DNA of 64,000 nt from Gemmatimonadota bacterium. Its GTDB lineage: Bacteria; Gemmatimonadota; Gemmatimonadetes; Gemmatimonadales; GWC2-71-9. The notes beneath the pieces were generated by a model. It saw only the letters and a list, made by a program, of their open reading frames with translations, made no database searches and was not told the DNA's origin. Position 1 is the first letter of the stretch. Each line of letters starts with the position of its first letter. The position numbers were made by a program, and so were the translations under genes. The stretch is taken from positions 269,247-333,246 of the forward strand of contig SHZT01000001.1 of assembly GCA_009692185.1 (NCBI GenBank). Direction: 5' to 3'. Below are positions 1-64,000 of the stretch, in pieces.

Positions 1-586
1 TGAAGAAGTTGATGGCATCCAGGGCCTTTCCCGCATCGTCGAACATCCGCTCCAGTTCGTCCTGCGTTGCCGGCTCCGACTCCCGCCGGGGCGCCTTGAG
101 CGGGGCCACGCCGCGGGCCACGAGCAACTCATACGCCATGACGGTAAACGCCTGCACGAGGTTGAGCGACGAGTAGGCCGGGTTGGACGGAATCGTGACG
201 ATCCGGTGACAGCGGTCCAGTTCCTCGTTGTTAAGGCCGGCGTCCTCAGGACCGAGGAGGATTGCCACGGTGCCGGTCGCGGCCGCGGCGAGAATCTCCG
301 GCGCTGCCTCCTCCGGGCGCTGGGCGTTTCGCTTGGCGGTGCGCTGGCGGGCCGAGAGGCCCACGACGTGAACGCAGTCGGCAAGGGCCTCGTCCAGGGT
401 GGGAAACAGCTTCACGTGCTTGAGGATGTCCGCCGTGTTGTGCGCGATCCCTTCGATGCGGTACGGGTCGTATTCCCTGGGCGTGACCAGCCGCAGGTAG
501 GTGAGCTCGAAGTTCTTCATGGCGCGCACCGCCCCGGCCACGTTGACCAGGTCCTGGGTACGATGCAGGACGACGACAATGCTCAT
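1..586 (-). CDS. TrmJ/SpoU-type RNA 2'-O-methyltransferase (C-terminus beyond window)
   Basis: Predicted SAM-dependent tRNA/rRNA ribose methyltransferase of the SPOUT (TrmH/TrmJ) class, acting in the cytoplasm. The 195 visible residues start MSIVVVLHRTQDLVNVAGAV. They carry the three SPOUT signatures: an N-terminal N-x-A-x-x-R-type motif, a central ILLGPEDAGLNNEEL stretch that forms the trefoil-knot SAM pocket, and IPSNPAYSSLNLVQAF near the end. The reading frame is open to the left edge, so the C-terminal tail is missing. The ATG overlaps the stop of the heparinase-like gene (ATGA), making this the last visible gene of a minus-strand operon. The order of motifs fits TrmJ best; another SpoU paralog cannot be excluded. 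Confidence 0.85.
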   Translation of the reverse strand, partial: MSIVVVLHRTQDLVNVAGAVRAMKNFELTYLRLVTPREYDPYRIEGIAHNTADILKHVKLFPTLDEALADCVHVVGLSARQRTAKRNAQRPEEAAPEILAAAATGTVAILLGPEDAGLNNEELDRCHRIVTIPSNPAYSSLNLVQAFTVMAYELLVARGVAPLKAPRRESEPATQDELERMFDDAGKALDAINFF

Positions 587-3249
587 TGGACCTCGGCCGC
601 CACGACGGATTCCCGTGGCTCGCGGTCGCCCCGGAGGTAGACCCATCCGCCTCCGCCCGAAAGCGCGAGTTGTCCCGCACGGCGCTGCCGGCCGGGGATC
701 ATCTGGTTCACAATCACGTTGAACAGGATCAAGTCGCCCTTTCGGGCTTCGCGCCCGAGGTCGCACAGAATGCTCATGACGTAACCGTCCGGCGTTTCCT
801 TCCACGTAGCAGAAATGCGCCGCGGTTCGGCGCCCGTGCCGGCAACGGGACGCACCCGCACGAGTGGCGAGTCCGGGTCAGGAATCAGGAGGAACCCCTG
901 CCAGTCATTCAGCCCGAAGTAACACTGTACCCCGTCGGAATGGATGTCGGGAGGCTCGTTGTCGAGCCGCGGGTCCGCGTCGGTCGCCCGGCGAAACACG
1001 AGCTCCGGCTTCGCCACTCGAACGGTCAGGTCGAACGCACGCCCCAGGGCGGATGCCGTGACCGTGGCACGGAAACGGCTCGGGTCGTACGGCTCCTCGG
1101 AGCGACGATACTCACCGGCTCCCATTTCGATCGTGGCCGGGAGCGGCGTGACACCCATCGGTCCGATCCTGCCCGGATCAGGCGGGGACGGCTCCCGCAG
1201 CGAGCCGCCCAGCTTCACTGAACCTGACGGCGTCCGAACGTTGGCGTGCTTCCCCAGCATGATGACGTCCCGGCCACCGGCGCCGCTCGTGACGACGATC
1301 TCATCGCCCACAGACTGGATGGCGCGCACGGCCGCGGGCGAGGCTGACCAGACCTGAATCCACCGGCCGGCACCATTCCCCCGCCGCATGACGAATTCGA
1401 GAGAGCCCGACTCGGCGAGCGAAAGATCCGGGGGCCCCGGGGCAGCGGCGATGAAGAGCGTTTCGCCGGGGCGAGGCGCCAACGTCACGAAGAGACTCGA
1501 CAGGTTCCCCCGAACCTCGAACTGCGTCGCCTTTCCCACGAGGCGCGCTGCGCCGTCCACATGGTCGTAGCCGGTTTCGTGACCAACCGAGTGCGCGGCG
1601 TCCAGTTGGGCTGGCTCGCGATCCGCGCCAGGTGGAAGCATCACCGCTCCCAGCGGATGCACCGGCAAGTCAACATCGGTGGTCGAGGACGCCTGGATGT
1701 CGAGGACGTCGAGCACATAGTCCGGACCCATCAGGACGAACCGGGTCGCGGTGGACTTGGGGCCGAATACGTCCCGGGCCACCGCCTTGCACCACGACCA
1801 GCCTGCCTGCTGATCGAACGCTGCGCACCACGCGTGTCGCGCCAGTTGCCCCGTCCCCGCCACGCCGGGAGCGTTGTGGGCCAGCGTGGACCGGTACCAG
1901 AACAAGGAGGGTGACACGTACGAACCCGTCCCGAAATCCATGAGCCACGGCTGGTCCCAGTAGAGCGTCAGGTGCAGGAGGTCTGGGTGCCCGTGTCCGC
2001 CCGGCCGACCGCCGCATTCGAGGGAGGCGTAACGGCCGCGGCTTCGCAGAACTGCCAGGCCGTAATCGGGCGACAGGGACGAAGCGGGCTCCCAACCAGC
2101 GGTGGCCACCGGAGCCTCTGGAGCCATCCACAGCAACGCCTTCCAACCCAGCCGTTCACGCAACAGCCGCGACGCCGGACGGTTCTGCTCGACCTCGGCT
2201 ACTTCGGCCAGTCCGGCATCCTCGGTTTCGGCTCCGCCTTCCCGGTACAACTCAACCAGGAGCGCCGAGATCCGTTCGTCGCCCGTGCGGGTGCGTGCGA
2301 CTTCCCACAACTCCGCAAACCGAGGCTGTCGTACCGAGACGCCGTACGGCGAGTCCGATCGGGCGGGAATAGTGAGATCAGGCAGGAGGGACTGGAGCGG
2401 CGCGGTGTACATGGCCGAAAGGCGCGGGCCCACATCCGGGTCCGCGTAGAGATCCACCCCTGCCCCTCGCAACAACTCGGCCCCGAGCTGAAGGCCCCGG
2501 AGCGCGAAGAAGTGGTAGTTCTGCCCCTCGAACCAGAATCCATCGGTGGACACAGCCGTCGCCAGCTGGGCGCGAAGACCGTGGGCCCTGTCCAGTCCAT
2601 GTGACACGAGGGCCGAATCACCCAGCAACCGGCCGGCCGCAATCATGGCGGCGTTGTTCCATACCTGCCGGTTGGACCACGCTTCGTCGTAGGACCGGAT
2701 GATGCCTGCCGACTCGGCCACCATCCCCATCACGTCGACCCCGGTGATCGACGCCGCGATGGACACCTGGATCAGCCAGATGGACTCGAGGTACGTCGAA
2801 AAGAAGAGGCGGGTGGGGCCCAGGACGTTGTCGCGATTGGGGAACCCGGAATAGCGCCAGGCATACCCCGTCAGAATCTCGTTCGCGCGCGCGGTGAGCC
2901 TGGGGTCGTCGTCCAGAACGCCAAGGAGTGCCAGGTGCACCGCACGCTCCGACAGCCACAGGTGGTACCGCATGAGCCAGGCGAGGTGATGCCGCTCGCC
3001 AGCCACGGTCTTGTGACAACGCGGACACCGGTGCGCGTCGGGAGAGAATGGATCGAACTCCAGCCGCGATCCATCATTGGGGCAGACCCCGCCGTCCTGC
3101 GACAGCATCGCCTTGCGGTCAGGAACGGCAAGCGGACGGTCGATTAGCGACTGGACCAGCGTTCGCAGGCGCCGCGAGAGGCTGGTGAGGGTGGCCGACC
3201 CGGCGATGGTTTGGCGGCGGGCGGCGAGCTCAGTCTTCGTTGTCAGCAT
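583..3249 (-). CDS. Heparinase II/III-family polysaccharide lyase-like protein with C-terminal CBM9-like domain
   Basis: Probable lyase or hydrolase-like protein acting on acidic polysaccharide. Over 888 residues it shows a short Cys-containing segment (C56, C75, C78), an alpha/alpha-toroid region with WNNA (about 197-200) and EGQNYHFFA (about 241-249), and a heparinase II/III beta-sandwich with GGHGHPD (H419, H421) and LAHNAP (H458). The segment from about 700 to the end resembles a CBM9/DOMON carbohydrate-binding domain. Family members usually carry an export signal; none is visible, the N-terminus being charged. The ATG at 3249 lies inside the end of the kinase gene (20-nt overlap), so it is co-transcribed with the kinase and the binding protein. 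Substrate cannot be told from sequence. Confidence 0.8.
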   Translation of the reverse strand: MLTTKTELAARRQTIAGSATLTSLSRRLRTLVQSLIDRPLAVPDRKAMLSQDGGVCPNDGSRLEFDPFSPDAHRCPRCHKTVAGERHHLAWLMRYHLWLSERAVHLALLGVLDDDPRLTARANEILTGYAWRYSGFPNRDNVLGPTRLFFSTYLESIWLIQVSIAASITGVDVMGMVAESAGIIRSYDEAWSNRQVWNNAAMIAAGRLLGDSALVSHGLDRAHGLRAQLATAVSTDGFWFEGQNYHFFALRGLQLGAELLRGAGVDLYADPDVGPRLSAMYTAPLQSLLPDLTIPARSDSPYGVSVRQPRFAELWEVARTRTGDERISALLVELYREGGAETEDAGLAEVAEVEQNRPASRLLRERLGWKALLWMAPEAPVATAGWEPASSLSPDYGLAVLRSRGRYASLECGGRPGGHGHPDLLHLTLYWDQPWLMDFGTGSYVSPSLFWYRSTLAHNAPGVAGTGQLARHAWCAAFDQQAGWSWCKAVARDVFGPKSTATRFVLMGPDYVLDVLDIQASSTTDVDLPVHPLGAVMLPPGADREPAQLDAAHSVGHETGYDHVDGAARLVGKATQFEVRGNLSSLFVTLAPRPGETLFIAAAPGPPDLSLAESGSLEFVMRRGNGAGRWIQVWSASPAAVRAIQSVGDEIVVTSGAGGRDVIMLGKHANVRTPSGSVKLGGSLREPSPPDPGRIGPMGVTPLPATIEMGAGEYRRSEEPYDPSRFRATVTASALGRAFDLTVRVAKPELVFRRATDADPRLDNEPPDIHSDGVQCYFGLNDWQGFLLIPDPDSPLVRVRPVAGTGAEPRRISATWKETPDGYVMSILCDLGREARKGDLILFNVIVNQMIPGRQRRAGQLALSGGGGWVYLRGDREPRESVVAAEVQ

Positions 3250-4279
3250 CTTCGTCCTGCCACACCGTTACGCCGCCGAAATCGAACGCGAACTCGATCA
3301 CCTTGCCGCCCGCGGTCGTCACGGCTTCGGCCACCGGCCCTTTGTGCGCCGGGCCGCACAAGACGTACAAACACCCACCCGCGCCGGCCCCGGTCGCCTT
3401 GAGCCCCCACGCCCCCGCCCCGCGCGCGGCCGCCTCGATGCGTTTCGTCATGTCCGTGGCGATGGTGACGTCGAGCGCCTGCTGGAGCCGCCAGTTGTCA
3501 TCCATGACCTGGGCCACGCCCTGCCAGTCGCCAGCATCGACCCGGGCGCCGATTTCGGTTCCCGCCTCGTGAATTCCCTCGAGCGCATCCAGCGTTCCGG
3601 CCTCGCCCGCCTCGAACGCGCGCCACACCCGTTCATGGGTCTTCGAGGAGAAGTGGCTCTGCCCGGTGTACACGAGCACCGAGTGGGCACACAGGTCGGC
3701 CGCCATGGCGGGCGTCACCGCCAGCTCGCGGGTGATGACCGCGTCCGGCCGGAATGTCAGTTCATGGAACCCGCCGAGTGCCGCGGCGTACTGGTCCTGC
3801 CGGCCACCGAGGAGCTTGAGCTCCCGCGCCTCGAGGTCGAAGCCCATTTCCGCGAGATCGGCCTTGTCGTATAACTCCTCCCGCGCGCGGGAGAGCGCGG
3901 CGCAGAGGGCCACGTCGAGCGCGCCCGAGCCGCCAAGTCCCGAGCCCAGCGGCAGATCACTCTTCGACAGCACCTCGATGCCCCCGGTGACCGGGAACAT
4001 GTTGAGCGCCGCCTTGTGCAGGTCAAGCGTCCCGTCGTAGCGAATGTCCGCCGATGAATCGCAGCGGACTCTCTGTTGAAGGTCTTCGGCGTGGAGCGCG
4101 ATACCAGTCCCGCCATGGAGCACGTCCACCTGGACATACCGGTTGATTGCGGCGTTCACCACCACGCCGCCGTGGCGCTCGACGTAGGCCGGCACGTCCG
4201 TCCACCCGCCCGCGAAATCAATCCGGGCGGGCGCGCGGGCGTGCCAGCCTAGCGAATCGCGGACGTGCTGACGGACCAT
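3230..4279 (-). CDS. GHMP-family sugar kinase (HddA/fucokinase-like)
   Basis: Cytoplasmic ATP-dependent small-molecule kinase of 349 residues. It begins with RAPARIDFAGGWTDVPAY, typical of D-glycero-D-manno-heptose-7-phosphate kinase (HddA) and L-fucokinase-type GHMP kinases. The ATP-binding loop is PLGSGLGGSGALDVALC, followed by GGRQDQYAAALGG and the C-terminal glycine motif KATGAGAGGCLYVL. The frame is open far upstream, but the ATG at 4279 gives the family's usual start and length and overlaps the binding-protein gene by 31 nt. Lying between an importer component and polysaccharide-degrading enzymes, it probably phosphorylates an imported sugar; the identity of that sugar is an inference left open. 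Confidence 0.82.
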   Translation of the reverse strand: MVRQHVRDSLGWHARAPARIDFAGGWTDVPAYVERHGGVVVNAAINRYVQVDVLHGGTGIALHAEDLQQRVRCDSSADIRYDGTLDLHKAALNMFPVTGGIEVLSKSDLPLGSGLGGSGALDVALCAALSRAREELYDKADLAEMGFDLEARELKLLGGRQDQYAAALGGFHELTFRPDAVITRELAVTPAMAADLCAHSVLVYTGQSHFSSKTHERVWRAFEAGEAGTLDALEGIHEAGTEIGARVDAGDWQGVAQVMDDNWRLQQALDVTIATDMTKRIEAAARGAGAWGLKATGAGAGGCLYVLCGPAHKGPVAEAVTTAGGKVIEFAFDFGGVTVWQDEDADNED

Positions 4280-5823
4280 CGGGATACGTTCGCAAGCTCG
4301 CCGCGCAGGTCGATCGCCACGCCCTGCATGCGGCGGTTGATGCCCTGGAGCCCGCGCGCGTGATAAAGCCAAGCCACCGGCCGGTCGCGCGCGACGACCC
4401 GCTGGGCCTCGTGCCACGCGGCGCGCAACGCTTCTTCGGTCGTCGCGTCCGCCGCCCGGTCGAGGGCCGCGTCGAATGCCGCACTCCGGTAGCCCGGGTA
4501 CGCCAGCGGCCCCGCCCCCCGCCCTCCCAGCGTCGCGGCCACGTAGCCGAGCGAGAGATCGCCGGGGATCGACGTCAGCAGGGCATCGAAATCCCGCGCC
4601 GAACCCTGCACGACGGCGAGGAACGTGGCCAGCTCGAGCTGCCGAATGGTCATGTCGGCGCCGACTGAGCGGAACTGCGCCTGGAGCATCTGTTCGAGGG
4701 CGTTGTCGCCCGTCCCGACCGTGAGGAGCGTGAACTGGAGACGCCTTCCCCCCCGGGCGCGAATCCCGTCGGGACCCACCACCCACCCCGCCGAATCCAA
4801 CACCGTGCGGGACCTGGTGGTGTCGAACGCCGGCGGCGGCACCGGCTCATACCACGGGTGTTCCGCCGGGACCGGCCCACCCGCGATGGCGCCGAAACCG
4901 AAGATGTAGGCATCCACGACCAGCTGGCGATCGATCGCGAGATCGAGCGCGGTGCGTACGGCAGGATCATCAAACGGCGGCCGCCGCAGGTTCCAGATCA
5001 CGGCGTTCACCAGCTGGACCGGGTACTCGCGCACGGTGAGGCGCGGGTCCGCCCGGACGAAGGACGCGTGCGCCGGGTTGATCCCGGCAAAGTCCAGCTC
5101 TCCCGACGTGAGCGCGGCCAGCTTGGTCGTCGGCTCGTCCACCACGACGACGACCAGCCGGTCAACGTTCGGAACGCCGAGGTCGGCGGGAAACCCCTCG
5201 CGCCGGCGGAACACCCACCGCTGGTTCGGCCGGTACTCGTCGAATTCGAAAGGCCCGTTGCCGATCGGACTCCGGCTGAAAGGCGCGGCCCGTACCTCCG
5301 ACGGTTTGACGCCGGCGAAGGCGTGCGCGGGAAGAATGGACAAATCGGTCAGCACGTCGGGAAACGTAGGCTGGGCCTGCGCGAAGCGCACCCGCACGGT
5401 GAACGAGTCGGGCGCCTCGACCGCGGTCACCGCCGACAGGTCTCGCGCACGGGGATACGCGATCGCGGGCTCGCGGGCCATGTCGAGGGTCCACTTCACG
5501 TCACCCGCCCACGTGGGCCGGCCGTCGCTCCAGGTGATATCCCGCCGCAGGTGGAAAACGAGCGCGCGCCGCCGGTCGGTCCACTCGAATGACGCAAGGC
5601 GCGGCCGGGGCACCATGGCGCTGTCGTACGCGACGAGCGTCATCAGCAGGACGTGTTTCTGCACCTGCTTGGCGAGGGGATGCACCGTGAACAGCGGATT
5701 GACGGATTGAAGGTCGGCGCCGGACGCGAAGAACACGGTGGAGCCCCCCGGACGGGCGGGGGCCCCACACCCGGCGAGGGCGAGGGTGGCGAGGCACGCG
5801 CGGTAGACGCTACTGTAGGCCAT
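4249..5823 (-). CDS. ABC importer substrate-binding lipoprotein, family 5 (oligopeptide/DppA type)
   Basis: Periplasmic or membrane-anchored solute-binding protein of 524 residues for an oligopeptide, nickel or oligosaccharide importer. A lipoprotein signal is visible: LATLALAGC with the lipobox Cys at about 19. The body has SBP_bac_5 hallmarks: an early segment on the N-terminal state of the transport cycle (LQSVNPLF), ITWSDGRPTWAGDVKWTLD, SPIGNGPFEFDEY, and a run near DDPAVRTALDLAIDR. Its start codon overlaps that of the divergent permease (shared bases of CATG at 5821-5824), so each promoter must lie inside the other gene or transcripts are leaderless. The matching permeases are the two plus-strand genes; no ATPase is visible in this window. 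Confidence 0.88.
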   Translation of the reverse strand: MAYSSVYRACLATLALAGCGAPARPGGSTVFFASGADLQSVNPLFTVHPLAKQVQKHVLLMTLVAYDSAMVPRPRLASFEWTDRRRALVFHLRRDITWSDGRPTWAGDVKWTLDMAREPAIAYPRARDLSAVTAVEAPDSFTVRVRFAQAQPTFPDVLTDLSILPAHAFAGVKPSEVRAAPFSRSPIGNGPFEFDEYRPNQRWVFRRREGFPADLGVPNVDRLVVVVVDEPTTKLAALTSGELDFAGINPAHASFVRADPRLTVREYPVQLVNAVIWNLRRPPFDDPAVRTALDLAIDRQLVVDAYIFGFGAIAGGPVPAEHPWYEPVPPPAFDTTRSRTVLDSAGWVVGPDGIRARGGRRLQFTLLTVGTGDNALEQMLQAQFRSVGADMTIRQLELATFLAVVQGSARDFDALLTSIPGDLSLGYVAATLGGRGAGPLAYPGYRSAAFDAALDRAADATTEEALRAAWHEAQRVVARDRPVAWLYHARGLQGINRRMQGVAIDLRGELANVSRWSVSTSAIR

Positions 5824-6817
5824 GCTGCGTCACATCACGCGCCGCTTGATGGTCGGGGCGGGGCTCATCCTGGTCGTCGTGACGATCACGTTCCTCCTCA
5901 TCAACCTGGCTCCCGGCGACCCCGCGCGGCTCTGGGCCGGCCCGGCCGCGGGCGAGGCGGAACTCGCCGCCGCACGGCACGCGCTGGGGCTCGACCAGCC
6001 CCTGCCCACCCGGTACGTGAGCTGGCTCTGGAACTTCGTGCGCGGTGACTGGGGCATGAGCCTCGCCCGCCAGCGCCCGGTCGCCGGCCTCATTGCCGAT
6101 GCCCTGCCCCACACCCTCATGCTCACCGGTCTCTCGCTCCTGGCGACGTACCTGGGCGGCATCACACTGGGCCTGATCCAGGCGGCCCGCAACCGCTCGG
6201 CGCTCGACACCGGCATCACCGTCGGATCCCTGTTTGTCCTCGGCATGCCAAGCTACTGGCTCGCCACCATGCTCGTCCTCGTCTTCGCGTACGGCGCCGC
6301 GCGGGGCGGCTGGCCCGGATGGCTCCAGCTGCCGGCGCTCGGCGTCGCCTCGCTGGACGCCGAGTTCCTGTCCCCCGTGGGCCGCGTGATGGACCGGGCC
6401 CGGCACCTGGTCCTTCCACTCGCCACGCTGGGCCTGCTGGGCATCGCGGGAACCGCCCGTTTCGTCCGCGCGGCCGCGCTCGAAGTCGGCCACCTGCCCT
6501 ACATCCGGACGGCGCGGGCCAAGGGACTCGGCGGCTTCGTCGTCGCGCGCCGGCACGTTCTCCGGAATGCCCTGATTCCGGTCATCACGCTGCTCGGCCT
6601 GTCCCTGCCGATGCTCTTCTCCGGCACGGTCTTCGTCGAGGTGATTTTCGCCTGGCCCGGCATGGGACGCGAGATGGTCAGCGCGGTCGGCGCCCGCGAC
6701 TACCCCGTGGCCCTCGCGACCACGGCGATCTATGGCGCGCTGGTCGTGCTGGGGAACCTGGCCGCCGACCTGCTCTACGCGGTGGCCGACCCCCGGCTCA
6801 GGGAAGACCCTTCATGA
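5822..6817 (+). CDS. DppB-type ABC transporter permease
   Basis: Inner-membrane permease of a peptide/oligosaccharide ABC importer, 331 residues, the usual DppB size. The N-terminus MLRHITRRLMVGAGLILVVV and the GDPARLWAG loop are typical, and at least six hydrophobic segments follow. The EAA-type cytoplasmic loop is near residues 230-250 (YIRTARAKGLGGFVVARRHV). It ends in an ATGA overlap with the dppC-like gene, so the two are translated together. Its ATG is fused head-to-head with the binding protein's start codon. Confidence 0.9.
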   Translation: MLRHITRRLMVGAGLILVVVTITFLLINLAPGDPARLWAGPAAGEAELAAARHALGLDQPLPTRYVSWLWNFVRGDWGMSLARQRPVAGLIADALPHTLMLTGLSLLATYLGGITLGLIQAARNRSALDTGITVGSLFVLGMPSYWLATMLVLVFAYGAARGGWPGWLQLPALGVASLDAEFLSPVGRVMDRARHLVLPLATLGLLGIAGTARFVRAAALEVGHLPYIRTARAKGLGGFVVARRHVLRNALIPVITLLGLSLPMLFSGTVFVEVIFAWPGMGREMVSAVGARDYPVALATTAIYGALVVLGNLAADLLYAVADPRLREDPS

Positions 6818-7716
6818 GCACCTGGCGCGCGCTCGTCCGCGACCGCCGGGCCGCAATCGGCCTGGGCGTACTTACCGTCCTCGCGCTCGCAGCCATTTTC
6901 GCGCCACTCATCGCTCCCGCGGATCCGCTGGCCCAGAACGATATCCTGCGCACGCGGTTCCTGGCGCCGTTCTCCTCCGGGCCGGACAACGTGACCCGCT
7001 GGCTCGGCACGGACCGGCTGGGCCGGGACCTCCTGTCCCGCCTGCTCTACGGCGCGCGGATCTCGCTCCTGGTTGGCGGCCTCGCGATGACCGTGTCCCT
7101 CGCGGTGGGCGGTGCCATCGGGTTCACCGCCGCCGCCGCTGGCGGCGCGGTAGACCGGACCCTCATGACCATCACCGACGCGGCTCTCATGTTCCCCCGC
7201 CTCGTCCTCCTGCTCGTTCTCGTCGCGCTGTCGCGACCGAGCCTCGGGCTCGTGGTGCTGGTACTGGGGTTCACCGGGTGGATGGGCATTGCGCGACTGG
7301 CGCGAGCCGAGGCCGCCGCCATCCTCGCGCGGCCATACGTGGATGCGGCGCGGGCCCTGGGACAAACGCGGTTCGCCGTGATCCTCCGGCACGTGGTGCC
7401 CAACGCCCTGACCCCGCTCATCGTCGCGTCGTCGCTGGGCGTGGGAAACGCCATCACGCTCGAGGCCGGGCTTTCGTTTCTCGGGCTCGGTGTTCCGGCG
7501 CCCGCGCCATCATGGGGAAACCTGATCGCCTCCGGGCGGGACGCGCTGGTCAATGCGCCGTGGATCGCGATGTTCCCCGGATTCGCGCTGGTCCTAGCCG
7601 TTGTCGCGTGCAACCTGGTCGCAGACGGACTCCGCGACGCGCTGGACCCCTCGAGCCGCTACGACTCGATGATCACCGTCACCGGCGCCCGCGGCTCGGC
7701 GGTAAACCGCACCTGA
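6814..7716 (+). CDS. DppC-type ABC transporter permease
   Basis: Second inner-membrane permease, 300 residues, pairing with the DppB-like protein. It begins MSTWRALVRDRRAAIGLG, has the DppC signature GTDRLGRDLLSRLLYGARIS, five to six hydrophobic segments, and an EAA loop (YVDAARALGQTRFAVILRHV). I chose the ATG at 6814 because it overlaps the preceding stop as ATGA and matches the family N-terminus, although the frame is open upstream. The 3' end runs 58 nt into the convergent mannosidase gene. ATP-binding subunits are absent from the window and must be encoded elsewhere or shared. Confidence 0.9.
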   Translation: MSTWRALVRDRRAAIGLGVLTVLALAAIFAPLIAPADPLAQNDILRTRFLAPFSSGPDNVTRWLGTDRLGRDLLSRLLYGARISLLVGGLAMTVSLAVGGAIGFTAAAAGGAVDRTLMTITDAALMFPRLVLLLVLVALSRPSLGLVVLVLGFTGWMGIARLARAEAAAILARPYVDAARALGQTRFAVILRHVVPNALTPLIVASSLGVGNAITLEAGLSFLGLGVPAPAPSWGNLIASGRDALVNAPWIAMFPGFALVLAVVACNLVADGLRDALDPSSRYDSMITVTGARGSAVNRT

Positions 7717-10226
7717 CGCCTGTCCCGTGACACGACCAGCTCCGTAATCACGGTCTCATCCAGCCGGGCGAGATGTGCCCGCGTAATCGGCCTAGGCCAT
7801 GTCCAGGTTCCACCAACCCGGTCACCGGTGAGATTCAGGCACCGCGCCACCGTACCGGGTCCCTCTTCCCGGGGCTTGAGCGCCAGGAACGACAAGCCGG
7901 CACCGGACAGTTCCGGGCCTGCGATTTCTTCGGGAAGCCCGATCGCGTAGCGGAGCATGAGCCCCGCGGGCGCCGCGTGAAACTCCTCGGCCAGGGCCTC
8001 GATCGCGTCCCACTCCGCCGCACCGCTGTGCCCATTCACCGTTGCCGCCGACATCGCCAACTCGAGCCGGAAATGCCCCAGCTCCTGGGCAAGCGGCGTC
8101 GCCAGCGGCCACGCCGCGTGCCCGGGCCGCGCGCGCAGGTCACCGCGGGAGAGGTCCCCCACCGCGCGAAACACCGTGATCGCCAGCGCCCCGTCGGCGC
8201 CGAGTTCGTACTCGCAGGACCCGCGGACGAACACCGTATGTCCCGCGGCCGCCACGCTCACGTACCGATGCACCGGCGCCGTCGCCACTGGCCATTCGCG
8301 CGGAAACGCCTTGGGGTCATGCCATTCGTAGGGGCGCGCCGCGGGGCCCAGCGGCATGTCGGCCACAGATTCCAGGGCAGCACCCTTGGTGACCGGGACT
8401 GAGGGCCGAAACCTCACCCGCAGGCGGTGATTCCGCTGGAGATTGACGCCCTCGATGGCGAACCGCAGCAGCGAAGAACCCGCATCGAGGCGGGTGCTCA
8501 CCCTGCCGCGCGTTCGCTCCCCCACCTTGAACTCGCGCGCCACGGCGGCGACGAGGGGCCCCCGCCACACTACTTGAGGAGGAGACCAGCGCGCCCGCAC
8601 CGCCCGGTCGCCGGCCACCGGCTCGAACGTGTACGTGTCGCCTTCGTCACGATCGCTTTCGATGTCCAGCGGGAGCAGGGCGAGCCGGGCATCGGTCGCG
8701 CGCACCGGAGGAAAAGAAGGCGCGCGGGGTCCGCCCTTGGCGTCGACTCGCAGCGCCTTTGCGCCGAAGGCCGGCAGTTCGCCCCCGTCCACCGCGACGC
8801 GAAACGCGCGGACCCGGTCCTGGTCGGGATAATGATCGGGACTGTCGAGCCGCTCGTAGGCGTCGAATTCCTCGAGCACCTGCACCGGCGCCGTCGATCC
8901 ATCCGCTGCGACCAGGTACGGCAGGTGCACCGGCGGGCGCGTTGGCTTCCGGGTGTCTGGCCGGCCGACGAGCACGTCCCGCTCGAAAACCGTGACCGTC
9001 GCCTCGACGACGCGGCGCACCGGCCGGGGCGAGGGGTTCACCAGGACCAGCGCGGGCTTCCACGCGGCCCGATCGCCCCGCGCCCGCGATCGGTCCTGGC
9101 CCAGCCGGTCATGCAGCGCGTCCACGAGGAGCCCTCGTGCCTGGGCCGAGACGGACTCCGCCCGTTGTATGACCTCGGTGGCCACGGTGTCGCTCACCGA
9201 GCCGCAGATCGAATCGTGGAAATGGTTCAGCAAATGCTCACGCCACGCCGCTCGCAGGACGGCGCGACGGCCTTCCCCCGCGGCGGACAGCTCGGCCATG
9301 ACCACCTGGGGCTCGGCCCACCGGGTCAGGAGCAGGTCCGCTTCGCGAACGGCGCGCTTGAGACCGGCCCGGGTAGAGTGCGTGCCTTGCAGTGTCCAGG
9401 CATAGCGGGAGGAAAAGCGCAGCTCGCCGGCAACCCGGGGCACGCGGAGTTGCCGCGGAACGGTTGCGAAGTACTCGAGCGGCGACCCGATCCGGAACTC
9501 ATGGTGGCGGGCCAGCTTCCGGAGCGCCGCGACCCGCGCGGGCAGGTCCGGGTCCGGCGCGTGGTGGTCCGCGCCGGCGGGCAGCAGTAATGAGTCTGCC
9601 GCAGCGCGAGACACGAGCATCGTCTCGATCTCGTTCCAGCGGGCCTTGAGCGCCTTGGTTTCGCCGGGGAGCGACACGCCGATCTCGTAACCCGGTGGTG
9701 GCAGGTGATGGACCAGCACTTCGGCACCGTCGGGCGCGATCCACCGGAACAGGTCCAGGTCCTGGCCAGGCTCGCCGCCGTAACCGCGCCAGAGAATCGC
9801 GTGCCGAATGCCGAACCCGCTGAGCAGCGTGGGAAGGGTTGCCGGGTGGCCGAACGCGTCCGGGCTGTAGCCGAGCGGGAGCCAGCCGCCCAGCGAGCGG
9901 CCCCGGCGGCGGCCGAGGAGGAGATTCCGGACGAGTGATTCCCCGGACGAAAGCAGTTCGTCCGCCAGGACAAACCACGGGCCGAGGAGGAGGCGGCCGG
10001 CCTTTACCAGCGCGGCGAGCCGGACGGCCTGTTCGGGGCGGACCTCGAGGTAGTCGTCAGCGAGAACGGCCTGGCCGTCGAGCAGAAAGCAGCGATAGTC
10101 GGGGTTCTGTTCGAGCGTGTCCACCAGCCGGTCCAGGGCGGACACCAGGCGCTGGCGGAACCGGGCGGCGGGCTCGTACCACTCACGGTCCCAGTGCGTG
10201 TGCGGAACGACGATGACGAGCGCTAT
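7659..10226 (-). CDS. Glycoside hydrolase family 38 alpha-mannosidase-like protein (non-canonical start)
   Basis: Zinc-dependent retaining alpha-mannosidase-like enzyme of about 855 residues. Just inside the start lies VVPHTHWDREWYE, the GH38 zinc-binding motif, followed by LGPWFVLADELLSSGESL and GYSPDAFGHPATLPTLL, where the Asp is the expected nucleophile. The first ordinary start in frame is a GTG at 10145, which would delete the zinc motif. No ATG, GTG or TTG occurs in frame over at least the preceding 200 bases. An ATA at 10224-10226 overlaps the upstream TAG as ATAG and would give a family-like N-terminus, so I extend to it; the true initiation codon is unproven. No export signal is visible. 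It follows the FHA-protease gene on the same strand. Confidence 0.8.
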   Translation of the reverse strand: MALVIVVPHTHWDREWYEPAARFRQRLVSALDRLVDTLEQNPDYRCFLLDGQAVLADDYLEVRPEQAVRLAALVKAGRLLLGPWFVLADELLSSGESLVRNLLLGRRRGRSLGGWLPLGYSPDAFGHPATLPTLLSGFGIRHAILWRGYGGEPGQDLDLFRWIAPDGAEVLVHHLPPPGYEIGVSLPGETKALKARWNEIETMLVSRAAADSLLLPAGADHHAPDPDLPARVAALRKLARHHEFRIGSPLEYFATVPRQLRVPRVAGELRFSSRYAWTLQGTHSTRAGLKRAVREADLLLTRWAEPQVVMAELSAAGEGRRAVLRAAWREHLLNHFHDSICGSVSDTVATEVIQRAESVSAQARGLLVDALHDRLGQDRSRARGDRAAWKPALVLVNPSPRPVRRVVEATVTVFERDVLVGRPDTRKPTRPPVHLPYLVAADGSTAPVQVLEEFDAYERLDSPDHYPDQDRVRAFRVAVDGGELPAFGAKALRVDAKGGPRAPSFPPVRATDARLALLPLDIESDRDEGDTYTFEPVAGDRAVRARWSPPQVVWRGPLVAAVAREFKVGERTRGRVSTRLDAGSSLLRFAIEGVNLQRNHRLRVRFRPSVPVTKGAALESVADMPLGPAARPYEWHDPKAFPREWPVATAPVHRYVSVAAAGHTVFVRGSCEYELGADGALAITVFRAVGDLSRGDLRARPGHAAWPLATPLAQELGHFRLELAMSAATVNGHSGAAEWDAIEALAEEFHAAPAGLMLRYAIGLPEEIAGPELSGAGLSFLALKPREEGPGTVARCLNLTGDRVGGTWTWPRPITRAHLARLDETVITELVVSRDRRQVRFTAEPRAPVTVIIES

Positions 10227-12337
10227 CTCAGCCCCAGTTCGTTCCTGGCCTCGAGCGGCAGGAGGGGAATCGCGAAGCGGACGGGCACGGCGGAGCCCAG
10301 TCCCCGGCGATCCTCGCCGGTCTGCCCGGCGAAGTGGATGGCCACGACTTCCCCGACCCCGTTGAAGACGGGGCTCCCGCTGGAGCCGGGAATGGTGAAG
10401 CCGTCGAACCGGATTCTTTCGGGCGAGACCCGCGCGAAGATCCCCCGGCTCATGGTGACCTGGATAATGTGCGAGTTGTCGTCACCCGCCGAGGACATGC
10501 CGCCGGGGAACCCGATCGCCGCCGCGGGTTCTCCCTGGGCCACGTGCGTGCCGGCCCAGTCCAGCTTCGGGATCACTGGCCCCTTGTAGTCCCGAATCTT
10601 GAGGATGGCGATATCGGGGCCGTCCGGCGGTGAGACTTTGACAACATCGGCCTTGAGAGACTGCTCCGGGAACTTCGTTTTGTTCATCGTGACGCGGATA
10701 TCCGAAGGCACGATGCCATCGGGAAGCCCCACGTGCCGGTTGGTAATCACGTAGCCGCTCGCGGTGACGACGAACCCGGTGCCGTCCTCCCCCAGGTACC
10801 ACCTGGTGGAGTCGGCGCCGGAGTAGGTGCACTGCCCCGACGGGTGGGGACAGTACGTCACCGAGATCAGGCCAACCGCGGGGCCACTTTCCTGCGCGAT
10901 CGTGGGCAGGAGGTCCTTCGAATCGCCCCGCGAGCGCATCTCAGCGGCGATTTCCGCGTTCTTCGTTTCCTGGGCCTTGAGCGCCCGTTCCTGGCCGCGG
11001 ATCGCGGCGCGCAGGCTGTCGAGCATCGCCTGGGACTGGCGATCACCGGAATTGGAGGCGGTGGCCCGCGCCGCGGCCTCGGTCAGCTCATTCTTGAGCC
11101 GGGTCAGGTCCTGCTGGCCGGCCAGCCGCAGGGAGTCGCCCGCGGCCAGCTGCTGGGCCAGCGCCGACTCGGCCTGCCGAAGCGAGGTCTCCATCGCCGA
11201 CGTCTTCTCGGAGGCGGCGGCCAGCGCGCGACTCTGTTCCTGTAACGCCGACGTCGTGACCTGCTGCTGCTCGTTGTACCAGTAGAACCCGCCCACGGCG
11301 CCGATCAGCACCACCACGAACGACCACACCACGATCCGCAGTTTTGAGGCGCTCTTCTTGGTGGTCTCCTCCATCATCTCGCGGAAAAAGACCGTCTTGC
11401 CCTTGCCCGCAAAACTGCGCCGGGGCATGCCGGGCTTCTTGGCCGCCTGGGCCTCGGACGAAGGGGCCGCCGCCGGTTTCTTCCCGACCTCCTGTCGCTC
11501 CCCGCCCGGCAGCTTGAGCGCCTCGACCACGAGATCCGGCCCGCCGGACCCGAGCATGACCTTGTCCTCGATCTTGATGGTGTGGTCGCCTACCAGGAGC
11601 ACGTCGTTCACGTAGGTCCCGTTCCGGCTCTTGAGATCCCGGAGCACCGCCCGTCCGTCCAGGAGAACGATCTCCGCATGTACCCTGGATACCGACGTGT
11701 CGCCCTCCCGCAGCGGGCGGAGTTCGCACTCCTCGCCGCGGCCCAGCCGGAGGCGCCCACCGCGAGCCTCGTACTTGTTTCCGGTCCGGGCCTCGCGCAT
11801 GGAAATTTCCATGGCGGGGGGAGCCGGCGGCGGTGGTGGTGGGGCTGGGGGTGGAGGTGCCGGGCGAAGGGGCGGGGCCGCTCCGCGCGGCGGGGACGGG
11901 GGCGCGCCTTGGGCACCAAGACCATGCATGGGAAGCGTGGCGTCGTCCAGGGATTTCGTGGGCATGGTGGGCGCCGACGGCCGCGCCGCCCGGACGCCCT
12001 CGATGACCGTGTTGGCGATGCGCCGCTTTTCGACTGCTTCGACCCGATACCGGGGGCCGCGGTCACCCAGGCCAATCACCGCACCGGGAGTCACCTGCTC
12101 CGGCTTCCCCTGCGACAACAGCTTTTCGTTGAGCGTCGTTCCGTTCCGGCTTCCCGAGTCCTCGACCAGCCAGCGCCCGTCCCGGTGTACCAGGCGCGCG
12201 TGGTGACCGGAGACGACGTCGGCGCCCTGCCCGGTGATATGCAGCTCGCACTCCGGATCTCGCCCGAGCCGTATTTCCGACAGCTCGAACTCCCGCACCG
12301 TTCCGGTGGCCTGATCGCGTATTGAGAGGTACGTCAC
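10223..12337 (-). CDS. FHA-FHA-membrane-serine protease fusion
   Basis: Signalling or stress protease of 704 residues. Two FHA phosphothreonine-binding domains lie at about 1-100 (GRDPECELH, SGSRNGTTLN) and 178-275 (GRGEECELR, KSRNGTYVND), joined by a proline-rich linker (146-175). One membrane helix spans about 333-354, then a probable coiled coil to about 470. A trypsin/HtrA-like domain follows with an apparent triad H535 (ITNRHVG), D575 (GPDIAIL) and S653 (PGSSGSPVF). No PDZ domain is evident. The predicted topology puts FHA in the cytoplasm and the protease in the periplasm. It is divergent (98 bp) from a Ser/Thr kinase, a likely source of its phosphothreonine ligands. Confidence 0.85.
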   Translation of the reverse strand: MTYLSIRDQATGTVREFELSEIRLGRDPECELHITGQGADVVSGHHARLVHRDGRWLVEDSGSRNGTTLNEKLLSQGKPEQVTPGAVIGLGDRGPRYRVEAVEKRRIANTVIEGVRAARPSAPTMPTKSLDDATLPMHGLGAQGAPPSPPRGAAPPLRPAPPPPAPPPPPPAPPAMEISMREARTGNKYEARGGRLRLGRGEECELRPLREGDTSVSRVHAEIVLLDGRAVLRDLKSRNGTYVNDVLLVGDHTIKIEDKVMLGSGGPDLVVEALKLPGGERQEVGKKPAAAPSSEAQAAKKPGMPRRSFAGKGKTVFFREMMEETTKKSASKLRIVVWSFVVVLIGAVGGFYWYNEQQQVTTSALQEQSRALAAASEKTSAMETSLRQAESALAQQLAAGDSLRLAGQQDLTRLKNELTEAAARATASNSGDRQSQAMLDSLRAAIRGQERALKAQETKNAEIAAEMRSRGDSKDLLPTIAQESGPAVGLISVTYCPHPSGQCTYSGADSTRWYLGEDGTGFVVTASGYVITNRHVGLPDGIVPSDIRVTMNKTKFPEQSLKADVVKVSPPDGPDIAILKIRDYKGPVIPKLDWAGTHVAQGEPAAAIGFPGGMSSAGDDNSHIIQVTMSRGIFARVSPERIRFDGFTIPGSSGSPVFNGVGEVVAIHFAGQTGEDRRGLGSAVPVRFAIPLLPLEARNELGLR

Positions 12338-12435
12338 TGCGAAGCTCCACGGGGTAGACTGGGCTCGGGCGGAGAATATGCCGCCCTGCTCTCCCTGAGG
12401 GTAGCCCGGCCCCGGGCCCGTTATCTTTCAGGCTC

Positions 12436-14232
12436 ATGTCCGAAGAGACGCCCCGCTTCATCCCGATCACGGCGCCGTCCGGCGGTTCTCCGCCCGCGGC
12501 GGCGCCCTCGTTCGCCGACCTGTTCGACCTGGCCGCCACGGCGTTCAAGGGACGGCTCAATATCGAGCGGGTCGTCGGGGCGACCGACGAGCGGGCGCTT
12601 CTCTCCTGCCACGACACGGTGCTCAAGCGCCGGGTGGCGCTCCGTCTGCACCTCATGCCGGGGACGCCGGGCCGCCGCTGGTTCGAGAAGGAGACCGAGC
12701 TCCTGGCCAGCCTGGACCATCCGGCGATCCGCACCACGTTCGCCGGCGGGTACGAGGGCGCCATTGCCTGGCGGATCAGCAAGTGGATCGAGGGCGAGAG
12801 CCTGGCCGAGGCCGTGGCCCGCGGCCCCCGATCGATCCCAACCGTCGTGACCATTGCCCGGGACCTGACGGCCGCCCTGGAGTACGCCCACACCGAGCAC
12901 CTGGTCATCCGCCGGATCATTCCCGACACCCTGATGGTGGACCGTGCCGACCGCCCGGTCATCACGGATCTCCGGTTCGCCAACGGGTGCCTCGGCTTCG
13001 TGGCACTCCCCGACGCGCCTTCGAGCGAGCCGTTCATTGCACCCGAGGCGCGGGGCGGGAAGCCGGGGGAGCCCGCGGCGGACATCTATGCCGCGGGCGC
13101 CCTGCTCTACTACGCCATGACGGGAGTGGCGCCGGCCCTGGACCCCAACGCCATTCGCCCCGCCCGGGAACTCAGGCCCAATTGCCCCCGGGTCATCGAG
13201 CGGGTCATCATGCGCGCCCTGCGGGGGGACCCGGGGGCACGCTACCTGTCCGCCGCGGAAATGGCGGAGGACCTGGCGTCGGACCTGGGGGATTACGAGG
13301 TGCCCAACCGGCTGGTGCCCCTCGGCACCGGGGCGGACGACTCCCGCATGCAGGAAAAGCGGCTCCGCCGGGCGTTCGGCGACGAATACGAGCTGCTGGA
13401 TGAGCTGGGCGCCGGCGGGTTCGGCCGCGTGTACCGGGTGCGGGATCTTCGTCTCGAGCGGGACGTGGCGCTCAAGATCCTGCACCCGTTCCTCACGGCG
13501 AACCCGGCCGTGGTGGAGCGGTTCCGCAAGGAAGCCCAGCTCGCAGCGCGCCTGGACCACCCAAACATCGTGCAGATTTTCGACATCGGCGGCCGTGGCG
13601 GGCTGCTCTGGTACACCATGGAATACGTCAATGGAAAGAGCCTGGCGTACCTGGTAGATCACGAAGGGCCATTCCCGCTCGACCGCGTGACGCGCGTCAT
13701 GCTCGAGTCCCTCTCGGCGCTCCAGCACGCCCACGCGGGCGGGCTGGTGCATCGGGACATCAAGCCGGAGAACATCATGCTCGACGGTGCCGACGGCGGG
13801 GTCCGGATCGCGGACTTCGGGTTGGCGCTGGCGTTCGGCGGGGAGCGGTTCGGAGGCGCGTCGTCATCCCGCGCCGGGACGCCCGAGTTCGCCGCCCCGG
13901 AACAGCTGATGGGCGAGAACGTGGATGCCCGGGCAGACTTGTATTCGCTTTCCGCGGTCGGGTATTTCGCCCTGACCGGCAACCCGCCCTACCCGGGCGG
14001 CACCATCGAGTCCATTGCGGCGCGCCAAGCGGCGGAACTCCTGCCCGACCTGTCGGAGGAACGGAAGGACGTCCCGGACTGGCTCGGGGAAATCCTGGAG
14101 AAGGGCGCGTCGCATCGGCCGGCGGACCGGTTCCAGACGGCCGACGAATACGCGGCGACGCTACGGCGGGCGATCCAGTGGTGGCAGGTGAATCCGATGC
14201 GGTGGGTGAAGGAGTTCTGGAAGGGAAAGTAG
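12436..14232 (+). CDS. Tandem pseudokinase - Ser/Thr protein kinase
   Basis: A 598-residue Hanks-type kinase with two kinase folds. The C-terminal copy (about 318-590) is complete: LGAGGFGRVY, VALKIL, HRDIKPENIML, DFGLAL and an APE-like AAPEQL. The N-terminal copy (about 35-290) keeps the overall layout but has VALRLH in place of VAxK, VIRRIIPDTLMV in place of the HRD-x4-N loop, and DLR in place of DFG, so it should be catalytically dead. No transmembrane helix is evident, suggesting a cytosolic protein. A TATCTT hexamer sits 8 nt before the ATG with no clear Shine-Dalgarno, so the message could be near-leaderless. Probable partner: the divergent FHA protein. Confidence 0.9.
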   Translation: MSEETPRFIPITAPSGGSPPAAAPSFADLFDLAATAFKGRLNIERVVGATDERALLSCHDTVLKRRVALRLHLMPGTPGRRWFEKETELLASLDHPAIRTTFAGGYEGAIAWRISKWIEGESLAEAVARGPRSIPTVVTIARDLTAALEYAHTEHLVIRRIIPDTLMVDRADRPVITDLRFANGCLGFVALPDAPSSEPFIAPEARGGKPGEPAADIYAAGALLYYAMTGVAPALDPNAIRPARELRPNCPRVIERVIMRALRGDPGARYLSAAEMAEDLASDLGDYEVPNRLVPLGTGADDSRMQEKRLRRAFGDEYELLDELGAGGFGRVYRVRDLRLERDVALKILHPFLTANPAVVERFRKEAQLAARLDHPNIVQIFDIGGRGGLLWYTMEYVNGKSLAYLVDHEGPFPLDRVTRVMLESLSALQHAHAGGLVHRDIKPENIMLDGADGGVRIADFGLALAFGGERFGGASSSRAGTPEFAAPEQLMGENVDARADLYSLSAVGYFALTGNPPYPGGTIESIAARQAAELLPDLSEERKDVPDWLGEILEKGASHRPADRFQTADEYAATLRRAIQWWQVNPMRWVKEFWKGK

Positions 14233-14243
14233 GACGGACGGTT

Positions 14244-15041
14244 TTATTGCTGGTTCTGAAATTCTCCCCGCTTGGTCGTAATCAGTATCACCCCGTTCGA
14301 GGCCCGCGAGCCGTACATCGCCGCGGCGGACGCGCCCTTCAGCACCTCGATCCGCTCGATGTCGTTGAGATTCAGGTCCGCGATTCGGTTGAGCGGGTTC
14401 TCCTGCATGGACGCGATCACGCCGGCCTGTCCGCGGGTCACCGCGTTCGTTCCCCCCGGGATCGCGACGTTGCTCACGATGATGCCATCCACGATGAACA
14501 GCGGGTCGGCGGACCCCAGGAGGGACGTGACGCCCCGGAGCTGAATCTTCATTCCCCCGCCGGGCGCGGCGCTGCCGCTCGTCGTCTGCACGCCGGTCAC
14601 GCGTCCGCGGAGAATCTCGTCCACGGACGACATGGGCACCCGATTGAAGTCCTCGCCGTGGACCTCGCCGACGGCGCTGGCGAGGTTCCTCCTGTCCACG
14701 CCGGTCCCCTGCCCCGACACCACGACCTGGTCCATCCGGAAATAGTCGCGGAGCAGCGCCACGTCGATGGCCTGCATGGTGACGGGGACCCGCACCTCGC
14801 GCGGCTGGTAACCGATGCTCTGTATCTGGAGCGTGACTTCCCGCACGGGGACGTACAGCACGAACGTGCCGTCGTAGTTGATGGGTGTCTCGATCTTGGC
14901 GCCGAGTACCCGGACCCTGCCCGCCGGGAGCGCATTCGTGGTGAGGGAATCGTCCACCCGCCCGATGACCAGGCGCGTTTGCGCCGCCAGCGGGGCGACC
15001 CCGCCGAGGAGAGAAAGGACGATCGCTGCGTGTCGAATCAT
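14244..15041 (-). CDS. Barrel-less SusC-like TonB plug protein
   Basis: A 265-residue exported protein with a Sec signal ending ...APLAAQ, a CarboxypepD-regulatory-like beta domain (about 20-100) and a TonB receptor plug domain (about 105-260). Plug hallmarks are RGRVTGVQTT, PGGGMKIQLRGVTSLLG, PLFIVDGIIV, LNDIERIEVLKGASAAAMYG and SNGVILITTKRG. It stops directly after the motif that begins the beta-barrel in full SusC proteins, so it cannot form a channel. The ATG at 15041 follows an AGAGGTG ribosome site; the longer frame upstream lacks a signal peptide. It closes the minus-strand RagAB cluster 1. It could be a decay remnant, but the frame is clean and the ribosome site intact. Confidence 0.85.
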   Translation of the reverse strand: MIRHAAIVLSLLGGVAPLAAQTRLVIGRVDDSLTTNALPAGRVRVLGAKIETPINYDGTFVLYVPVREVTLQIQSIGYQPREVRVPVTMQAIDVALLRDYFRMDQVVVSGQGTGVDRRNLASAVGEVHGEDFNRVPMSSVDEILRGRVTGVQTTSGSAAPGGGMKIQLRGVTSLLGSADPLFIVDGIIVSNVAIPGGTNAVTRGQAGVIASMQENPLNRIADLNLNDIERIEVLKGASAAAMYGSRASNGVILITTKRGEFQNQQ

Positions 15042-15119
15042 GGGCGGCACCTCTTGCGGGCCTGCACTTGGAATAACCACGTCCCGGGCTGGCCTGTCAA
15101 CACGCCGCACCGACCTGCA

Positions 15120-15944
15120 TCACCGGATTCCCGTCGTGCCGTTGGTCCAGATCGCGACCACGCCGCAGTTCCCCGCGCCAAACGCCGTCGGGGTTGTCGC
15201 CGGTCCGCTGTACACCTCGAGCGCGACGATCGTCCGGACGGGAATGTCATCGACTGAGAGCGTGCTGCGCGCGCCATCCACGAAGAGCTCCATTTGGTCG
15301 CACGTGTCACCCGTGAACGCCCCCGACCACACCGGGCGACTGTTCTGCGCTGTGCAATCAAACGCCGCGCCCTTCTGCCACCGCCCGGTGTCATTGCACT
15401 GTGTCTTCACCTTGGCGCTGCGTTCCACCAGGTTGCTCGTCTTCCGGGCGCTGGCCCGGGCAATCTCGTCCGGCGTCATGAAGAACCCGGCCAGGCCAAG
15501 CTGTTTTCGCCGGTAGAAATCGTCCAGCTGGGGATAGCGGCGAACCTGCTCGGCCTCGACCGCGATGGCGTCAAGCTTGGTGGCCACGGCCCGCAACCGC
15601 ACGGTCCCGACATCCACCTCGATGGCCGACATCGAGAACGGCACCGGCACGCGCACCGGCACGAACCCGATTTGCCGCACGACCATGACGGTGTCAGTCG
15701 GGCGAACGCGCTCGATGCGGAATCGCCCGTCATTCCCGGTACGGAACTCCTCGTTGCCCGCCCCCTCGAAATAGAGGATTGCCCGCTGGACGGGGCGGCG
15801 GGAGAGGGAGTCCACCACCTGCCCGGAGACGACCCGGTCCGGCGGAGCGACGACCTGGGCCGCGGCAGGAACGCCCAGAAGAAACCCCAGGACCACAAAC
15901 ACGACGCCCCCACGCCAGGGGCGCGGGGGCGTCGTATCAATCAT
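15120..15944 (-). CDS. CarboxypepD-regulatory / plug-like exported protein
   Basis: A 274-residue exported protein of unknown role. The signal peptide ends LGVPAAAQ; a CarboxypepD-regulatory-like fold follows (about 35-110, SGQVVDSLSRRPVQRA) and then a divergent plug-like domain ending in DDIPVRTIVALEVYSG and CGVVAIWT. Four cysteines in the mature part (in KTQCND, FDCTAQ, GDTCDQ, AGNCGV) could form two disulfides. It begins 10 nt after the susD-like gene and shares its strand, so it belongs to the RagAB operon. A strong hairpin lies at its first codons. Similar short plug-like proteins are frequent in Gemmatimonadota as I recall; no function is assigned here. Confidence 0.75.
   Translation of the reverse strand: MIDTTPPRPWRGGVVFVVLGFLLGVPAAAQVVAPPDRVVSGQVVDSLSRRPVQRAILYFEGAGNEEFRTGNDGRFRIERVRPTDTVMVVRQIGFVPVRVPVPFSMSAIEVDVGTVRLRAVATKLDAIAVEAEQVRRYPQLDDFYRRKQLGLAGFFMTPDEIARASARKTSNLVERSAKVKTQCNDTGRWQKGAAFDCTAQNSRPVWSGAFTGDTCDQMELFVDGARSTLSVDDIPVRTIVALEVYSGPATTPTAFGAGNCGVVAIWTNGTTGIR
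15901..15935 (-). other. Strong hairpin at the 5' end of the plug-like gene
   Basis: The arms ACGACGCCCCC and GGGGGCGTCGT form an 11-bp perfect stem around a 13-nt loop. It starts about ten bases into the plug-like coding sequence and about 20 nt after the susD-like stop. No long U-run follows on the minus strand. It may lower expression of the downstream genes relative to susC/susD by blocking ribosomes or stopping polymerase. Confidence 0.6.
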
Positions 15945-15954
15945 GCGGAGCGGG

Positions 15955-17466
15955 CTAGATGCCACCCTCGCCGCCCAGCGGACAGCCTGCAAGGTTCTGG
16001 TCCCGCCGGAAATCGCATTCGCCAATGTCGAAGGGCAGTGACGGCCAGATGCGGTGGGTGGGCTGGTCACGTGGAAGCGTGAGCAGCTTGCCGTACCGCG
16101 CCAGGTCTACCCAGCGATGACCAAACTCGTACACCAGCGAGTAGCGCTTCTCGTACAACAGTTCATCGAGGAGCGTCGGCGCGGCAACCGTCGGGACGTA
16201 GGGATCCCCGATCGGATTGAGCACGCCCGAGTTGACGCGGATCAGGTTGATGTCACGAATCGCGACCGAATTGTTGCCCCGGCCGATGTTGGCCTCGGCC
16301 CGGAGGAGAATCAGCTCCTCGTTCCGGATGATCGGGATCGGCGTATTTGCGTCGGAGACCGCCTGCCCGCTGCCGGTGCCGGAGATATTCCACCGAAGGT
16401 GCGAGGAGAGGCCGAGGATGCCCTTGAAAACAATCATGTCGATCGTCTTCCGGAGGAGGCGGGCATCCCGAAGGACACCGCCGCTCTGGATCTGGGCATC
16501 CGTTTCGAGCGACGGATGGGCGAACCGTTGGCGGCCCGTGGCGTCGAGCAGGCCGTTGGTTCCGTCAGCCGATGCCGGTCCATACGTGTGCTTTGGGCCG
16601 ATGTCGAGGGTGGCCAGCGCGACCACGGGCGGTGGGCCCGCCGGAGGCGTGGTTGCCGGGCTGACCCATGTCAGCGCCAGCGCCGTCAGCGCGTTGTTCC
16701 AGTGCGTCGCGGCGTTGGGGACGTCCCAAGTCGCGGCGTAGACTTCCACGCGCGCCTTGAGCGCCCGGTTGAACTGACGGAACGTCGCCGGCGTGTTGAA
16801 TGCGGCACCGGCCTGCGCCGTCTGGAACCCGCGTGTCATGGGGAACGTAAATGCCGTTCCGCCCGCCAGCAGGTGGGTCTGGGCGGTATCCAGCAGGGCG
16901 ACGATGTGATCCAGGACCGCCTTGCCATTCACCCAGGGAGCCAGCGGGCCGAACTTGTCCCGGTTGACGTCAATAAACCCGCCGAGCGAATAACGCACTC
17001 GGAGCATCGCGTGGTAGTGGTACGCCATGATCGTCTTGACGTACCCGCGGACGGCTTCCTTCTGGACGGCCGACATACCCGTGGGGCTCACCGCGAGGTC
17101 CGGCACCTTGTCCAGCGCACTGAGAATGGAATAGCTGTTGCGAATGTCAGAGTAAGGCCAGTACCCGCCGCTGGCGATCGGCCCGATGAGCGGGACGGTC
17201 ACGCTGCGTACTTCGGTCGGATCCAGGTTGTACGCATTGCGACCGTATGTCTCCAGGCCTTCGTGGTTCGCCCGGATGCCCCGGAGCAGCCCAGTGGCCA
17301 TGAGGTTCACGACGCTCGCATCAGGATTGAGATCCAGCAGGTTCGCGTCGGCGGAGGTGTAGTTCGGGACGTCGAGGTTTTGGCACCCCAGCGTCACCAG
17401 GACGGCACCCATCGCGGCGATGGAACCGATCTTGCCCGCCCAGCGGGCACGTGTCGTAAGAGCCAT
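15955..17466 (-). CDS. SusD/RagB-family outer-membrane lipoprotein (cluster 1)
   Basis: Surface-exposed substrate-capturing lipoprotein of 503 residues that would act as the lid of the adjacent SusC-like transporter. The signal ends AVLVTLGC with the lipobox Cys at about 28, followed by QNLDVPNYTSAD. The C-terminal RagB/SusD domain shows IPIIRNEELILLRAEANIG, RDINLIRVNSG, ELLYEKRYSLVYEFGHRW and LARYG. TPR-like helices fill the middle. It starts 2 nt after the susC stop with the same TTCTGACCATG junction as cluster 2. Ligand unknown; RagAB pairs in this phylum are not restricted to glycans. Confidence 0.92.
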   Translation of the reverse strand: MALTTRARWAGKIGSIAAMGAVLVTLGCQNLDVPNYTSADANLLDLNPDASVVNLMATGLLRGIRANHEGLETYGRNAYNLDPTEVRSVTVPLIGPIASGGYWPYSDIRNSYSILSALDKVPDLAVSPTGMSAVQKEAVRGYVKTIMAYHYHAMLRVRYSLGGFIDVNRDKFGPLAPWVNGKAVLDHIVALLDTAQTHLLAGGTAFTFPMTRGFQTAQAGAAFNTPATFRQFNRALKARVEVYAATWDVPNAATHWNNALTALALTWVSPATTPPAGPPPVVALATLDIGPKHTYGPASADGTNGLLDATGRQRFAHPSLETDAQIQSGGVLRDARLLRKTIDMIVFKGILGLSSHLRWNISGTGSGQAVSDANTPIPIIRNEELILLRAEANIGRGNNSVAIRDINLIRVNSGVLNPIGDPYVPTVAAPTLLDELLYEKRYSLVYEFGHRWVDLARYGKLLTLPRDQPTHRIWPSLPFDIGECDFRRDQNLAGCPLGGEGGI

Positions 17467-17468
17467 GG

Positions 17469-20450
17469 TCAGAAGCCCACGTCGACGTTGAACCAGAAGC
17501 TGCGGCTCGGCGGGTATGCGCCAAGCTCGAGGGCTCCGGGCAGAATGTTGTTAAATCCGAATGTGTTCGCCTCCGGGTCGCCGCCGCGATAGGGCGTGAA
17601 CTGGAGGAGGTTCCGGCCAGACACGCCGATCCGCACGAACCGAGCACCAGCCCAGAGCTTCTTGTACACGGCGCTCGGGACTTCGTACGTGACCTGGACT
17701 TCGCGGAGCTTGAGGTACGACGCGTCCTTGAAGAACACGGAGGTCACCTGGCGGTACCAGTCCACCCGCTGCTTGCCGATCTTCGTGCCGGTGATCGGCT
17801 CAATCACATCGTGGTCCGGCGCGTTCTGCGACAGGTCGTTGTGGCGCCACGTTCCGGCACCCAGCATCCCGCCGTTCTGCCAATCCCACAGCGTGTAGAG
17901 CTTGACCGCGTGGTAGGACAGGTCGTTGGCTACCCCGATCGTGAACTTGGGCGTCATCTCGCCGATCACGTGCGGGTTGAGCGTAATCGGGAGCGCCGCG
18001 AGGAAATTCGCCATCGAGCCGGGCATGGTGTCGTTGGCCCAGAGCGCGGTGGGCGACTCACCCTCGCGAATCCAGAAGGACCCGGTCTGGTAGCCGCCGC
18101 TCTGGAACGCGGTCGTCGAAAGCTTGGTAACCAGGCTCTTGGACTTCGCAAACGTCACCCGCGTGTTCCATCCGCTGGTCGCGGTCTGGAGCGGAATCAG
18201 ATTCAGCGTTACTTCGGCGCCGCGGGTACGAAGACTGCCGCCGTTGAACCGTTCGACCGAGAACCCCGTGGTGGGGGCCAGGGCGCGGTTCAAGAGCAGG
18301 TCGTTGATCGTCTTCTCGTACACGGTGAACTCGAGGTTGGCGCGGCTGCTGAACAGTGTCGCGTCAATCCCGGCCTCGAACTCGCGCTGCCGCTCGGGGT
18401 GCAGGTTCGGGTTCGCCAGGGTAGTGCCCTGCGCGAATGTCCCCAAGCCGTCCATCTGGCTTGAGCCCAGGTTGATGAACTTCTGTCCGTACTTGGGCTC
18501 GTTCCCCGACTGCCCGAAGGCGGCGCGGAGCTTGAGTTCGTCCACCGGCCCGGGAACGCTCACGAAGCGGAACGACGCCGACGCCTTGGGATACCAGAAC
18601 AGCTTGGTCGGGTCGGCGTTCGTGCTGCTCTGGTCTGCCCGCATGCCCACCGTGAGCATCAGCTTCTCATGCCAGGTCAGGAACTCTTCCTGCCCGAAGA
18701 AGCCGAAGTCCCTGACGCCCGTGTGGTCTTCGCTCGCCGTACGGGTCGTACCGGCCTGGACCGCCATGACGCCGGCCAGGAGGTTCTCGCCGATCGAGCG
18801 GGAGGTGCTCAGGTCGCGGGTCTCGTACTGCGCCCCGAACGACGTATTGGCCGTGAACACGGCCGACGAGGGCTTGAACGTGTGCACCAGGTTCGCGCCC
18901 AGGTTCAAGTTCAGGTTCTGGCTGAACGCAATGGCGTAGGTGCCCAGGCGTCCATCCACCGCCTCGAACTGCAAGACCGGCGGAGACTGCACCACGTTCT
19001 TCTGCGTGAAGTTGTCGAGCCCGCCGCTGCCGATGAGCTTGACCTGGTGGGCGGAGGTGTTGATCACGTTGAGCTGGGCGCGGCCGGCCACCAGGGCCCG
19101 CCACACCTGCTCGTTGTTCTTCGCGAGCGACGCCGTGTGCAGAAAGTTACTGACGCCCGGGAAGGGATTCACCGGCCAGCTGTCGTCGGCCCTCTGGTGC
19201 AGGTCAATGACGTTGGGCGTCTTGTTGACCTCCATGCCGTAGCTGGTCCCGCCGGTGTTGTCGTTTCCGGTGAAGCCGCGGTCATTGGCGTTGTGAACGA
19301 CCTGCGAGCTCGCGGAGAACGTCATGCGCGAACCGACCGTCTGGTCAATGTTGATGCGCAGCGACTGCTTGTCGCTGAAGGTGTTGGTGATGATGCCGCC
19401 CTCATGCTTCGCGAGCACCGAGGCGAAATAACGGGTCGTCTCGGTTCCGCCGTTGACGCCAACCGACGTCTCGTACGACAGCGGATGATTGTTATACAGC
19501 GCGGACTCGTGATCGAAGCCCTGGTAGCCTGCGCCCTTCCAGAACGAGGCGCCGGCGACATACGCCGTGACCAGGCTGAGCGAATCCTGGAACTGCCGGT
19601 AACCGATCCGGTTGGACAAGGACGGTGTCCCGAAGCGCTGGGTGACGTTGAACTGCGGCGTACCAACCCGGCCCCGCTTCGTCGTGATGATAATGACACC
19701 GTTCGAGGCCTTGGAACCGTAAATGGCCGACGCCGACGCGCCCTTGAGCACTTCGACGTTCTCGATGTCGTTGGGGTTCAAGTCCGCGATACGGTTGACC
19801 GGCGTCTCCTGCGCGCCGGCGCTGATCGAGCCGGACGCGCGGGTTACCGCCGTCGTTCCGGGCGGGATCGCGGCATCACTCATGATGACACCGTCCACCA
19901 CGTACATCGGCTGGTTCTCGCCGATGATGGACGTGACACCACGCAAGCGAACCCGCATGCCGCCGCCGGGAGCGCCGTTATTCGCCAGGATCTGGGCGCC
20001 GGCGATCTTGCCCTGGAGCGCCTGGTCGATGCTGGCGGTTGAGACCTTGGTGGCCTGCTCGGCCGTGACCGTCGAGACGGCGTTCGCCAAGTTGCGACGC
20101 TCGATACCCGTCGCCTGGCCCGTCACCACGATGGCCTCGAGCTGGAAGAAGTCCCGGTCGAGCCCTACCGCGACAGAGTTCTGCCCGGCAGCAACCGGAA
20201 TCTCCTTGCGCTTGAACCCGATACTCCGGACCGTGAGAATGACATCCCGGTTCGGGGCGGCAAGGGTGAACGTGCCGTCGTCCTTGATCGTCGTGCCGAT
20301 CGTGGTACCCGCGACGGCCACCTGACCCGAGACGATGACGTCCTTGGTCAGGGAGTCGATCACGCGTCCCGTGATGATGCGGGTCTGGGCCCCGGCCTGC
20401 GATGCAAGCGCCAGGGTCAAAGCCGCGAACAGACCAATCTTGAATCTCAT
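17469..20450 (-). CDS. SusC/RagA-family TonB-dependent outer-membrane transporter (cluster 1)
   Basis: TonB-dependent receptor of 993 residues taking up a ligand across the outer membrane with its SusD partner. Signal peptide ends ASQAGAQ; CarboxypepD-regulatory domain about 22-100; plug about 105-250 with PGGGMRVRLRGVTSI, PMYVVDGVIM, NDIENVEVLKGASASAIYG and SNGVIIITTKRG; then a C-terminal 22-strand-type barrel. It ends in an aromatic residue (VDVGF), as expected for outer-membrane barrels. I chose the ATG at 20450 because GGAGGAACC precedes it and the signal peptide starts there. A TTGACA/GATATT promoter lies about 120 bases upstream. Confidence 0.93.
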   Translation of the reverse strand: MRFKIGLFAALTLALASQAGAQTRIITGRVIDSLTKDVIVSGQVAVAGTTIGTTIKDDGTFTLAAPNRDVILTVRSIGFKRKEIPVAAGQNSVAVGLDRDFFQLEAIVVTGQATGIERRNLANAVSTVTAEQATKVSTASIDQALQGKIAGAQILANNGAPGGGMRVRLRGVTSIIGENQPMYVVDGVIMSDAAIPPGTTAVTRASGSISAGAQETPVNRIADLNPNDIENVEVLKGASASAIYGSKASNGVIIITTKRGRVGTPQFNVTQRFGTPSLSNRIGYRQFQDSLSLVTAYVAGASFWKGAGYQGFDHESALYNNHPLSYETSVGVNGGTETTRYFASVLAKHEGGIITNTFSDKQSLRINIDQTVGSRMTFSASSQVVHNANDRGFTGNDNTGGTSYGMEVNKTPNVIDLHQRADDSWPVNPFPGVSNFLHTASLAKNNEQVWRALVAGRAQLNVINTSAHQVKLIGSGGLDNFTQKNVVQSPPVLQFEAVDGRLGTYAIAFSQNLNLNLGANLVHTFKPSSAVFTANTSFGAQYETRDLSTSRSIGENLLAGVMAVQAGTTRTASEDHTGVRDFGFFGQEEFLTWHEKLMLTVGMRADQSSTNADPTKLFWYPKASASFRFVSVPGPVDELKLRAAFGQSGNEPKYGQKFINLGSSQMDGLGTFAQGTTLANPNLHPERQREFEAGIDATLFSSRANLEFTVYEKTINDLLLNRALAPTTGFSVERFNGGSLRTRGAEVTLNLIPLQTATSGWNTRVTFAKSKSLVTKLSTTAFQSGGYQTGSFWIREGESPTALWANDTMPGSMANFLAALPITLNPHVIGEMTPKFTIGVANDLSYHAVKLYTLWDWQNGGMLGAGTWRHNDLSQNAPDHDVIEPITGTKIGKQRVDWYRQVTSVFFKDASYLKLREVQVTYEVPSAVYKKLWAGARFVRIGVSGRNLLQFTPYRGGDPEANTFGFNNILPGALELGAYPPSRSFWFNVDVGF

Positions 20451-20550
20451 TGGTGGTTCCTCCGGCTGGGTTCGAAAGACACTCGGACTTGTAAGAAACA
20501 CGGCGGCTTCGCTCTGAAGCCCCCTTTTCGACTTCTTCTTCTTCTATGTA

Positions 20551-20562
20551 AGGAGATCTCCT
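20551..20562. promoter_or_regulatory. 12-bp perfect palindrome in the susC1 leader
   Basis: AGGAGATCTCCT is a perfect palindrome located 5-16 bases downstream of the predicted susC1 -10 box, that is, around the transcription start. It could be an operator for a dimeric repressor. No counterpart is seen upstream of susC2, so this is a weak call. Confidence 0.3.
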
Positions 20563-20566
20563 AGCC

Positions 20567-20603
20567 AATATCAGGGTGTTCCAAACCAGTGTCAATAAGG
20601 CAC
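20567..20603 (-). promoter_or_regulatory. Predicted susC1 promoter with shared 15-bp element
   Basis: On the minus strand GTGCCTTATTGACAC (20603-20589) contains a perfect -35 hexamer TTGACA (20595-20590); 17 bases later GATATT (20572-20567) fits a -10. The 15-mer differs by one base from that upstream of susC2. Its ends form an imperfect dyad (GTGCC/GACAC), which could be an operator overlapping the -35. Confidence 0.55.
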
Positions 20604-20621
20604 ACCGGCTACTTTCGACGG

Positions 20622-21698
20622 GTGCGCCTTGTCCTCGTTACCGCCACACCGAATAGCGTCGCCCAAGGCAGCGGGACACACGTCGCCGCGTGCAACCTCC
20701 AGGCCGGCCTCGAGGCCCTGGGCCACGAGGTGCAGGTGCTCGCTCCCCGCGGCCTGCTCGCCGCGCGGACCGACCCCTTCTCGCGAATTCTATCCAATAT
20801 CTTGTTCTCCCGAGCCGACGTGGGCCGGTGCGATCTCCTGGTGGGCCTGGACCTGGATGGCTGGCTCCTCGCCGGTCGGGTGGCCGCCCCCTACGTCGCC
20901 TGGCTCCACGGCGTCATCGCCGACGAAGCCCGCTTCGAGCGGGGGCTGCCGCGCCTGTCCCTCGGCGTACAAGGCATGGCCGAAAGAGCGGCTGCGCGTC
21001 GCGCGGCGATGGTCCTCGCGCTGAGCGAATACTCGGCCGGCCGGGTCGCCGCCCTGTATCGCGTGCCCGCGTCGAGGATCCGGGTGGTACACCCCGGCTT
21101 CGACGTAACCCGCTGGCAGAAGGCGCTCGCCTCTGTCGCCTCCGTCGCCCCTGTCGACCGACTCTGCGTCCTGTCCGTCGGCCACATGTATCCGCGCAAG
21201 AATCACGCAGCGCTCCTCCGCGCCGCCGCGGTCCTCAAGCCGGCGTTTCCGGACCTGGCCGTGCGCATCGTGGGAGACGGTCCGGAACGAGCGCACCTGG
21301 TCGCCCAGTCGGCCCGCCTGAAGTTGGGCGGCACGGTCACATTCCTGGGCCACCTGCCCTTCACGGCGCTGGCCGAGGAGTATGCTCGGAGTCACATCTT
21401 CTGCCTGCCGAGCCTGCAGGAGGGGTTTGGAATGGTGTTCGCCGAAGCGATGACCGCCGGGAAGCCGATCGTCGCCTGCCGGGCAGGCGCGACTCCCGAG
21501 GTCGTGGTGCACGAACACAACGGCTACCTGGTGCCTGCCGGCGACGACCTGGCCCTGGCCGACGCGCTGGCGACCCTGCTGCGGGATCCCGCGCTTCGGC
21601 TCCGGATGGGCGATTCCAGTAGACAGGAGGCCGTCCGGCGCTTCGGACTCGAGCCCGCCGCCAAGCGGTTTCTGGAAGCCGTCGCACCACTTCTTTAA
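20622..21698 (+). CDS. GT4-type (glycosyl transferase group 1) glycosyltransferase
   Basis: Predicted cytoplasmic GT-B retaining glycosyltransferase of 358 residues transferring a nucleotide-activated sugar. The N-terminal half starts VRLVLVTATPNSVAQGSGTH, a typical acceptor-domain opening. The C-terminal half has VGHMYPRKNH, IVGDGPER, VTFLGHLP, the E-x7-E signature in EGFGMVFAEAMTAGKP, and GYLVPAGDD. The frame extends to a GTG at 20589, but that start lies inside the conserved susC1 promoter element; the GTG at 20622 begins exactly at the family N-terminus. It stands alone, divergent from RagAB cluster 1. Confidence 0.87.
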   Translation: MRLVLVTATPNSVAQGSGTHVAACNLQAGLEALGHEVQVLAPRGLLAARTDPFSRILSNILFSRADVGRCDLLVGLDLDGWLLAGRVAAPYVAWLHGVIADEARFERGLPRLSLGVQGMAERAAARRAAMVLALSEYSAGRVAALYRVPASRIRVVHPGFDVTRWQKALASVASVAPVDRLCVLSVGHMYPRKNHAALLRAAAVLKPAFPDLAVRIVGDGPERAHLVAQSARLKLGGTVTFLGHLPFTALAEEYARSHIFCLPSLQEGFGMVFAEAMTAGKPIVACRAGATPEVVVHEHNGYLVPAGDDLALADALATLLRDPALRLRMGDSSRQEAVRRFGLEPAAKRFLEAVAPLL

Positions 21699-21793
21699 GA
21701 ACTGCCGCTTGCGAACTCGGCTCAACGGCTCAATTATCTACCTTGCCCTGACATCAGTTTTCGTCACTCCACCACGTGGCCGGGGAGTTGCTC

Positions 21794-22408
21794 ATGGTTT
21801 TTCCGAAGTTGTCGACAGCGCTTGTCCTGACGTCCGTGGTCCTCGCTGCCCCGCTGGCCGCGCAGGACCACCGCGTTCAGATCGCCGGTTACGCGGGCGC
21901 CATGGCGCCCCTCTCGGAACTGGGGCAGGTGGCCTACCCCATCACGGGCGGCACGGCGGTTCGCAGATTTTCGGGCGGCGTGAGTTTCGGCGCGAACGCC
22001 ACCTTCTGGCTCGATGACAACCTCGGCCTTCGGGCCGATGGGAGCTTCGCGGGCTACAAGGTCACCGAGCCCCGCGTGGGTTGCCTGCCGGAATGCACGA
22101 CGGCCTGGACCAAGCTCTTCTTCGGCGGAGACATCATGCTCCGTCGCCCGACCGAAATGGGACTGGCCCCGTACGCCTACTTCGGCGCCGGCGTCGCCAA
22201 GATGTCGGAGTCCGGTTCGGTACGTAAAGCCAGCCGCCCGCACGCGCGGGTCGGTGCCGGTCTCAACTACACGCCGGCCAAGGGTGCCCTCGGGTTTTTC
22301 GGCGAGCTCGGCCTGATCGTCTACGATTTCGACCAGACCAAGTTCACGTTCTACGACCGGGTCCAGACGGACCTGGCTCTCCGGGCCGGCGTCAGCTTCG
22401 CGTTCTAG
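21794..22408 (+). CDS. Small outer-membrane beta-barrel protein (OmpA/Opa-like fold)
   Basis: A 204-residue exported protein with signal VVLAAPLAAQ followed by alternating hydrophobic strands typical of an eight-stranded porin-like barrel: RVQIAGYAGAMAPLSEL, GGVSFGANATFWLDDNLGLR, APYAYFGAGVAKM, ARVGAGLNYTPA and LALRAGVSFAF, with a C-terminal Phe for BAM recognition. One Cys pair (GCLPECT) sits in a loop. GGGGAG precedes the ATG at 21794. It is monocistronic and followed by a strong terminator. Function unknown. Confidence 0.8.
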   Translation: MVFPKLSTALVLTSVVLAAPLAAQDHRVQIAGYAGAMAPLSELGQVAYPITGGTAVRRFSGGVSFGANATFWLDDNLGLRADGSFAGYKVTEPRVGCLPECTTAWTKLFFGGDIMLRRPTEMGLAPYAYFGAGVAKMSESGSVRKASRPHARVGAGLNYTPAKGALGFFGELGLIVYDFDQTKFTFYDRVQTDLALRAGVSFAF

Positions 22409-22426
22409 ACCGGTCGTTCCTGTTTC

Positions 22427-22480
22427 ACGACCCGCGCGCGGGGCGGTCCACTGTGGACTCCCGCGCGCGGTCGTTTTATT
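22427..22480 (+). terminator. Rho-independent terminator
   Basis: Arms beginning ACGACCCGCGCGCGGG and CCCGCGCGCGGTCGT pair with one bulged C. An inner GTCCA/TGGAC hairpin fills the loop, and TTTTATTA follows. It ends the small barrel gene; TATTAC in the tail also lies 7 nt before the nitrilase ATG. Confidence 0.85.
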
Positions 22481-22489
22481 ACCCCCCTC

Positions 22490-23311
22490 ATGAAGATTGC
22501 CCTCGCCCAGCAGCGGGCTGATGCCGACCGCGCCGCAAACCTGACCCGCGCCCTCGATGCCATGGGCCGCGCGGCCCGGGCCGGCGCCCAACTCATCGTG
22601 TTTCCCGAACTGGCTGTCGAGCGTTTCTTCCCTCAACGGGCGAAGAACGACAAGGCGAATTCCCTCGCGGAAACCATTCCCGGCCCCATGGCGGACCGCG
22701 TGGCCGCACGGGCGAAGGAACTCTCGCTGGTCACGGTGTTCAACATGTACGAATCCGGCGGGGCCGGGCGATTCTTCGACAGCTCCCCCGTCTTCGACGC
22801 CGACGGCACGCTGCTCGGCATTACCCGAATGGTTCACATCACCGACTACGACGGCTTTCACGAGCGGGAGTACTACCACCCGGGGGATCGCGGCGCGCCG
22901 GTCTATCACACGGCGTTTGGCCGGGTCGGCGTCACGATCTGCTATGACCGGCACTACCCGGAGTACATGCGCGCACTGGGCGTCGCCGGTGCCCAGCTGG
23001 TGGTGATTCCCCAGGCCGGCACAGTCGGCGAGTGGCCAGACGGCATGTACGAGGCGGAGGTACGGACCGCGGCAATGCAAAACGGGTATTTTACGGCGCT
23101 GTGCAACCGCGTCGGCACAGAAGAGAAGCTGGTGTTCTCGGGAGAATCCTTCGTGACGGATCCCGAGGGCCGAGTGCTGGCTCGCGGGAAGGCCGGCGAG
23201 GAAGATCTCGTTATCGTGGATCTCGACCTCACCGCATGCGACCGTTCACCAGCGCGGCGGTTGTTCTGGAAAGACCGAAGGCCGGAGCTCTACGGAGGAT
23301 GGCTGAAATGA
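22490..23311 (+). CDS. Nitrilase-superfamily amidase (N-carbamoylputrescine amidase-like), catalytic Lys replaced
   Basis: Carbon-nitrogen hydrolase of 273 residues, cytoplasmic, resembling N-carbamoylputrescine amidase and beta-ureidopropionase. Visible are the Glu of the triad (IVFPELAVERFF, E40) and the nucleophile (GVTICYDRHYPEY, C151). The segment that normally carries the catalytic Lys (RKxHI) reads RMVHI, placing Met at 114. The family loop DGFHEREYYHPGD is otherwise conserved. So it may be a subclass with altered chemistry, or inactive. It has no evident Shine-Dalgarno; TATTAC lies 7 nt before the ATG. It overlaps the next gene as ATGA. Confidence 0.82.
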   Translation: MKIALAQQRADADRAANLTRALDAMGRAARAGAQLIVFPELAVERFFPQRAKNDKANSLAETIPGPMADRVAARAKELSLVTVFNMYESGGAGRFFDSSPVFDADGTLLGITRMVHITDYDGFHEREYYHPGDRGAPVYHTAFGRVGVTICYDRHYPEYMRALGVAGAQLVVIPQAGTVGEWPDGMYEAEVRTAAMQNGYFTALCNRVGTEEKLVFSGESFVTDPEGRVLARGKAGEEDLVIVDLDLTACDRSPARRLFWKDRRPELYGGWLK

Positions 23312-24690
23312 GGAGCACGATGACGGGGCTGTTGATGGCGGCCGGGTTCACCCTGGTCGCCGCACCCGCGCTCGCCCAGAAATTCGAGCCCGGCGAGCAG
23401 TCGAGCCTCAACATGCAGGTGCTCTCCCACATGCCCCTGGGCCGGGTGTTCACCGTGGCTGACGTAGAGATCGAACAGGAGCTGTCCCGCCCGTACGCGT
23501 ATGTGTCCCGCTTGCACGGCACGACGAAAGACGCCGGGACGACGATCATTTCAGTGAAGGACCCGGGCCGCGCCGTGAAGCTCTACGAGTGGCGCATTCC
23601 CGATGCCGCCCAGCACCATGGCAAGGGCGGCGTGAGCAACAAGTACTTCAAGGTGGGCGGCCGCTACTACGACGTGCAGTCGCTCCAGTTCGACCCAGGC
23701 ACCCCGGACGCCGACGCCGGCGCGCATGTGCTCGACGTAACCGGACTGCCGGACACCTCGAAGGTCGTGGACCTGGGCTACGTTCGCGCGGCGGACACCC
23801 CGGGCGGCTTTCAGAGTGTCTTCCTCTACAAGCACGCCGACAAGCGGGTCCTGATGTTCGCCACCACGACCGGCCCATGGGTCAACGTCTACGACATGGC
23901 GCGGTTCGTGGCGGGGGACCGGGACCTCGCGCTGGTCGGGCGGGTGCCGATCCCCGAGACGGCGGTCCAGCCGCGGACCTACGACGACATGTACGTCGCG
24001 TACGATCCGGGCAACAAGCGCGACGTGTTCTACGGCGCCGGCGCCGGCGGCTACTACGTGTACGACGTGGCCCAGCCCGAGTCCGCCCGCCTGATGACGT
24101 CGATCACCGGTGGCGCCGGAGTCACGCGCGGCGGGAGCATTTCTCCGGACCCGACCGGCCGCTACGCGATCACCCAGACCGAGTACCAGTACTCGCCGCT
24201 CCGCCTGTTCGATCTCAAGCCGGGACTCGATTCGAACAAGGTGATCACCCGCCCGACCGGCGCGTGGACCGCCGACTGGAAGGGACTCTCCCACCGCGCC
24301 GAAGTACGCTGGCCCTACGCGTTCGTGGCGTCGTACCAGGACGGGCTCCAGATCATCAACCTCATGGATCCGTCGAATCCGTACACCGTCGGCCTGTCGT
24401 ACACCTACGACGGCCCTCTCCAGGCGGGCTGGGGTGGCGCGGCCGACCCCGAGAAGCACTTCTGGGACCGGGGCGTGAAGGGCGGCGCGGACAACGGCGC
24501 CTTCGGCGTGGATGTGCGGAACGCGGACGGGCTGATCGTCGTGAGCGACATGACCACCGGGTTCTGGACGCTCAAGATGGACGGGTTCCAGGGCTGGAAC
24601 GGAAACGGGTGGGGCTTGCCGAACATCTCCAGTGTGCAAGATTGGGATAACGGACCGGAAGGCGCGGTACCGCCGAGGAGGGTGAGTTGA
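23308..24690 (+). CDS. Secreted LVIVD-repeat beta-propeller, paralog 1 (His-depleted)
   Basis: A 460-residue exported protein of the LVIVD-repeat family: signal ending PALAQ, then GEQSSLNMQVLSHMPLG and EIEQELSRPYAYVSRLHG, followed by repeats predicted to form a propeller. It shares the C-terminal block of the paralogs (NADGLIVVSDMTTGFWTLKMDGF, SSVQDWDNGPEG). The histidines seen in paralogs 2-5 are replaced here: GGFQ for GGFH, TYDD for GYHD, RGGSISPD for NGHTFTPD; only the His before the EVRWP block remains. I chose the ATG at 23308 because GGAGG lies 9 nt upstream and it overlaps the nitrilase stop; ATGs at 23299 and 23320 are alternatives. Function unknown. Confidence 0.8.
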   Translation: MRSTMTGLLMAAGFTLVAAPALAQKFEPGEQSSLNMQVLSHMPLGRVFTVADVEIEQELSRPYAYVSRLHGTTKDAGTTIISVKDPGRAVKLYEWRIPDAAQHHGKGGVSNKYFKVGGRYYDVQSLQFDPGTPDADAGAHVLDVTGLPDTSKVVDLGYVRAADTPGGFQSVFLYKHADKRVLMFATTTGPWVNVYDMARFVAGDRDLALVGRVPIPETAVQPRTYDDMYVAYDPGNKRDVFYGAGAGGYYVYDVAQPESARLMTSITGGAGVTRGGSISPDPTGRYAITQTEYQYSPLRLFDLKPGLDSNKVITRPTGAWTADWKGLSHRAEVRWPYAFVASYQDGLQIINLMDPSNPYTVGLSYTYDGPLQAGWGGAADPEKHFWDRGVKGGADNGAFGVDVRNADGLIVVSDMTTGFWTLKMDGFQGWNGNGWGLPNISSVQDWDNGPEGAVPPRRVS

Positions 24691-24733
24691 GGATGAGGCG
24701 ATGGTGGATGGAGCGAGGGTAAGGACTCTGGCG

Positions 24734-24815
24734 CATCGCCCACGATCGCCCTACTTTCACCATCGCCCCTATCACCATCGCCTTTGTTCACCGTCGCTTT
24801 TGTCACCATCGTACG
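24734..24815. repeat. Short imperfect direct repeats (CACCATCGCC type)
   Basis: Five to six degenerate units around CACCATCGC, about 15-17 bases apart, fill the gap between propeller genes 1 and 2 (TTTCACCATCGCC, TATCACCATCGCC, GTTCACCGTCGC, TGTCACCATCG). They end just before the GGGAGG ribosome site of the next gene. Confidence 0.6.
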
Positions 24816-24824
24816 GGAGGCTCG

Positions 24825-26213
24825 ATGATTCGGAGAATCGCAGGCGCAGCGATCGCCATGGTCGTGTTCGGTGTTGGACAGGCGCAGGCTCAAGCGTTCC
24901 CGCCCGACGCCAACTTCAAGCCGGGCGAACAGGGCAGCCGCAACATGAAACTGCTTTCCCACATCCCGCTGGGCCGGATCTTCACCGTGACCGACGTCGA
25001 GGTGGAGCAGGAGTTGTCGCGGCCCTACGCATACGTCTCGCGGATGCACGGCATCACCAACGAAGCCGGGTTCAACATCATCAACCTCAAGAACCTCGAG
25101 AAGGCGTCAGTCCTCTATTACTGGCGCATCGACAACCCCGAACTGCACAAGGGCCTGGGCGGCATGGCGCCGGTCTACCTCAAGGCCAAGGGCCGGTACT
25201 ACTTCGCGCAGTCATTCCAGTGGTCCGCGGGATCGCCGGATTTTGACCTTGGCGCGGTGGTGTTCGATGTGACCGGCCTGCCGGACACGACGAAGATCCG
25301 CGAGGTCGCGCGGCTTCGCACGCCGCAGAACCCGGGCGGGTTCCACGAGATGTACGGTTACAAGCACTCGAATGGCATGGCCCTGCTGGTGACGCAGGTG
25401 TCCGGCACGTTCGCGAACCTCTACGACATCGAGAAGGTCGCGGCCGGTGATCTCGCCGGTGCGCTGGTGGGCCAGGTCCCGGTTCCCGAGAATCCGCAGG
25501 CGCCCGGCCGGGGCTACCACGACTTCTACGTGGGATACGACGTGGCCAACAAGCGCGACGTGTTCTACGGAGCCGGCTCCGGCGGCTACCACCTCTACGA
25601 CATCACCAACCTGAAGGAGCCCAAGCTGCTGTCATCCATCGCCGGCGGCTCGGGCGTCACCAACGGCCACACGTTCACGCCCGACCCGACCGGGCGGTAC
25701 GTGATCGCCGAGACCGAGTACCAGTACGCGCCGCTCCGGGTGTACGACCTCAAGCCGACCGGTGACACGCTCCAGAAGACGATCGGGCGGCCGGTGGGCG
25801 CGTGGACCGCGCGGTGGCAGGGCCTGGCACACAATCACGAGGTGCGCTGGCCGTACGTGTTCGTCTCCGGCTATGAAGACGGTCTCCAGGTCTTCAACAT
25901 GATGGACCCGACGAACCCGTACACGGTCGGCTACTACGACACGTACGACGGGCCCAACCAGCGTGGGTGGGGCGGGTTCGAGAGTCCCGAGACGGGCCGG
26001 GGCGTCACCAGCGGCGCCTTCGGCATCGACGTGCGCAACGCCGATGGGCTGATCCTGATCGGTGACTTCCACACCGGGTTCTGGGCCTTCAAGATGGAAG
26101 GCTTTGATGGCTGGAACGGGAACCAGTGGGGCATGCCCAACATCTCGAGCGCGCAGGACTGGGATAATGGTCCACAGGGAGCACCCAAGCCCCAGCGCGT
26201 CAGCTCCAGGTAA
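24825..26213 (+). CDS. Secreted LVIVD-repeat beta-propeller, paralog 2
   Basis: A 462-residue exported protein; signal ending QAQAQ, then GEQGSRNMKLLSHIPLG and EVEQELSRPYAYVSRMHG. It keeps the histidine set of the group: GGFHEMYGYKHS, RGYHDFYVGYD, NGHTFTPDPTGRY and AHNHEVRWPYVF, each in a different predicted blade. The C-terminus carries NADGLILIGDFHTGFWAF and SSAQDWDNGPQG. GGGAGG lies just before the ATG. Together with paralog 1 it forms a plus-strand unit ended by a strong terminator. LVIVD proteins are known only as surface or secreted propellers; a metal-dependent or ligand-binding role is my inference. Confidence 0.85.
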   Translation: MIRRIAGAAIAMVVFGVGQAQAQAFPPDANFKPGEQGSRNMKLLSHIPLGRIFTVTDVEVEQELSRPYAYVSRMHGITNEAGFNIINLKNLEKASVLYYWRIDNPELHKGLGGMAPVYLKAKGRYYFAQSFQWSAGSPDFDLGAVVFDVTGLPDTTKIREVARLRTPQNPGGFHEMYGYKHSNGMALLVTQVSGTFANLYDIEKVAAGDLAGALVGQVPVPENPQAPGRGYHDFYVGYDVANKRDVFYGAGSGGYHLYDITNLKEPKLLSSIAGGSGVTNGHTFTPDPTGRYVIAETEYQYAPLRVYDLKPTGDTLQKTIGRPVGAWTARWQGLAHNHEVRWPYVFVSGYEDGLQVFNMMDPTNPYTVGYYDTYDGPNQRGWGGFESPETGRGVTSGAFGIDVRNADGLILIGDFHTGFWAFKMEGFDGWNGNQWGMPNISSAQDWDNGPQGAPKPQRVSSR

Positions 26214-26231
26214 AAACGGTCAGCAAACAAG

Positions 26232-26271
26232 AGGGCGAGGGAGCGTCACTGCTCCCTCGCCCTTTCGTTTT
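26232..26271 (+). terminator. Rho-independent terminator
   Basis: Perfect 13-bp stem AGGGCGAGGGAGC / GCTCCCTCGCCCT with a 6-nt loop and the tail TTCGTTTT. It ends the propeller 1-2 unit, and separates it from the convergent susD2 gene. Confidence 0.92.
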
Positions 26272-26293
26272 CGGCCCGCAACAACTGTGACTA

Positions 26294-27781
26294 CTACTGC
26301 CGTATCCCCGTCACCCCTGCCTCAGCCGCGCAGCCGGCTGGTGCCGGACTCCGCACCGTGCATTCCGCCAGCGGCAGCGGGTTGTACCGGAAGATCCGGT
26401 GCGACGTCAGGTCCTGCTCCAGCTGGGCTAAACGGCCCCAGCGCCGCATGTCCACCCAGCGCCACCCTTCATAGAACAGCGAATAGCGGCGGTTGTAGAC
26501 GATGTCGTCGAACACCGGCGGATCGCTCCCGGGGTCGGCCATGGCCGCGAGCCCTCCGGAATTGACCCGGATCAGGTTCAGGTCGGCCAGGGCGCCGGTG
26601 CGGTCACCCGTGGCCAGCCGGGCTTCCGCACGGAGCAGGATAAGATCCTCGTTCCGGATGATGGCCAGCGGCGAGGAGTTGCTGGTGAACACCCGAACGA
26701 TGAGGTCGGACGAAATTCCGGACTGCGACACCGGGGTTCGAACACCGCTTACCAGCCGGAATCCGACCTTGCTGGTGAACCGGGCGTCCGGCGTGGCATC
26801 CGGCTTGAGCTGGTAATTGGTGGCCACCAGCGCGGTGCGGGTCGAATTCCAGCGGCCCTCGATGGAGGGATGCCCCAGCAGCGCGCGGCCCGTCGGATCG
26901 TACGAGCTGTTGCTGAGGTCACCGGAGGCTGTGGAGTAAGAGTGATACACGCCCGTGGTGAGTGAGCCCGGTAACCCCGTCGTGGTCAGAAACGACTGGC
27001 CCAGGGCCAGCAGCGCCTCGTTCCAGCGCGCCTCGCCCAGCAGCGTTGACCGGTGCACGTCCACCCGCGCACGGAGCGCGCGGTTGAACTGCAGGAAGGT
27101 CGCCGGAGTGTTGAGGCTGGCGAATCCCGGCGTCAGCGTGAACGGGAAGGCAGTGCCACCTGCCAGGAGGTTGGTCCGCGCCTGGTCGAGCAGCTGCGTG
27201 ATCTTCGTGTAGACCTCGGCGCGCGTGGCTATCGGGGCCGCGGCTCCCCCGATGGGGTCGACGTCCACCTGCAACACCGCCCCAGCTTGGTCGTGCACCA
27301 GGATGAGCATGTGGTACTGGTACGCCTGCATGGTCTTCACGAATCCCCGGGTCGCTTCCTTCTGGGGGTCCGTCATGCCGGACACGTTATTGAGTCCGGC
27401 GAGGATCACGTCACCCAGCTTGATGGCCCGGTAATGATCGGGCCAGCTGTTGGCGGACTCGGGGCCCAGCGGGCCTACCATGTTCTCCGGGACGAGGCCC
27501 GGTGTGGCGGGGTCGAGATTGTAGCCCTCGCGACCCATGAAGTTCACGCGCGTCAGGACGCTGAATCCGCCCACCATTCCCGAACGAATGGCGCGCAGCA
27601 TGCCCTGCGACGCGGTGGAAATCCGCGCCGGCGTCGGATCGTTCACCAGCGCCGCGAGGCTTTCGTTGTCGTAGTTGGGCACGTTGGTCAGGTCCATGCA
27701 GCCAGCCAGCAGGACTGCCGTGAAGGCGGCCGCGGCCCGGGCGGTGAAGCCCATCGAGTACTTCGGCGTCGTAGTCGTCAT
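26294..27781 (-). CDS. SusD/RagB-family outer-membrane lipoprotein (cluster 2)
   Basis: Partner lipoprotein of the cluster-2 transporter, 495 residues. The signal is ...FTAVLLAGC with the lipobox Cys at about 28, then MDLTNVPNYDNES. The C-terminal domain shows LAIIRNEDLILLRAEARL, ALADLNLIRVNSGG, DDIVYNRRYSLFYEGWRWVD and MRRWGRLAQLEQD. The ATG at 27781 is 2 nt past the susC2 stop, with the same junction sequence as in cluster 1; the open frame upstream is fortuitous. Its layout parallels cluster-1 SusD, so the clusters look like an old duplication. Ligand unknown. Confidence 0.92.
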   Translation of the reverse strand: MTTTTPKYSMGFTARAAAAFTAVLLAGCMDLTNVPNYDNESLAALVNDPTPARISTASQGMLRAIRSGMVGGFSVLTRVNFMGREGYNLDPATPGLVPENMVGPLGPESANSWPDHYRAIKLGDVILAGLNNVSGMTDPQKEATRGFVKTMQAYQYHMLILVHDQAGAVLQVDVDPIGGAAAPIATRAEVYTKITQLLDQARTNLLAGGTAFPFTLTPGFASLNTPATFLQFNRALRARVDVHRSTLLGEARWNEALLALGQSFLTTTGLPGSLTTGVYHSYSTASGDLSNSSYDPTGRALLGHPSIEGRWNSTRTALVATNYQLKPDATPDARFTSKVGFRLVSGVRTPVSQSGISSDLIVRVFTSNSSPLAIIRNEDLILLRAEARLATGDRTGALADLNLIRVNSGGLAAMADPGSDPPVFDDIVYNRRYSLFYEGWRWVDMRRWGRLAQLEQDLTSHRIFRYNPLPLAECTVRSPAPAGCAAEAGVTGIRQ

Positions 27782-27783
27782 GG

Positions 27784-30768
27784 TCAGAACCCGAAGTCGA
27801 TGGAGGCCCACAGGCTGCGCGACGGCGGATAGGGACCGAGCTCGCGCGTGGGAGATGCATTGAAGCCGCTCTCCACGCCTTCGGGGTCGTATCCGCGCCA
27901 GGGCGTGAACATGAGCAGGTTCCGCCCGCTGACGCTCAACCGGATGAACCGGACGCCGCTCCACAGTTTCTGGCCTAAGGACTTCGGCAGGTCCATGGAC
28001 AGCGTGATCTCCCGCAGCTTCACCCAGCTGTTGTCATACACCAGTGCCGTGGTCGACTTGCGGGCGTATCCCGCGTCGATCAGCTCCTTGCCGTAGCATT
28101 TGTTGCTGGGCTGGACGCGGATTTCACAGGACTTCGCCGCGTTGAGCGAGAGGTTGAAATGCCGGTAGGCGCCGTCGCCGGCGATCCCGCCCTTCTTCCA
28201 GTCCACCAGGAAGTAGAGCCGCATCGGCTTGATCGTCAGGTCGTTGGAAATACCCAGCGTGAACGTGGGCTCCTTGTCGCCCAACAGCACCACGTCGAGT
28301 TGGCCGGGACCCGGCACATAGGTGGAGTCGAAGCCCCACACCTCGGTCGGCGAATACCCTTCCTTGATGACGTGGAACCCGACCAGCGAGCTGCCGGTGC
28401 GGTACTCGGGCACGGGCAGGCTGGTGATCTTGCTCTTGGTTTTCGCGAAGTTCGCCCGGGTGCTCCACTGGACCGACGCCGTCTGAATCGGCACCAGGTT
28501 CAACGCAGCTTCGAACCCACGGGTACGCATCACGCCACCGTTGAAGATCTCCGAACTGAAACCGGTGTATGGGGGAAGGCTGCGGTTCAGCAGCAGGTCC
28601 GTAATCCGCTTTTCGTAGCCGGTCACCTCGACAGTAGCGCGGCCACCGAACACGGTGGCATCGAAGCCGCTCTCGATCTCGCGCTGGCGTTCGGGGTGCA
28701 AGTCCGACGCACCGCGGCGGCCGCCGATCGTGACCGCATTGATCGACGAAATGTTACCGCCGGAAAGCTCAGTTTCCTTCTGGCTGTACAGCGGCTGGTT
28801 CCCGGACTGGCCGAATGCCGCGCGCAGCTTGAGCTCGCTCAGCAGCCCGCCGCCCGTGGTGAACCGGTAGGACGCGGCGGCCTTGGGATAGTAGAAGTAC
28901 TTCGTGGGATCGCCGTTGTTGCTGCTGCGGTCGGCCCTGAGGCCGGCGGTAAGCAGCAGGTGCTCGCGCAGGGTCAGGACCTCCTCCTGCACGAACACGC
29001 CCTGGTCTTTGGTGTAGGTGCGATTCTCCTGGCTGAGTGACACCGACCCGCTGTTGATGTTGGCCAGCCCGCCCAGCAGGTTCTGCGCGACGTTCCGCAC
29101 CACGTCCAAGTCCCGCCATTCGAGCTGCATGCCGGCCGACGTCGTGGCGGCGAGGCCGCCGCTCTTGAACACGTGCACCAGGTTGCCGTTCAGGTTCATG
29201 TTGGTATTCTGGGCATTCCCCAGGCTCACGGTCCCTGGCAGGCCATCGTCATCCTCGTAGTGCAGCTCGGGCGGCGAATAGAGCCGGTCGTTCTGCTGGA
29301 AGAAGTCGACGCCGCCGTTGCTCATGACCCGAAGCGTGTGCTGAGAGCTCCGCACGAGTTCGATCGCGAGGTTCCCCGACAGAATGCTGCGCCACACGTC
29401 CTCGGCGTTGTCCAGCAGGGCGGCCGTTTGCAGCGGATTGCTGGCGACGAAGGGGTTGGTGGGGTACACGCCGCCGGGGCATTCGACTTTCCTGGTTCCA
29501 TCCGGGCATACGGCCCGCAGGTCGATGTAGCTCGGCGTGTGAGGCAGGACCATGCCGTAGCTGGTCCCTGAGTTGTCGTTATGGAACAGGCCGCGCGCCG
29601 CGGTCGAATGGACGACCTGCGCACCCGCGCCCAGCGTCACCCGCGGGCCGATGTTCTGGTCCAGGTTGAGCCGCATGGACTGCTTGTCGTAGAAGGTGTG
29701 GTTGACGATGCCGCCGTCGTGCTTGACCAGTCCCGACGCGAAGTACCTGGTGTTGTCGCTGCCGCCGCTGACGCTGGCGGTGGTCTCATAGGACAGCGGC
29801 TCGCGCCCGTACAGCTCTTCCTCGTGGTCGAAGAACGCGTCCTGGTAGACGCTGGTCGCGAGCGGGCCCTTGGCATCCACCGCGTCCGCGACGCTGGTGA
29901 ACCGCCGCAGCCCCATTTTCCGCGAGATCTGCGACACCCCGAAGCGCTGATTCACGGTGTACTGCGGCGCGCCGACCCGACCGCGCTTCGTGGTAATAAG
30001 GATCACTCCGTTCGACGCCTTGGACCCGTAGATCGCCGAGGCCGCGGCACCTTTCAGCACCTCGACGCTCTCGATGTCGTTGGGATTGAGGTCGGCGATG
30101 CGGTTGGTGTTGTTCTCCGCTCCCACGGCGATCACGCCGCCCGTGGTGGAGGCCTTGGTCACGATGTTCGCCCCGGGGGCGATCGACGCGTCGCTCACGA
30201 TCACACCGTCAATGACGTAGAGCGGAGTGTAGGCACCTGTGAGCGTGGTCTGCCCGCGGAGCTTCACGCGGACGCCGCCCCCAGGGGCGCTGGTGTTCTG
30301 CTGGATGTCCGCGCCTGCCACCTTGCCCGTCAGGGCGTGCTCGACGGACTGGGCCGGCACCCTGACCAGATCCTGGCTGCCGACGGTCGCCACGGCGTTC
30401 GCCAGGTTCCGCTTCTCCACGCCCGTCGCCTGGCCGGTCACCACGATCGCTTCCAGCTGGAAGTAGTCGCGGGCCAGCGCCACCTGGGTGCGGGCGTCCT
30501 GGGCCGTCACCGTAACGTCCCGCCGCTTGAACCCGATGCTCCGGACGCTCAGTGTGACGTCGCGCTCGGGAACTGCGACGGTGAACGTGCCGTCGTCCCT
30601 GATGGTCGCCGTAATGTTGGACCCGGTCACGGTCACCTGGCCGGACGGCACGGCCTCGTTGGTGAGCGAGTCCACGACGCGGCCGGTCACGATCCGCGTC
30701 TGCGCCTCGGCGCGCACGCTGATCGCGCCGAGCGCGAGTAACAGAAGTCCACTGAGTCTGCTATGCAT
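27784..30768 (-). CDS. SusC/RagA-family TonB-dependent outer-membrane transporter (cluster 2)
   Basis: TonB-dependent receptor of 994 residues. Signal peptide ends VRAEAQ; CarboxypepD-regulatory domain about 20-100; plug about 105-255 with PGGGVRVKLRGQTTL, PLYVIDGVIV, NDIESVEVLKGAAASAIYG and SNGVILITTKRG; C-terminal barrel ending in ASIDFGF. GGAGGAACACCT precedes the ATG. A cysteine pair in an extracellular loop (CPDGTRKVECPGG) and another (KSCEIRVQPSNKC) are not obvious in cluster 1. It is divergent from propeller gene 3 across 88 bases that hold a promoter sharing a 15-bp element with susC1. Confidence 0.93.
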   Translation of the reverse strand: MHSRLSGLLLLALGAISVRAEAQTRIVTGRVVDSLTNEAVPSGQVTVTGSNITATIRDDGTFTVAVPERDVTLSVRSIGFKRRDVTVTAQDARTQVALARDYFQLEAIVVTGQATGVEKRNLANAVATVGSQDLVRVPAQSVEHALTGKVAGADIQQNTSAPGGGVRVKLRGQTTLTGAYTPLYVIDGVIVSDASIAPGANIVTKASTTGGVIAVGAENNTNRIADLNPNDIESVEVLKGAAASAIYGSKASNGVILITTKRGRVGAPQYTVNQRFGVSQISRKMGLRRFTSVADAVDAKGPLATSVYQDAFFDHEEELYGREPLSYETTASVSGGSDNTRYFASGLVKHDGGIVNHTFYDKQSMRLNLDQNIGPRVTLGAGAQVVHSTAARGLFHNDNSGTSYGMVLPHTPSYIDLRAVCPDGTRKVECPGGVYPTNPFVASNPLQTAALLDNAEDVWRSILSGNLAIELVRSSQHTLRVMSNGGVDFFQQNDRLYSPPELHYEDDDGLPGTVSLGNAQNTNMNLNGNLVHVFKSGGLAATTSAGMQLEWRDLDVVRNVAQNLLGGLANINSGSVSLSQENRTYTKDQGVFVQEEVLTLREHLLLTAGLRADRSSNNGDPTKYFYYPKAAASYRFTTGGGLLSELKLRAAFGQSGNQPLYSQKETELSGGNISSINAVTIGGRRGASDLHPERQREIESGFDATVFGGRATVEVTGYEKRITDLLLNRSLPPYTGFSSEIFNGGVMRTRGFEAALNLVPIQTASVQWSTRANFAKTKSKITSLPVPEYRTGSSLVGFHVIKEGYSPTEVWGFDSTYVPGPGQLDVVLLGDKEPTFTLGISNDLTIKPMRLYFLVDWKKGGIAGDGAYRHFNLSLNAAKSCEIRVQPSNKCYGKELIDAGYARKSTTALVYDNSWVKLREITLSMDLPKSLGQKLWSGVRFIRLSVSGRNLLMFTPWRGYDPEGVESGFNASPTRELGPYPPSRSLWASIDFGF

Positions 30769-30810
30769 AGGTGTTCCTCCTTGAAAGGAGCCGCCCCGGT
30801 AACATATTGT

Positions 30811-30847
30811 ATATTTGGCCTTTGTACAACGAGTGTCAATCAGGCAC
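30811..30847 (-). promoter_or_regulatory. Predicted susC2 promoter with shared 15-bp element
   Basis: On the minus strand GTGCCTGATTGACAC (30847-30833) holds TTGACA (30839-30834); 17 bases later is AAATAT, and an AT-rich run (AAATATACAAT) offers several -10 choices. The element matches the susC1 one at 14 of 15 positions. TTGAAA at 30781 and TATTGT or TATATT near 30805-30815 could serve propeller gene 3 in the other direction. Confidence 0.55.
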
Positions 30848-30856
30848 GGAGGAAAG

Positions 30857-32200
30857 ATGCCGTCTCACCTGTCAATCCCGGCAGTCATCCTGATGGTCGC
30901 ATTCCCCACCTGTCTCCCGGCGCAACACCCGCCGGGGATGCAGGGCAGCCGCAACGTCCGGGTGCTCGCGCACATCCCGCTGGGCGGAGACTTCAGCACC
31001 ACGGACATCGAGGTGGAGCAGGAGCTGTCCCGGCCTTACGCCTACGTCACGCGCCGGTACCAGCACAGTGGTTTCGACATCATCAACCTCAGGGATCCGT
31101 CCCGGGCCTACGTCATGTACTCCTGGCGCATGGAGCAGCCCGAACTCCACCAGGGGACGGGGGCACTGGCGCCGGCGTATGTGAAGGTTGGGAACCGCTA
31201 CTACTTCGTAAACTCCTACCAGTACTCCTCGAACGGCCCGGATGGCGACCTGGGCGCCAGCGTGTTCGACGTCACTGGCCTCCCGGACACGTCCCAGGTC
31301 CGCGAGGTGGGCCGCATCCGGACGCCCGACACGAAGGGCGGGTTCCACGAGATCTTCGCCTACCGGCACTCCACCGGCCGCTCGCTGGTCTTCACCACCG
31401 GGGGCAATCCAGGAGCGCGCATCTACGACATCGGCCGGTTTGTCGCCGGTGATTCGGCCTATGGCATGGTGGGCCGGGTGCCGAATCCAGCGGAGGGTGG
31501 GCGCGGCGGCTACCATGACTTCTACGTGGGCTTCGACCCGGCCTCGCAGCAGGACCGGTTCTACGGCGCGGGCGCGGGCGGATACCACGTGTACGACGTT
31601 ACCCAACTCGATGCGCCAAAGCTGCTGACATCCGTGACCGGCTTCGCCGGACTGACCAGCGGGCACACGTTCACGCCGACCCCCGACGGGCGCTACGCGG
31701 TCGCCGAGCTGGAGTACCAGTACTCACCGCTGCGCATTTTCGACCTGAAGCCCCAGGGCGACTCGCTGGCGAAGACGGTGAGCCGGCCAATCGGCGCCTG
31801 GATGACCAACTGGAAGAACCTGCCGCACAACCACGAAGTCCGCTGGCCCTTCGTCTTCGTCTCCGACTACGAGGACGGGCTGTCCGTCTTCAACATGATG
31901 GACCCCACGAACCCGTACACAGTGGGCTACTACGACATCTACGACGGACCGCACCAGGCCCGGACAGCCTATATCAATCACCCCTCCGGGGTGGGCGGCA
32001 CCAACAACGGGGCCTTCGGGATCGACGTGCGGAACGCGGACGGCCTCATCGTGGTCAGCGACATGACCACCGGCTTCTGGGCGTTCAAGATGGACGGCTT
32101 CGACGGCTGGAACGGCCACCAGTGGGGCATGCCTAACAACTCCAGTGCCCAGGACTGGGACAACGGTCCGGACGGACTGAGGAAGAAGAACATCAGCTGA
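30857..32200 (+). CDS. Secreted LVIVD-repeat beta-propeller, paralog 3
   Basis: A 447-residue exported protein; signal ending TCLPAQ, then MQGSRNVRVLAHIPLGG and DIEVEQELSRPYAYV. Histidines recur at 164 (GGFHEIF), 220 (GGYHDFY), 270 (SGHTFTP) and 324/326 (PHNHEVRWP), spaced 50-56 residues, the length of one blade; H39 and H98 extend the series. The C-terminus carries NADGLIVVSDMTTGFWAFK and SSAQDWDNGPDG. GGAGGAAAG precedes the ATG. It is divergent from susC2 and followed closely by paralog 4. The most complete member of the set, used here as the reference for residue numbers. Confidence 0.85.
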   Translation: MPSHLSIPAVILMVAFPTCLPAQHPPGMQGSRNVRVLAHIPLGGDFSTTDIEVEQELSRPYAYVTRRYQHSGFDIINLRDPSRAYVMYSWRMEQPELHQGTGALAPAYVKVGNRYYFVNSYQYSSNGPDGDLGASVFDVTGLPDTSQVREVGRIRTPDTKGGFHEIFAYRHSTGRSLVFTTGGNPGARIYDIGRFVAGDSAYGMVGRVPNPAEGGRGGYHDFYVGFDPASQQDRFYGAGAGGYHVYDVTQLDAPKLLTSVTGFAGLTSGHTFTPTPDGRYAVAELEYQYSPLRIFDLKPQGDSLAKTVSRPIGAWMTNWKNLPHNHEVRWPFVFVSDYEDGLSVFNMMDPTNPYTVGYYDIYDGPHQARTAYINHPSGVGGTNNGAFGIDVRNADGLIVVSDMTTGFWAFKMDGFDGWNGHQWGMPNNSSAQDWDNGPDGLRKKNIS

Positions 32201-32232
32201 GCCGACCCGTAATTGGCCCGTTCATCGCCCTG

Positions 32233-33591
32233 GTGGCCGCGGCCTCGCTGGCGACGCCGCTCCTGGGTCAGGACCCCAGCAAGCCGGGGCCCTTCCCCGA
32301 GTACCTCTCGGGGCGGACGCGCAACCGGCCACCGGGCCAGCAGGGCTCTCCCAACATCAGGGTGCTCTCGCACATCCCGGGGGGCGGGTACATCCGGCTC
32401 ACCAACCTGGATATCGAGCAGGAGATGTCCCGGCCGTACATCTACGTGGGCGTTCGCTGGAAGCCTTCGGGCTTCGACATCATCAGCGTAGAGGACCCCG
32501 CCCGCGCCCGGACCATTTATTCGTGGCGCATCGAGAACTCCGAGCTCCACGAGGGCTGGGGGCCGGACGACGTCAAGTACTTCAAGCTGAAGGGCCGGTA
32601 CTACGTCGCGGCCGGCGTCGCGTACAGCCAGCGCGGGACCGATGCCGACCTTGGGGCCGTGATCTTCGACGTGACGGGGCTGCCCGACACGGCGACAATC
32701 CGCGAGGTAGGGCGGCTCCGGGTACCCGACGCCCCAGGTGGCTTCCACAATTCGTTCATATACAAGCACTCCAACGGCAGCGTGCTCTTCTTCGCTTGCG
32801 TGGCCAACAAACCGTACGCCGACATCTACGACATGGAGAAGTTTCTCGCCGGGGTGCCTGAGAACGGCCGCGTCGGGCGGGTACCGCTCCCCGAGCCGCG
32901 CGGGACGTCCGGCGGCTATCACGACATCTACGTCGGGTTCGACCAGGAGCGGCAGCGGGACCTGTTCTGGGGCAACGGGCCCGAAGTGACCATGGCGGGA
33001 GGAAACTACGTCTACGACGTCACCGAGCCCGCCAACCCGAAGCTCGTCGCCTCGGTGGTCGGGTTCGCCGGACAGACGGGCACCCACACCTTCATCCCGT
33101 CGCCCGACAGCCGCTATGCGGTCGTCCGGACCAACGGCGACCACCAGCCGATCCGCATCTTCGACATGCAGCCCGCCTGGGATGGTAAGCAGGTGAACAT
33201 CTCGCGGTCCATCGGCGCCTGGACGCCGGACTGGCACAACACCCTGCACAACATCGAGGTCCGCTGGCCGTACGCGTTCCTTTCTTCGTATGAGGACGGC
33301 CTGCAGATCTTCAACTTCATGGATCCCGCGAACCCGTACACCGTGGGGTTCTTCGACAGCTACGACGGACCGCACGAATCGCGCGGCCCCGGAACGTCTC
33401 ACAACGGGGCGTGGGGCATAGACATCCGCAATGCCGACGGCCTTATCGTGCTGAGCGACGGGACCACCGGTTTCTGGGCATTCCGCATGGACGGGTTCGA
33501 CGGCTGGACCGGCCGGCAGTGGGGCGTGCCGAACACCACGAGCGCCCAGGACTGGGATAACGGGCCGGAGGGGCTCCGCCGCAGAAAGTGA
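32233..33591 (+). CDS. Secreted LVIVD-repeat beta-propeller, paralog 4
   Basis: A 452-residue product if the GTG at 32233 is used. It has the family blocks NIRVLSHIPGGG, DIEQEMSRPYIYV, GGFHNSFIYKHS, GGYHDIYVGFD, GTHTFIPSPDSRY and LHNIEVRWPYAF; the second His of HNHE is Ile. An insertion (GNGPEVTMAGG) lengthens the blade after GYHD. From the GTG the signal peptide would lack a charged n-region. A CTG at 32197 overlaps the preceding stop as CTGA, follows GAGGAAGAAG, and would add SRPVIGPFIALVA, giving a normal signal peptide; I list the first standard start but consider the CTG plausible. Same unit as paralog 3. Confidence 0.8.
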   Translation: MAAASLATPLLGQDPSKPGPFPEYLSGRTRNRPPGQQGSPNIRVLSHIPGGGYIRLTNLDIEQEMSRPYIYVGVRWKPSGFDIISVEDPARARTIYSWRIENSELHEGWGPDDVKYFKLKGRYYVAAGVAYSQRGTDADLGAVIFDVTGLPDTATIREVGRLRVPDAPGGFHNSFIYKHSNGSVLFFACVANKPYADIYDMEKFLAGVPENGRVGRVPLPEPRGTSGGYHDIYVGFDQERQRDLFWGNGPEVTMAGGNYVYDVTEPANPKLVASVVGFAGQTGTHTFIPSPDSRYAVVRTNGDHQPIRIFDMQPAWDGKQVNISRSIGAWTPDWHNTLHNIEVRWPYAFLSSYEDGLQIFNFMDPANPYTVGFFDSYDGPHESRGPGTSHNGAWGIDIRNADGLIVLSDGTTGFWAFRMDGFDGWTGRQWGVPNTTSAQDWDNGPEGLRRRK

Positions 33592-33601
33592 GCTGACACG
33601 A

Positions 33602-33652
33602 AATGCGGAATTGCCGGGTCTCATTCCGCATTCCGACTCGCATTCCGCTTTT
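33602..33652 (+). terminator. Probable terminator with two alternative 3' arms
   Basis: AATGCGGAAT (33602-33611) pairs with ATTCCGCATT (33623-33632). A second copy of the arm, ATTCCGC (33642-33648), is followed directly by TTTT and can pair instead with GCGGAAT. A TATACT hexamer at 33683-33688 downstream may be the -10 for paralog 5. Confidence 0.6.
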
Positions 33653-33814
33653 CCCGCTCTGGCGAACCCCCTTCCAAAACCGTATACTTGCCGGTGGCAA
33701 GGCGCGGTTCCTCTTCCTTCACATGTCAGCCATATCTCTGGCGCACCGAGGGCTCCGGCTCGAACGGGCCGGACCCTGAACGTGGTTTTCACACAAGGCT
33801 CGGGAGGCTTGAGA

Positions 33815-35182
33815 ATGAAGAAAACGTTGGCGCTCGTGGCGGGACTGTCGCTGCTCGCGATACCCGCGTTCGCGCAGAAGGGCGGCGAGCAGCCGCGGCC
33901 GGGCGAGGCGGGCAGCCGCAACATGCGGGTGGCCGCGCACATTCCGCTCGAAGGCGCGCTGGAAGTGGCGGACATCGAAATCGAGCAGGAGCTGTCGCGC
34001 CCGTACGTGTACGTCCCGATCCGGGTGAAGGACGCCGGGTTCTACATCATCGACATCAAGGACCTGAGCAAGCCCAAGATCATCTACCGCTGGACCATCG
34101 AGAGCCCCGAGCTGCACCGGGGCTCCGCGCTGGGACCGGCGTACCTGAAGCACAAGGGCCGGTACTACTTCGCCGAGTCGTTCCAGTTCAACGCCGACGG
34201 GCCGGACGGCGACCTGGGCATGATCATTTTCGACGTGACCGGCCTGCCGGATACGTCGAAGATCAAGGAAGTCGCCCGGGTGCGGTTCCCGCGCAGCAAG
34301 GGCGGGTTCCATGAAATCTTCGCGTACAAGCACTCGACCGGGGCGCCCCTCATTTTCACCGACGTGTCGGGCATGCCACGGCAGAACATCTATGACCTCG
34401 AGAAGCTTCTCTCCGGCGCGCCGGACTTCGGCCTGGTCGGCTTCGTCCCGAACCCCACCGCGACGGACACGCTGACGGGCCGTGGCTACCACGACTCGTA
34501 CGTGGGCTTCGACCCGGCCAGCCAGCAAGACCGCTTCTACGGAGCGGGCGGCGGCGGGTTCCACATCTATGACGTGACCGACGTCAAGGCGCCCAAGCTG
34601 GTGAAGTCCATCGTGGGGGTCGCCGGCATGACGGGCGGTCACACGTTCACGCCCACTCCTGACGGGCGCTACGCCGTGGCCGAGTCGGAGTATCAGTATG
34701 CTCCGCTCCGGATTCTCGATCTCAACCCGCCGGTGCCGGCCGGAACCGATCCCCAGCGTGCCTCCATGGCGAGCTCGCGCCCCATCGGCGCCTACACCGC
34801 TCGCTGGCAGGGTCTGCCGCACAACCATGAAGTGCGCTGGCCCTACGTCTTCGTGTCGCACTACGAAGAAGGCATCCAGGTCTTCAACATGATGGACCCG
34901 ACCAATCCCTACACGGTCGCCTACTACGATCACTACGACGGTCCCATCGCGATCGGCGCCATGGGCGGCGGCGTGGGCAACGGTTCGTTCGGCGTGGACG
35001 TTCGTAACGCCGACGGGCTCATCGTCTCAAGCGACCTGACCACCGGCTTCTGGGCCTTCTACATGGAGGGCTTCAGCGGCTGGAACGGAAACCAGTGGGG
35101 CGTGCCGAACAATTCGTCCGCCCAGGACTGGGACAAGGGACCGGACGGCGTGCGGAAGGTGCCGAAGGTTTCGTTGAAGTAA
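33815..35182 (+). CDS. Secreted LVIVD-repeat beta-propeller, paralog 5
   Basis: A 455-residue exported protein; signal MKKTLALVAGLSLLAIPAFA, then GEAGSRNMRVAAHIPLEG and EIEQELSRPYVYVPIRV. It keeps GGFHEIFAYKHS, RGYHDSYVGFDPASQQD, GGHTFTPTPDGRY and PHNHEVRWPYVF. It is very close to paralog 3 around GFDPASQQDRFYGAG, suggesting recent duplication or conversion. An insertion (VPAGTDPQRASMAS) precedes the RPIGAY segment. GGGAGG lies about 8 nt before the ATG at 33815; the longer open frame upstream has no ribosome site. A terminator precedes it and another follows, so it is probably a separate transcript. Confidence 0.85.
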   Translation: MKKTLALVAGLSLLAIPAFAQKGGEQPRPGEAGSRNMRVAAHIPLEGALEVADIEIEQELSRPYVYVPIRVKDAGFYIIDIKDLSKPKIIYRWTIESPELHRGSALGPAYLKHKGRYYFAESFQFNADGPDGDLGMIIFDVTGLPDTSKIKEVARVRFPRSKGGFHEIFAYKHSTGAPLIFTDVSGMPRQNIYDLEKLLSGAPDFGLVGFVPNPTATDTLTGRGYHDSYVGFDPASQQDRFYGAGGGGFHIYDVTDVKAPKLVKSIVGVAGMTGGHTFTPTPDGRYAVAESEYQYAPLRILDLNPPVPAGTDPQRASMASSRPIGAYTARWQGLPHNHEVRWPYVFVSHYEEGIQVFNMMDPTNPYTVAYYDHYDGPIAIGAMGGGVGNGSFGVDVRNADGLIVSSDLTTGFWAFYMEGFSGWNGNQWGVPNNSSAQDWDKGPDGVRKVPKVSLK

Positions 35183-35343
35183 GACGGGCGGGGCGGGCTG
35201 GACTGGCAGGGCGGTCCGGTTTTCCGGTCCGCCCTGTTTCGTTTCGGGTACTCGTGGGCCCGTTCCGCCCGCCCCGCCCGACTTGCCCGCCCTGCCCGCC
35301 CCGCCCGACTTGCCCGCCCTGCCCGCCCTGCCCGCCCTGCCCA
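35183..35343. repeat. GC-rich inverted/tandem repeat element, copy A
   Basis: A G-rich arm (ACGGGCGGGGCGGGC) is mirrored by a C-rich arm (GCCCGCCCCGCCCGAC), with the terminator nested between them. The C-rich side continues as tandem units of about 9 bases (CTGCCCGCC) up to the ilvE promoter region. The same unit types recur at 56291 and 57062. A TATATT at 35349-35354, just outside, could be the ilvE -10. Confidence 0.7.
35207..35245 (+). terminator. Rho-independent terminator
   Basis: CAGGGCGGTCCGG and CCGGTCCGCCCTG pair around a TTTT loop with one T-T mismatch; TTTCGTTTC follows. It ends propeller gene 5. Confidence 0.9.
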
Positions 35344-35382
35344 CCTTGTATATTCACCTAACTCCAACCAACCCCGCCCCCT

Positions 35383-36312
35383 ATGGCCGTCGCCGAAACC
35401 GAATTCGCTTGGCATAACGGAGAGTTCATCAAGTGGGCTGACGCCAAGGTCCACGCGCTCTCCCACGTCGTGAACTACGGATCGTCCGTGTTCGAGGGCA
35501 TCCGCTGTTACGAAACGCCGCGCGGCCCGGCCATCTTCCGCCTCCCTGAGCACATCCGCCGCCTGTTCGACTCGGCGAAGATCTACCGGATGGTCATTCC
35601 CTTCACGATGCAGGACATCGAGCGCGCGTGCGCCGCGGCGGTCGCGCGGGCCGGGCTCTCCACCTGCTACGTGCGGCCGGCCGTCATGCGCGGCTACGGC
35701 ACGGTCGGGGTTGATCCAACGGGTGCCCCGATCGACGTGTTCATTTTTGCCTACCCGTGGGGGCCATACCTCGGCCCAACCGCGCTGACCGATGGCGTGG
35801 ATGTCGGGACATCCAGCTGGGCGCGGCCCGCTCCCAACACGCATCCGACGATGGCCAAGGCGGGCGGGAACTACCTGAACTCCCAGCTCATGAAAATGGA
35901 AGCGCGCGCCAACGGCTACGTCGAGGCGATCGCTCTGGATACCGATGGCCGGATCAGTGAAGGGTCGGGCGAGAACCTGTTCCTGGTTCGCGACGGCCGG
36001 CTGTGGACCACGCCGCTCGCCTCGTCGATCCTGCCGGGCATCACCCGTGACACGGTCATGACCCTCGCGCGGGACCTCGGCATCCCGGTCACCGAGACGC
36101 CCATCCTCCGCGAAGCGGTCTACATTGCCGACGAACTGTTCTTCTGCGGCACCGCGGTCGAAGTGACGCCCATCAAGTCCGTCGATCGCCAGGAGATCGG
36201 CACCGGCAAGCCGGGTCCGGTCACCCGCAGGATCCAGGACGCCTACTTGTCACTGGTCAAGGGAAAGACGAAGGACGAGCGCGGCTGGCTCTACCCGGTG
36301 GCCGCAGACTGA
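35383..36312 (+). CDS. ilvE: Branched-chain amino acid aminotransferase
   Basis: PLP-dependent fold-type IV enzyme of 309 residues catalysing the last step of Leu, Ile and Val synthesis with glutamate as donor. It shows GEFIKWADAKVHALSHVVNYGSSVFEGIR (in pieces), VRPAVMRGYG, the PLP lysine in HPTMAKAGGNYLNSQL (about 157), EAIALDTDGRISEGSGENLF and LPGITRDTV; length and order are those of IlvE group I. It stands apart from ilvBNCD, which lies 3.3 kb away on the other strand. TATATT lies 28 bases upstream of the ATG. Confidence 0.95.
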   Translation: MAVAETEFAWHNGEFIKWADAKVHALSHVVNYGSSVFEGIRCYETPRGPAIFRLPEHIRRLFDSAKIYRMVIPFTMQDIERACAAAVARAGLSTCYVRPAVMRGYGTVGVDPTGAPIDVFIFAYPWGPYLGPTALTDGVDVGTSSWARPAPNTHPTMAKAGGNYLNSQLMKMEARANGYVEAIALDTDGRISEGSGENLFLVRDGRLWTTPLASSILPGITRDTVMTLARDLGIPVTETPILREAVYIADELFFCGTAVEVTPIKSVDRQEIGTGKPGPVTRRIQDAYLSLVKGKTKDERGWLYPVAAD

Positions 36313-36315
36313 GAA

Positions 36316-36424
36316 GCGGGAAAAGGGAAAAGGGAAAAGTAGAGCCGTCGAGAAACGGCGCTCCTTCGCAATTCGGGGAGCGCCTCTTGCTTTACCACTT
36401 TTGCCTTTCCCCTTTTCCCCTCGT
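36316..36424. terminator. Nested hairpins downstream of ilvE
   Basis: An inner stem GGCGCTCC / GGAGCGCC (36357-36364, 36377-36384) is followed by TCTTGCTTT and should end ilvE. It is enclosed by a long imperfect outer stem: an A/G-rich arm (GGGAAAAGGGAAAAG) before it and its near complement (CTTTCCCCTTTTCCC) after it. Confidence 0.6.
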
Positions 36425-36437
36425 CCCATAGCCGTCG

Positions 36438-37226
36438 GTGTCCACCGCGGTCCTGCTCCTCCCGGGCATGTCGCTCAACGCGACCATCTTCCCTCCGTTC
36501 GGCTCTCCAACCACCACCATTGATTTTTCGCGTCTCGTCCTCGGCCCGGACGGGTCGTCGCCCGATTTGCTCGCGCGGCGGATGGGTGTCTACGCCGATC
36601 TGCTGGACCGGGCGCTCGAACGGAATACGGAGTGGCGCTCGGAACGCCGCATCATCGTCGCACACAGCTTCGGGGGGATGCTGGCGATGTCGTGGTGGCT
36701 GGCGCATGGCGGAGAGGGACTCGCGCGGGTGGACGGCATGGTGCTCTGCTCGACGACCGCAGGCCCGTTATTCCAGGTGGTACGATTCGGCTGGAGACTC
36801 CGGCTTCCACTCGCGCCCACCATGCGGTTCTGGAACCTCCCGGTCGTCACCCGCATCGCGAAGCGGGTGACCAGCGGGGGGCTCGGCCGCGTCGAGACGG
36901 TGAACTTCCGCGCCCTGCCCCGCCCGACCGATACCGCAATTCACCTGGGCGGCTGGCGCAACACCGACTGGCGCGCGATGCGGTCCTATCGTTTGGCGCT
37001 CGATGGGTTCGACGTGCGGAAGCAACTGGGGAAGATCAAGGTGCCGGTCATCGTCCTGCACGGAGACCGAGACCCGATCCTGCCTCCTGACCTGGGGCGG
37101 GAACTCGCCGACCGCCTGCCCAACGGCGTGTTCCGGCTGATCGAAGGGGCCGGCCACGGGTTGCCGGTGACCCATGGCGGCGAGGTGCAGCGCGCGGTGT
37201 CGGACCTGCGTGCCAGGGCGCGCTAG
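36438..37226 (+). CDS. Alpha/beta hydrolase
   Basis: Serine hydrolase fold, 262 residues, probably cytoplasmic. The nucleophile elbow is AHSFGGM, the acid is in VIVLHGDRDPILPP and the histidine in EGAGHGLP. The N-terminus VLLLPGMSLNATIF forms the first strand and oxyanion region. It starts at a GTG with no clear ribosome site. Substrate cannot be inferred; it is convergent and just overlaps (4 nt) the frameshifted small gene. Confidence 0.75.
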   Translation: MSTAVLLLPGMSLNATIFPPFGSPTTTIDFSRLVLGPDGSSPDLLARRMGVYADLLDRALERNTEWRSERRIIVAHSFGGMLAMSWWLAHGGEGLARVDGMVLCSTTAGPLFQVVRFGWRLRLPLAPTMRFWNLPVVTRIAKRVTSGGLGRVETVNFRALPRPTDTAIHLGGWRNTDWRAMRSYRLALDGFDVRKQLGKIKVPVIVLHGDRDPILPPDLGRELADRLPNGVFRLIEGAGHGLPVTHGGEVQRAVSDLRARAR

Positions 37227-37587
37227 GCTACCGGCTTCTCGTCTTTCCGCTTGTCTTCCGCGAGCATGACCTTGATGCGCGTTTCCATGGCGGCCTTGAT
37301 CGAGTTCACCAGCTCGCGATAGGTACGGATCTTCATGGGGACGCCGCCGCCGCGCTTGGCGTTCATGACGATCTGGTTGGCGCTGTCGGCCATGACGCCG
37401 TACCCCGCGTTCATGAACAACCGCTGAACGTCGGTCGCCGTCCGGGAGATCGGGCCGTTGAGTTCGGCCTGGCCGACTTTCGCCGCCGCCATCTGCTCGA
37501 TCAGCGCGTGGAGACGGCCCACCTTGCGTTTCGCCTCCTCAAAAAAACCATTTCCTGCAATGCCGCGATACTCAGCTTGCCTGCCAC
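37223..37587 (-). pseudogene. Small conserved-looking protein with a -1 frameshift at a T7 run
   Basis: From a GTG at 37587, preceded by AAGGGGG, the frame reads MAGKLSIAALQEMVF and then closes after 28 residues. Shifting -1 at the run of seven T (plus-strand A at 37541-37547) continues directly into FFEEAKRKVGRLHALIEQM and a well-formed, Lys/Arg-rich helical tail to the stop at 37223, ending MLAEDKRKDEKPVA. The sequence around the run fits the slippery pattern T_TTT_TTG. Causes could be mutation, assembly error in a homopolymer, or programmed slippage. I do not recognise the family. It follows the ABC permease gene by 15 nt. Confidence 0.5.
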
Positions 37588-37602
37588 GTGTGCCCCCTTG
37601 CC

Positions 37603-38649
37603 TCAGTTCCACCGGAAAATCTTGAACGCCACCCCGAACGTCACCAGTCCCCACGTTGCCACGACACCCAGCAGGCCCGCGACGCCCACGAGGGACTCGC
37701 CGTCGATCATGACCGCGCGCAGTGCGTCGTTCAGCGCGGTCAGCGGGAGCAGCCGGATGAAGGGCTGGACCGCCTCGGGAAACCGCGACCACGAGAAGAA
37801 TACCCCCGAGCAGATCCACATCGGCATCATCACCAGGTTCATGAGCCCGGATACGCCCTCGATGGTCCTCGCCCGGCTGGCGACCAGGAGTCCCACGCCC
37901 GCGAACGACGTGGCGCCCAGGAGTACCACGCCGGCGATGGCCAGGACAGAGCCGCGCACCGGGATGCTGAACACCGCCCAGGCGAATACGACGACGGACA
38001 CGACCTCGAGCGTGAGGAACACGAGCCGCGACAGCATGAACGCGAGCATGAAGTTGGACTTGCGCATGGGCGTGGCCAGGAAACGCTTGAGCAGTTTCCG
38101 CTGGCGCGCGCTCACCAGCCCGAACCCGATCCCCCAGAGGCCGGTGCCCATGATGTTCATGCCGAGGAGCCCAGGGATCAGGAAGTCGATGTAGCGGGAC
38201 CCCGGCTCGGTCACCCGGACCTCGCCGATCGTCCGGACGTCGCGCCGCCCGCCCGCTTCCTGCAACGCGCTCGCCACCACGAGGCGGGCGATGTCGCTCT
38301 CCTGGCGGGTCGAGTCGTAGCGAAGCGTGACGGGCTCGCCCGGAATCACCAGGAGCGAGACCCCGCCGGTCCGGAGCCGGTTGTAGGCCTCCGCGCTGTC
38401 CAGCACCAGCGTCTCGAGCTTCTTGCCGCCGTTCGCGTCGAGGGCCGCCTTCAATTCCGCCGCGCCGGCACCAGCCGGAATCGCCACTTTCACGTTGTCG
38501 GGCGCGCGGTTCTTGAACGCGATGCCCAGCGCGAGCGACAGGATGATCGGGAACGCGAACACCCAGAACACCGCCTCGGGCTCGCGCAGGAACTCACGCG
38601 TCCGCCAGAGGGTGAGCTGCCAGAGCGGGCTCAGCCGGTCACCCGTCAC
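37603..38649 (-). CDS. ABC-2 type transporter permease
   Basis: Membrane subunit of an exporter, 348 residues. One N-terminal helix (AVFWVFAFPIILSLALG), an extracytoplasmic domain of about 130 residues, then five hydrophobic segments beginning FLIPGLLGMNIMGTGLWGIG, the ABC2_membrane layout of drug or polysaccharide exporters. The GTG start overlaps the ATPase stop, so the two form one transporter. Substrate unknown. Confidence 0.87.
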   Translation of the reverse strand: MTGDRLSPLWQLTLWRTREFLREPEAVFWVFAFPIILSLALGIAFKNRAPDNVKVAIPAGAGAAELKAALDANGGKKLETLVLDSAEAYNRLRTGGVSLLVIPGEPVTLRYDSTRQESDIARLVVASALQEAGGRRDVRTIGEVRVTEPGSRYIDFLIPGLLGMNIMGTGLWGIGFGLVSARQRKLLKRFLATPMRKSNFMLAFMLSRLVFLTLEVVSVVVFAWAVFSIPVRGSVLAIAGVVLLGATSFAGVGLLVASRARTIEGVSGLMNLVMMPMWICSGVFFSWSRFPEAVQPFIRLLPLTALNDALRAVMIDGESLVGVAGLLGVVATWGLVTFGVAFKIFRWN

Positions 38650-39568
38650 GCAGGTGCCTCCCGGTCAGCGACATGAACACGTCTTCGAGCGTCGCGTGAT
38701 GCGTCGTCAGCTCCGCCAGCTGGATGTTGCGGCCGCCCACCAGCGCCATCAGCGCGGGGAGCGTCTGGTGGACCCGCTGCACCGTGAGGCGCGTATGTCC
38801 GTCTTCGTGATGCACCCGCGTAACGCCAGGAAGCGCCGACAGTTCGGCGTCGCCAAGCACGGCCTCGCCTGCCACGGCGAAATCCACCACGTGCTCGGCG
38901 CCAAGGCCGGCAATGAGCTGCTTCGGCGACCCCAGCGCGATCATCTTGCCGTGGTCCACCACGCCCACCCGGTCGCAGAGCTGCTCGGCCTCTTCCATGT
39001 AGTGGGTGGTGAGGACGACCGTGCCGCCGCGGGAGCGGAACTGGTTGATGACGTCCCACAACTGGCGGCGGGACTGCGGATCGAGCCCGGTCGTCGGCTC
39101 GTCGAGAAACAGGATATCGGGGTCGCAAACCAGGGCGCACGCCACCGCCAGCCGCTGCCGCTGGCCACCGGACAGCTTGTTGACCCACGAGTCCCGTTTT
39201 TCCTGGAGCTGGACCAGTTCGAGTACCGTCTCTTCTGAAACACTCTTCCGGTAAAAGCTGCGGAACAACCTCAGGGTCTCAATGACGGACAGTTTTTCCG
39301 GCAGCTTGGTTTCCTGGAGCGCCGTTCCCAGCCGCTGGCGAAGGTCCGCCTCGTTCCCCTCCCAGGGTAGCCCGAACAGCTGGACGGTGCCGCCGTCTGG
39401 CGGGATGAGGCCCTGGATCATTTCGACCGTGGTGGTCTTGCCCGCGCCGTTGGGGCCCAGCATGCCGAAGCACTCGCCCGCTGCCACCTCGAGGTCGAGG
39501 CCGTCCACCGCAACGACCTTGTCGTAGCGCTTGATGAGGCCGTGACAGCTGACCGCGGGGGGAGACAT
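38639..39568 (-). CDS. ABC transporter ATP-binding protein (exporter type)
   Basis: Nucleotide-binding subunit of 309 residues. Walker A GPNGAGKTTT, Q-loop near LQETKLPEKLS, signature LSGGQRQRLAVA, Walker B DILFLDEPTTGLDP and the switch His in LTTHYMEEAEQ are all intact. The C-terminal extension, about 90 residues, is usual for DrrA/CcmA-like exporters. It starts 34 bases after the ilvD stop and could be read from the ilv transcript. Confidence 0.92.
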   Translation of the reverse strand: MSPPAVSCHGLIKRYDKVVAVDGLDLEVAAGECFGMLGPNGAGKTTTVEMIQGLIPPDGGTVQLFGLPWEGNEADLRQRLGTALQETKLPEKLSVIETLRLFRSFYRKSVSEETVLELVQLQEKRDSWVNKLSGGQRQRLAVACALVCDPDILFLDEPTTGLDPQSRRQLWDVINQFRSRGGTVVLTTHYMEEAEQLCDRVGVVDHGKMIALGSPKQLIAGLGAEHVVDFAVAGEAVLGDAELSALPGVTRVHHEDGHTRLTVQRVHQTLPALMALVGGRNIQLAELTTHHATLEDVFMSLTGRHLRDG

Positions 39569-39601
39569 ATAGACACGGTGACCGGGACCGCCGATTCCGC
39601 C

Positions 39602-41270
<1,669 letters not shown>

Positions 41271-41278
<8 letters not shown>

Positions 41279-42284
41279 GGGGCCCCTCCAGCCAGGGCAT
41301 CATGCCCCGCAGGGTCGCCCCCACCCTCTCGATCTCGTGTTCCCGGTCGGCCTGCCGCATGCGATCGAAGTTCTTCCGGCCCGCCCGGCATTCCGCGATC
41401 CATTCCCGGGCGAAGGTCCCATCCTGTACGTCGGACAGGATCTTCCGCATTGCCGCCCGCACGTCCTCGGTGACCACCTTCGGCCCCCGCGTGTAATCGC
41501 CGTACTCCGCCGTGTCGCTCACAGAGTACCGCATGAACCCCAGGCCCCCGCGGTACATGAGGTCCACGATCAGCTTGAGTTCGTGGAGGCACTCGAAGTA
41601 GGCCATCTCCGGCGGGTACCCCGCGGCGGTCAGCGTCTCGAACCCGGCCTTCACCAGCGCGGTGACGCCGCCACAGAGCACCGCCTGTTCCCCGAAGAGA
41701 TCGGTCTCGGTTTCGTCCTTGAACGACGTTTCGATCACGCCGGCGCGGGCACAGCCGATCCCGGCGGCATACGCGAGTGCGTCGGCCAGCGCATGCCCGC
41801 TGGCGTCCTGGTGCACGGCCACCAGTGCGGGGGTCCCGCGACCCGCCTGGTACTCGCTTCGCACCAGGTGACCCGGTGACTTGGGAGCCACCATCGACAC
41901 GTCCACGAACGCGGGAGGGTGGATTTCGCCGAAGTGAATGTTGAACCCGTGGGCGAACATCAGCGCCTTGCCCCGCGTCAGTGCCGGCGCGACGTCCGCC
42001 TCGTATACCTGCCGGGCGTCCTGGTCCGGCACCAGGATCATGATGATGTCCGCCGTGCGCGCGGCGGCCGCCGCCGACCGGACATCCAGCCCCGCGGCCT
42101 GCGCCCTGGCCCATGAGCGGCCGCCTTCTCGCAGGCCCACGACAACAGCGGCGCCGCTCTCCCGCAGGTTCAGCGCGTGGGCGTGCCCCTGGCTCCCGTA
42201 CCCGATGACGGCGATCGTCTTCCCGTCGAGCCGGCCGCGCTCCACATCGGCCTCGTAGTAGACCCGTACTCCCAGGTTGCTCAT
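41271..42284 (-). CDS. ilvC: Ketol-acid reductoisomerase (class I)
   Basis: NAD(P)H- and magnesium-dependent isomeroreductase, 337 residues, the short class I form. Rossmann motif [17 protein letters not shown], catalytic block [22 protein letters not shown] (in two parts), [12 protein letters not shown], and the C-terminal knot with [15 protein letters not shown] and [13 protein letters not shown]. The ATG at 42284 overlaps the ilvN stop as ATGA; the longer open frame upstream is a shadow. Confidence 0.96.
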
Positions 42285-42586
42285 TGAACCCCCTCTGACG
42301 TCGGTGGTTGCTCGGACTCGGCTCCAGCTGGCGCGGCGGGTGGGGACAGCGCGACCGTCGCTCCGTCCCGCACGCCGACCACCTTCCTCAGCTGGTTGAC
42401 CGCCCGCGTCAGCGCGGGCTGATGGCATCGGACCACGGCAGTAAGCGTGACCATGTGCGGCTCGGGGCCGGGCACCGTGTTGAGACCCGCGAGGGCCACG
42501 TTGTGACGGCGCAGCAGTCCGACGGCCCGGTTGAGCGTGGTCAGGTCGTCGGACAGCACGAGCCACAACAGGTGCGGGGCGGTCAC
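42281..42586 (-). CDS. ilvN: Acetolactate synthase small (regulatory) subunit, short form
   Basis: ACT-domain regulatory subunit of 101 residues, as short as the enterobacterial IlvN/IlvM forms. An ACT beta-alpha-beta pattern is visible ([39 protein letters not shown]) with a Pro/Glu-rich tail. Typical IlvH C-terminal domain is absent. The GTG start overlaps the ilvB stop as GTGA, implying equimolar translation. It should bind Val or another branched-chain amino acid for feedback control. Confidence 0.85.
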
Positions 42587-44283
42587 GCTGAAGAGGCGCC
42601 CACGGGCGCGCCCTCGATCGCTTCCGAAAGGGAGGCGCCCGGCGGGATCATCGGAAAGACATTGGCTTCCTGCTCGATGACGAATTCCACCAGCGACGGG
42701 CCCGGCTCCGCCACCGCCGCCGCGATCGCTGACTCCATGTCGTCAGCGGTCTCGACCCGCCAGCCGGCGATCCCGTAGGCCTCGGCCAGCCGCACGTAGT
42801 CGGGGCTCCAGATCGGCGTCGCCGAATAGCGCCGTTCATGAAAGAACTGCTGCCACTGCCGGACCATGCCGAGGTAGCCGTTGTTGAACACCGCGAGCTT
42901 CACCGGGATCTGTTCCTGCACCATGGTGGCGATTTCCTGGAGGTTCATCTGGAAGCCACCGTCGCCCGAGATGGACCACACGGTGTCGTCCGGCCGCGCC
43001 ATCTTCACTCCCATCGCCGCCGGAACGGCAAAGCCCATGCAGCCGAGGCCTCCAGAGGAAAAGTGGCTGTTGAACCGGTCGTAGGGGTACAGCTTGGCCA
43101 CCCACATCTGGTGCTGGCCAACATCGGAAACGATCGAGGCGTGCGCACCCGTTCCCGCGTGCAGCGCCCGGATGATGCACTCGGGTGACAGCCCGTTCCG
43201 GTAGCTCTCTTCCCGCCGCTTCGCGTGGCCGGCGATCTGCCGACACCACGCCGTGCAGGTCCGGGGCGCCACGATGGCCAGCAGGTCCCGGAGAATGGCC
43301 CGGGCGTCCCCGCACAGGCCCAGGGCAGCTGGCACATTCTTCCCGATCTCCGACGGGTCGATCTCGATGTGCACAATCCGCGCCTTCGGCGCGAATCCCG
43401 CGACGTTGCCAGTCACCCGATCATCGAAGCGCAGGCCGACGCCAACAATCAGGTCGGCGTGTTGAATGGCCCGGTTCACATGCACCTCGCCATGCATGCC
43501 CGGCATGCCCAGGTGCAGCGGATGACATTCGGGAAGGCAGCTGATCCCCAGGAGCGTGGTGATCACGGGGATCCCCGTGCGTTCCGCGAACGCCTGGAGT
43601 TCCTGCCCGGCATTCGCGAGCAGTACGCCATGCCCGGCCATGATCACCGGCCGCTCGGCCCCGGCGATGAGGCGCGCCGCCTCACGAAGCGCCTCGGGCG
43701 AAACGGAGGACGCCACGGGCATGGAACGCGGCACGGCGGCCACGTAGGACGCCTTCTGGTTCTGCACGTCCTTCGGGATATCGACCAGCACGGGCCCGGG
43801 CCGGCCTTCTCTTGCCAGGTGAAAAGCCTCCCGCACCACTGGCGCGAGTTCCTCGACGTTGCGCACCTGGACGCAGAACTTGGTGACCGGCATGGCCACG
43901 CCGATGATGTCGGTCTCCTGAAACGCGTCGCGCCCGATCATGGGCAGGGGTACCTGCCCGGTGATGGCCACCACTGGCGAACTGTCCATGTGCGCCGTCG
44001 CGAGGCCGGTAACGAGGTTCGTTGCCCCCGGACCTGACGTCGCGACGCACACACCCACCCGCCCGCTGGCACGGGCGTACCCATCGGCTGCGTGCGCGGC
44101 CGCCTGCTCGTGACGCACCAGGACATGCCGGAGGCCCGGTTGCTCCGGGAGGGCATGGTAGAACGGCATGATCGCGCCCCCTGGATAGCCCCACACCACG
44201 TCCACGCCCTCCTCCTGCAGGACGCGGCACAGGATCTGGGCGCCGCTCAGCGTTTCAGCCACGCGCGGTCCGGGCAGAGTCAT
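42583..44283 (-). CDS. ilvB: Acetolactate synthase large (catalytic) subunit
   Basis: TPP- and FAD-dependent enzyme of 566 residues catalysing the first common step of Val/Leu/Ile synthesis. Visible are [17 protein letters not shown], the catalytic Glu in [33 protein letters not shown]-region RFDDRVTGN, and the TPP motif [15 protein letters not shown] ending in FNNGYLG. The ATG has no ribosome site of its own and overlaps the stop of a 53-codon ORF as TGATG, so its translation probably depends on that ORF. Confidence 0.96.
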
Positions 44284-44444
44284 CAGGCCGCGCCATCAGC
44301 CTGTGACACCGCGGTGTCGGAGTGCGGAAACGGATCCGCGGCTTCTACGCGCGCCGGCGGCGGGACGGCCCCCGCCCCCGACGCCTCGCGCGTCCGTTCG
44401 TCCGGGACCCGCCCATGGTCTCGACGGTCGGTTTGTTTGCTCAT
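44283..44444 (-). CDS. 53-residue coupled ORF upstream of ilvB
   Basis: The small hydrophilic product, starting MSKQTDRRDHGRVPDERTR, has no recognisable domain. Evidence for translation is positional: its stop overlaps the ilvB start as TGATG, and its own ATG overlaps the stop of a five-codon ORF as ATGA. It may act only to carry ribosomes to ilvB. Confidence 0.5.
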   Translation of the reverse strand: MSKQTDRRDHGRVPDERTREASGAGAVPPPARVEAADPFPHSDTAVSQADGAA

Positions 44445-44458
44445 CGCAGACACTCCAT
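44441..44458 (-). CDS. Five-codon ORF (MECLR) with strong ribosome site
   Basis: ATG GAG TGT CTG CGA TGA follows AGGGAGG at 5-nt spacing, the only good Shine-Dalgarno between the attenuator and ilvB. Its stop overlaps the start of the 53-codon ORF. It contains one Leu codon. Confidence 0.4.
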   Translation of the reverse strand: MECLR

Positions 44459-44485
44459 AGCTGCCTCCCTCGCCATCAGTCCCCG

Positions 44486-44528
44486 AGAAATCGAAACGGC
44501 CCCTCTCACGGTGTCGTGGGAGGGGCCG
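44486..44528 (-). terminator. ilv attenuator terminator
   Basis: On the minus strand CGGCCCCTCCCACG pairs with CGTGAGAGGGGCCG (14 bp with one G-T pair, loop ACAC), followed by TTTCGATTTCT. It lies 25 bases after the leader-peptide stop and before the ilvB ribosome site, exactly where an attenuator should be. Confidence 0.85.
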
Positions 44529-44553
44529 CAGGTTCACGTCTTTGCTTACTGCG

Positions 44554-44646
44554 TCAGCCGGCCCTACCTCCCAACGACGACATGCCTAGGCCCAGAATTA
44601 CCAGGCCCAGGGTGTTCGTAATCAGCAGGACGGTTTCGCGCCGCAT
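44554..44646 (-). CDS. ilvL: ilv operon leader peptide, branched-chain-rich
   Basis: A 30-residue ORF starting MRRETVLLITNTLG and continuing LVILGLG; 11 of 30 residues are Leu, Ile or Val, most of them in a row. The stop precedes the terminator hairpin by 25 bases. There is no Shine-Dalgarno, but the predicted start of transcription lies only a few bases before the ATG, which suits leaderless initiation. Ribosome stalling at scarce charged Leu/Ile/Val tRNA would prevent termination, as known for enterobacterial ilv leaders; here that is inferred. Confidence 0.75.
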   Translation of the reverse strand: MRRETVLLITNTLGLVILGLGMSSLGGRAG

Positions 44647-44655
44647 CGTCCGAGG

Positions 44656-44683
44656 AACCTAGTGATTTGCCCGATTCCGTCAA
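44656..44683 (-). promoter_or_regulatory. Predicted promoter of the ilv operon
   Basis: TTGACG (44683-44678), a 16-base spacer and TAGGTT (44661-44656) on the minus strand. The -10 ends 9 bases before the leader ATG, so the transcript would start about 3-4 bases before it. Confidence 0.6.
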
Positions 44684-44736
44684 GTCCGCGCGCGCGCCGC
44701 CTTCCCCGCCCGCGACTTCGTGGATTGCTTTCGTGC

Positions 44737-46026
44737 ATGTTGATCGGGATCTCGCTCATCGCCCTCGCCGCCGCGCTTCTACTGCTCGCACTGGGCGTTG
44801 ATCCCGTCCCGGTGTGGTTCTACGTGTTCGCCTGGTACCCGACGCTGCTTCTGCTCGACGCGCTGGCGCAGCGCGCGGACGGGCGGCCACTGGCAATCGT
44901 GAACCGCAAGGCCATGCTGTCGGCGTGGCTCTGGTCGGCGCCCATCTGGCTCTTCTTCGAATTCGCGAATTTCCGCCTGCAGAACTGGTACTACGTCTTC
45001 GTCCCGCCGGGCGTGGTCTTTCGCTGGACGGGCATCCTGCTCTCGTTCGCCACCGTGCTCCCCGCCGTCCTCCTGGCGGAGCGCCTGCTCGAGGCGAGAG
45101 GCGTCGGAGCCACCTGGAACGCGGGGCCGGTCCAGGTCACTCGGGGCGGCCTGCTCTCGGCTATCGCGCTGGGAATCACGCAAGTCGCACTCGCCTTCGC
45201 TTGGCCCACCGCGTTTTTCCCGCTCATCTGGGGCGGGATGCTCCTCATCTGCGAACCCTACGTCTATCGGAAGCGGCCGGACCTCTCGCTCTTCGCCGAC
45301 GTGGAAAAGGGCTACTGGGGGCGGATCGGCCGGTTGCTGATTGGCGGGGCGGGAATCGGCGTGCTGTGGGAAACATTCAACTTCGGATCCCGCGCCAAGT
45401 GGATCTATACGGTGCCGGGGCTCGAAGGCCTCAAGATCTGGGAAATGCCGGTCCTCGGCTTTGTCGGGTTCCCCTTCTTCGCGCTCGAGGCATGGGCCAT
45501 GTACCACGCGCTGTGCGGGGCGGGCATCGCTATCCCGCTAGGCGAGCGGACAGTGCGCTCGCGCGGCCGTACGGCGGTTGCGGCACTGATCACCTTGCTG
45601 GTCGTTCACCAGGTCATGGTCGGCATTGACCACTACACGATCAGTTCGGTCAACCCGGTGCTCGGCGACCTGCCCGGCGTCTCTGCCGCCGACGTGACCG
45701 CCCTCGAGGCGGCGGGCATTCATTCCGTGTTCCAGGTTCCCCGCACGGATCGTGCTGCCCTGGCCGCGCGATTGTCGTGGCCGGGTGCGCGCGTGGACTC
45801 GCTGGTGCGAAACGCCCGCCTTGCCGGTCTCAAGGGCATTGGCGCGCGTCACGCCTACTGGCTCGGCGTGGTCGGTGTGCCGAGCGTCTGCGAGCTCGCG
45901 CACAGCGACCCCGAATACGTGTGGCTCCAGCTCCAGCCGATTACGCGGGAGAACGACCTGCGCCCGAGCCAGGCCGAGGTGCGGGTATGGCAACAGGCGG
46001 CGGCGCGCGCATGCGTTCGAGGCTGA
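44737..46026 (+). CDS. Multi-pass membrane protein with C-terminal helix-hairpin-helix-like domain
   Basis: A 429-residue protein with about eight hydrophobic segments in the first 310 residues, starting MLIGISLIALAAALLLLALG, with many Trp and aromatic residues between them (WLWSAPIWLFFEFANFRLQNWYY). The last 100 residues are soluble and include two motifs like those of helix-hairpin-helix/DUF4332 folds (DLPGVSAADVTALEAAGI, ARLAGLKGIGARHAYWLGVVG, here given in part). The frame extends to a GTG at 44662, which would crowd the ilv promoter; the ATG at 44737 leaves 90 bases for divergent control. Function unknown. Confidence 0.65.
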   Translation: MLIGISLIALAAALLLLALGVDPVPVWFYVFAWYPTLLLLDALAQRADGRPLAIVNRKAMLSAWLWSAPIWLFFEFANFRLQNWYYVFVPPGVVFRWTGILLSFATVLPAVLLAERLLEARGVGATWNAGPVQVTRGGLLSAIALGITQVALAFAWPTAFFPLIWGGMLLICEPYVYRKRPDLSLFADVEKGYWGRIGRLLIGGAGIGVLWETFNFGSRAKWIYTVPGLEGLKIWEMPVLGFVGFPFFALEAWAMYHALCGAGIAIPLGERTVRSRGRTAVAALITLLVVHQVMVGIDHYTISSVNPVLGDLPGVSAADVTALEAAGIHSVFQVPRTDRAALAARLSWPGARVDSLVRNARLAGLKGIGARHAYWLGVVGVPSVCELAHSDPEYVWLQLQPITRENDLRPSQAEVRVWQQAAARACVRG

Positions 46027-46874
46027 ACGTGAGTGTCGCCTCGGTCTTCCGGGTCTTCGGCGCGCTGGGGGTCCTGTACGTGGTCGTGAGCCTGCTCGCG
46101 TGGAAGTACCAGGAGCGGCTGGCCTTTCCCGGGCCTCGCAACCGGCTCCCGTCCCCGGCGGACTTCGGGATTCGCGATGGGGAGATGATCACGGTGACGA
46201 CGGGCGATGGCGTCAGGCTCCGGGGCTGGTACCTGCCGCCGAGCCCGGCGCCGGCGAAGGGCAAGCGAGCGCCAGGACTCATCTGGTTCTACGGCAACAT
46301 GGAAACCATCCGGGCCATGGGAGCGGTCATTCGGGACTTCCGGCCCCCCGGCACCGGCGTCGTGGTACTGGACTATCGCGGTTACGGGGAAAGCGACGGG
46401 TCGGAAACCGAGGTGGGGGTGTACCGGGACGCGGAGGCGGCGTGGGCGTATCTCTCGGCCCGCCCGGAGATCGACAGCACGCGCCTCGCCGTCTACGGCC
46501 GGTCTGTCGGGAGCGTGCCGGCCCTCTACCTCGCGGAGCGTAGACCGGTGCGCGCGGTGGTGCTGGATTCGCCGTTCACGCGGGCATTGGACATGGCGAA
46601 GGAGCACTACCCGTGGCTGCCGCGGTTCCTGGTGAACCTGTCGCTCGACAACCTGACCCGGGCCAAGTCACTGCGGGTTCCACTGCTGATTTTTCATGGA
46701 GCAGATGACCGGCTGGCGCCGCTCAGCATGGGCGTGAAAATGGCGACGGCGGGACGGGGGGACCTGGTCGTGCTGGCGGCCGCGGGACACAACGACACCT
46801 ACGATGTGGGCGGCTTGGCCTACCGGGACCGGGTGCGGGCCTTTTTGGCCGAGGCACTCGGTCCCAGGCAGTAG
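45987..46874 (+). CDS. Membrane-anchored alpha/beta hydrolase (BEM46-like)
   Basis: A 295-residue hydrolase with an N-terminal signal-anchor (VFGALGVLYVVVSLLAW) placing the catalytic domain outside the cytoplasm. Strand and elbow motifs: IWFYGNMETIRAM, VVLDYRGYGESDGSE, nucleophile VYGRSVGSVPALYL, acid LLIFHGADDRLAP, histidine AAGHNDTYD. These match the FrsA/BEM46/YfhR type. The ATG at 45987 follows GAGGTG; an internal ATG at 46011 is an alternative. It overlaps the membrane-protein gene by 40 nt, suggesting joint function. Confidence 0.8.
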   Translation: MATGGGARMRSRLNVSVASVFRVFGALGVLYVVVSLLAWKYQERLAFPGPRNRLPSPADFGIRDGEMITVTTGDGVRLRGWYLPPSPAPAKGKRAPGLIWFYGNMETIRAMGAVIRDFRPPGTGVVVLDYRGYGESDGSETEVGVYRDAEAAWAYLSARPEIDSTRLAVYGRSVGSVPALYLAERRPVRAVVLDSPFTRALDMAKEHYPWLPRFLVNLSLDNLTRAKSLRVPLLIFHGADDRLAPLSMGVKMATAGRGDLVVLAAAGHNDTYDVGGLAYRDRVRAFLAEALGPRQ

Positions 46875-46875
46875 C

Positions 46876-46956
46876 CTAGGGGACGTCGGGGCAGACACCC
46901 CCGGTTTCCTCGCAGGTCTGCGTGAGGTCCTCCTCGGGCAGACCCGTCGGCTTCAT
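46876..46956 (-). CDS. Candidate 26-residue acidic peptide with two cysteines
   Basis: A minus-strand ORF reads MKPTGLPEEDLTQTCEETGG and ends VCPDVP. It is acidic, starts with a plausible leader-like half and has two Cys near its C-terminus after a GG, which resembles a modified-peptide precursor. No Shine-Dalgarno is seen; TAAGAT lies 11 bases upstream. No modifying enzyme gene is near. It occupies the otherwise empty gap between the hydrolase and the amidohydrolase, which makes it at most a tentative gene. Confidence 0.3.
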   Translation of the reverse strand: MKPTGLPEEDLTQTCEETGGVCPDVP

Positions 46957-47066
46957 GGATAGAATAGATCTTACACATGTTTGAGGTTTCTCGCCGCCCC
47001 CGTCACCTTCCACCCAATGTGCGAAGGCGCCACTTTTGTGCCGGCCCCCAACCCTCTCGGGTACTC

Positions 47067-48764
47067 ATGACAAGTACGCACGTTCGCCTCGGCTTGTTGC
47101 TGGCCGTCCTGTTCCCTTTTCCTTTTTCTCTTCGCGCCCAGGTGGCTCGCCAACCCGCTGATCTCGTCATCACGGGTGCGCGGGTCTACACGGTGGATCC
47201 CAGCCGCCCGACCGCCGAGGCCATCGCGGTGCGCGGTGGAAGAGTGGTGTTCGTCGGGAATCTCCGGGGCGCGCAGGCGCTCATCGGGCCGAACACCGAG
47301 AAATGGGACCTGGCCGGCAAGACGATCGTGCCCGGCGTGGTGGACGCGCACGGTCACCTGCTCGGCCTGGGCCAGGCACTTCGTACCGTCGACCTGGTCG
47401 GCACCAGGTCGTACGACGAGATCATCCAGCGGGTGGTGGCCTGGGCGGCCAAGGTCCCGCCGGGCGAGTGGATTCGGGGACGCGGTTGGGACCAGAACGA
47501 CTGGGCGGATACCCGGTTCCCCACGCATGATGCGCTGTCCAAGGCCCTGCCGCACACGCCGGTCTACCTGACCCGGGTGGATGGGCACGCCGCGTTCGTG
47601 AATGCCAAAGCGCTCGAGATCGCGGGCGTGAGCACGGCGACCAGGGACCCGGACGGCGGGCGTCTCATTCGCGACGCCAAGGGGACGCCAACGGGCGTGC
47701 TGGTAGACAACGCCATGGGGATCGTCAGCCAGAAGATTCCCGCCACCTCGCGCGCCGAGCTGCGGGAGCAAACCCTGGCGGCGATCGCCGAGCTGAACCG
47801 GCTGGGGCTCACGGGAATGCACGACGCGGGCGTCAACGCAACCGGCATCGAGGTCTACGAGGAGCTGGCCAAGGCCGGGCAATACAACCTCCGGAACCAT
47901 GTGATGATCCGGGCCGCGGACTCAGTGCTCGACCGCTACATGGCGAAGGGTCCGCAGAACGGCCTGTATGACGGCCGGCTGTGGATACGCTCCATCAAGA
48001 TCAGCTCGGACGGCGCCCTCGGCAGCCGTGGCGCGGCCATGCTTGAGCCGTATTCGGATGAGCCGGGCAATGTCGGACTTCTGCGCGACAATCCCGAGCA
48101 TTTGAAGAGCGTCGCGGTCAAGGCGCTGAAGAACGGATTCCAGTTGAACGTGCACGCTATTGGCGACCGGGCGAACCGCATGGTGCTCGACGCATTCGAG
48201 GCGGCACTCAACGAGGTGCCCACGCCGGACCACCGGTTCCGGGTCGAGCACGCCCAGATTCTCCATTACGACGACATTCCGCGGTTCGCGAAGCTCGGGG
48301 TGATTCCTTCCATGCAGGGCAGTCATCAGACGAGCGACATGTACTGGGCGACGAACCGCATCGGGCCAACCCGGGTCCTGGGCTCGTACGCGTGGCGGTC
48401 CCTATTGAATACCGGGGCCGTGATTCCCAACGGGTCGGACTTCCCGGTGGAGTCCGCGGATCCGCTGATTTCCTTCCACGCGTTCTTCACGCGCGAGGAC
48501 GAGAACAACTTCCCGGCGGGCGGCTGGCACCCCGAACAGCGAACCAGCCGGGAGGGGGCGCTCATGTCCATGACACTCTGGCCCGCGTACGCGTCGTTCA
48601 TGGAGAACGAGACCGGCTCTATTACGCCGGGCAAGTTCGCGGACTTCACGGTGTTCGATCAGGACATCATGTCCATCGCGCCGGAGCGAATACTCGAGAC
48701 CAAGGTCGAGATGACGGTGATCGGGGGGAAGGCGGTGTACCAGCGGGGTGTGCCGAAGACCTGA
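47067..48764 (+). CDS. Exported amidohydrolase (YtcJ-like)
   Basis: Metal-dependent amidohydrolase of 565 residues with a Sec signal (LGLLLAVLFPFPFSLRAQ). It has the composite N-terminal sheet (DLVITGARVYTVDPSRPTAE), the metal-binding VVDAHGHLLGLG, GRGWDQNDW, HAIGDRANRMVLDAFE, RVEHAQILHYDD and the final NGSDFPVESADPLISF, which are YtcJ-type hallmarks. The ATG at 47067 begins the signal peptide; the upstream extension does not look exported. Known members act on varied amides and ring compounds, so substrate is open. A TAGAAT at 46960-46965 might be its -10. Confidence 0.88.
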   Translation: MTSTHVRLGLLLAVLFPFPFSLRAQVARQPADLVITGARVYTVDPSRPTAEAIAVRGGRVVFVGNLRGAQALIGPNTEKWDLAGKTIVPGVVDAHGHLLGLGQALRTVDLVGTRSYDEIIQRVVAWAAKVPPGEWIRGRGWDQNDWADTRFPTHDALSKALPHTPVYLTRVDGHAAFVNAKALEIAGVSTATRDPDGGRLIRDAKGTPTGVLVDNAMGIVSQKIPATSRAELREQTLAAIAELNRLGLTGMHDAGVNATGIEVYEELAKAGQYNLRNHVMIRAADSVLDRYMAKGPQNGLYDGRLWIRSIKISSDGALGSRGAAMLEPYSDEPGNVGLLRDNPEHLKSVAVKALKNGFQLNVHAIGDRANRMVLDAFEAALNEVPTPDHRFRVEHAQILHYDDIPRFAKLGVIPSMQGSHQTSDMYWATNRIGPTRVLGSYAWRSLLNTGAVIPNGSDFPVESADPLISFHAFFTREDENNFPAGGWHPEQRTSREGALMSMTLWPAYASFMENETGSITPGKFADFTVFDQDIMSIAPERILETKVEMTVIGGKAVYQRGVPKT

Positions 48765-48800
48765 CAAAGAAAAGGGCCGGAGCCTTTCGGTTTCCGGCCC
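48765..48800 (-). terminator. Rho-independent terminator for the tRNA
   Basis: On the minus strand GGGCCGGA pairs with TCCGGCCC around an 11-nt loop and TTTTCTTTG follows. On the plus strand the stem may also end the amidohydrolase, but without a T-run. A second stem, CCCACAG/CTGTGGG at 48833-48858, lies between it and the tRNA. Confidence 0.8.
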
Positions 48801-48861
48801 CTCGGCCTAGCACACGTAGTGAACCTATCAAACCCACAGTCGATCGCAAGGCTGTGGGGTG

Positions 48862-48933
48862 GGTGTCAGACCGGAATCGAACCGGCGTCTTCGGCGTATC
48901 AGACCGATGTGCTAGCCACTACGCCACTGCCAC
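48862..48933 (-). tRNA. tRNA with anticodon GAT (Ile) and irregular stems
   Basis: The 72-base cloverleaf reads 5' GTGGCAG-TG, D-arm GCGT-AGTGGCTA-GCAC, anticodon stem TCGGT/GCCGA with loop CTGATAC, variable loop AGAC, T-arm GCCGG-TTCGATT-CCGGT and 3' CTGACAC plus C73. U8, A14, G18G19, T33, A37 and the TTCGA motif are in place. Irregularities: a G-A mismatch at pair 4-69, a C-A mismatch at 11-24, and C73 where isoleucine tRNAs have A. CCA is not encoded. The D-arm resembles Asp/Glu tRNAs. Identity is therefore tentative, though processing context (3' hairpin, terminator) looks real. Confidence 0.7.
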
Positions 48934-48996
48934 CACGACGCGGCTACCTCCAAGGCTTTGGCCTGAGACGGGCCCGCGAGGAGCGTTGCCGTACTC

Positions 48997-50196
48997 CTAA
49001 GTGGCCTTGGCCACGTCCGGTACATTCGGCCTTACCCCAAACGCGAGCACGCTCACCACGGCCACAATCCCACTCGCCACGATGAACGGCACACTCGGCC
49101 CGGCAAGCTGGAACATGGCCGTGGCCCAGATCGGCGCCACGACTCGCGCGACGCCTCCGAACGCCTGCTGCACACCAAGCACCTGGCCCAACTCGGCCTT
49201 TGGCGCGCGGTGGGTGACCAGGGCTGAGGTCGCCGGGAACAGCAGAGCCGTGCCGATCGGGATGATCGCGATGACCAGCGCGAAGAGCGGCACCAGGTGC
49301 GGGAGGGGGATGATGGCCAGGCCGACCACGAGCGCCAGCGAGCCCAGGCGCATCACCCCTGTCTCACCGAGCCGTTCCACGACCTTGCCCAGCACGACCG
49401 CCCGCATGACCAGCGAAAGCGCGCCTATATAAAGGAAGAAGAGACCGATGGTCTTTTCGGTAACGCCGAACCGGTAGCCCAGGTAGAGCGCCAGCACGGA
49501 GTTCATCGAGTTGAACCCCAGCATGCCCACCGCATAGATCCAGATGAGCCGCGGCACGTCGCCCTTGGGCCGGGCGACGACATCCCACACGACCTCCCGC
49601 ACTGGCCGGATCTGGGCAGCATCAATGGACGGGCGCGGGGCATTGCCGCCCTTCCCCGCCTTCGACTCCGGCAGCCAGTAAAACGCAAATATCACATTGA
49701 CCATGCAGATAACCGCCGCGATCAACCCGGGCGCCTTGTGCGAGATGTTGGTGGCGAGCGAGCCGAGCGCCGGACCGACCATGACACCCGCATTCGTCGC
49801 CGCCGAGATCCACCCGAGCGCCTTGGCGCGATCCTTGGGCTCGACGGCGTCGCCCACGTAGGCCTGCACCACCCCCGTCGTGCCGCCGCCCGCGCCTTGC
49901 ACGATGCGCGACAGCATGAGCACCCACCAATGCCCCGCGAACGCGAATACCACAAAGGCGATGCTCGACGCGCCCAGCCCCACCATCAGTGCTGGCTTCC
50001 GCCCATACCGGTCCGACACCCGGCCCCACAATGGCGCCGACACGAGCTGGGCAATGGAGAAGGACGCGATGATCCATCCGATCATCCACGGCTCCGCCTT
50101 GAGCCGGAGCGCGTAGAACGGCACGAGCGGAAATACCATGGCCACGCCCAGCATGTCCACAAAGGCGGTCGCCATGAGGACCGAGATGCGTTTCAT
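48997..50196 (-). CDS. MFS transporter, DHA1/TetA-like
   Basis: Twelve-helix major facilitator of 399 residues, probably a drug/proton antiporter. The A-motif is GRVSDRYGRKPALMVG after helix 2, and helix 5 carries the antiporter-like GWISAATNAGVMVGPALGS. The sequence starts MKRISVLMATAFVDMLGVAM, typical of TetA/MdtG-like proteins. Its start overlaps the end of the ABC permease gene (4 nt), so it is transcribed with the importer genes. Whether that is functional or merely operon drift is unclear. Confidence 0.87.
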   Translation of the reverse strand: MKRISVLMATAFVDMLGVAMVFPLVPFYALRLKAEPWMIGWIIASFSIAQLVSAPLWGRVSDRYGRKPALMVGLGASSIAFVVFAFAGHWWVLMLSRIVQGAGGGTTGVVQAYVGDAVEPKDRAKALGWISAATNAGVMVGPALGSLATNISHKAPGLIAAVICMVNVIFAFYWLPESKAGKGGNAPRPSIDAAQIRPVREVVWDVVARPKGDVPRLIWIYAVGMLGFNSMNSVLALYLGYRFGVTEKTIGLFFLYIGALSLVMRAVVLGKVVERLGETGVMRLGSLALVVGLAIIPLPHLVPLFALVIAIIPIGTALLFPATSALVTHRAPKAELGQVLGVQQAFGGVARVVAPIWATAMFQLAGPSVPFIVASGIVAVVSVLAFGVRPNVPDVAKAT

Positions 50197-51827
50197 CGGC
50201 TGGTGCCGACGGCCATCGCCCCGGCCGAGACGAGCATGAGCACCACCCCGAACGCCGCGGCAATACCGATGTCGTTCTGCCGGAGCGCCGATAGAATCTC
50301 CACGGAGATCGGCCGGGTCTCGAACGTGTAGAGCACGATGGACGTGACGAAGTCACCCACCGCCGTGGCAAACGCGAGGGCGCCACACGCCAAAAGCGCC
50401 GGCCGGAGCAAGGGCATCGTCACGCGGCGGAGTGTGGCCCAGCGGCTGGCACCCAGGGACGCCGCGGCCTCATCCAGGCCCGGATCCAGTTGCCGGAACC
50501 CGGCAATGACGGGACCTGCGGTGAGCGGAATGTTCCGGATGAGATACGCCAGCGGCAGGATGAAGAACGTGCCGACCAGCACCCAGCGGCCGGCCCATGG
50601 GGCATTCACGCTGAACGTCGTAGCGAGCGCGATAGCGAGCACCGTGCCCGGCACGGCCCACGGCACGTTGGTCAGGATATCAATGACCCGAGCGAGCCTC
50701 ACGCGCCGGCGCACGATTGCCCGCCCGGCCCAGAGCGCGACGGCCAGGGCGGCCACGGTGGCGACCACGGCCATCCAGAGCGAATTGATCAGCGGCCGCA
50801 GGCGTTCGGGCTCACGAATCAGTGCGCCGTAATTGCCCAGCGTGTACACCGGCGGCATGAGCTGGGTCGTCCACGTGCGCATGGGAACGAACGAGATCAG
50901 GATCAGCGTGGCATGGGGCAAGAGCACGACCACCGCAACCGCCCAGCCGACCACGGCGGCGAGCCACCGCGCGACTGGCTGCTCCAGTTTCCGCGCGGGC
51001 GGGGCGCCCTTCCCTACCGCCGCCACCGACCGCTCGCTCGACGTCCACCGGAAGAGCGCCAACCCCACGAGTGCCACGACCGCCAATGCCACGGTCTCGA
51101 CCATGGCCATGGCGTCGTTGCCGTTCAGCTTGGTTGAGACGATCTGTGTCGTCATGACCCGGAACCCGCCGCCGAAGATGTACGGCGCACTGAAAGAGCC
51201 AAGACTGGTCATGAACGTGAGCAGCGCGGCCGCGATGATCTGCGGCCCGAGGAGCGGGAGGGTGACGCGAAACAGCGTGCTGGACCGGCTCGCGCCGAGG
51301 GACTGCGCGGCCTCGATCATCGAGCTGTCCACTTTGGCCAGACCCGCCCGGGTGAACAGGTAGAAGTAGACGTACATCGAATAGGCGTGGACGAGCAGGA
51401 TGGCCGGCGCCCCGGCGAGCCGCCACGGCGCGTCTTCGAGGGAGAACGCCCCCTTCACGATGCGGGACAGGAACCCGCTCTCACCATAGAGGAAGAGAAA
51501 TGCCATCACGCCAACGAGTGGGGGCAGCACGGCCGGCAAGGCCACCAGCGCCCCGAGGATGCGGCGGCCCGGGAACTCCATCCGCTCGAACACGAACGCG
51601 AGCGGGATACCGATCGCGCCGGCGAACACCACCGACACCATGGAGATCCAGAGACTCCCCCACAGCGCCTGCCATTCCTCGGGCGTGCGGCCGAACTCGG
51701 CGACTTGGGCCAGCGACCAGCCGGAGGGCCCGCGCACGCTGTCGAGCACGACCATGAGCAGCGGGTAGACCACAAGCCAGAGGAGAAACAGCGTGAGGAG
51801 AATGCCGCGAGGCCGACCGCGCATCAC
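50193..51827 (-). CDS. Double-domain ABC importer permease (FbpB/AfuB/ThiP-like)
   Basis: Inner-membrane permease of 544 residues made of two fused BPD_transp_1 halves with twelve hydrophobic segments. EAA loops are at SMIEAAQSLGASRSSTLFRV and DEAAASLGASRWATLRRV, one per half, as in ferric-iron, thiamine and 2-aminoethylphosphonate importers. The ATG overlaps the ATPase stop. With a family-1 binding protein and a TOBE-containing ATPase next to it, iron or a phosphonate/phosphorylated ligand is most likely. Confidence 0.9.
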   Translation of the reverse strand: MMRGRPRGILLTLFLLWLVVYPLLMVVLDSVRGPSGWSLAQVAEFGRTPEEWQALWGSLWISMVSVVFAGAIGIPLAFVFERMEFPGRRILGALVALPAVLPPLVGVMAFLFLYGESGFLSRIVKGAFSLEDAPWRLAGAPAILLVHAYSMYVYFYLFTRAGLAKVDSSMIEAAQSLGASRSSTLFRVTLPLLGPQIIAAALLTFMTSLGSFSAPYIFGGGFRVMTTQIVSTKLNGNDAMAMVETVALAVVALVGLALFRWTSSERSVAAVGKGAPPARKLEQPVARWLAAVVGWAVAVVVLLPHATLILISFVPMRTWTTQLMPPVYTLGNYGALIREPERLRPLINSLWMAVVATVAALAVALWAGRAIVRRRVRLARVIDILTNVPWAVPGTVLAIALATTFSVNAPWAGRWVLVGTFFILPLAYLIRNIPLTAGPVIAGFRQLDPGLDEAAASLGASRWATLRRVTMPLLRPALLACGALAFATAVGDFVTSIVLYTFETRPISVEILSALRQNDIGIAAAFGVVLMLVSAGAMAVGTSR

Positions 51828-52846
51828 GGCTCCACGGGAAACGCGTGGGCGCTGGATACCGTGAGGAATACCGGGTCTCCCACGCGAGCTCCGTCAATCG
51901 GCGCTTCCAGCTCGACGGTGCCTCCGGCAACCTCGACCTGGAAAAAGGCCCGCGCGCCGGTGTAGCGGCACTCCGTCACCACGCCGGGAAGCCCGGCGGG
52001 CGCAAAGCGGACCGCCTCGGGCCGGACCACCACGTTTACCGGCCCGCCCTGCCGGACATTGGAGGACGGGCGGACCGGCCATTCCACACCTTCCGCCAGC
52101 CGGGCCCGGTCGGCCGCGATCAGCGTGCCCCGCAGAATGCTCGCCCGGCCCACGAACGTGGCCACGAAGAGCGTCGCCGGCATGTCGTAGAGTTCGCGGG
52201 CCGTGCCTTCCTGCTCCAGCCGGCCGTCCCGGAGGACCGCCACACGATCCGCGAGCGCGAACGCCTCGTCCTGCTCGTGGGTGACGAACACGGTCGTGAC
52301 GCCGGCTTTGTCGAGCGCCGCGCGCAGTTCGCGGCGCGTGCGCTCGCGAAGGGATGGGTCCAGGTTCGAGAGGGGCTCATCGAGCAACAACACGCGAGGC
52401 TCCGGCGCGAGCGCGCGCGCGACGGCCACCCGCTGCTGTTGGCCGCCGGACAACTCGCTCACCGCCCGCGCCTCGAATCCCGCCAGGTCCACCAGCGCCA
52501 GGACCTCGGCCACGCGGGCTCGCCGGGCCTCGGGTGAGCGGCCGCTTAACCCGAAGCCCACGTTCTCGCCGACGTTCAAGTGGGGGAACAACGCGTAGTG
52601 CTGGAACACCATGCCGAACCGGCGCGAAACCGGGGTCTCCGCCGTGACATCAACGCCGTCCACCAGCACCTGGCCGGTATCGGGACGCTCGAAGCCCGCC
52701 AGCAGGCGGAGCGTGGTGGTCTTGCCGCTTCCGGAAGGGCCCAGGAGCGCGAGGACGGTGCCACGGGTGACGCCGAGGGTGACGTCACGGACCGCGAACT
52801 GTTCGTCGAACCGTTTTGTGAGATTGACGACTTGGAGGAACGTCAC
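51824..52846 (-). CDS. ABC importer ATP-binding protein (FbpC/PotA-like)
   Basis: Nucleotide-binding subunit of 340 residues: Walker A GPSGSGKTTT, Q-loop FQHYALFPHL, signature LSGGQQQRVAVA, Walker B RVLLLDEPLSNLD, switch THEQDEAFALADR, and a C-terminal TOBE-like beta domain (about 240-340). The GTG at 52846 overlaps the binding-protein stop as GTGA and begins exactly at the family N-terminus TFLQVVNLTKRF; the longer upstream frame is spurious. Confidence 0.93.
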   Translation of the reverse strand: MTFLQVVNLTKRFDEQFAVRDVTLGVTRGTVLALLGPSGSGKTTTLRLLAGFERPDTGQVLVDGVDVTAETPVSRRFGMVFQHYALFPHLNVGENVGFGLSGRSPEARRARVAEVLALVDLAGFEARAVSELSGGQQQRVAVARALAPEPRVLLLDEPLSNLDPSLRERTRRELRAALDKAGVTTVFVTHEQDEAFALADRVAVLRDGRLEQEGTARELYDMPATLFVATFVGRASILRGTLIAADRARLAEGVEWPVRPSSNVRQGGPVNVVVRPEAVRFAPAGLPGVVTECRYTGARAFFQVEVAGGTVELEAPIDGARVGDPVFLTVSSAHAFPVEP

Positions 52847-53874
52847 CGGCCTTTGCCGCGGACGTTCCGGTCCCAGTAGGTCATCCAGTCCGCGCCCCGG
52901 TCGGCCAGCAGGCTCCAGTCCATCGGCGCCACCTTCATTTCCGCGCGGACCATCTTCACCCAGTCGGGCAACGAATCGTCGGGAATGTCGGTGCGGGACG
53001 GAAGCCGCATCATGTCGCGCGCCGTCAGCAGCTGACCCTGCTGCGAACCCACCCATTCGACCCAGCGTTTCGCCGCCGCGAGGTGCTTCGCGCCCCGGAT
53101 GATCGCAATACAGTCCTCGATGACCGCCGTGCCGGACGAGGGGAAGACGTAGCCCAGCGGACTGCCCTTCTTCTGTTCCTGGAGAATGTCCGGCAGGTCC
53201 CACAGGGAGATCACCCCCTCCTGGCGGACCATCTTCTGGTCCAGCAGGGCGGGATTCAGGACGTATTCCTTCGTTTGCGCGTCGAGCCGGCGGAGCCACT
53301 GGAACCCCGGGCCCGTGTCAGTTGGGCTCTTCATGCCGCGCTGGATCAGGAGGCCAAAGATCGTGCGCATCGTACCCGACCCGAACGGCTCGCGAATCAA
53401 GACCTTCCGCTTCCACCGGGGCGCCAGGACCTCATCCCAGTCTTTCGGGGCATCCGCGGCCTTCACCGCGTCGCTGTTGTACATGATGACGGTGGGCGTC
53501 TCGTACACGGCGTGGAAGAAACCGCCGGCGCCGCGCGCCCGCTCCGGCGTCGCCGCCGCAAACGTTGGTACGAAAGACACGAGCAATGAATCGGCTGCCG
53601 CGCGAATGAACAGCGTCGAAGGCCCGCCGAACCAGACGTCCCCCTGGGGATTCGCGCGTTCGCTCCGCACGCGGTCCAGCGCGTCCTGCGAGCCCATGTC
53701 GAGCCAGCGGACGTCGATGTCCGGATTCGCGGCCTCGAAGGTCTTCTCCATCAGTGTGAGCTGATCGCGGCCGTGGGGAGAGTACACGACCAGGGGCGTC
53801 GGCCCTTTCGAGCCGCCGCAGGCGAGGGCAAACAGCGTGGCGCCGAGAAGAACTCTAGAGAGCGTCTTTGGCAT
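52843..53874 (-). CDS. Family-1 ABC solute-binding lipoprotein (ferric iron/phosphonate type)
   Basis: Extracytoplasmic binding protein of 343 residues; lipobox LFALACGG with Cys at about 19. The fold signature VVYSPHGRDQLTLMEKTFE opens the mature part, followed by ANPQGDVWFGGPS and TPTVIMYNSDAV. Classical FbpA proteins bind iron with a Tyr pair; a clear YY motif is not visible, so phosphonate or hexose-phosphate ligands are possible. It begins the importer operon downstream of the PIG-L gene (20-nt overlap). Confidence 0.87.
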   Translation of the reverse strand: MPKTLSRVLLGATLFALACGGSKGPTPLVVYSPHGRDQLTLMEKTFEAANPDIDVRWLDMGSQDALDRVRSERANPQGDVWFGGPSTLFIRAAADSLLVSFVPTFAAATPERARGAGGFFHAVYETPTVIMYNSDAVKAADAPKDWDEVLAPRWKRKVLIREPFGSGTMRTIFGLLIQRGMKSPTDTGPGFQWLRRLDAQTKEYVLNPALLDQKMVRQEGVISLWDLPDILQEQKKGSPLGYVFPSSGTAVIEDCIAIIRGAKHLAAAKRWVEWVGSQQGQLLTARDMMRLPSRTDIPDDSLPDWVKMVRAEMKVAPMDWSLLADRGADWMTYWDRNVRGKGR

Positions 53875-56437
53875 TCAGGCTGAGGAGATTCAGAAAGAGC
53901 TTGAACGCCCCCGGCACCCCCGCCGGCAGCGAGCGGAAGAACGACAGGCCGGTGTAGACGTAGGTCCCCTGCCCGTACTTCGCGACGAGAAGCGAGCCCT
54001 GGAGCGCGGGCATGTTCGGGTCATTCATTTCCAGCAGCGGCTTGTAGGCCGGGTCCCAATCCTGCGCGAAGTAGAGTCCCCGCTCCTGCGGCCAGCCGTC
54101 CCAGTCTGACGCGGTGATGGTGTTCGGTCGCACCAGCGCCCGATCGGACGGGTCCAGCACCCGGACCGGCACGGTTTCGTCGGTGACGCGGTCGTGGGGA
54201 TTCGCAATGCTCATCGGCAGGGCGAAGTAATTCCCCCGGGTGAACGCGTACTGCTGATACTGCACGATGACGAGCCCGCCACTCTTCGCGTAGGCAAGCA
54301 ACCGGTCGTTGTGCCGCATGAGGGATGAGTCGGTCTCGTACGCGCGGCTTCCCACCACCACGACGTCGAACGTCGAGAGATCCCCCGTGGCCAGGTCGGC
54401 GGCGCCGAGGACGGTGACGGGCAGGCCCGCGTGGGCAAGGGCCTCCGGCACCCGGTCCGACGCGCCCCGGATGTACCCGATGCTCCGCGCCTGGGCGAGC
54501 TTGACCGCGGCGACGCGGATCTCGCCCGAGGCGACCCGCACGTAGGGCGTCGGCCGGATGTGCGGATAGTCAATCACCACGACGCCGCGATCATCCACGT
54601 GGCCGTTGTCGCCCTCGGCCACCGCGCGAACCTGGACCGTACCCTCCTTCACGCTCGCCGGCCGCGTCACGCGGAACGTGAGAATCCAGTCCTGGCCCGT
54701 CGTGTCGAACGCAAACCGCTGGACCTCCGGCGAGCGCCACTGCGACAGCTCGAGGCGCACCCGGCCCTGGTACTTCCCCTGCCCGTTGTACGTGAGCCCG
54801 ACCGTGAACGTGCGGGCAGAGTCGCCGCTCACCGGCCACACCATGTGGTCGGGGTCGAGCCGTACGTCCACGAGCGGAACGACGCGAACCGCCCGGCGGA
54901 TCTCGCCTGAGCCCTGGTCGTTCGTGCGGTAGGTGACTTCACGATCCAGCGAGGCCCGCGCGCCGAGGACGGTCGCGCGCACCGACGCGGATATCACCGG
55001 CGCCTGGAACGGCAGGCCGCGCACCGAAGGCGCCGAGCCGCTCCAGTCGTACATCGCGCCCTGCATAGGCTTTTCGAGGAAGTAGGGCTGGGTCGACCGG
55101 GCGGAGTCGGGCACGGTGAGCGTGAACTTGCGGGAGACCATCTGGCCGCTCGCCACCGCCCCGCCCACTCCCTGATCCTCGACCCTCCAGCCGCCCGGGG
55201 CGGCAAGGGTCACCGAATCGAGCGTGACCGCAAACGGGCCGGCGTTGTAGAGGCTGACGTCCACGTCGAACCTCTGGCCCGGCACGACCTCGTCGGCCGC
55301 GGAGACGGCATCCATGACCAGACCGGCAGACACGGCGAGCGCCTGCTGGAGCGTCGGAACGAGTGAACGCATTCCTGCCAGGGGCTTCGCGATCTCTGTG
55401 AGGCGTGTTGGACTCAACACCCCACGAAGGCTGTCGGCCAACCGGGCGAGTTCGGTATCTCCGTTGGGAATCCCGTCGAAGATGCTGGCCTCGGCCTGCC
55501 CGGCTGCGACGCCGGGGTTCGCCTTCGATTCCACCAGTCGCAAGCCCGTTTCGGCCGGGCCCATCCGCTGGATCTGGCCCATGTCCTGCGAGCGGTGACG
55601 GCTGCGGCTGGCGCTGGCGATCTGGCTGTAGGAGCGCCCGGTGCGGGGATCGAGAGCGCCCGTGGGAATCGCGAGCGTACGGGTTTGCCCTCCGCCAAAT
55701 CTCCCCGACCGATAGAGCTTGAGCGGGGTCCAGGGCTCGAGACCCTCCTCGCGCTTCAGTTCCGGGAACTTCGACGCATCTCCGGCCGCCGCGAATGCTA
55801 GGGGCGCCACCCATCCCGCGTCCTGGTGCTGGCCGTGTCCGTCGCTCGGTGTGCCCGAGAAGCCGGCCACAACGACGTGCGGCTTGAATCGCCGGATGAT
55901 CCGCACGACATCCTTCAGCACGGAGTCGTTCGGCCAGAACTTCTGCGCTTCTTCCAGCGTCCGCGAAAACCCGTAGTCGAATGTGCGGGTAAAGAACTGG
56001 GTGGCTCCGTCAATCTCCCGCGCCGCCATCAATTCCTGCGAGCGGATGATGCCCAGCCCGGCCCCCAGCTCCTGGCCGATCAGGTTCTGGCCGCCCTCGC
56101 CCCGATTCAGCGAGAGGTAGGCCGTCTTGGCCCCAAGGCCTTGCGAGAGATATGTGAGGAGCTGGGTGTTCTCGTCATCCGGATGCGCGGCGATGAACAG
56201 AACACGGCGCTGCTCGGCGAGATTCTGGAGGAGGCGATCGAGGGCGACGACGCCGCCGTTGCTGGGAGGCGAGAGTTGTGCGTAGGCTAAGGAGGCGGGC
56301 AAGACGGGCAAGACGGGCAAGACGGGCAGAAGCAGGCGAACCAGCCAACCTGCCCGCCTTGCCCGTCCCGCCCGCCCGGCCCCTCTACGCAGCCTGTCTC
56401 GCAACAACAATGCTCCGGAGCCGTTCCGCGCTGGCAT
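53855..56437 (-). CDS. PIG-L family deacetylase with large C-terminal extension
   Basis: Exported protein of 860 residues. The N-terminal 300 residues form a LmbE/PIG-L zinc deacetylase: VLFIAAHPDDENTQLL (first zinc motif), RGEGGQNLIG, and HGQHQDAGWV for the remaining ligand. Such domains remove N-acetyl groups from GlcNAc-type sugars. Beyond it come beta-sandwich segments (about 380-640) and an alpha/beta domain resembling a glutaminase-like fold (VVVGSRAYETDSSLM, GLVIVQYQQYAF). The hydrophobic core of the signal peptide (LLLPVLPVLPVLPAS) is written by a GC-rich tandem repeat. The ATG at 56437 lies within the end of the previous gene; start uncertain. Confidence 0.82.
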   Translation of the reverse strand: MPARNGSGALLLRDRLRRGAGRAGRARRAGWLVRLLLPVLPVLPVLPASLAYAQLSPPSNGGVVALDRLLQNLAEQRRVLFIAAHPDDENTQLLTYLSQGLGAKTAYLSLNRGEGGQNLIGQELGAGLGIIRSQELMAAREIDGATQFFTRTFDYGFSRTLEEAQKFWPNDSVLKDVVRIIRRFKPHVVVAGFSGTPSDGHGQHQDAGWVAPLAFAAAGDASKFPELKREEGLEPWTPLKLYRSGRFGGGQTRTLAIPTGALDPRTGRSYSQIASASRSRHRSQDMGQIQRMGPAETGLRLVESKANPGVAAGQAEASIFDGIPNGDTELARLADSLRGVLSPTRLTEIAKPLAGMRSLVPTLQQALAVSAGLVMDAVSAADEVVPGQRFDVDVSLYNAGPFAVTLDSVTLAAPGGWRVEDQGVGGAVASGQMVSRKFTLTVPDSARSTQPYFLEKPMQGAMYDWSGSAPSVRGLPFQAPVISASVRATVLGARASLDREVTYRTNDQGSGEIRRAVRVVPLVDVRLDPDHMVWPVSGDSARTFTVGLTYNGQGKYQGRVRLELSQWRSPEVQRFAFDTTGQDWILTFRVTRPASVKEGTVQVRAVAEGDNGHVDDRGVVVIDYPHIRPTPYVRVASGEIRVAAVKLAQARSIGYIRGASDRVPEALAHAGLPVTVLGAADLATGDLSTFDVVVVGSRAYETDSSLMRHNDRLLAYAKSGGLVIVQYQQYAFTRGNYFALPMSIANPHDRVTDETVPVRVLDPSDRALVRPNTITASDWDGWPQERGLYFAQDWDPAYKPLLEMNDPNMPALQGSLLVAKYGQGTYVYTGLSFFRSLPAGVPGAFKLFLNLLSLNAKDAL
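56291..56384. repeat. GC-rich inverted/tandem repeat element, copy B
   Basis: Tandem 9-base units (GGGCAAGAC, about four) are followed 20 bases later by complementary C-rich units (TGCCCGCCTTGCCCGTC). The element lies inside the 5' coding part of the PIG-L gene and supplies its VLP-VLP-VLP signal core. Confidence 0.75.
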
Positions 56438-57041
56438 CCATCGGGTCGCCGAAGGGATGCTTGTGACCGCCAGGATCCATCAGGACGGACGGGCACACGA
56501 AGTCGAACTTCCGGCCGCGAATGCGTTCCTGCACCTGCTGGGTGCTCACCGGCGCGGCGACCGCGACCCGAACGGCGCCCTTGGCGCGGCAGTATTCCGC
56601 GGCGGCCAGCACCTTCCACGGGGAGACAATCTGGCCGTCCACGATCACCGCGATCGTCCCCTCGACGGACCGCAGTTCGCGCGGACCCCGGAACAGGAGC
56701 CGCTCGGTCTTGATGGCCCGGCGGGCGTGCTCGATCGCCTCGTTCAAGGCATCCATCATGCCGAACCGGGGAGCGAAGTCGGGGTCGAGGACGGCGTCAC
56801 CATCTTCCGCCACCGCGCCAATGATCCCCAGGTCCTTCATGCGGATATGCGAACCCACGATCACGTCGAACCCGCAGCTCAGCGCCTTCGAGGCCGCGGC
56901 CGCGATTTCCACCCCGGTGGGCGTGATGCCAAGGAGGACCAGCGGCGGCTGAAACCGCGTGCTCAGCGTCCGGCCAAGCATGGATCCGGCACCCAGGCGA
57001 GTGGGGTAGAGGGCTTCCGGGATGGTCGTGGGGGCGGTCAT
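56385..57041 (-). CDS. Phosphoribosyltransferase-like protein with degenerate PRPP motif
   Basis: A 218-residue protein with the layout of COG1926-type phosphoribosyltransferases: RFQPPLVLLGITPTGVEIAAA, the hood-like segment with EDGDAVLDPDFAPRF, and a core strand TIAVIVDGQIVSPWKVLAAA. The usual PRPP loop D-D-G-I-A-T-G is replaced there by VDGQIVSPW, losing one Asp and the Thr-Gly, so PRPP binding is doubtful. Rossmann-like segments RVAVAAPVSTQQVQERI and DFVCPSVLMDPGGHKHPFGD follow. It starts the transcript with PIG-L. Role unknown. Confidence 0.65.
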   Translation of the reverse strand: MTAPTTIPEALYPTRLGAGSMLGRTLSTRFQPPLVLLGITPTGVEIAAAASKALSCGFDVIVGSHIRMKDLGIIGAVAEDGDAVLDPDFAPRFGMMDALNEAIEHARRAIKTERLLFRGPRELRSVEGTIAVIVDGQIVSPWKVLAAAEYCRAKGAVRVAVAAPVSTQQVQERIRGRKFDFVCPSVLMDPGGHKHPFGDPMDASAERLRSIVVARQAA

Positions 57042-57061
57042 GGATGGGTGCGAATATACGG

Positions 57062-57123
57062 TGGGGCGGGCGGGACGGGCAGGACGGGCTGTTGCTCCTC
57101 GCCCGCCTTGCCCGCCCTGCCCA
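57062..57123. repeat. GC-rich inverted/tandem repeat element, copy C
   Basis: GGGCAGGACGGGC and its near complement GCCCGCCTTGCCC flank an 11-nt loop, with further 9-base units on either side. It fills the gap between the peptidase end and the phosphoribosyltransferase start and may act as a transcription barrier. Confidence 0.7.
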
Positions 57124-57129
57124 TCGCTG

Positions 57130-57588
57130 TTAAGGCGTCGGCGGGTTCAGGTACTTCCCGAGCCACCCCTGCACTTCCGTCCACCACTTGAGCTGGTTCT
57201 GCGGCCGGCTGATCCAGTGCCCTTCGTCCGGGAACACCAGCAGGCGGCTGGCGACGCCCTGCCGCCGCAAGGCGGTGTAGGCCTGCAGGCCTTCCGTGTA
57301 CGGCACCCGGAAATCCTGCTCGCCGTGAATCACCAGCATGGGCGTCTTGAACTGGCTGGCAAACCGGTGCGGTGACCACTTCTCGTAGTCCGTGCGGTTG
57401 GCCCAGTACGCGCCGCCCAGGTCCCACTCGACGAACCACAACTCCTCGGTGCTGCCGTACATGGCCTCGAGGTTGAACACGCCGGCATGATTGACAAGCG
57501 TCTTGAACCGAGTCGTATGCCCCTCGAACCAGTTCATCATGTATCCGCCGTACGAGCCGCCCGCCGCCGCCATGCGGGTCGAGTCCAC
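57130..57588 (-). CDS. Catalytic C-terminal part of an S9 peptidase, after an in-frame amber codon
   Basis: This 152-residue stretch is the end of the prolyl-oligopeptidase catalytic domain. It has the serine elbow GGSYGGYMMNWFEGH, the acid in MLVIHGEQDFRVPYTEG and the histidine in FPDEGHWISRP, so it carries the whole triad. It directly follows the TAG at 57591-57589 in the same frame, and a GTG is the next codon, so it could be restarted, but alone it would lack the substrate-gating propeller and part of the hydrolase fold. See the entry for the N-terminal part. Confidence 0.75.
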   Translation of the reverse strand: MDSTRMAAAGGSYGGYMMNWFEGHTTRFKTLVNHAGVFNLEAMYGSTEELWFVEWDLGGAYWANRTDYEKWSPHRFASQFKTPMLVIHGEQDFRVPYTEGLQAYTALRRQGVASRLLVFPDEGHWISRPQNQLKWWTEVQGWLGKYLNPPTP

Positions 57589-59205
57589 CTAGGGCAGCTT
57601 CGCCACCATGTCCACACCGTTCATGATGTCCGTGACCACGCGCCCACCCCAGTCACGGGAGATCTGGTCCACGAACTTCTGCCCGAACCCGGTCGAGCCC
57701 CTGGGGTTCGGCATGAAGACCACGTACCCCGGTGCGGCAAACTCCGCGGCATTCCACCGGCTGCTGAAGTTGTCCAGCCACGCGCCCTGCGGCCCGCCGT
57801 GCACCAGCAGGAGGAGCGGGTACTTCCGCCCCTCCTGGAACTGCGGTGGCTTCACGATCAGGCCGTAGACCGTGTCCCCGTCGGCGCCCTTCCATTTCAC
57901 CTCTTCCGCCGGGCGCATCGCGAGACTCGGAAGCGTGCGCGCGTTGAGCCGCGTGACTGCAACCGGCGGCGTGGGGCGCAGGTGATCCACCCGCCAGACG
58001 TACACGTTGCCCGGGTTCGAAATATCGTCGGCCACGAACACGATCACCGGCGCCTGGCCGTCTGACCAGACGGACATCTGACCGGGATTGAGGCTGTCCT
58101 CCCGGAACACGTGATGCACGTCGCCTTCGGGCGTGATGTGGAGGATCTCGTGCCGCTGGCGCTCCTCGACCACCGCCAGCACGTCGCCGCCGGGGAGCCA
58201 CGCGTATTCGCCGATGGACTGGTCGTAGCCCTTGGGCAACTCGCGCGTGACGCCGGTCTGCCGGTCGCGAATCATCAGCCGAAACCGGTCGGACTCGAAT
58301 GACGCCCGCGCCTGCGAGAGAAACGCGAGGAGCTTTCCGTCCGGCGAGTAGGCGGGCGTCTGCTCCCCGCCCTTCATGGCCACCGTCACGTTGACCGGTT
58401 CTCCGCCGGTGATCGCAACGGTGAAGACGTCATTGTTCGTGGTCCAGGAGTCATCCGTGCCCAGCTTGGCCGTGAACGCGATTTCCCTGCCATCGGGGGA
58501 AAACGCGTAGTCGGCCGAGCCGCCGAAGGGCGGGACCGGGGTGTCGTAGTCCCTGCCCTGGGTCACGTCTTTCGGCGTGCCGCCGGCGACCGGGACCACG
58601 AAGAGGTGACTGCGGAGCCCGTCTTCCCAGGCCGTCCAATGCCGGAACAGGAGCCCGTCGTACGTGCGCGCCTTGCTCGGCTTGGCGGCGTCTTCGCCGG
58701 AGCGCCGCGAGTTGCAGGCGTCATCGGCACAAGCAGGGTACACCTCGGAAACGAACGCCAGGTGCGTGCCCGCCGGAGACCAGATGACGCCGTCCGCACC
58801 GGTCGAGAGCGCCGTGACTTGGCGACGGACGTTTTCCGCCACCCGGTAGATCCAGACCTGCGGCGTGCCGCCCCGGGAACTGACGTAGGCGATGGACTTG
58901 CTGTCGGGCGACCATTTCGTGCTTCGCCCGCCGAGCGAGTCCGTCGAGATCTGCATCGCGGCCGTGGCCGACGGCGGGCCCATCGGATTCCAGTCCAGGT
59001 AGAGATCCTGCCGGCGGCGGTTCGCCCCCAGTTCCGTCCTGGTCACCGTGTAGACCACGAACTTGCCGTCTGGAGAGATCGCCGGTTCCGCCACACGATC
59101 GAGGCTGAGAAACTCCTCGGCGCTCATCGGGTGAGGCGACTGGGCAAAGGTGGGGACTGCCAGGCCAGCCAGCAGGAGGGCAGCGAACAACAAAGGTTTC
59201 TTCAT
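57589..59205 (-). CDS. N-terminal part of an S9 family (DPP/acylaminoacyl) peptidase, ended by TAG
   Basis: A 538-residue exported part; signal MKKPLLFAALLLAGLAVPTF, then a beta-propeller with WD40-like repeats (SPDGKFVVYTV, WSPDSKSIAYVSSRGG, FSPDGREIAFTAK, YSPDGKLLAFLS) and the start of the hydrolase domain (YPLLLLVHGGPQGAW, PNPRGSTGFGQ). It ends DMVAKLP-TAG, and the frame then continues as VDSTRMAAAGGSYGG. Related enzymes usually read LPYVD here, so the stop replaces a Tyr codon by one base. Either a recent pseudogene, a sequence error or readthrough. I chose the ATG at 59205 from the signal peptide. Confidence 0.85.
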   Translation of the reverse strand: MKKPLLFAALLLAGLAVPTFAQSPHPMSAEEFLSLDRVAEPAISPDGKFVVYTVTRTELGANRRRQDLYLDWNPMGPPSATAAMQISTDSLGGRSTKWSPDSKSIAYVSSRGGTPQVWIYRVAENVRRQVTALSTGADGVIWSPAGTHLAFVSEVYPACADDACNSRRSGEDAAKPSKARTYDGLLFRHWTAWEDGLRSHLFVVPVAGGTPKDVTQGRDYDTPVPPFGGSADYAFSPDGREIAFTAKLGTDDSWTTNNDVFTVAITGGEPVNVTVAMKGGEQTPAYSPDGKLLAFLSQARASFESDRFRLMIRDRQTGVTRELPKGYDQSIGEYAWLPGGDVLAVVEERQRHEILHITPEGDVHHVFREDSLNPGQMSVWSDGQAPVIVFVADDISNPGNVYVWRVDHLRPTPPVAVTRLNARTLPSLAMRPAEEVKWKGADGDTVYGLIVKPPQFQEGRKYPLLLLVHGGPQGAWLDNFSSRWNAAEFAAPGYVVFMPNPRGSTGFGQKFVDQISRDWGGRVVTDIMNGVDMVAKLP

Positions 59206-59286
59206 GGTATACGGTTCCAATTGAGTGTCAGGGGAATCTACCGGAGAACGGTGGCGGGGGCCGGAAACCGCGCCTACCTTCCAATC

Positions 59287-61116
59287 ATGGCGACCACTAC
59301 TAAGGAAAGCGCACCCGGTCACGTCTCCGAACATGAGGCCCGCGCAGTAGCCGAAGCGGCCCGGGAACAGGAGTGGACCGCACCCTCATTCGTGCGCGAG
59401 TTGTTCGAAGGCCGGGTCTCCCTCGGCCTGATCGACCCCTTCCCCACCGTTCCGGCGGAAGACCTCGCCCGGGCCAACCCGTTCCTGGACAAGCTGCGCA
59501 CGTTCCTGGCCGAACATGTGGATGCCGAAGAAATCGAGAAGAACGAGAAGGTTCCCGAGAACGTCATCAAGGGCCTGGCGGCGCTGGGCTGTTTCGGCAT
59601 CAAGATCCCCAAGGAATACGGCGGCCTGGGATTCTCGCAGGTGATTTATAACCGCGCGGTCTCGATGTGCGCGACGGCCGAAAGTTCGATCGGCGTCCTG
59701 CTCTCGGCGCACCAGTCCATCGGTGTGCCCCAGCCGCTCAAGCTGTTCGGGACGCCCGAACAGAAAAAGAAATACCTGCCGCGTCTCGCGAAGGGCGCGA
59801 TCAGCGCCTTTGCGCTGACCGAGGCCGGCGTCGGGAGCGACCCCGCCCGCATGACCACCACGGCGACGCCGACCCCCGATGGTTCGGCCTACATCATCAA
59901 CGGCGAAAAGCTGTGGTGCACCAACGGCACCATCGCCGAGCTCATGGTGGTCATGGCCAAGACGGGCGACCGGAAGATTTCGGCGTTCATCGTCGAGTGC
60001 AACTGGCCCGGGGTGGAGGTTGTGCACCGCTGTTCGTTCATGGGCTTGAAAGGCATCGAGAACGGCGTCATCCGGCTCACCAACGTCCGGGTACCGAGGG
60101 AGAACCTGCTCTGGGGCGAGGGCAAGGGCTTGAAGCTGGCGCTGGTGACGCTCAACACCGGCCGGCTCACGGTGCCCGCGACCTCGACGGCCGCGGCCAA
60201 AATGTGTCTCGACATTGCGCGGCGGTTCAGCCAGGAGCGGGTGCAGTGGGGCCAGCCGATCGGCAAGCACGACGCGGTGGCGCAAATGCTCGGCAAGATG
60301 GCGGCGACGACCTACGCCATGGAAGCGGTGTCCGAGCTGTCCGCCCTCATGTCCGACCAGGGGAAGTTCGATATCCGGCTCGAAGCGGCCCTCGCCAAGA
60401 TGTGGACCACCGAGCGCGGCTGGGAAATCATTGACGACACGCTCCAGATTCGGGGCGGGCGCGGGTACGAGACCTCGGCGAGTCTCAAGCGGCGGGGCGA
60501 GAAGCCCGAGCCGGTCGAGCGGCTCATGCGGGATTTCCGCATCAACCTGATTTTCGAAGGCTCCTCCGAAATCATGCGGCTGTTCATCGCCCGCGAGGCG
60601 GTGGATACCCACCTCAAGGTGGCCGGCGCCCTGGTCGACCCCAAGTCGAGTGTCGGCGCCAAGATTCCCGCCCTCGTCCGTACGGCGCTGTTCTACGCGC
60701 TGTGGTATCCGTCCAAGTGGTTCGGCTGGGGCTGGTGGCCACGGTACGGGAGCTTCTGGTCGCTGGCGCCGCACGTGCGCTTCGTGAATCGCGCCTCGCG
60801 GCAGCTCGCCCGGTCGCTCTTCCACGCGATCGTGCGGTTCGGCCCCGGCCTCGAGAAGCGGCAGACGGTCCTGGGACGGCTGGTGGAGATATCGGCAGAG
60901 TTGTTCGCGATGGCCGCGACCTGCGCGCACGCGAAAGCCCAGGACTCGGCAACGTCCGACAGCGCCCACCGCCTCGCCGATGCCTTTTGCCGCATGTCCC
61001 GCCGGCGGGTCAACGACCGGTTTGCACGGCTGTTCGACAACGACGACATGGCGATCTACAAAACGGCGCAAATGGTGATGAAAGACGAAGTCAAGTGGCT
61101 CGAAATCCCTGTGTGA
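59287..61116 (+). CDS. Acyl-CoA dehydrogenase (long form)
   Basis: FAD enzyme of 609 residues oxidising acyl-CoA at the alpha-beta bond, cytoplasmic. FAD/substrate motifs: AISAFALTEAGVGSDPARM, LWCTNGTIAEL, FMGLKGIENG, RVQWGQPIGKHDAVAQML, LQIRGGRGYE, and INLIFEGSSEIMRLFIARE, where the Glu of FEG is the likely base. The last 170 residues, with a Trp-rich segment (WYPSKWFGWGWWP), match the C-terminal domain of ACAD9/VLCAD-type membrane-associated forms. TACCTT lies 6 nt before the ATG and no ribosome site is visible. Divergent from the peptidase gene (81 bp). Confidence 0.92.
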   Translation: MATTTKESAPGHVSEHEARAVAEAAREQEWTAPSFVRELFEGRVSLGLIDPFPTVPAEDLARANPFLDKLRTFLAEHVDAEEIEKNEKVPENVIKGLAALGCFGIKIPKEYGGLGFSQVIYNRAVSMCATAESSIGVLLSAHQSIGVPQPLKLFGTPEQKKKYLPRLAKGAISAFALTEAGVGSDPARMTTTATPTPDGSAYIINGEKLWCTNGTIAELMVVMAKTGDRKISAFIVECNWPGVEVVHRCSFMGLKGIENGVIRLTNVRVPRENLLWGEGKGLKLALVTLNTGRLTVPATSTAAAKMCLDIARRFSQERVQWGQPIGKHDAVAQMLGKMAATTYAMEAVSELSALMSDQGKFDIRLEAALAKMWTTERGWEIIDDTLQIRGGRGYETSASLKRRGEKPEPVERLMRDFRINLIFEGSSEIMRLFIAREAVDTHLKVAGALVDPKSSVGAKIPALVRTALFYALWYPSKWFGWGWWPRYGSFWSLAPHVRFVNRASRQLARSLFHAIVRFGPGLEKRQTVLGRLVEISAELFAMAATCAHAKAQDSATSDSAHRLADAFCRMSRRRVNDRFARLFDNDDMAIYKTAQMVMKDEVKWLEIPV

Positions 61117-61131
61117 TGTAGGTCACACAGG
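61108..61131. promoter_or_regulatory. CRP/FNR-like perfect palindrome
   Basis: CCTGTGTGA and TCACACAGG are exact inverted repeats separated by TGTAGG. The core TGTGA-N6-TCACA equals the CRP consensus. It overlaps the last codons and the stop of the acyl-CoA dehydrogenase gene and lies 83 bases before the Ig-like protein gene. As RNA it could also be a 9-bp hairpin, but no U-run follows. Confidence 0.45.
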
Positions 61132-61149
61132 ATTCGGTCGTATGTCCTT

Positions 61150-61177
61150 GCCCGGCTGAGCGCCGGGCTTTCTCTTT
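61150..61177 (+). terminator. Rho-independent terminator
   Basis: GCCCGGC / GCCGGGC with the loop TGAGC and the tail TTTCTCTTTG ends the acyl-CoA dehydrogenase transcript. Confidence 0.88.
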
Positions 61178-61213
61178 GTCACCAGAAAAGAACGCGTTGT
61201 TCACACTCACCGG

Positions 61214-62464
61214 ATGTCATCGCGCCCTATGACCCGCCGGCTTGCACTTCTGCCTGCCATACTTCGTCATCCCGCGTCGCTGGTCGTTGCCGCATTCGCC
61301 CTCTCGTGCATCGGCGACACCTCGGGCCCGGGCGTGGCGCGTCCGGGTCGGTTCCAGCTGGTCCCCCAGTTCCAGAATCAGTCGGCATCTGGCATCGTGC
61401 CGGTGGATCGCATTCACATCGTGCTGAGGCGTCCGGGCCAGGCCGCGCCGGTGCTGGACACCACCATCGCGATCCCGCCGGGCGACACGCTGGTGGACCT
61501 GGGCCTTACGGTCGCGGTGTTCACGTCGAGCGACACCTTCAGCGTCACCGTGGACATGCTGTCGCCGCCTCCGGCCAGCACCGTGCAGTTCCACGCGGGG
61601 CCCCTGACTGTGGTCGCGGTGCCCTCGCAGGGCAGCGGCGCGCCGCCCCCGCCGATTCCGGTGCCCATGGTCTTCATCGGCACCGGCGCGACCGCCGACA
61701 GCGTCGCGTTCACGGTGGTCCCGGCATCCGTCTTCACCAGCGACACCGCCTTCCTTATGGCCGTCGTCTATAAGAGCAACGCGCCCGTTCCCGGCGCTCC
61801 CATGGGCTTCAGCACGCTGGACCCGCTGCGGGTCACCGTGTTGACGCCCGCGAGCACGGGCGCGACGGCCGTGCGGGGCGGCGCGCAACGGGGTGCCGCG
61901 CGCGTCGTGGCCGAGCTGCCCAACGGGAAGAAGGACACGGCCTCCGTCACGGTGAACCTCTTGCCCGCGGCGGTCGGGGTGGTTGGCGGCGCGGGCCAGA
62001 CCGCCACGGTTGCTTCCCTCCTACCCCAACCCCTCGTGGCACAGGTCAAGGCAAGCGACAGCGTCGGCGTCGTGGGCGTCTGGGTCAAGTTTCAGGTGAC
62101 CGCAGGCGGCGGCACGCTCTCCGCCGATTCCGCCCTCACCGATGCGAATGGACGCGCTTCGGTCACCTGGACGCTCGGCCCGGGTTCCGGGACGCAGAAC
62201 GTCCGCGCGACGACGCCCAGGCTGGCCAGCGCGCAGGCCACTTTCGCTGCAAACGCCAATGCTGGACCGGTCAAGAGCGTGCAAGTAGTGAGCGGCGCAG
62301 ATCAGAACGGAGTAGTGGGCCGGGCACTGGTCAATGCGATTCGGGTGCGAGTCGCGGATTCATTAGGCAACCCGGTCCCCAACCAGATTGTGAACTTCGT
62401 GGTGACGGCAGGGGGCGGCACCGTCTTCGCCGGCACCAACCTCACGGCCTTCACGCCATGCTGA
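61214..62464 (+). CDS. Surface lipoprotein with Ig-like (Big_1/invasin type) domains, truncated
   Basis: A 416-residue exported protein; signal ending VAAFALSC, compatible with a lipobox. After an N-terminal beta domain (about 45-250) come Ig-like repeats: VVGGAGQTATVASLL...VKFQVTAGGGTLSADSALTDANGRASVTWTLG is a full Big_1-type unit (given in part), and a second unit starts VVSGADQNGVVGRALVNAIR. That second unit stops abruptly at TVFAGTNLTAFTPC, where a strand-loop TDANG-x-A motif should follow. The final six codons and the stop seem to be new sequence, next to a PIN-domain remnant. Start may instead be the internal ATG at 61229. Confidence 0.7.
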   Translation: MSSRPMTRRLALLPAILRHPASLVVAAFALSCIGDTSGPGVARPGRFQLVPQFQNQSASGIVPVDRIHIVLRRPGQAAPVLDTTIAIPPGDTLVDLGLTVAVFTSSDTFSVTVDMLSPPPASTVQFHAGPLTVVAVPSQGSGAPPPPIPVPMVFIGTGATADSVAFTVVPASVFTSDTAFLMAVVYKSNAPVPGAPMGFSTLDPLRVTVLTPASTGATAVRGGAQRGAARVVAELPNGKKDTASVTVNLLPAAVGVVGGAGQTATVASLLPQPLVAQVKASDSVGVVGVWVKFQVTAGGGTLSADSALTDANGRASVTWTLGPGSGTQNVRATTPRLASAQATFAANANAGPVKSVQVVSGADQNGVVGRALVNAIRVRVADSLGNPVPNQIVNFVVTAGGGTVFAGTNLTAFTPC

Positions 62465-62718
62465 TACGGCGCCGGGGACGCACCGCGGCGTTGGCGTTCC
62501 TGGACACGGTGTACGCCGAGCGAATGCACGACATCAGATTCGTTGATCGTGAGATGGAATCGGCCGCCGTTGACCGCTGGATCCGCCCCTTCCGGAACCA
62601 GGGCTTCAGTCTCGCCGACGCCGTAAGCTTCGAGATCATGCGGCGCGAGGGGATTCGCACGGCCTTCGCTCTCGACCGCCACTTTGCCGCCGCGGGGTTC
62701 GATCTCCTGCCCGAATAG
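62458..62718 (+). pseudogene. C-terminal fragment of a PIN-domain (VapC-like) toxin
   Basis: The 86-residue frame corresponds to the last two-thirds of a PIN ribonuclease: LIRRRGRTAALAFLD, then FRNQGFSLADAVSFEIMRREG and AFALDRHFAAAGFDLLPE, which contain the conserved D of the SLxDxxSF motif and the D of the DRHF motif. The N-terminal strand with the first catalytic Asp is missing, and no antitoxin gene is adjacent. It overlaps the end of the Ig-like gene, marking a deletion or insertion junction. Likely inactive. Confidence 0.75.
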
Positions 62719-62761
62719 GCCGCCACCTACCGCATCCGGCCGCTCCCGTTATCGTCCATCC

Positions 62762-63487
62762 ATGATCCCTCGCCCGCGCCTCACCCGAATCCGCCTGCTC
62801 GCCGCCCTGCTGCTCGCCGCGGCCTGCTCCGGCGGCCCGACCACCCTTAGCGTGGAACATGCCGCGCTGGGCGCCGCCCTCGCGAAGGCCGGGGTCCTTT
62901 CCGGCCGTATGGGCGGGTTCTCCTCGTTCGCCCTCTCCCAGATTTCCAAGAATTCCAAGCTCACGCTGGTGAGTGACGCCACGGGCGCCACGGCCGAGTT
63001 CAACGCGGCGGCAGTGTTGGTCATCTGGGACCTGCACACCACGGTGGCGCAGTTCGAGATAGGGTGGTACAACGGCATCGTCGGGTGGAACAGGCTCAAC
63101 GTGGCGAACGAAACCGTGGATCACATGGTGACGGCGGGGGCGGCGGCGTCGGGGAACGTCGTCCAGGACCGGCTGACCGTGCAGATCCCGGTACTCACCG
63201 GCAACATCATCGGGGAGGCGACGGCATACGTGAAAGCCACCGAGGCGATCTACGTGGGCTCGGCGGGCACCTACTCAGTCACGTCGTCCACGTTCGGGAC
63301 GCCCAAGGCCTGCGCTCGGCCCATCGACGTGCCGACCCCGGTTTCCTGCGTAGTTTCCGTCGGCACCGTGGCCGGCACGTTTACCTACACGGCCCAGCGC
63401 TTCTCCGGCACGGGTGGGGCCACGCTGACCCAGCCGTCCGTGTCGTTCAGTCTGCCGGCGGTGCAGGTGATTATTTCGGAGAAGTGA
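62762..63487 (+). CDS. Hypothetical lipoprotein
   Basis: A 241-residue predicted lipoprotein: MIPRPRLTRIRLLAALLLAA followed by the lipobox ACSGG. The mature part is Ser/Thr/Val/Ala-rich and beta-strand-like, with one possible disulfide (KACARPI and VSCVVS). I recognise no family. The ATG at 62762 begins the signal; TATCGT lies 6 nt before it without a ribosome site, so leaderless translation is possible. Confidence 0.65.
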   Translation: MIPRPRLTRIRLLAALLLAAACSGGPTTLSVEHAALGAALAKAGVLSGRMGGFSSFALSQISKNSKLTLVSDATGATAEFNAAAVLVIWDLHTTVAQFEIGWYNGIVGWNRLNVANETVDHMVTAGAAASGNVVQDRLTVQIPVLTGNIIGEATAYVKATEAIYVGSAGTYSVTSSTFGTPKACARPIDVPTPVSCVVSVGTVAGTFTYTAQRFSGTGGATLTQPSVSFSLPAVQVIISEK

Positions 63488-63497
63488 CCTCTTCCCC

Positions 63498-63526
63498 GTC
63501 CCCTCTCCCGTACCGGGAGAGGGGAC
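63498..63526. repeat. REP-like GC palindrome
   Basis: GTCCCCTCTCCCG and CGGGAGAGGGGAC form a 13-bp perfect stem with a 3-nt loop, followed by a further GGGAGAGGGC. It lies between convergent genes and lacks a T-run. Palindromes of this CCCTCTCCC type are dispersed in many GC-rich genomes. Confidence 0.7.
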
Positions 63527-63536
63527 AGGGAGAGGG

Positions 63537-64000
63537 CTAAACCAACCCCTTCGAAATAATCTTCTCCATCGCCGCCGAGAACACGTCAATCTCATCCAGC
63601 GTCGTGTAGACATTCGGCGTGACGCGAATGCCCGTGCAGGCCTTGTGCCCGATGGGCGTGGCCATGATCCGGTAGTTCGTCCAGAGATAATTCGTGATCG
63701 CCCCCGGCTCCTTCCCTTCCAGCCCGATATTCGACAGCGCACCCGACATGGCCGGGTCATAGCTGGTGTAGAGCCTGACCCCCGGCTTCCCCTCGAGCCG
63801 CTTCATCCAGCGATCCCTCAGGAACCGGAGCCGGGCGATCTTCCGCTCGCCGCCAATTCCGTCGTGGAATGTCAGCGCCTCGGCAATGGCGTTGTGGTTG
63901 GCCGCCGGGTGGGTGCCGATTTCCTCGAACTTCTTGATGTCCGTGTCCTGCGTCTCATGGGCCGGCATCATCGGCCAGAGCTTCTTGATCTTCTCCCGCC
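63537..64000 (-). CDS. Class V aminotransferase-family protein (N-terminus beyond window)
   Basis: The visible C-terminal 153 residues fit PLP fold-type I class V enzymes (cysteine desulfurase/isopenicillin-N epimerase group). Visible are THPAANHNAIAEALTFHDGIG, the small-domain strand GVRLYTSYDP, and a C-terminal GIRVTPNVYTTLDEIDVFSAAM. The PLP lysine lies upstream, outside the window. The frame is open to the right edge. The residues around GTHPAANHNAI are typical of epimerase-like members; the exact reaction is not assignable. Confidence 0.82.
   Translation of the reverse strand, partial: REKIKKLWPMMPAHETQDTDIKKFEEIGTHPAANHNAIAEALTFHDGIGGERKIARLRFLRDRWMKRLEGKPGVRLYTSYDPAMSGALSNIGLEGKEPGAITNYLWTNYRIMATPIGHKACTGIRVTPNVYTTLDEIDVFSAAMEKIISKGLV

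Follow-up and report, generated by a model that had tools for sequence, protein, structure and literature searches.

Conserved SusC-type plug proteins without a barrel beside a SusCD pair in Gemmatimonadota

Plug proteins that lack a barrel, encoded by genes of their own, are conserved beside a SusCD pair of a Gemmatimonadota bacterium, and those of the type of P0001 are very probably functional. Two such proteins, P0001 and P0002, follow the pair in the window, by which we mean the whole 64,000-nt stretch of DNA that was analysed. They are of different kinds, P0001 being a SusC derivative and P0002 a member of a large NTE-plug family. The explanation that we favour, with a probability of roughly 0.4, is that P0001 is a plug derived from SusC and kept by selection that acts in trans, and that P0002 belongs to a family of stand-alone NTE-plug proteins. 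Plugs are usually thought inseparable from TonB-dependent transporters, and a short plug gene readily passes for a fragment. If separately promoted and selected plugs do stand beside SusCD pairs, they would be natural material for studying how a plug leaves its barrel or is replaced in trans, and some annotations of 'truncated receptor' would hide real proteins. The open-access literature searched gave no prior account of stand-alone plugs, which is not proof of absence.

Table 1. Features of the SusCD and lone-plug locus in the window.
Feature	Positions	Strand	Basis
P0003, SusC/RagA-type TonB-dependent transporter of full length, NTE and plug included	17469..20450	-	TIGR04056, 461.6 bits (cut-off 368.25)
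SusD/RagB-like lipoprotein	15955..17466	-	PF07980, 30.1 bits (cut-off 23.1)
P0002, secreted NTE and plug-fold protein, 274 aa, four Cys	15120..15944	-	Profile matches, alignment, AlphaFold2 model
TTGACA, putative -35 element of a lone-plug promoter	15095..15100	-	Motif
P0001, lone SusC plug of 265 aa with signal peptide, NTE, TonB-box-like segment and plug	14244..15041	-	Profiles, orthologs
Kinase-like gene, convergent conserved flank	12436..14232	+	68% to ortholog; label from sequence motifs
Protein with FHA-like and trypsin-like segments, conserved flank	10223..12337	-	53% to ortholog; labels from reading

The genes lie on the minus strand in the order SusC, SusD, P0002 and P0001, and a plus-strand gene converges beyond P0001 (Table 1). 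Two open frames for barrel-less plugs after a RagAB pair had been claimed from the letters of the DNA (the sequence-only reading), and both were recovered on this strand. Signal-peptide-like N-termini were seen by eye in both proteins, in line with that reading. Its claim of intact ribosome sites is only half right: AGAGGTG stands a few nucleotides before the ATG of P0001, but P0002, which starts 10 nt past the SusD stop, has no clear Shine-Dalgarno sequence. A scan of the window for Shine-Dalgarno sequences carried no information, as it gave 92 matches where 151 were expected. In the convergent kinase-like gene the first kinase domain seems, on reading only, to be degenerate, and an intact second one comes after it.

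P0001 scores above the cut-off against Plug (PF07715; 65.4 bits, cut-off 23.9), against CarbopepD_reg_2 (PF13715, the NTE; 36.7 bits) and against the SusC signature TIGR04057 (66.1 bits, cut-off 46.2), which sits at the junction of plug end and barrel. Against TIGR04056 it reaches 199.8 bits, short of the 368.25 of a full transporter, and only positions 4-207 of 981 are aligned. These matches stop at the plug end, which agrees with the earlier description of a clean SusC N-terminus ending there. The protein closes with NGVILITTKRGEFQNQQ directly before its stop codon, and no barrel can follow, because the stop of the convergent gene lies only 11 nt further on. In the AlphaFold2 model the NTE is confident (pLDDT block means 95-98), and P0001 may not fold alone, since confidence is poor over most of the plug (block means 42-84), where the model is too weak for judging details of the fold.

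Orthologs were sought in 61 genomes (the own genome and 60 relatives), among which G001 is the sole other genome of the genus. There the locus (L091) has the gene order of the window, both flanking genes included, and the P0002 ortholog is directly followed by that of P0001, which lies in a 284-aa open frame. Local identities between the two loci are 66% for SusC, 54% for SusD, 69% for P0002, 68% for the kinase-like protein and 53% for the FHA protein; at about 55-56% to its ortholog, P0001 has diverged no further than SusD and the FHA protein have. The P0001 ortholog has 267 aa and ends in TKHGRFIGEN before its stop, the barrel being absent. According to the sequence-only reading, orthologs running on into a barrel would mark these genes as truncation remnants; the ortholog ends at the plug, and synteny of the locus, orthologs and selection all support genuine barrel-less plugs. 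Between SusD and P0002, G001 carries a SusC start fused in frame to a SusD end (L091, about 12903-13175), which is the scar or leftover of a deleted second SusCD unit. The SusCD array has therefore been reshuffled in G001, and the two plug genes stayed.

The second genome also bears on the suspicion that the barrel of P0001 was lost through misassembly or a sequencing error. Short frames of such origin do exist: those in G065, G079, G090 and G002:C136 lie at contig ends, judged by coordinates or by reading, frameshifts seem to account for those in G036 and G062, and none of them is taken for a lone plug. P0001, in contrast, has the same end and the same neighbours in an independent genome. Misassembly is refuted by this ortholog, and an artefact of assembly or annotation is left with a negligible chance.

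Stand-alone plugs beside RagAB in other Gemmatimonadota had been suggested as a check, and a search for them found more lone plugs. Within the genus, a second family (B) has one member on contig C25 of the own genome (L093:2248-2973) and one in G001 (L092:13679-14389). In a tree of 84 rows these two and family A, made up of P0001 and its ortholog, group as one clade (support 97/94) near the SusC plugs of the genus. P0002-like genes adjoin the family B plugs as well. Overlapping the end of the family B plug in L093 is a small secreted CarboxypepD_reg-like protein of 126 aa (L093:1868-2248), for which PF13620 stays below its cut-off. A third family (C), with NTE and plug, is found at L102:7909-8631 in the own genome and at L165:11528-12433 in G001, where the neighbours are shared; both members end in NNGVILIYTK plus R or H before the stop. 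A profile search across 102 genomes of the family, with the best matches listed and lower-scoring lone plugs possibly missed, added a lone plug after the SusC and SusD of G021, an ortholog of it in G100 (same genus as G021) and another lone plug in G089. Few SusC-type lone plugs lie outside the genus: among the matches listed, they occur in two genomes of one genus and one of a third. Within the own genome, 8 of 32 Plug matches fall in frames of at most 382 aa.

The lone plugs may also be expressed separately. TTGACA occurs six times in the window, both strands counted, against 14 expected. One copy lies upstream of P0001, and all four lone plugs of families A and B have the motif 55-78 nt upstream of the start. 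Other copies in the window (20590, 30834 and 30870) are on the strand of, and upstream of, two SusC genes, and TTGAC was present within 110 nt upstream in only a minority of the SusC genes examined. As a motif of six bases, this would suggest separate expression of the lone plugs. A scan for promoters gave no hit in this region, owing to its strict -10 rule.

Selection was gauged by NG86 only, since ML estimates of dS were unstable. Omega is 0.39 for the P0001 pair, 0.38 for the family B pair, 0.29 for the family C pair, 0.15 for the P0002 pair and 0.11 for the G021/G100 lone-plug pair (148 codons); seven SusC plug pairs gave 0.08-0.24. In the lone-plug ortholog pairs dS is saturated, yet no stop has arisen. 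Judged from these codons, P0001 and its kin are under purifying selection. Of 48 plug positions that are near-invariant in 43 SusC proteins, P0001 keeps 41, its ortholog 42 and the other four lone plugs 37-39, and the SusC proteins themselves keep 38-48 with a median of 47. The C-terminal plug part is the best conserved in lone-plug pairs, with 33/43 (0.77) and 35/40 (0.88) residues identical against 0.44-0.61 outside it. In P0001 this is the plug core, which comes after the variable loop and in SusC leads directly into the barrel.

These values can be set against the view that P0001 is what truncation left of a SusC gene, without function or in slow decay. The SusC-SusD fusion in G001 illustrates that SusCD arrays do suffer deletions, and the lone plugs of families A and B are 2-5 times faster in dN than SusC plugs. 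However, the frames are intact, the synteny is kept, in four ortholog pairs omega stays below 1 although dS is saturated, and P0001 has a promoter-like element of its own. A remnant is largely refuted by synteny, selection and orthologs, and we regard it as very unlikely.

A segment of P0001, DQVVVSG, stands at the place of DEVVVTG in Bt1763 and resembles a TonB box. A lone protein of NTE, TonB box and plug could then serve as a decoy or adaptor that binds the C-terminal domain of TonB, either titrating it or handing it to certain SusC proteins. Apart from the segment, such a role draws on P0002-like proteins fused to TonB_C (PF03544) in the lineages L059/L054 and L126, and on a fusion of M56 and plug in G021, which hints that plugs may be signal receivers. 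Nevertheless, over six SusC ortholog pairs the TonB-box region (18 aa) is identical at 104/108 sites, whereas two lone-plug pairs reach 10/18 and 11/18. This drop is larger than that of the C-terminal plug part, with an interaction z of 2.2 and p of 0.027, a weak result for which sites were pooled over pairs with two lone-plug pairs. Competition for TonB loses support, since no part of SusC is better conserved among orthologs than the TonB-box region, which in lone plugs is much relaxed. A further family, the plug lipoproteins described below, has neither NTE nor TonB box by eye. We consider the decoy or adaptor unlikely.

P0002 had been read as a CarboxypepD/plug-like protein with four cysteines, and the four cysteines are there, with a fold predicted to be that of an NTE and a plug. 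Its score lies just above the cut-off for CarboxypepD_reg (32.6 against 32.3 bits) and below that for Plug PF07715 (14.9 against 23.9 bits), which relatives exceed (e.g. 42.6 and 37.0 bits). When its AlphaFold2 model (mean pLDDT 85.2) was compared with known structures (Foldseek, VIA-align 2), residues 37-121 matched NTE/carboxypeptidase-D-like domains, and plugs of TonB receptors were matched by residues about 141-273 (6z9a_B, Z 10.0; FyuA, 9.7; Fiu, 9.6). On the plug of 6z9a_B, residues 146-269 align with an rmsd of 3.4 over 110 positions, for which a Z of 10.0 is middling. As modelled, this region is a plug fold, and it matches FyuA and Fiu too. The sequence of P0002, compared with solved structures, gave nothing credible. 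P0002-like matches (E <= 0.001) are present in 52 of the 61 genomes, some rows being SusC N-termini, and 37 of 40 homologs end at most 26 aa past a C-terminal CGxxxIWT-type motif, the 40 being closed frames with a C-terminal Cys-Trp/Tyr motif, a filter that favours complete stand-alone proteins. C260 is invariant and C215 nearly so in a 33-row alignment, and a disulfide probably stabilises P0002. Given the widespread homologs, their common C-terminal end and the conserved cysteines, P0002 is an ordinary member of a widespread family.

A search for related loci with P0002 returned only two distant named ones, in a Roseisolibacter sp. and a Gemmatimonadaceae MAG. The P0002-like proteins with a C-terminal TonB_C are encoded at L059:1129-2256, L054:1129-2256 and L126:3021-4562; Pfam was run on those of L059 and L126, and the tail of L054 is nearly the same as that of L059. 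Another P0002-like protein (L037:1042-2301, in G019) is extended at the C-terminus by 159 aa, which read like a small beta-barrel and have no Pfam match.

Barrel-less plugs also occur as lipoproteins. Two short plug proteins of G021 have no NTE and carry a lipobox-like VSGC (L163, L164). A profile of the two found its best matches in G007, G031, G017, G006, G016, G060, G039, G051, G028 and G026, almost all in short frames. All 13 genes fetched, from 10 genomes, end at the plug. A cysteine was seen by eye at the end of the signal segment in each of the 13, and a strict pattern matched nine, one of them at a false site. In each of the six loci examined with wide flanks (L168-L173) the plug gene is accompanied by a SusCD pair: SusC and SusD are followed by the gene for a protein of 1132-1149 aa and this by the plug gene, with one more gene between in L170. 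The plug position in three of these six was taken from match coordinates, the gene picker having missed the plug or chosen an antisense frame. The six loci lie in G007, G051, G060, G039, G016 and G017. These lipoproteins are found in two taxonomic families, and they adjoin SusCD pairs in more than one genus. G021 also encodes an M56 (BlaR1-type) peptidase with a C-terminal plug domain (L166:3836-5053), which by reading adjoins a BlaI-like regulator.

The many barrel-less plug families, namely P0002-like proteins, plug lipoproteins, the M56 fusion and the TonB_C fusions, would suit a repurposed periplasmic binding or sensory module, in which the plug fold binds a ligand or a protein without any barrel. 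For P0002 itself no reading is likelier than this one. P0001, however, has retained sequence specific to SusC, among it the TIGR04057 signature at the junction with the barrel, and as an account of the lone plugs we hold such a module rather unlikely.

We return to P0001 as a plug that acts in trans. Its ancestor would have been a SusC plug that lost the barrel before the split between the two species of the genus; since then it would have been maintained as a secreted protein of its own, with a promoter-like element to itself. Both P0001 and P0002 would work in the periplasm. P0001 would act at SusC barrels from the periplasmic side, where it may occlude or replug a barrel whose own plug is displaced, or compete with the cis plug, and in this way tune SusCD transport. 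Among single mechanisms for P0001 this is the likeliest, because of the precedents, the plug core that is kept, the relaxed TonB box and the placement beside SusCD, and we propose it tentatively; a generic module for binding or sensing comes next, and then a TonB decoy. A study on SusC reports that its plugs have the TonB box after the NTE and can leave the barrel in vitro, that removal of the TonB box gives a growth defect like SusD deletion, and that removal of the NTE is dominant-negative (PMC7782687). There is no obvious vacancy for a trans plug, nor a visible candidate for the empty barrels that the sequence-only reading had soluble plugs occupy, since the neighbouring SusC keeps its own plug and a search of G000, G001 and G021 found no plugless SusC, bar one fragment at the end of contig G001:C33. 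Taken together, the lone plugs suggest an action exerted within the envelope, either on importers or on the supply of energy to them. A wider scheme, which we find doubtful, is that several independent barrel-less plug families of Gemmatimonadota seal, gate or read SusC-type importers from the periplasmic side. Such plugs would be secreted or lipid-anchored and stand beside SusCD or in sensor or TonB_C fusions, and the pair in the window would be one instance.

Compared with SusC/RagA transporters (TIGR04056; PF13715, PF07715), P0001 corresponds to the N-terminal quarter, TIGR04057 signature included, but it lacks any barrel and is therefore no transporter by itself. P0002 has the architecture (PF07715 plus PF13620) that presumably goes under the database name 'TonB-dependent receptor plug domain-containing protein', although it falls below the Plug cut-off itself; a functional study of this type was not found in the literature searched. 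The isolated plug of FepA is likewise a plug without barrel, but an artificial laboratory construct; it is reported to have behaved as unfolded and still bound ligand at 5 µM (PMC11658791). In the T9SS of Flavobacterium, Plug is described as a separate periplasmic protein that blocks an outer-membrane channel (PMC10202324). To P0001 this is a functional analogy; the T9SS channel (SprA/Sov) is a different one. BamP of the Flavobacterium BAM complex is described as periplasmic, with a loop that threads into the BamA barrel and with several paralogs (PMC12611786). The BamP model NF053692 has no match in P0001 or P0002 at E <= 1, and the structural model of P0001 matches 9n2d_E, a chain of such a complex that we infer to be BamP.
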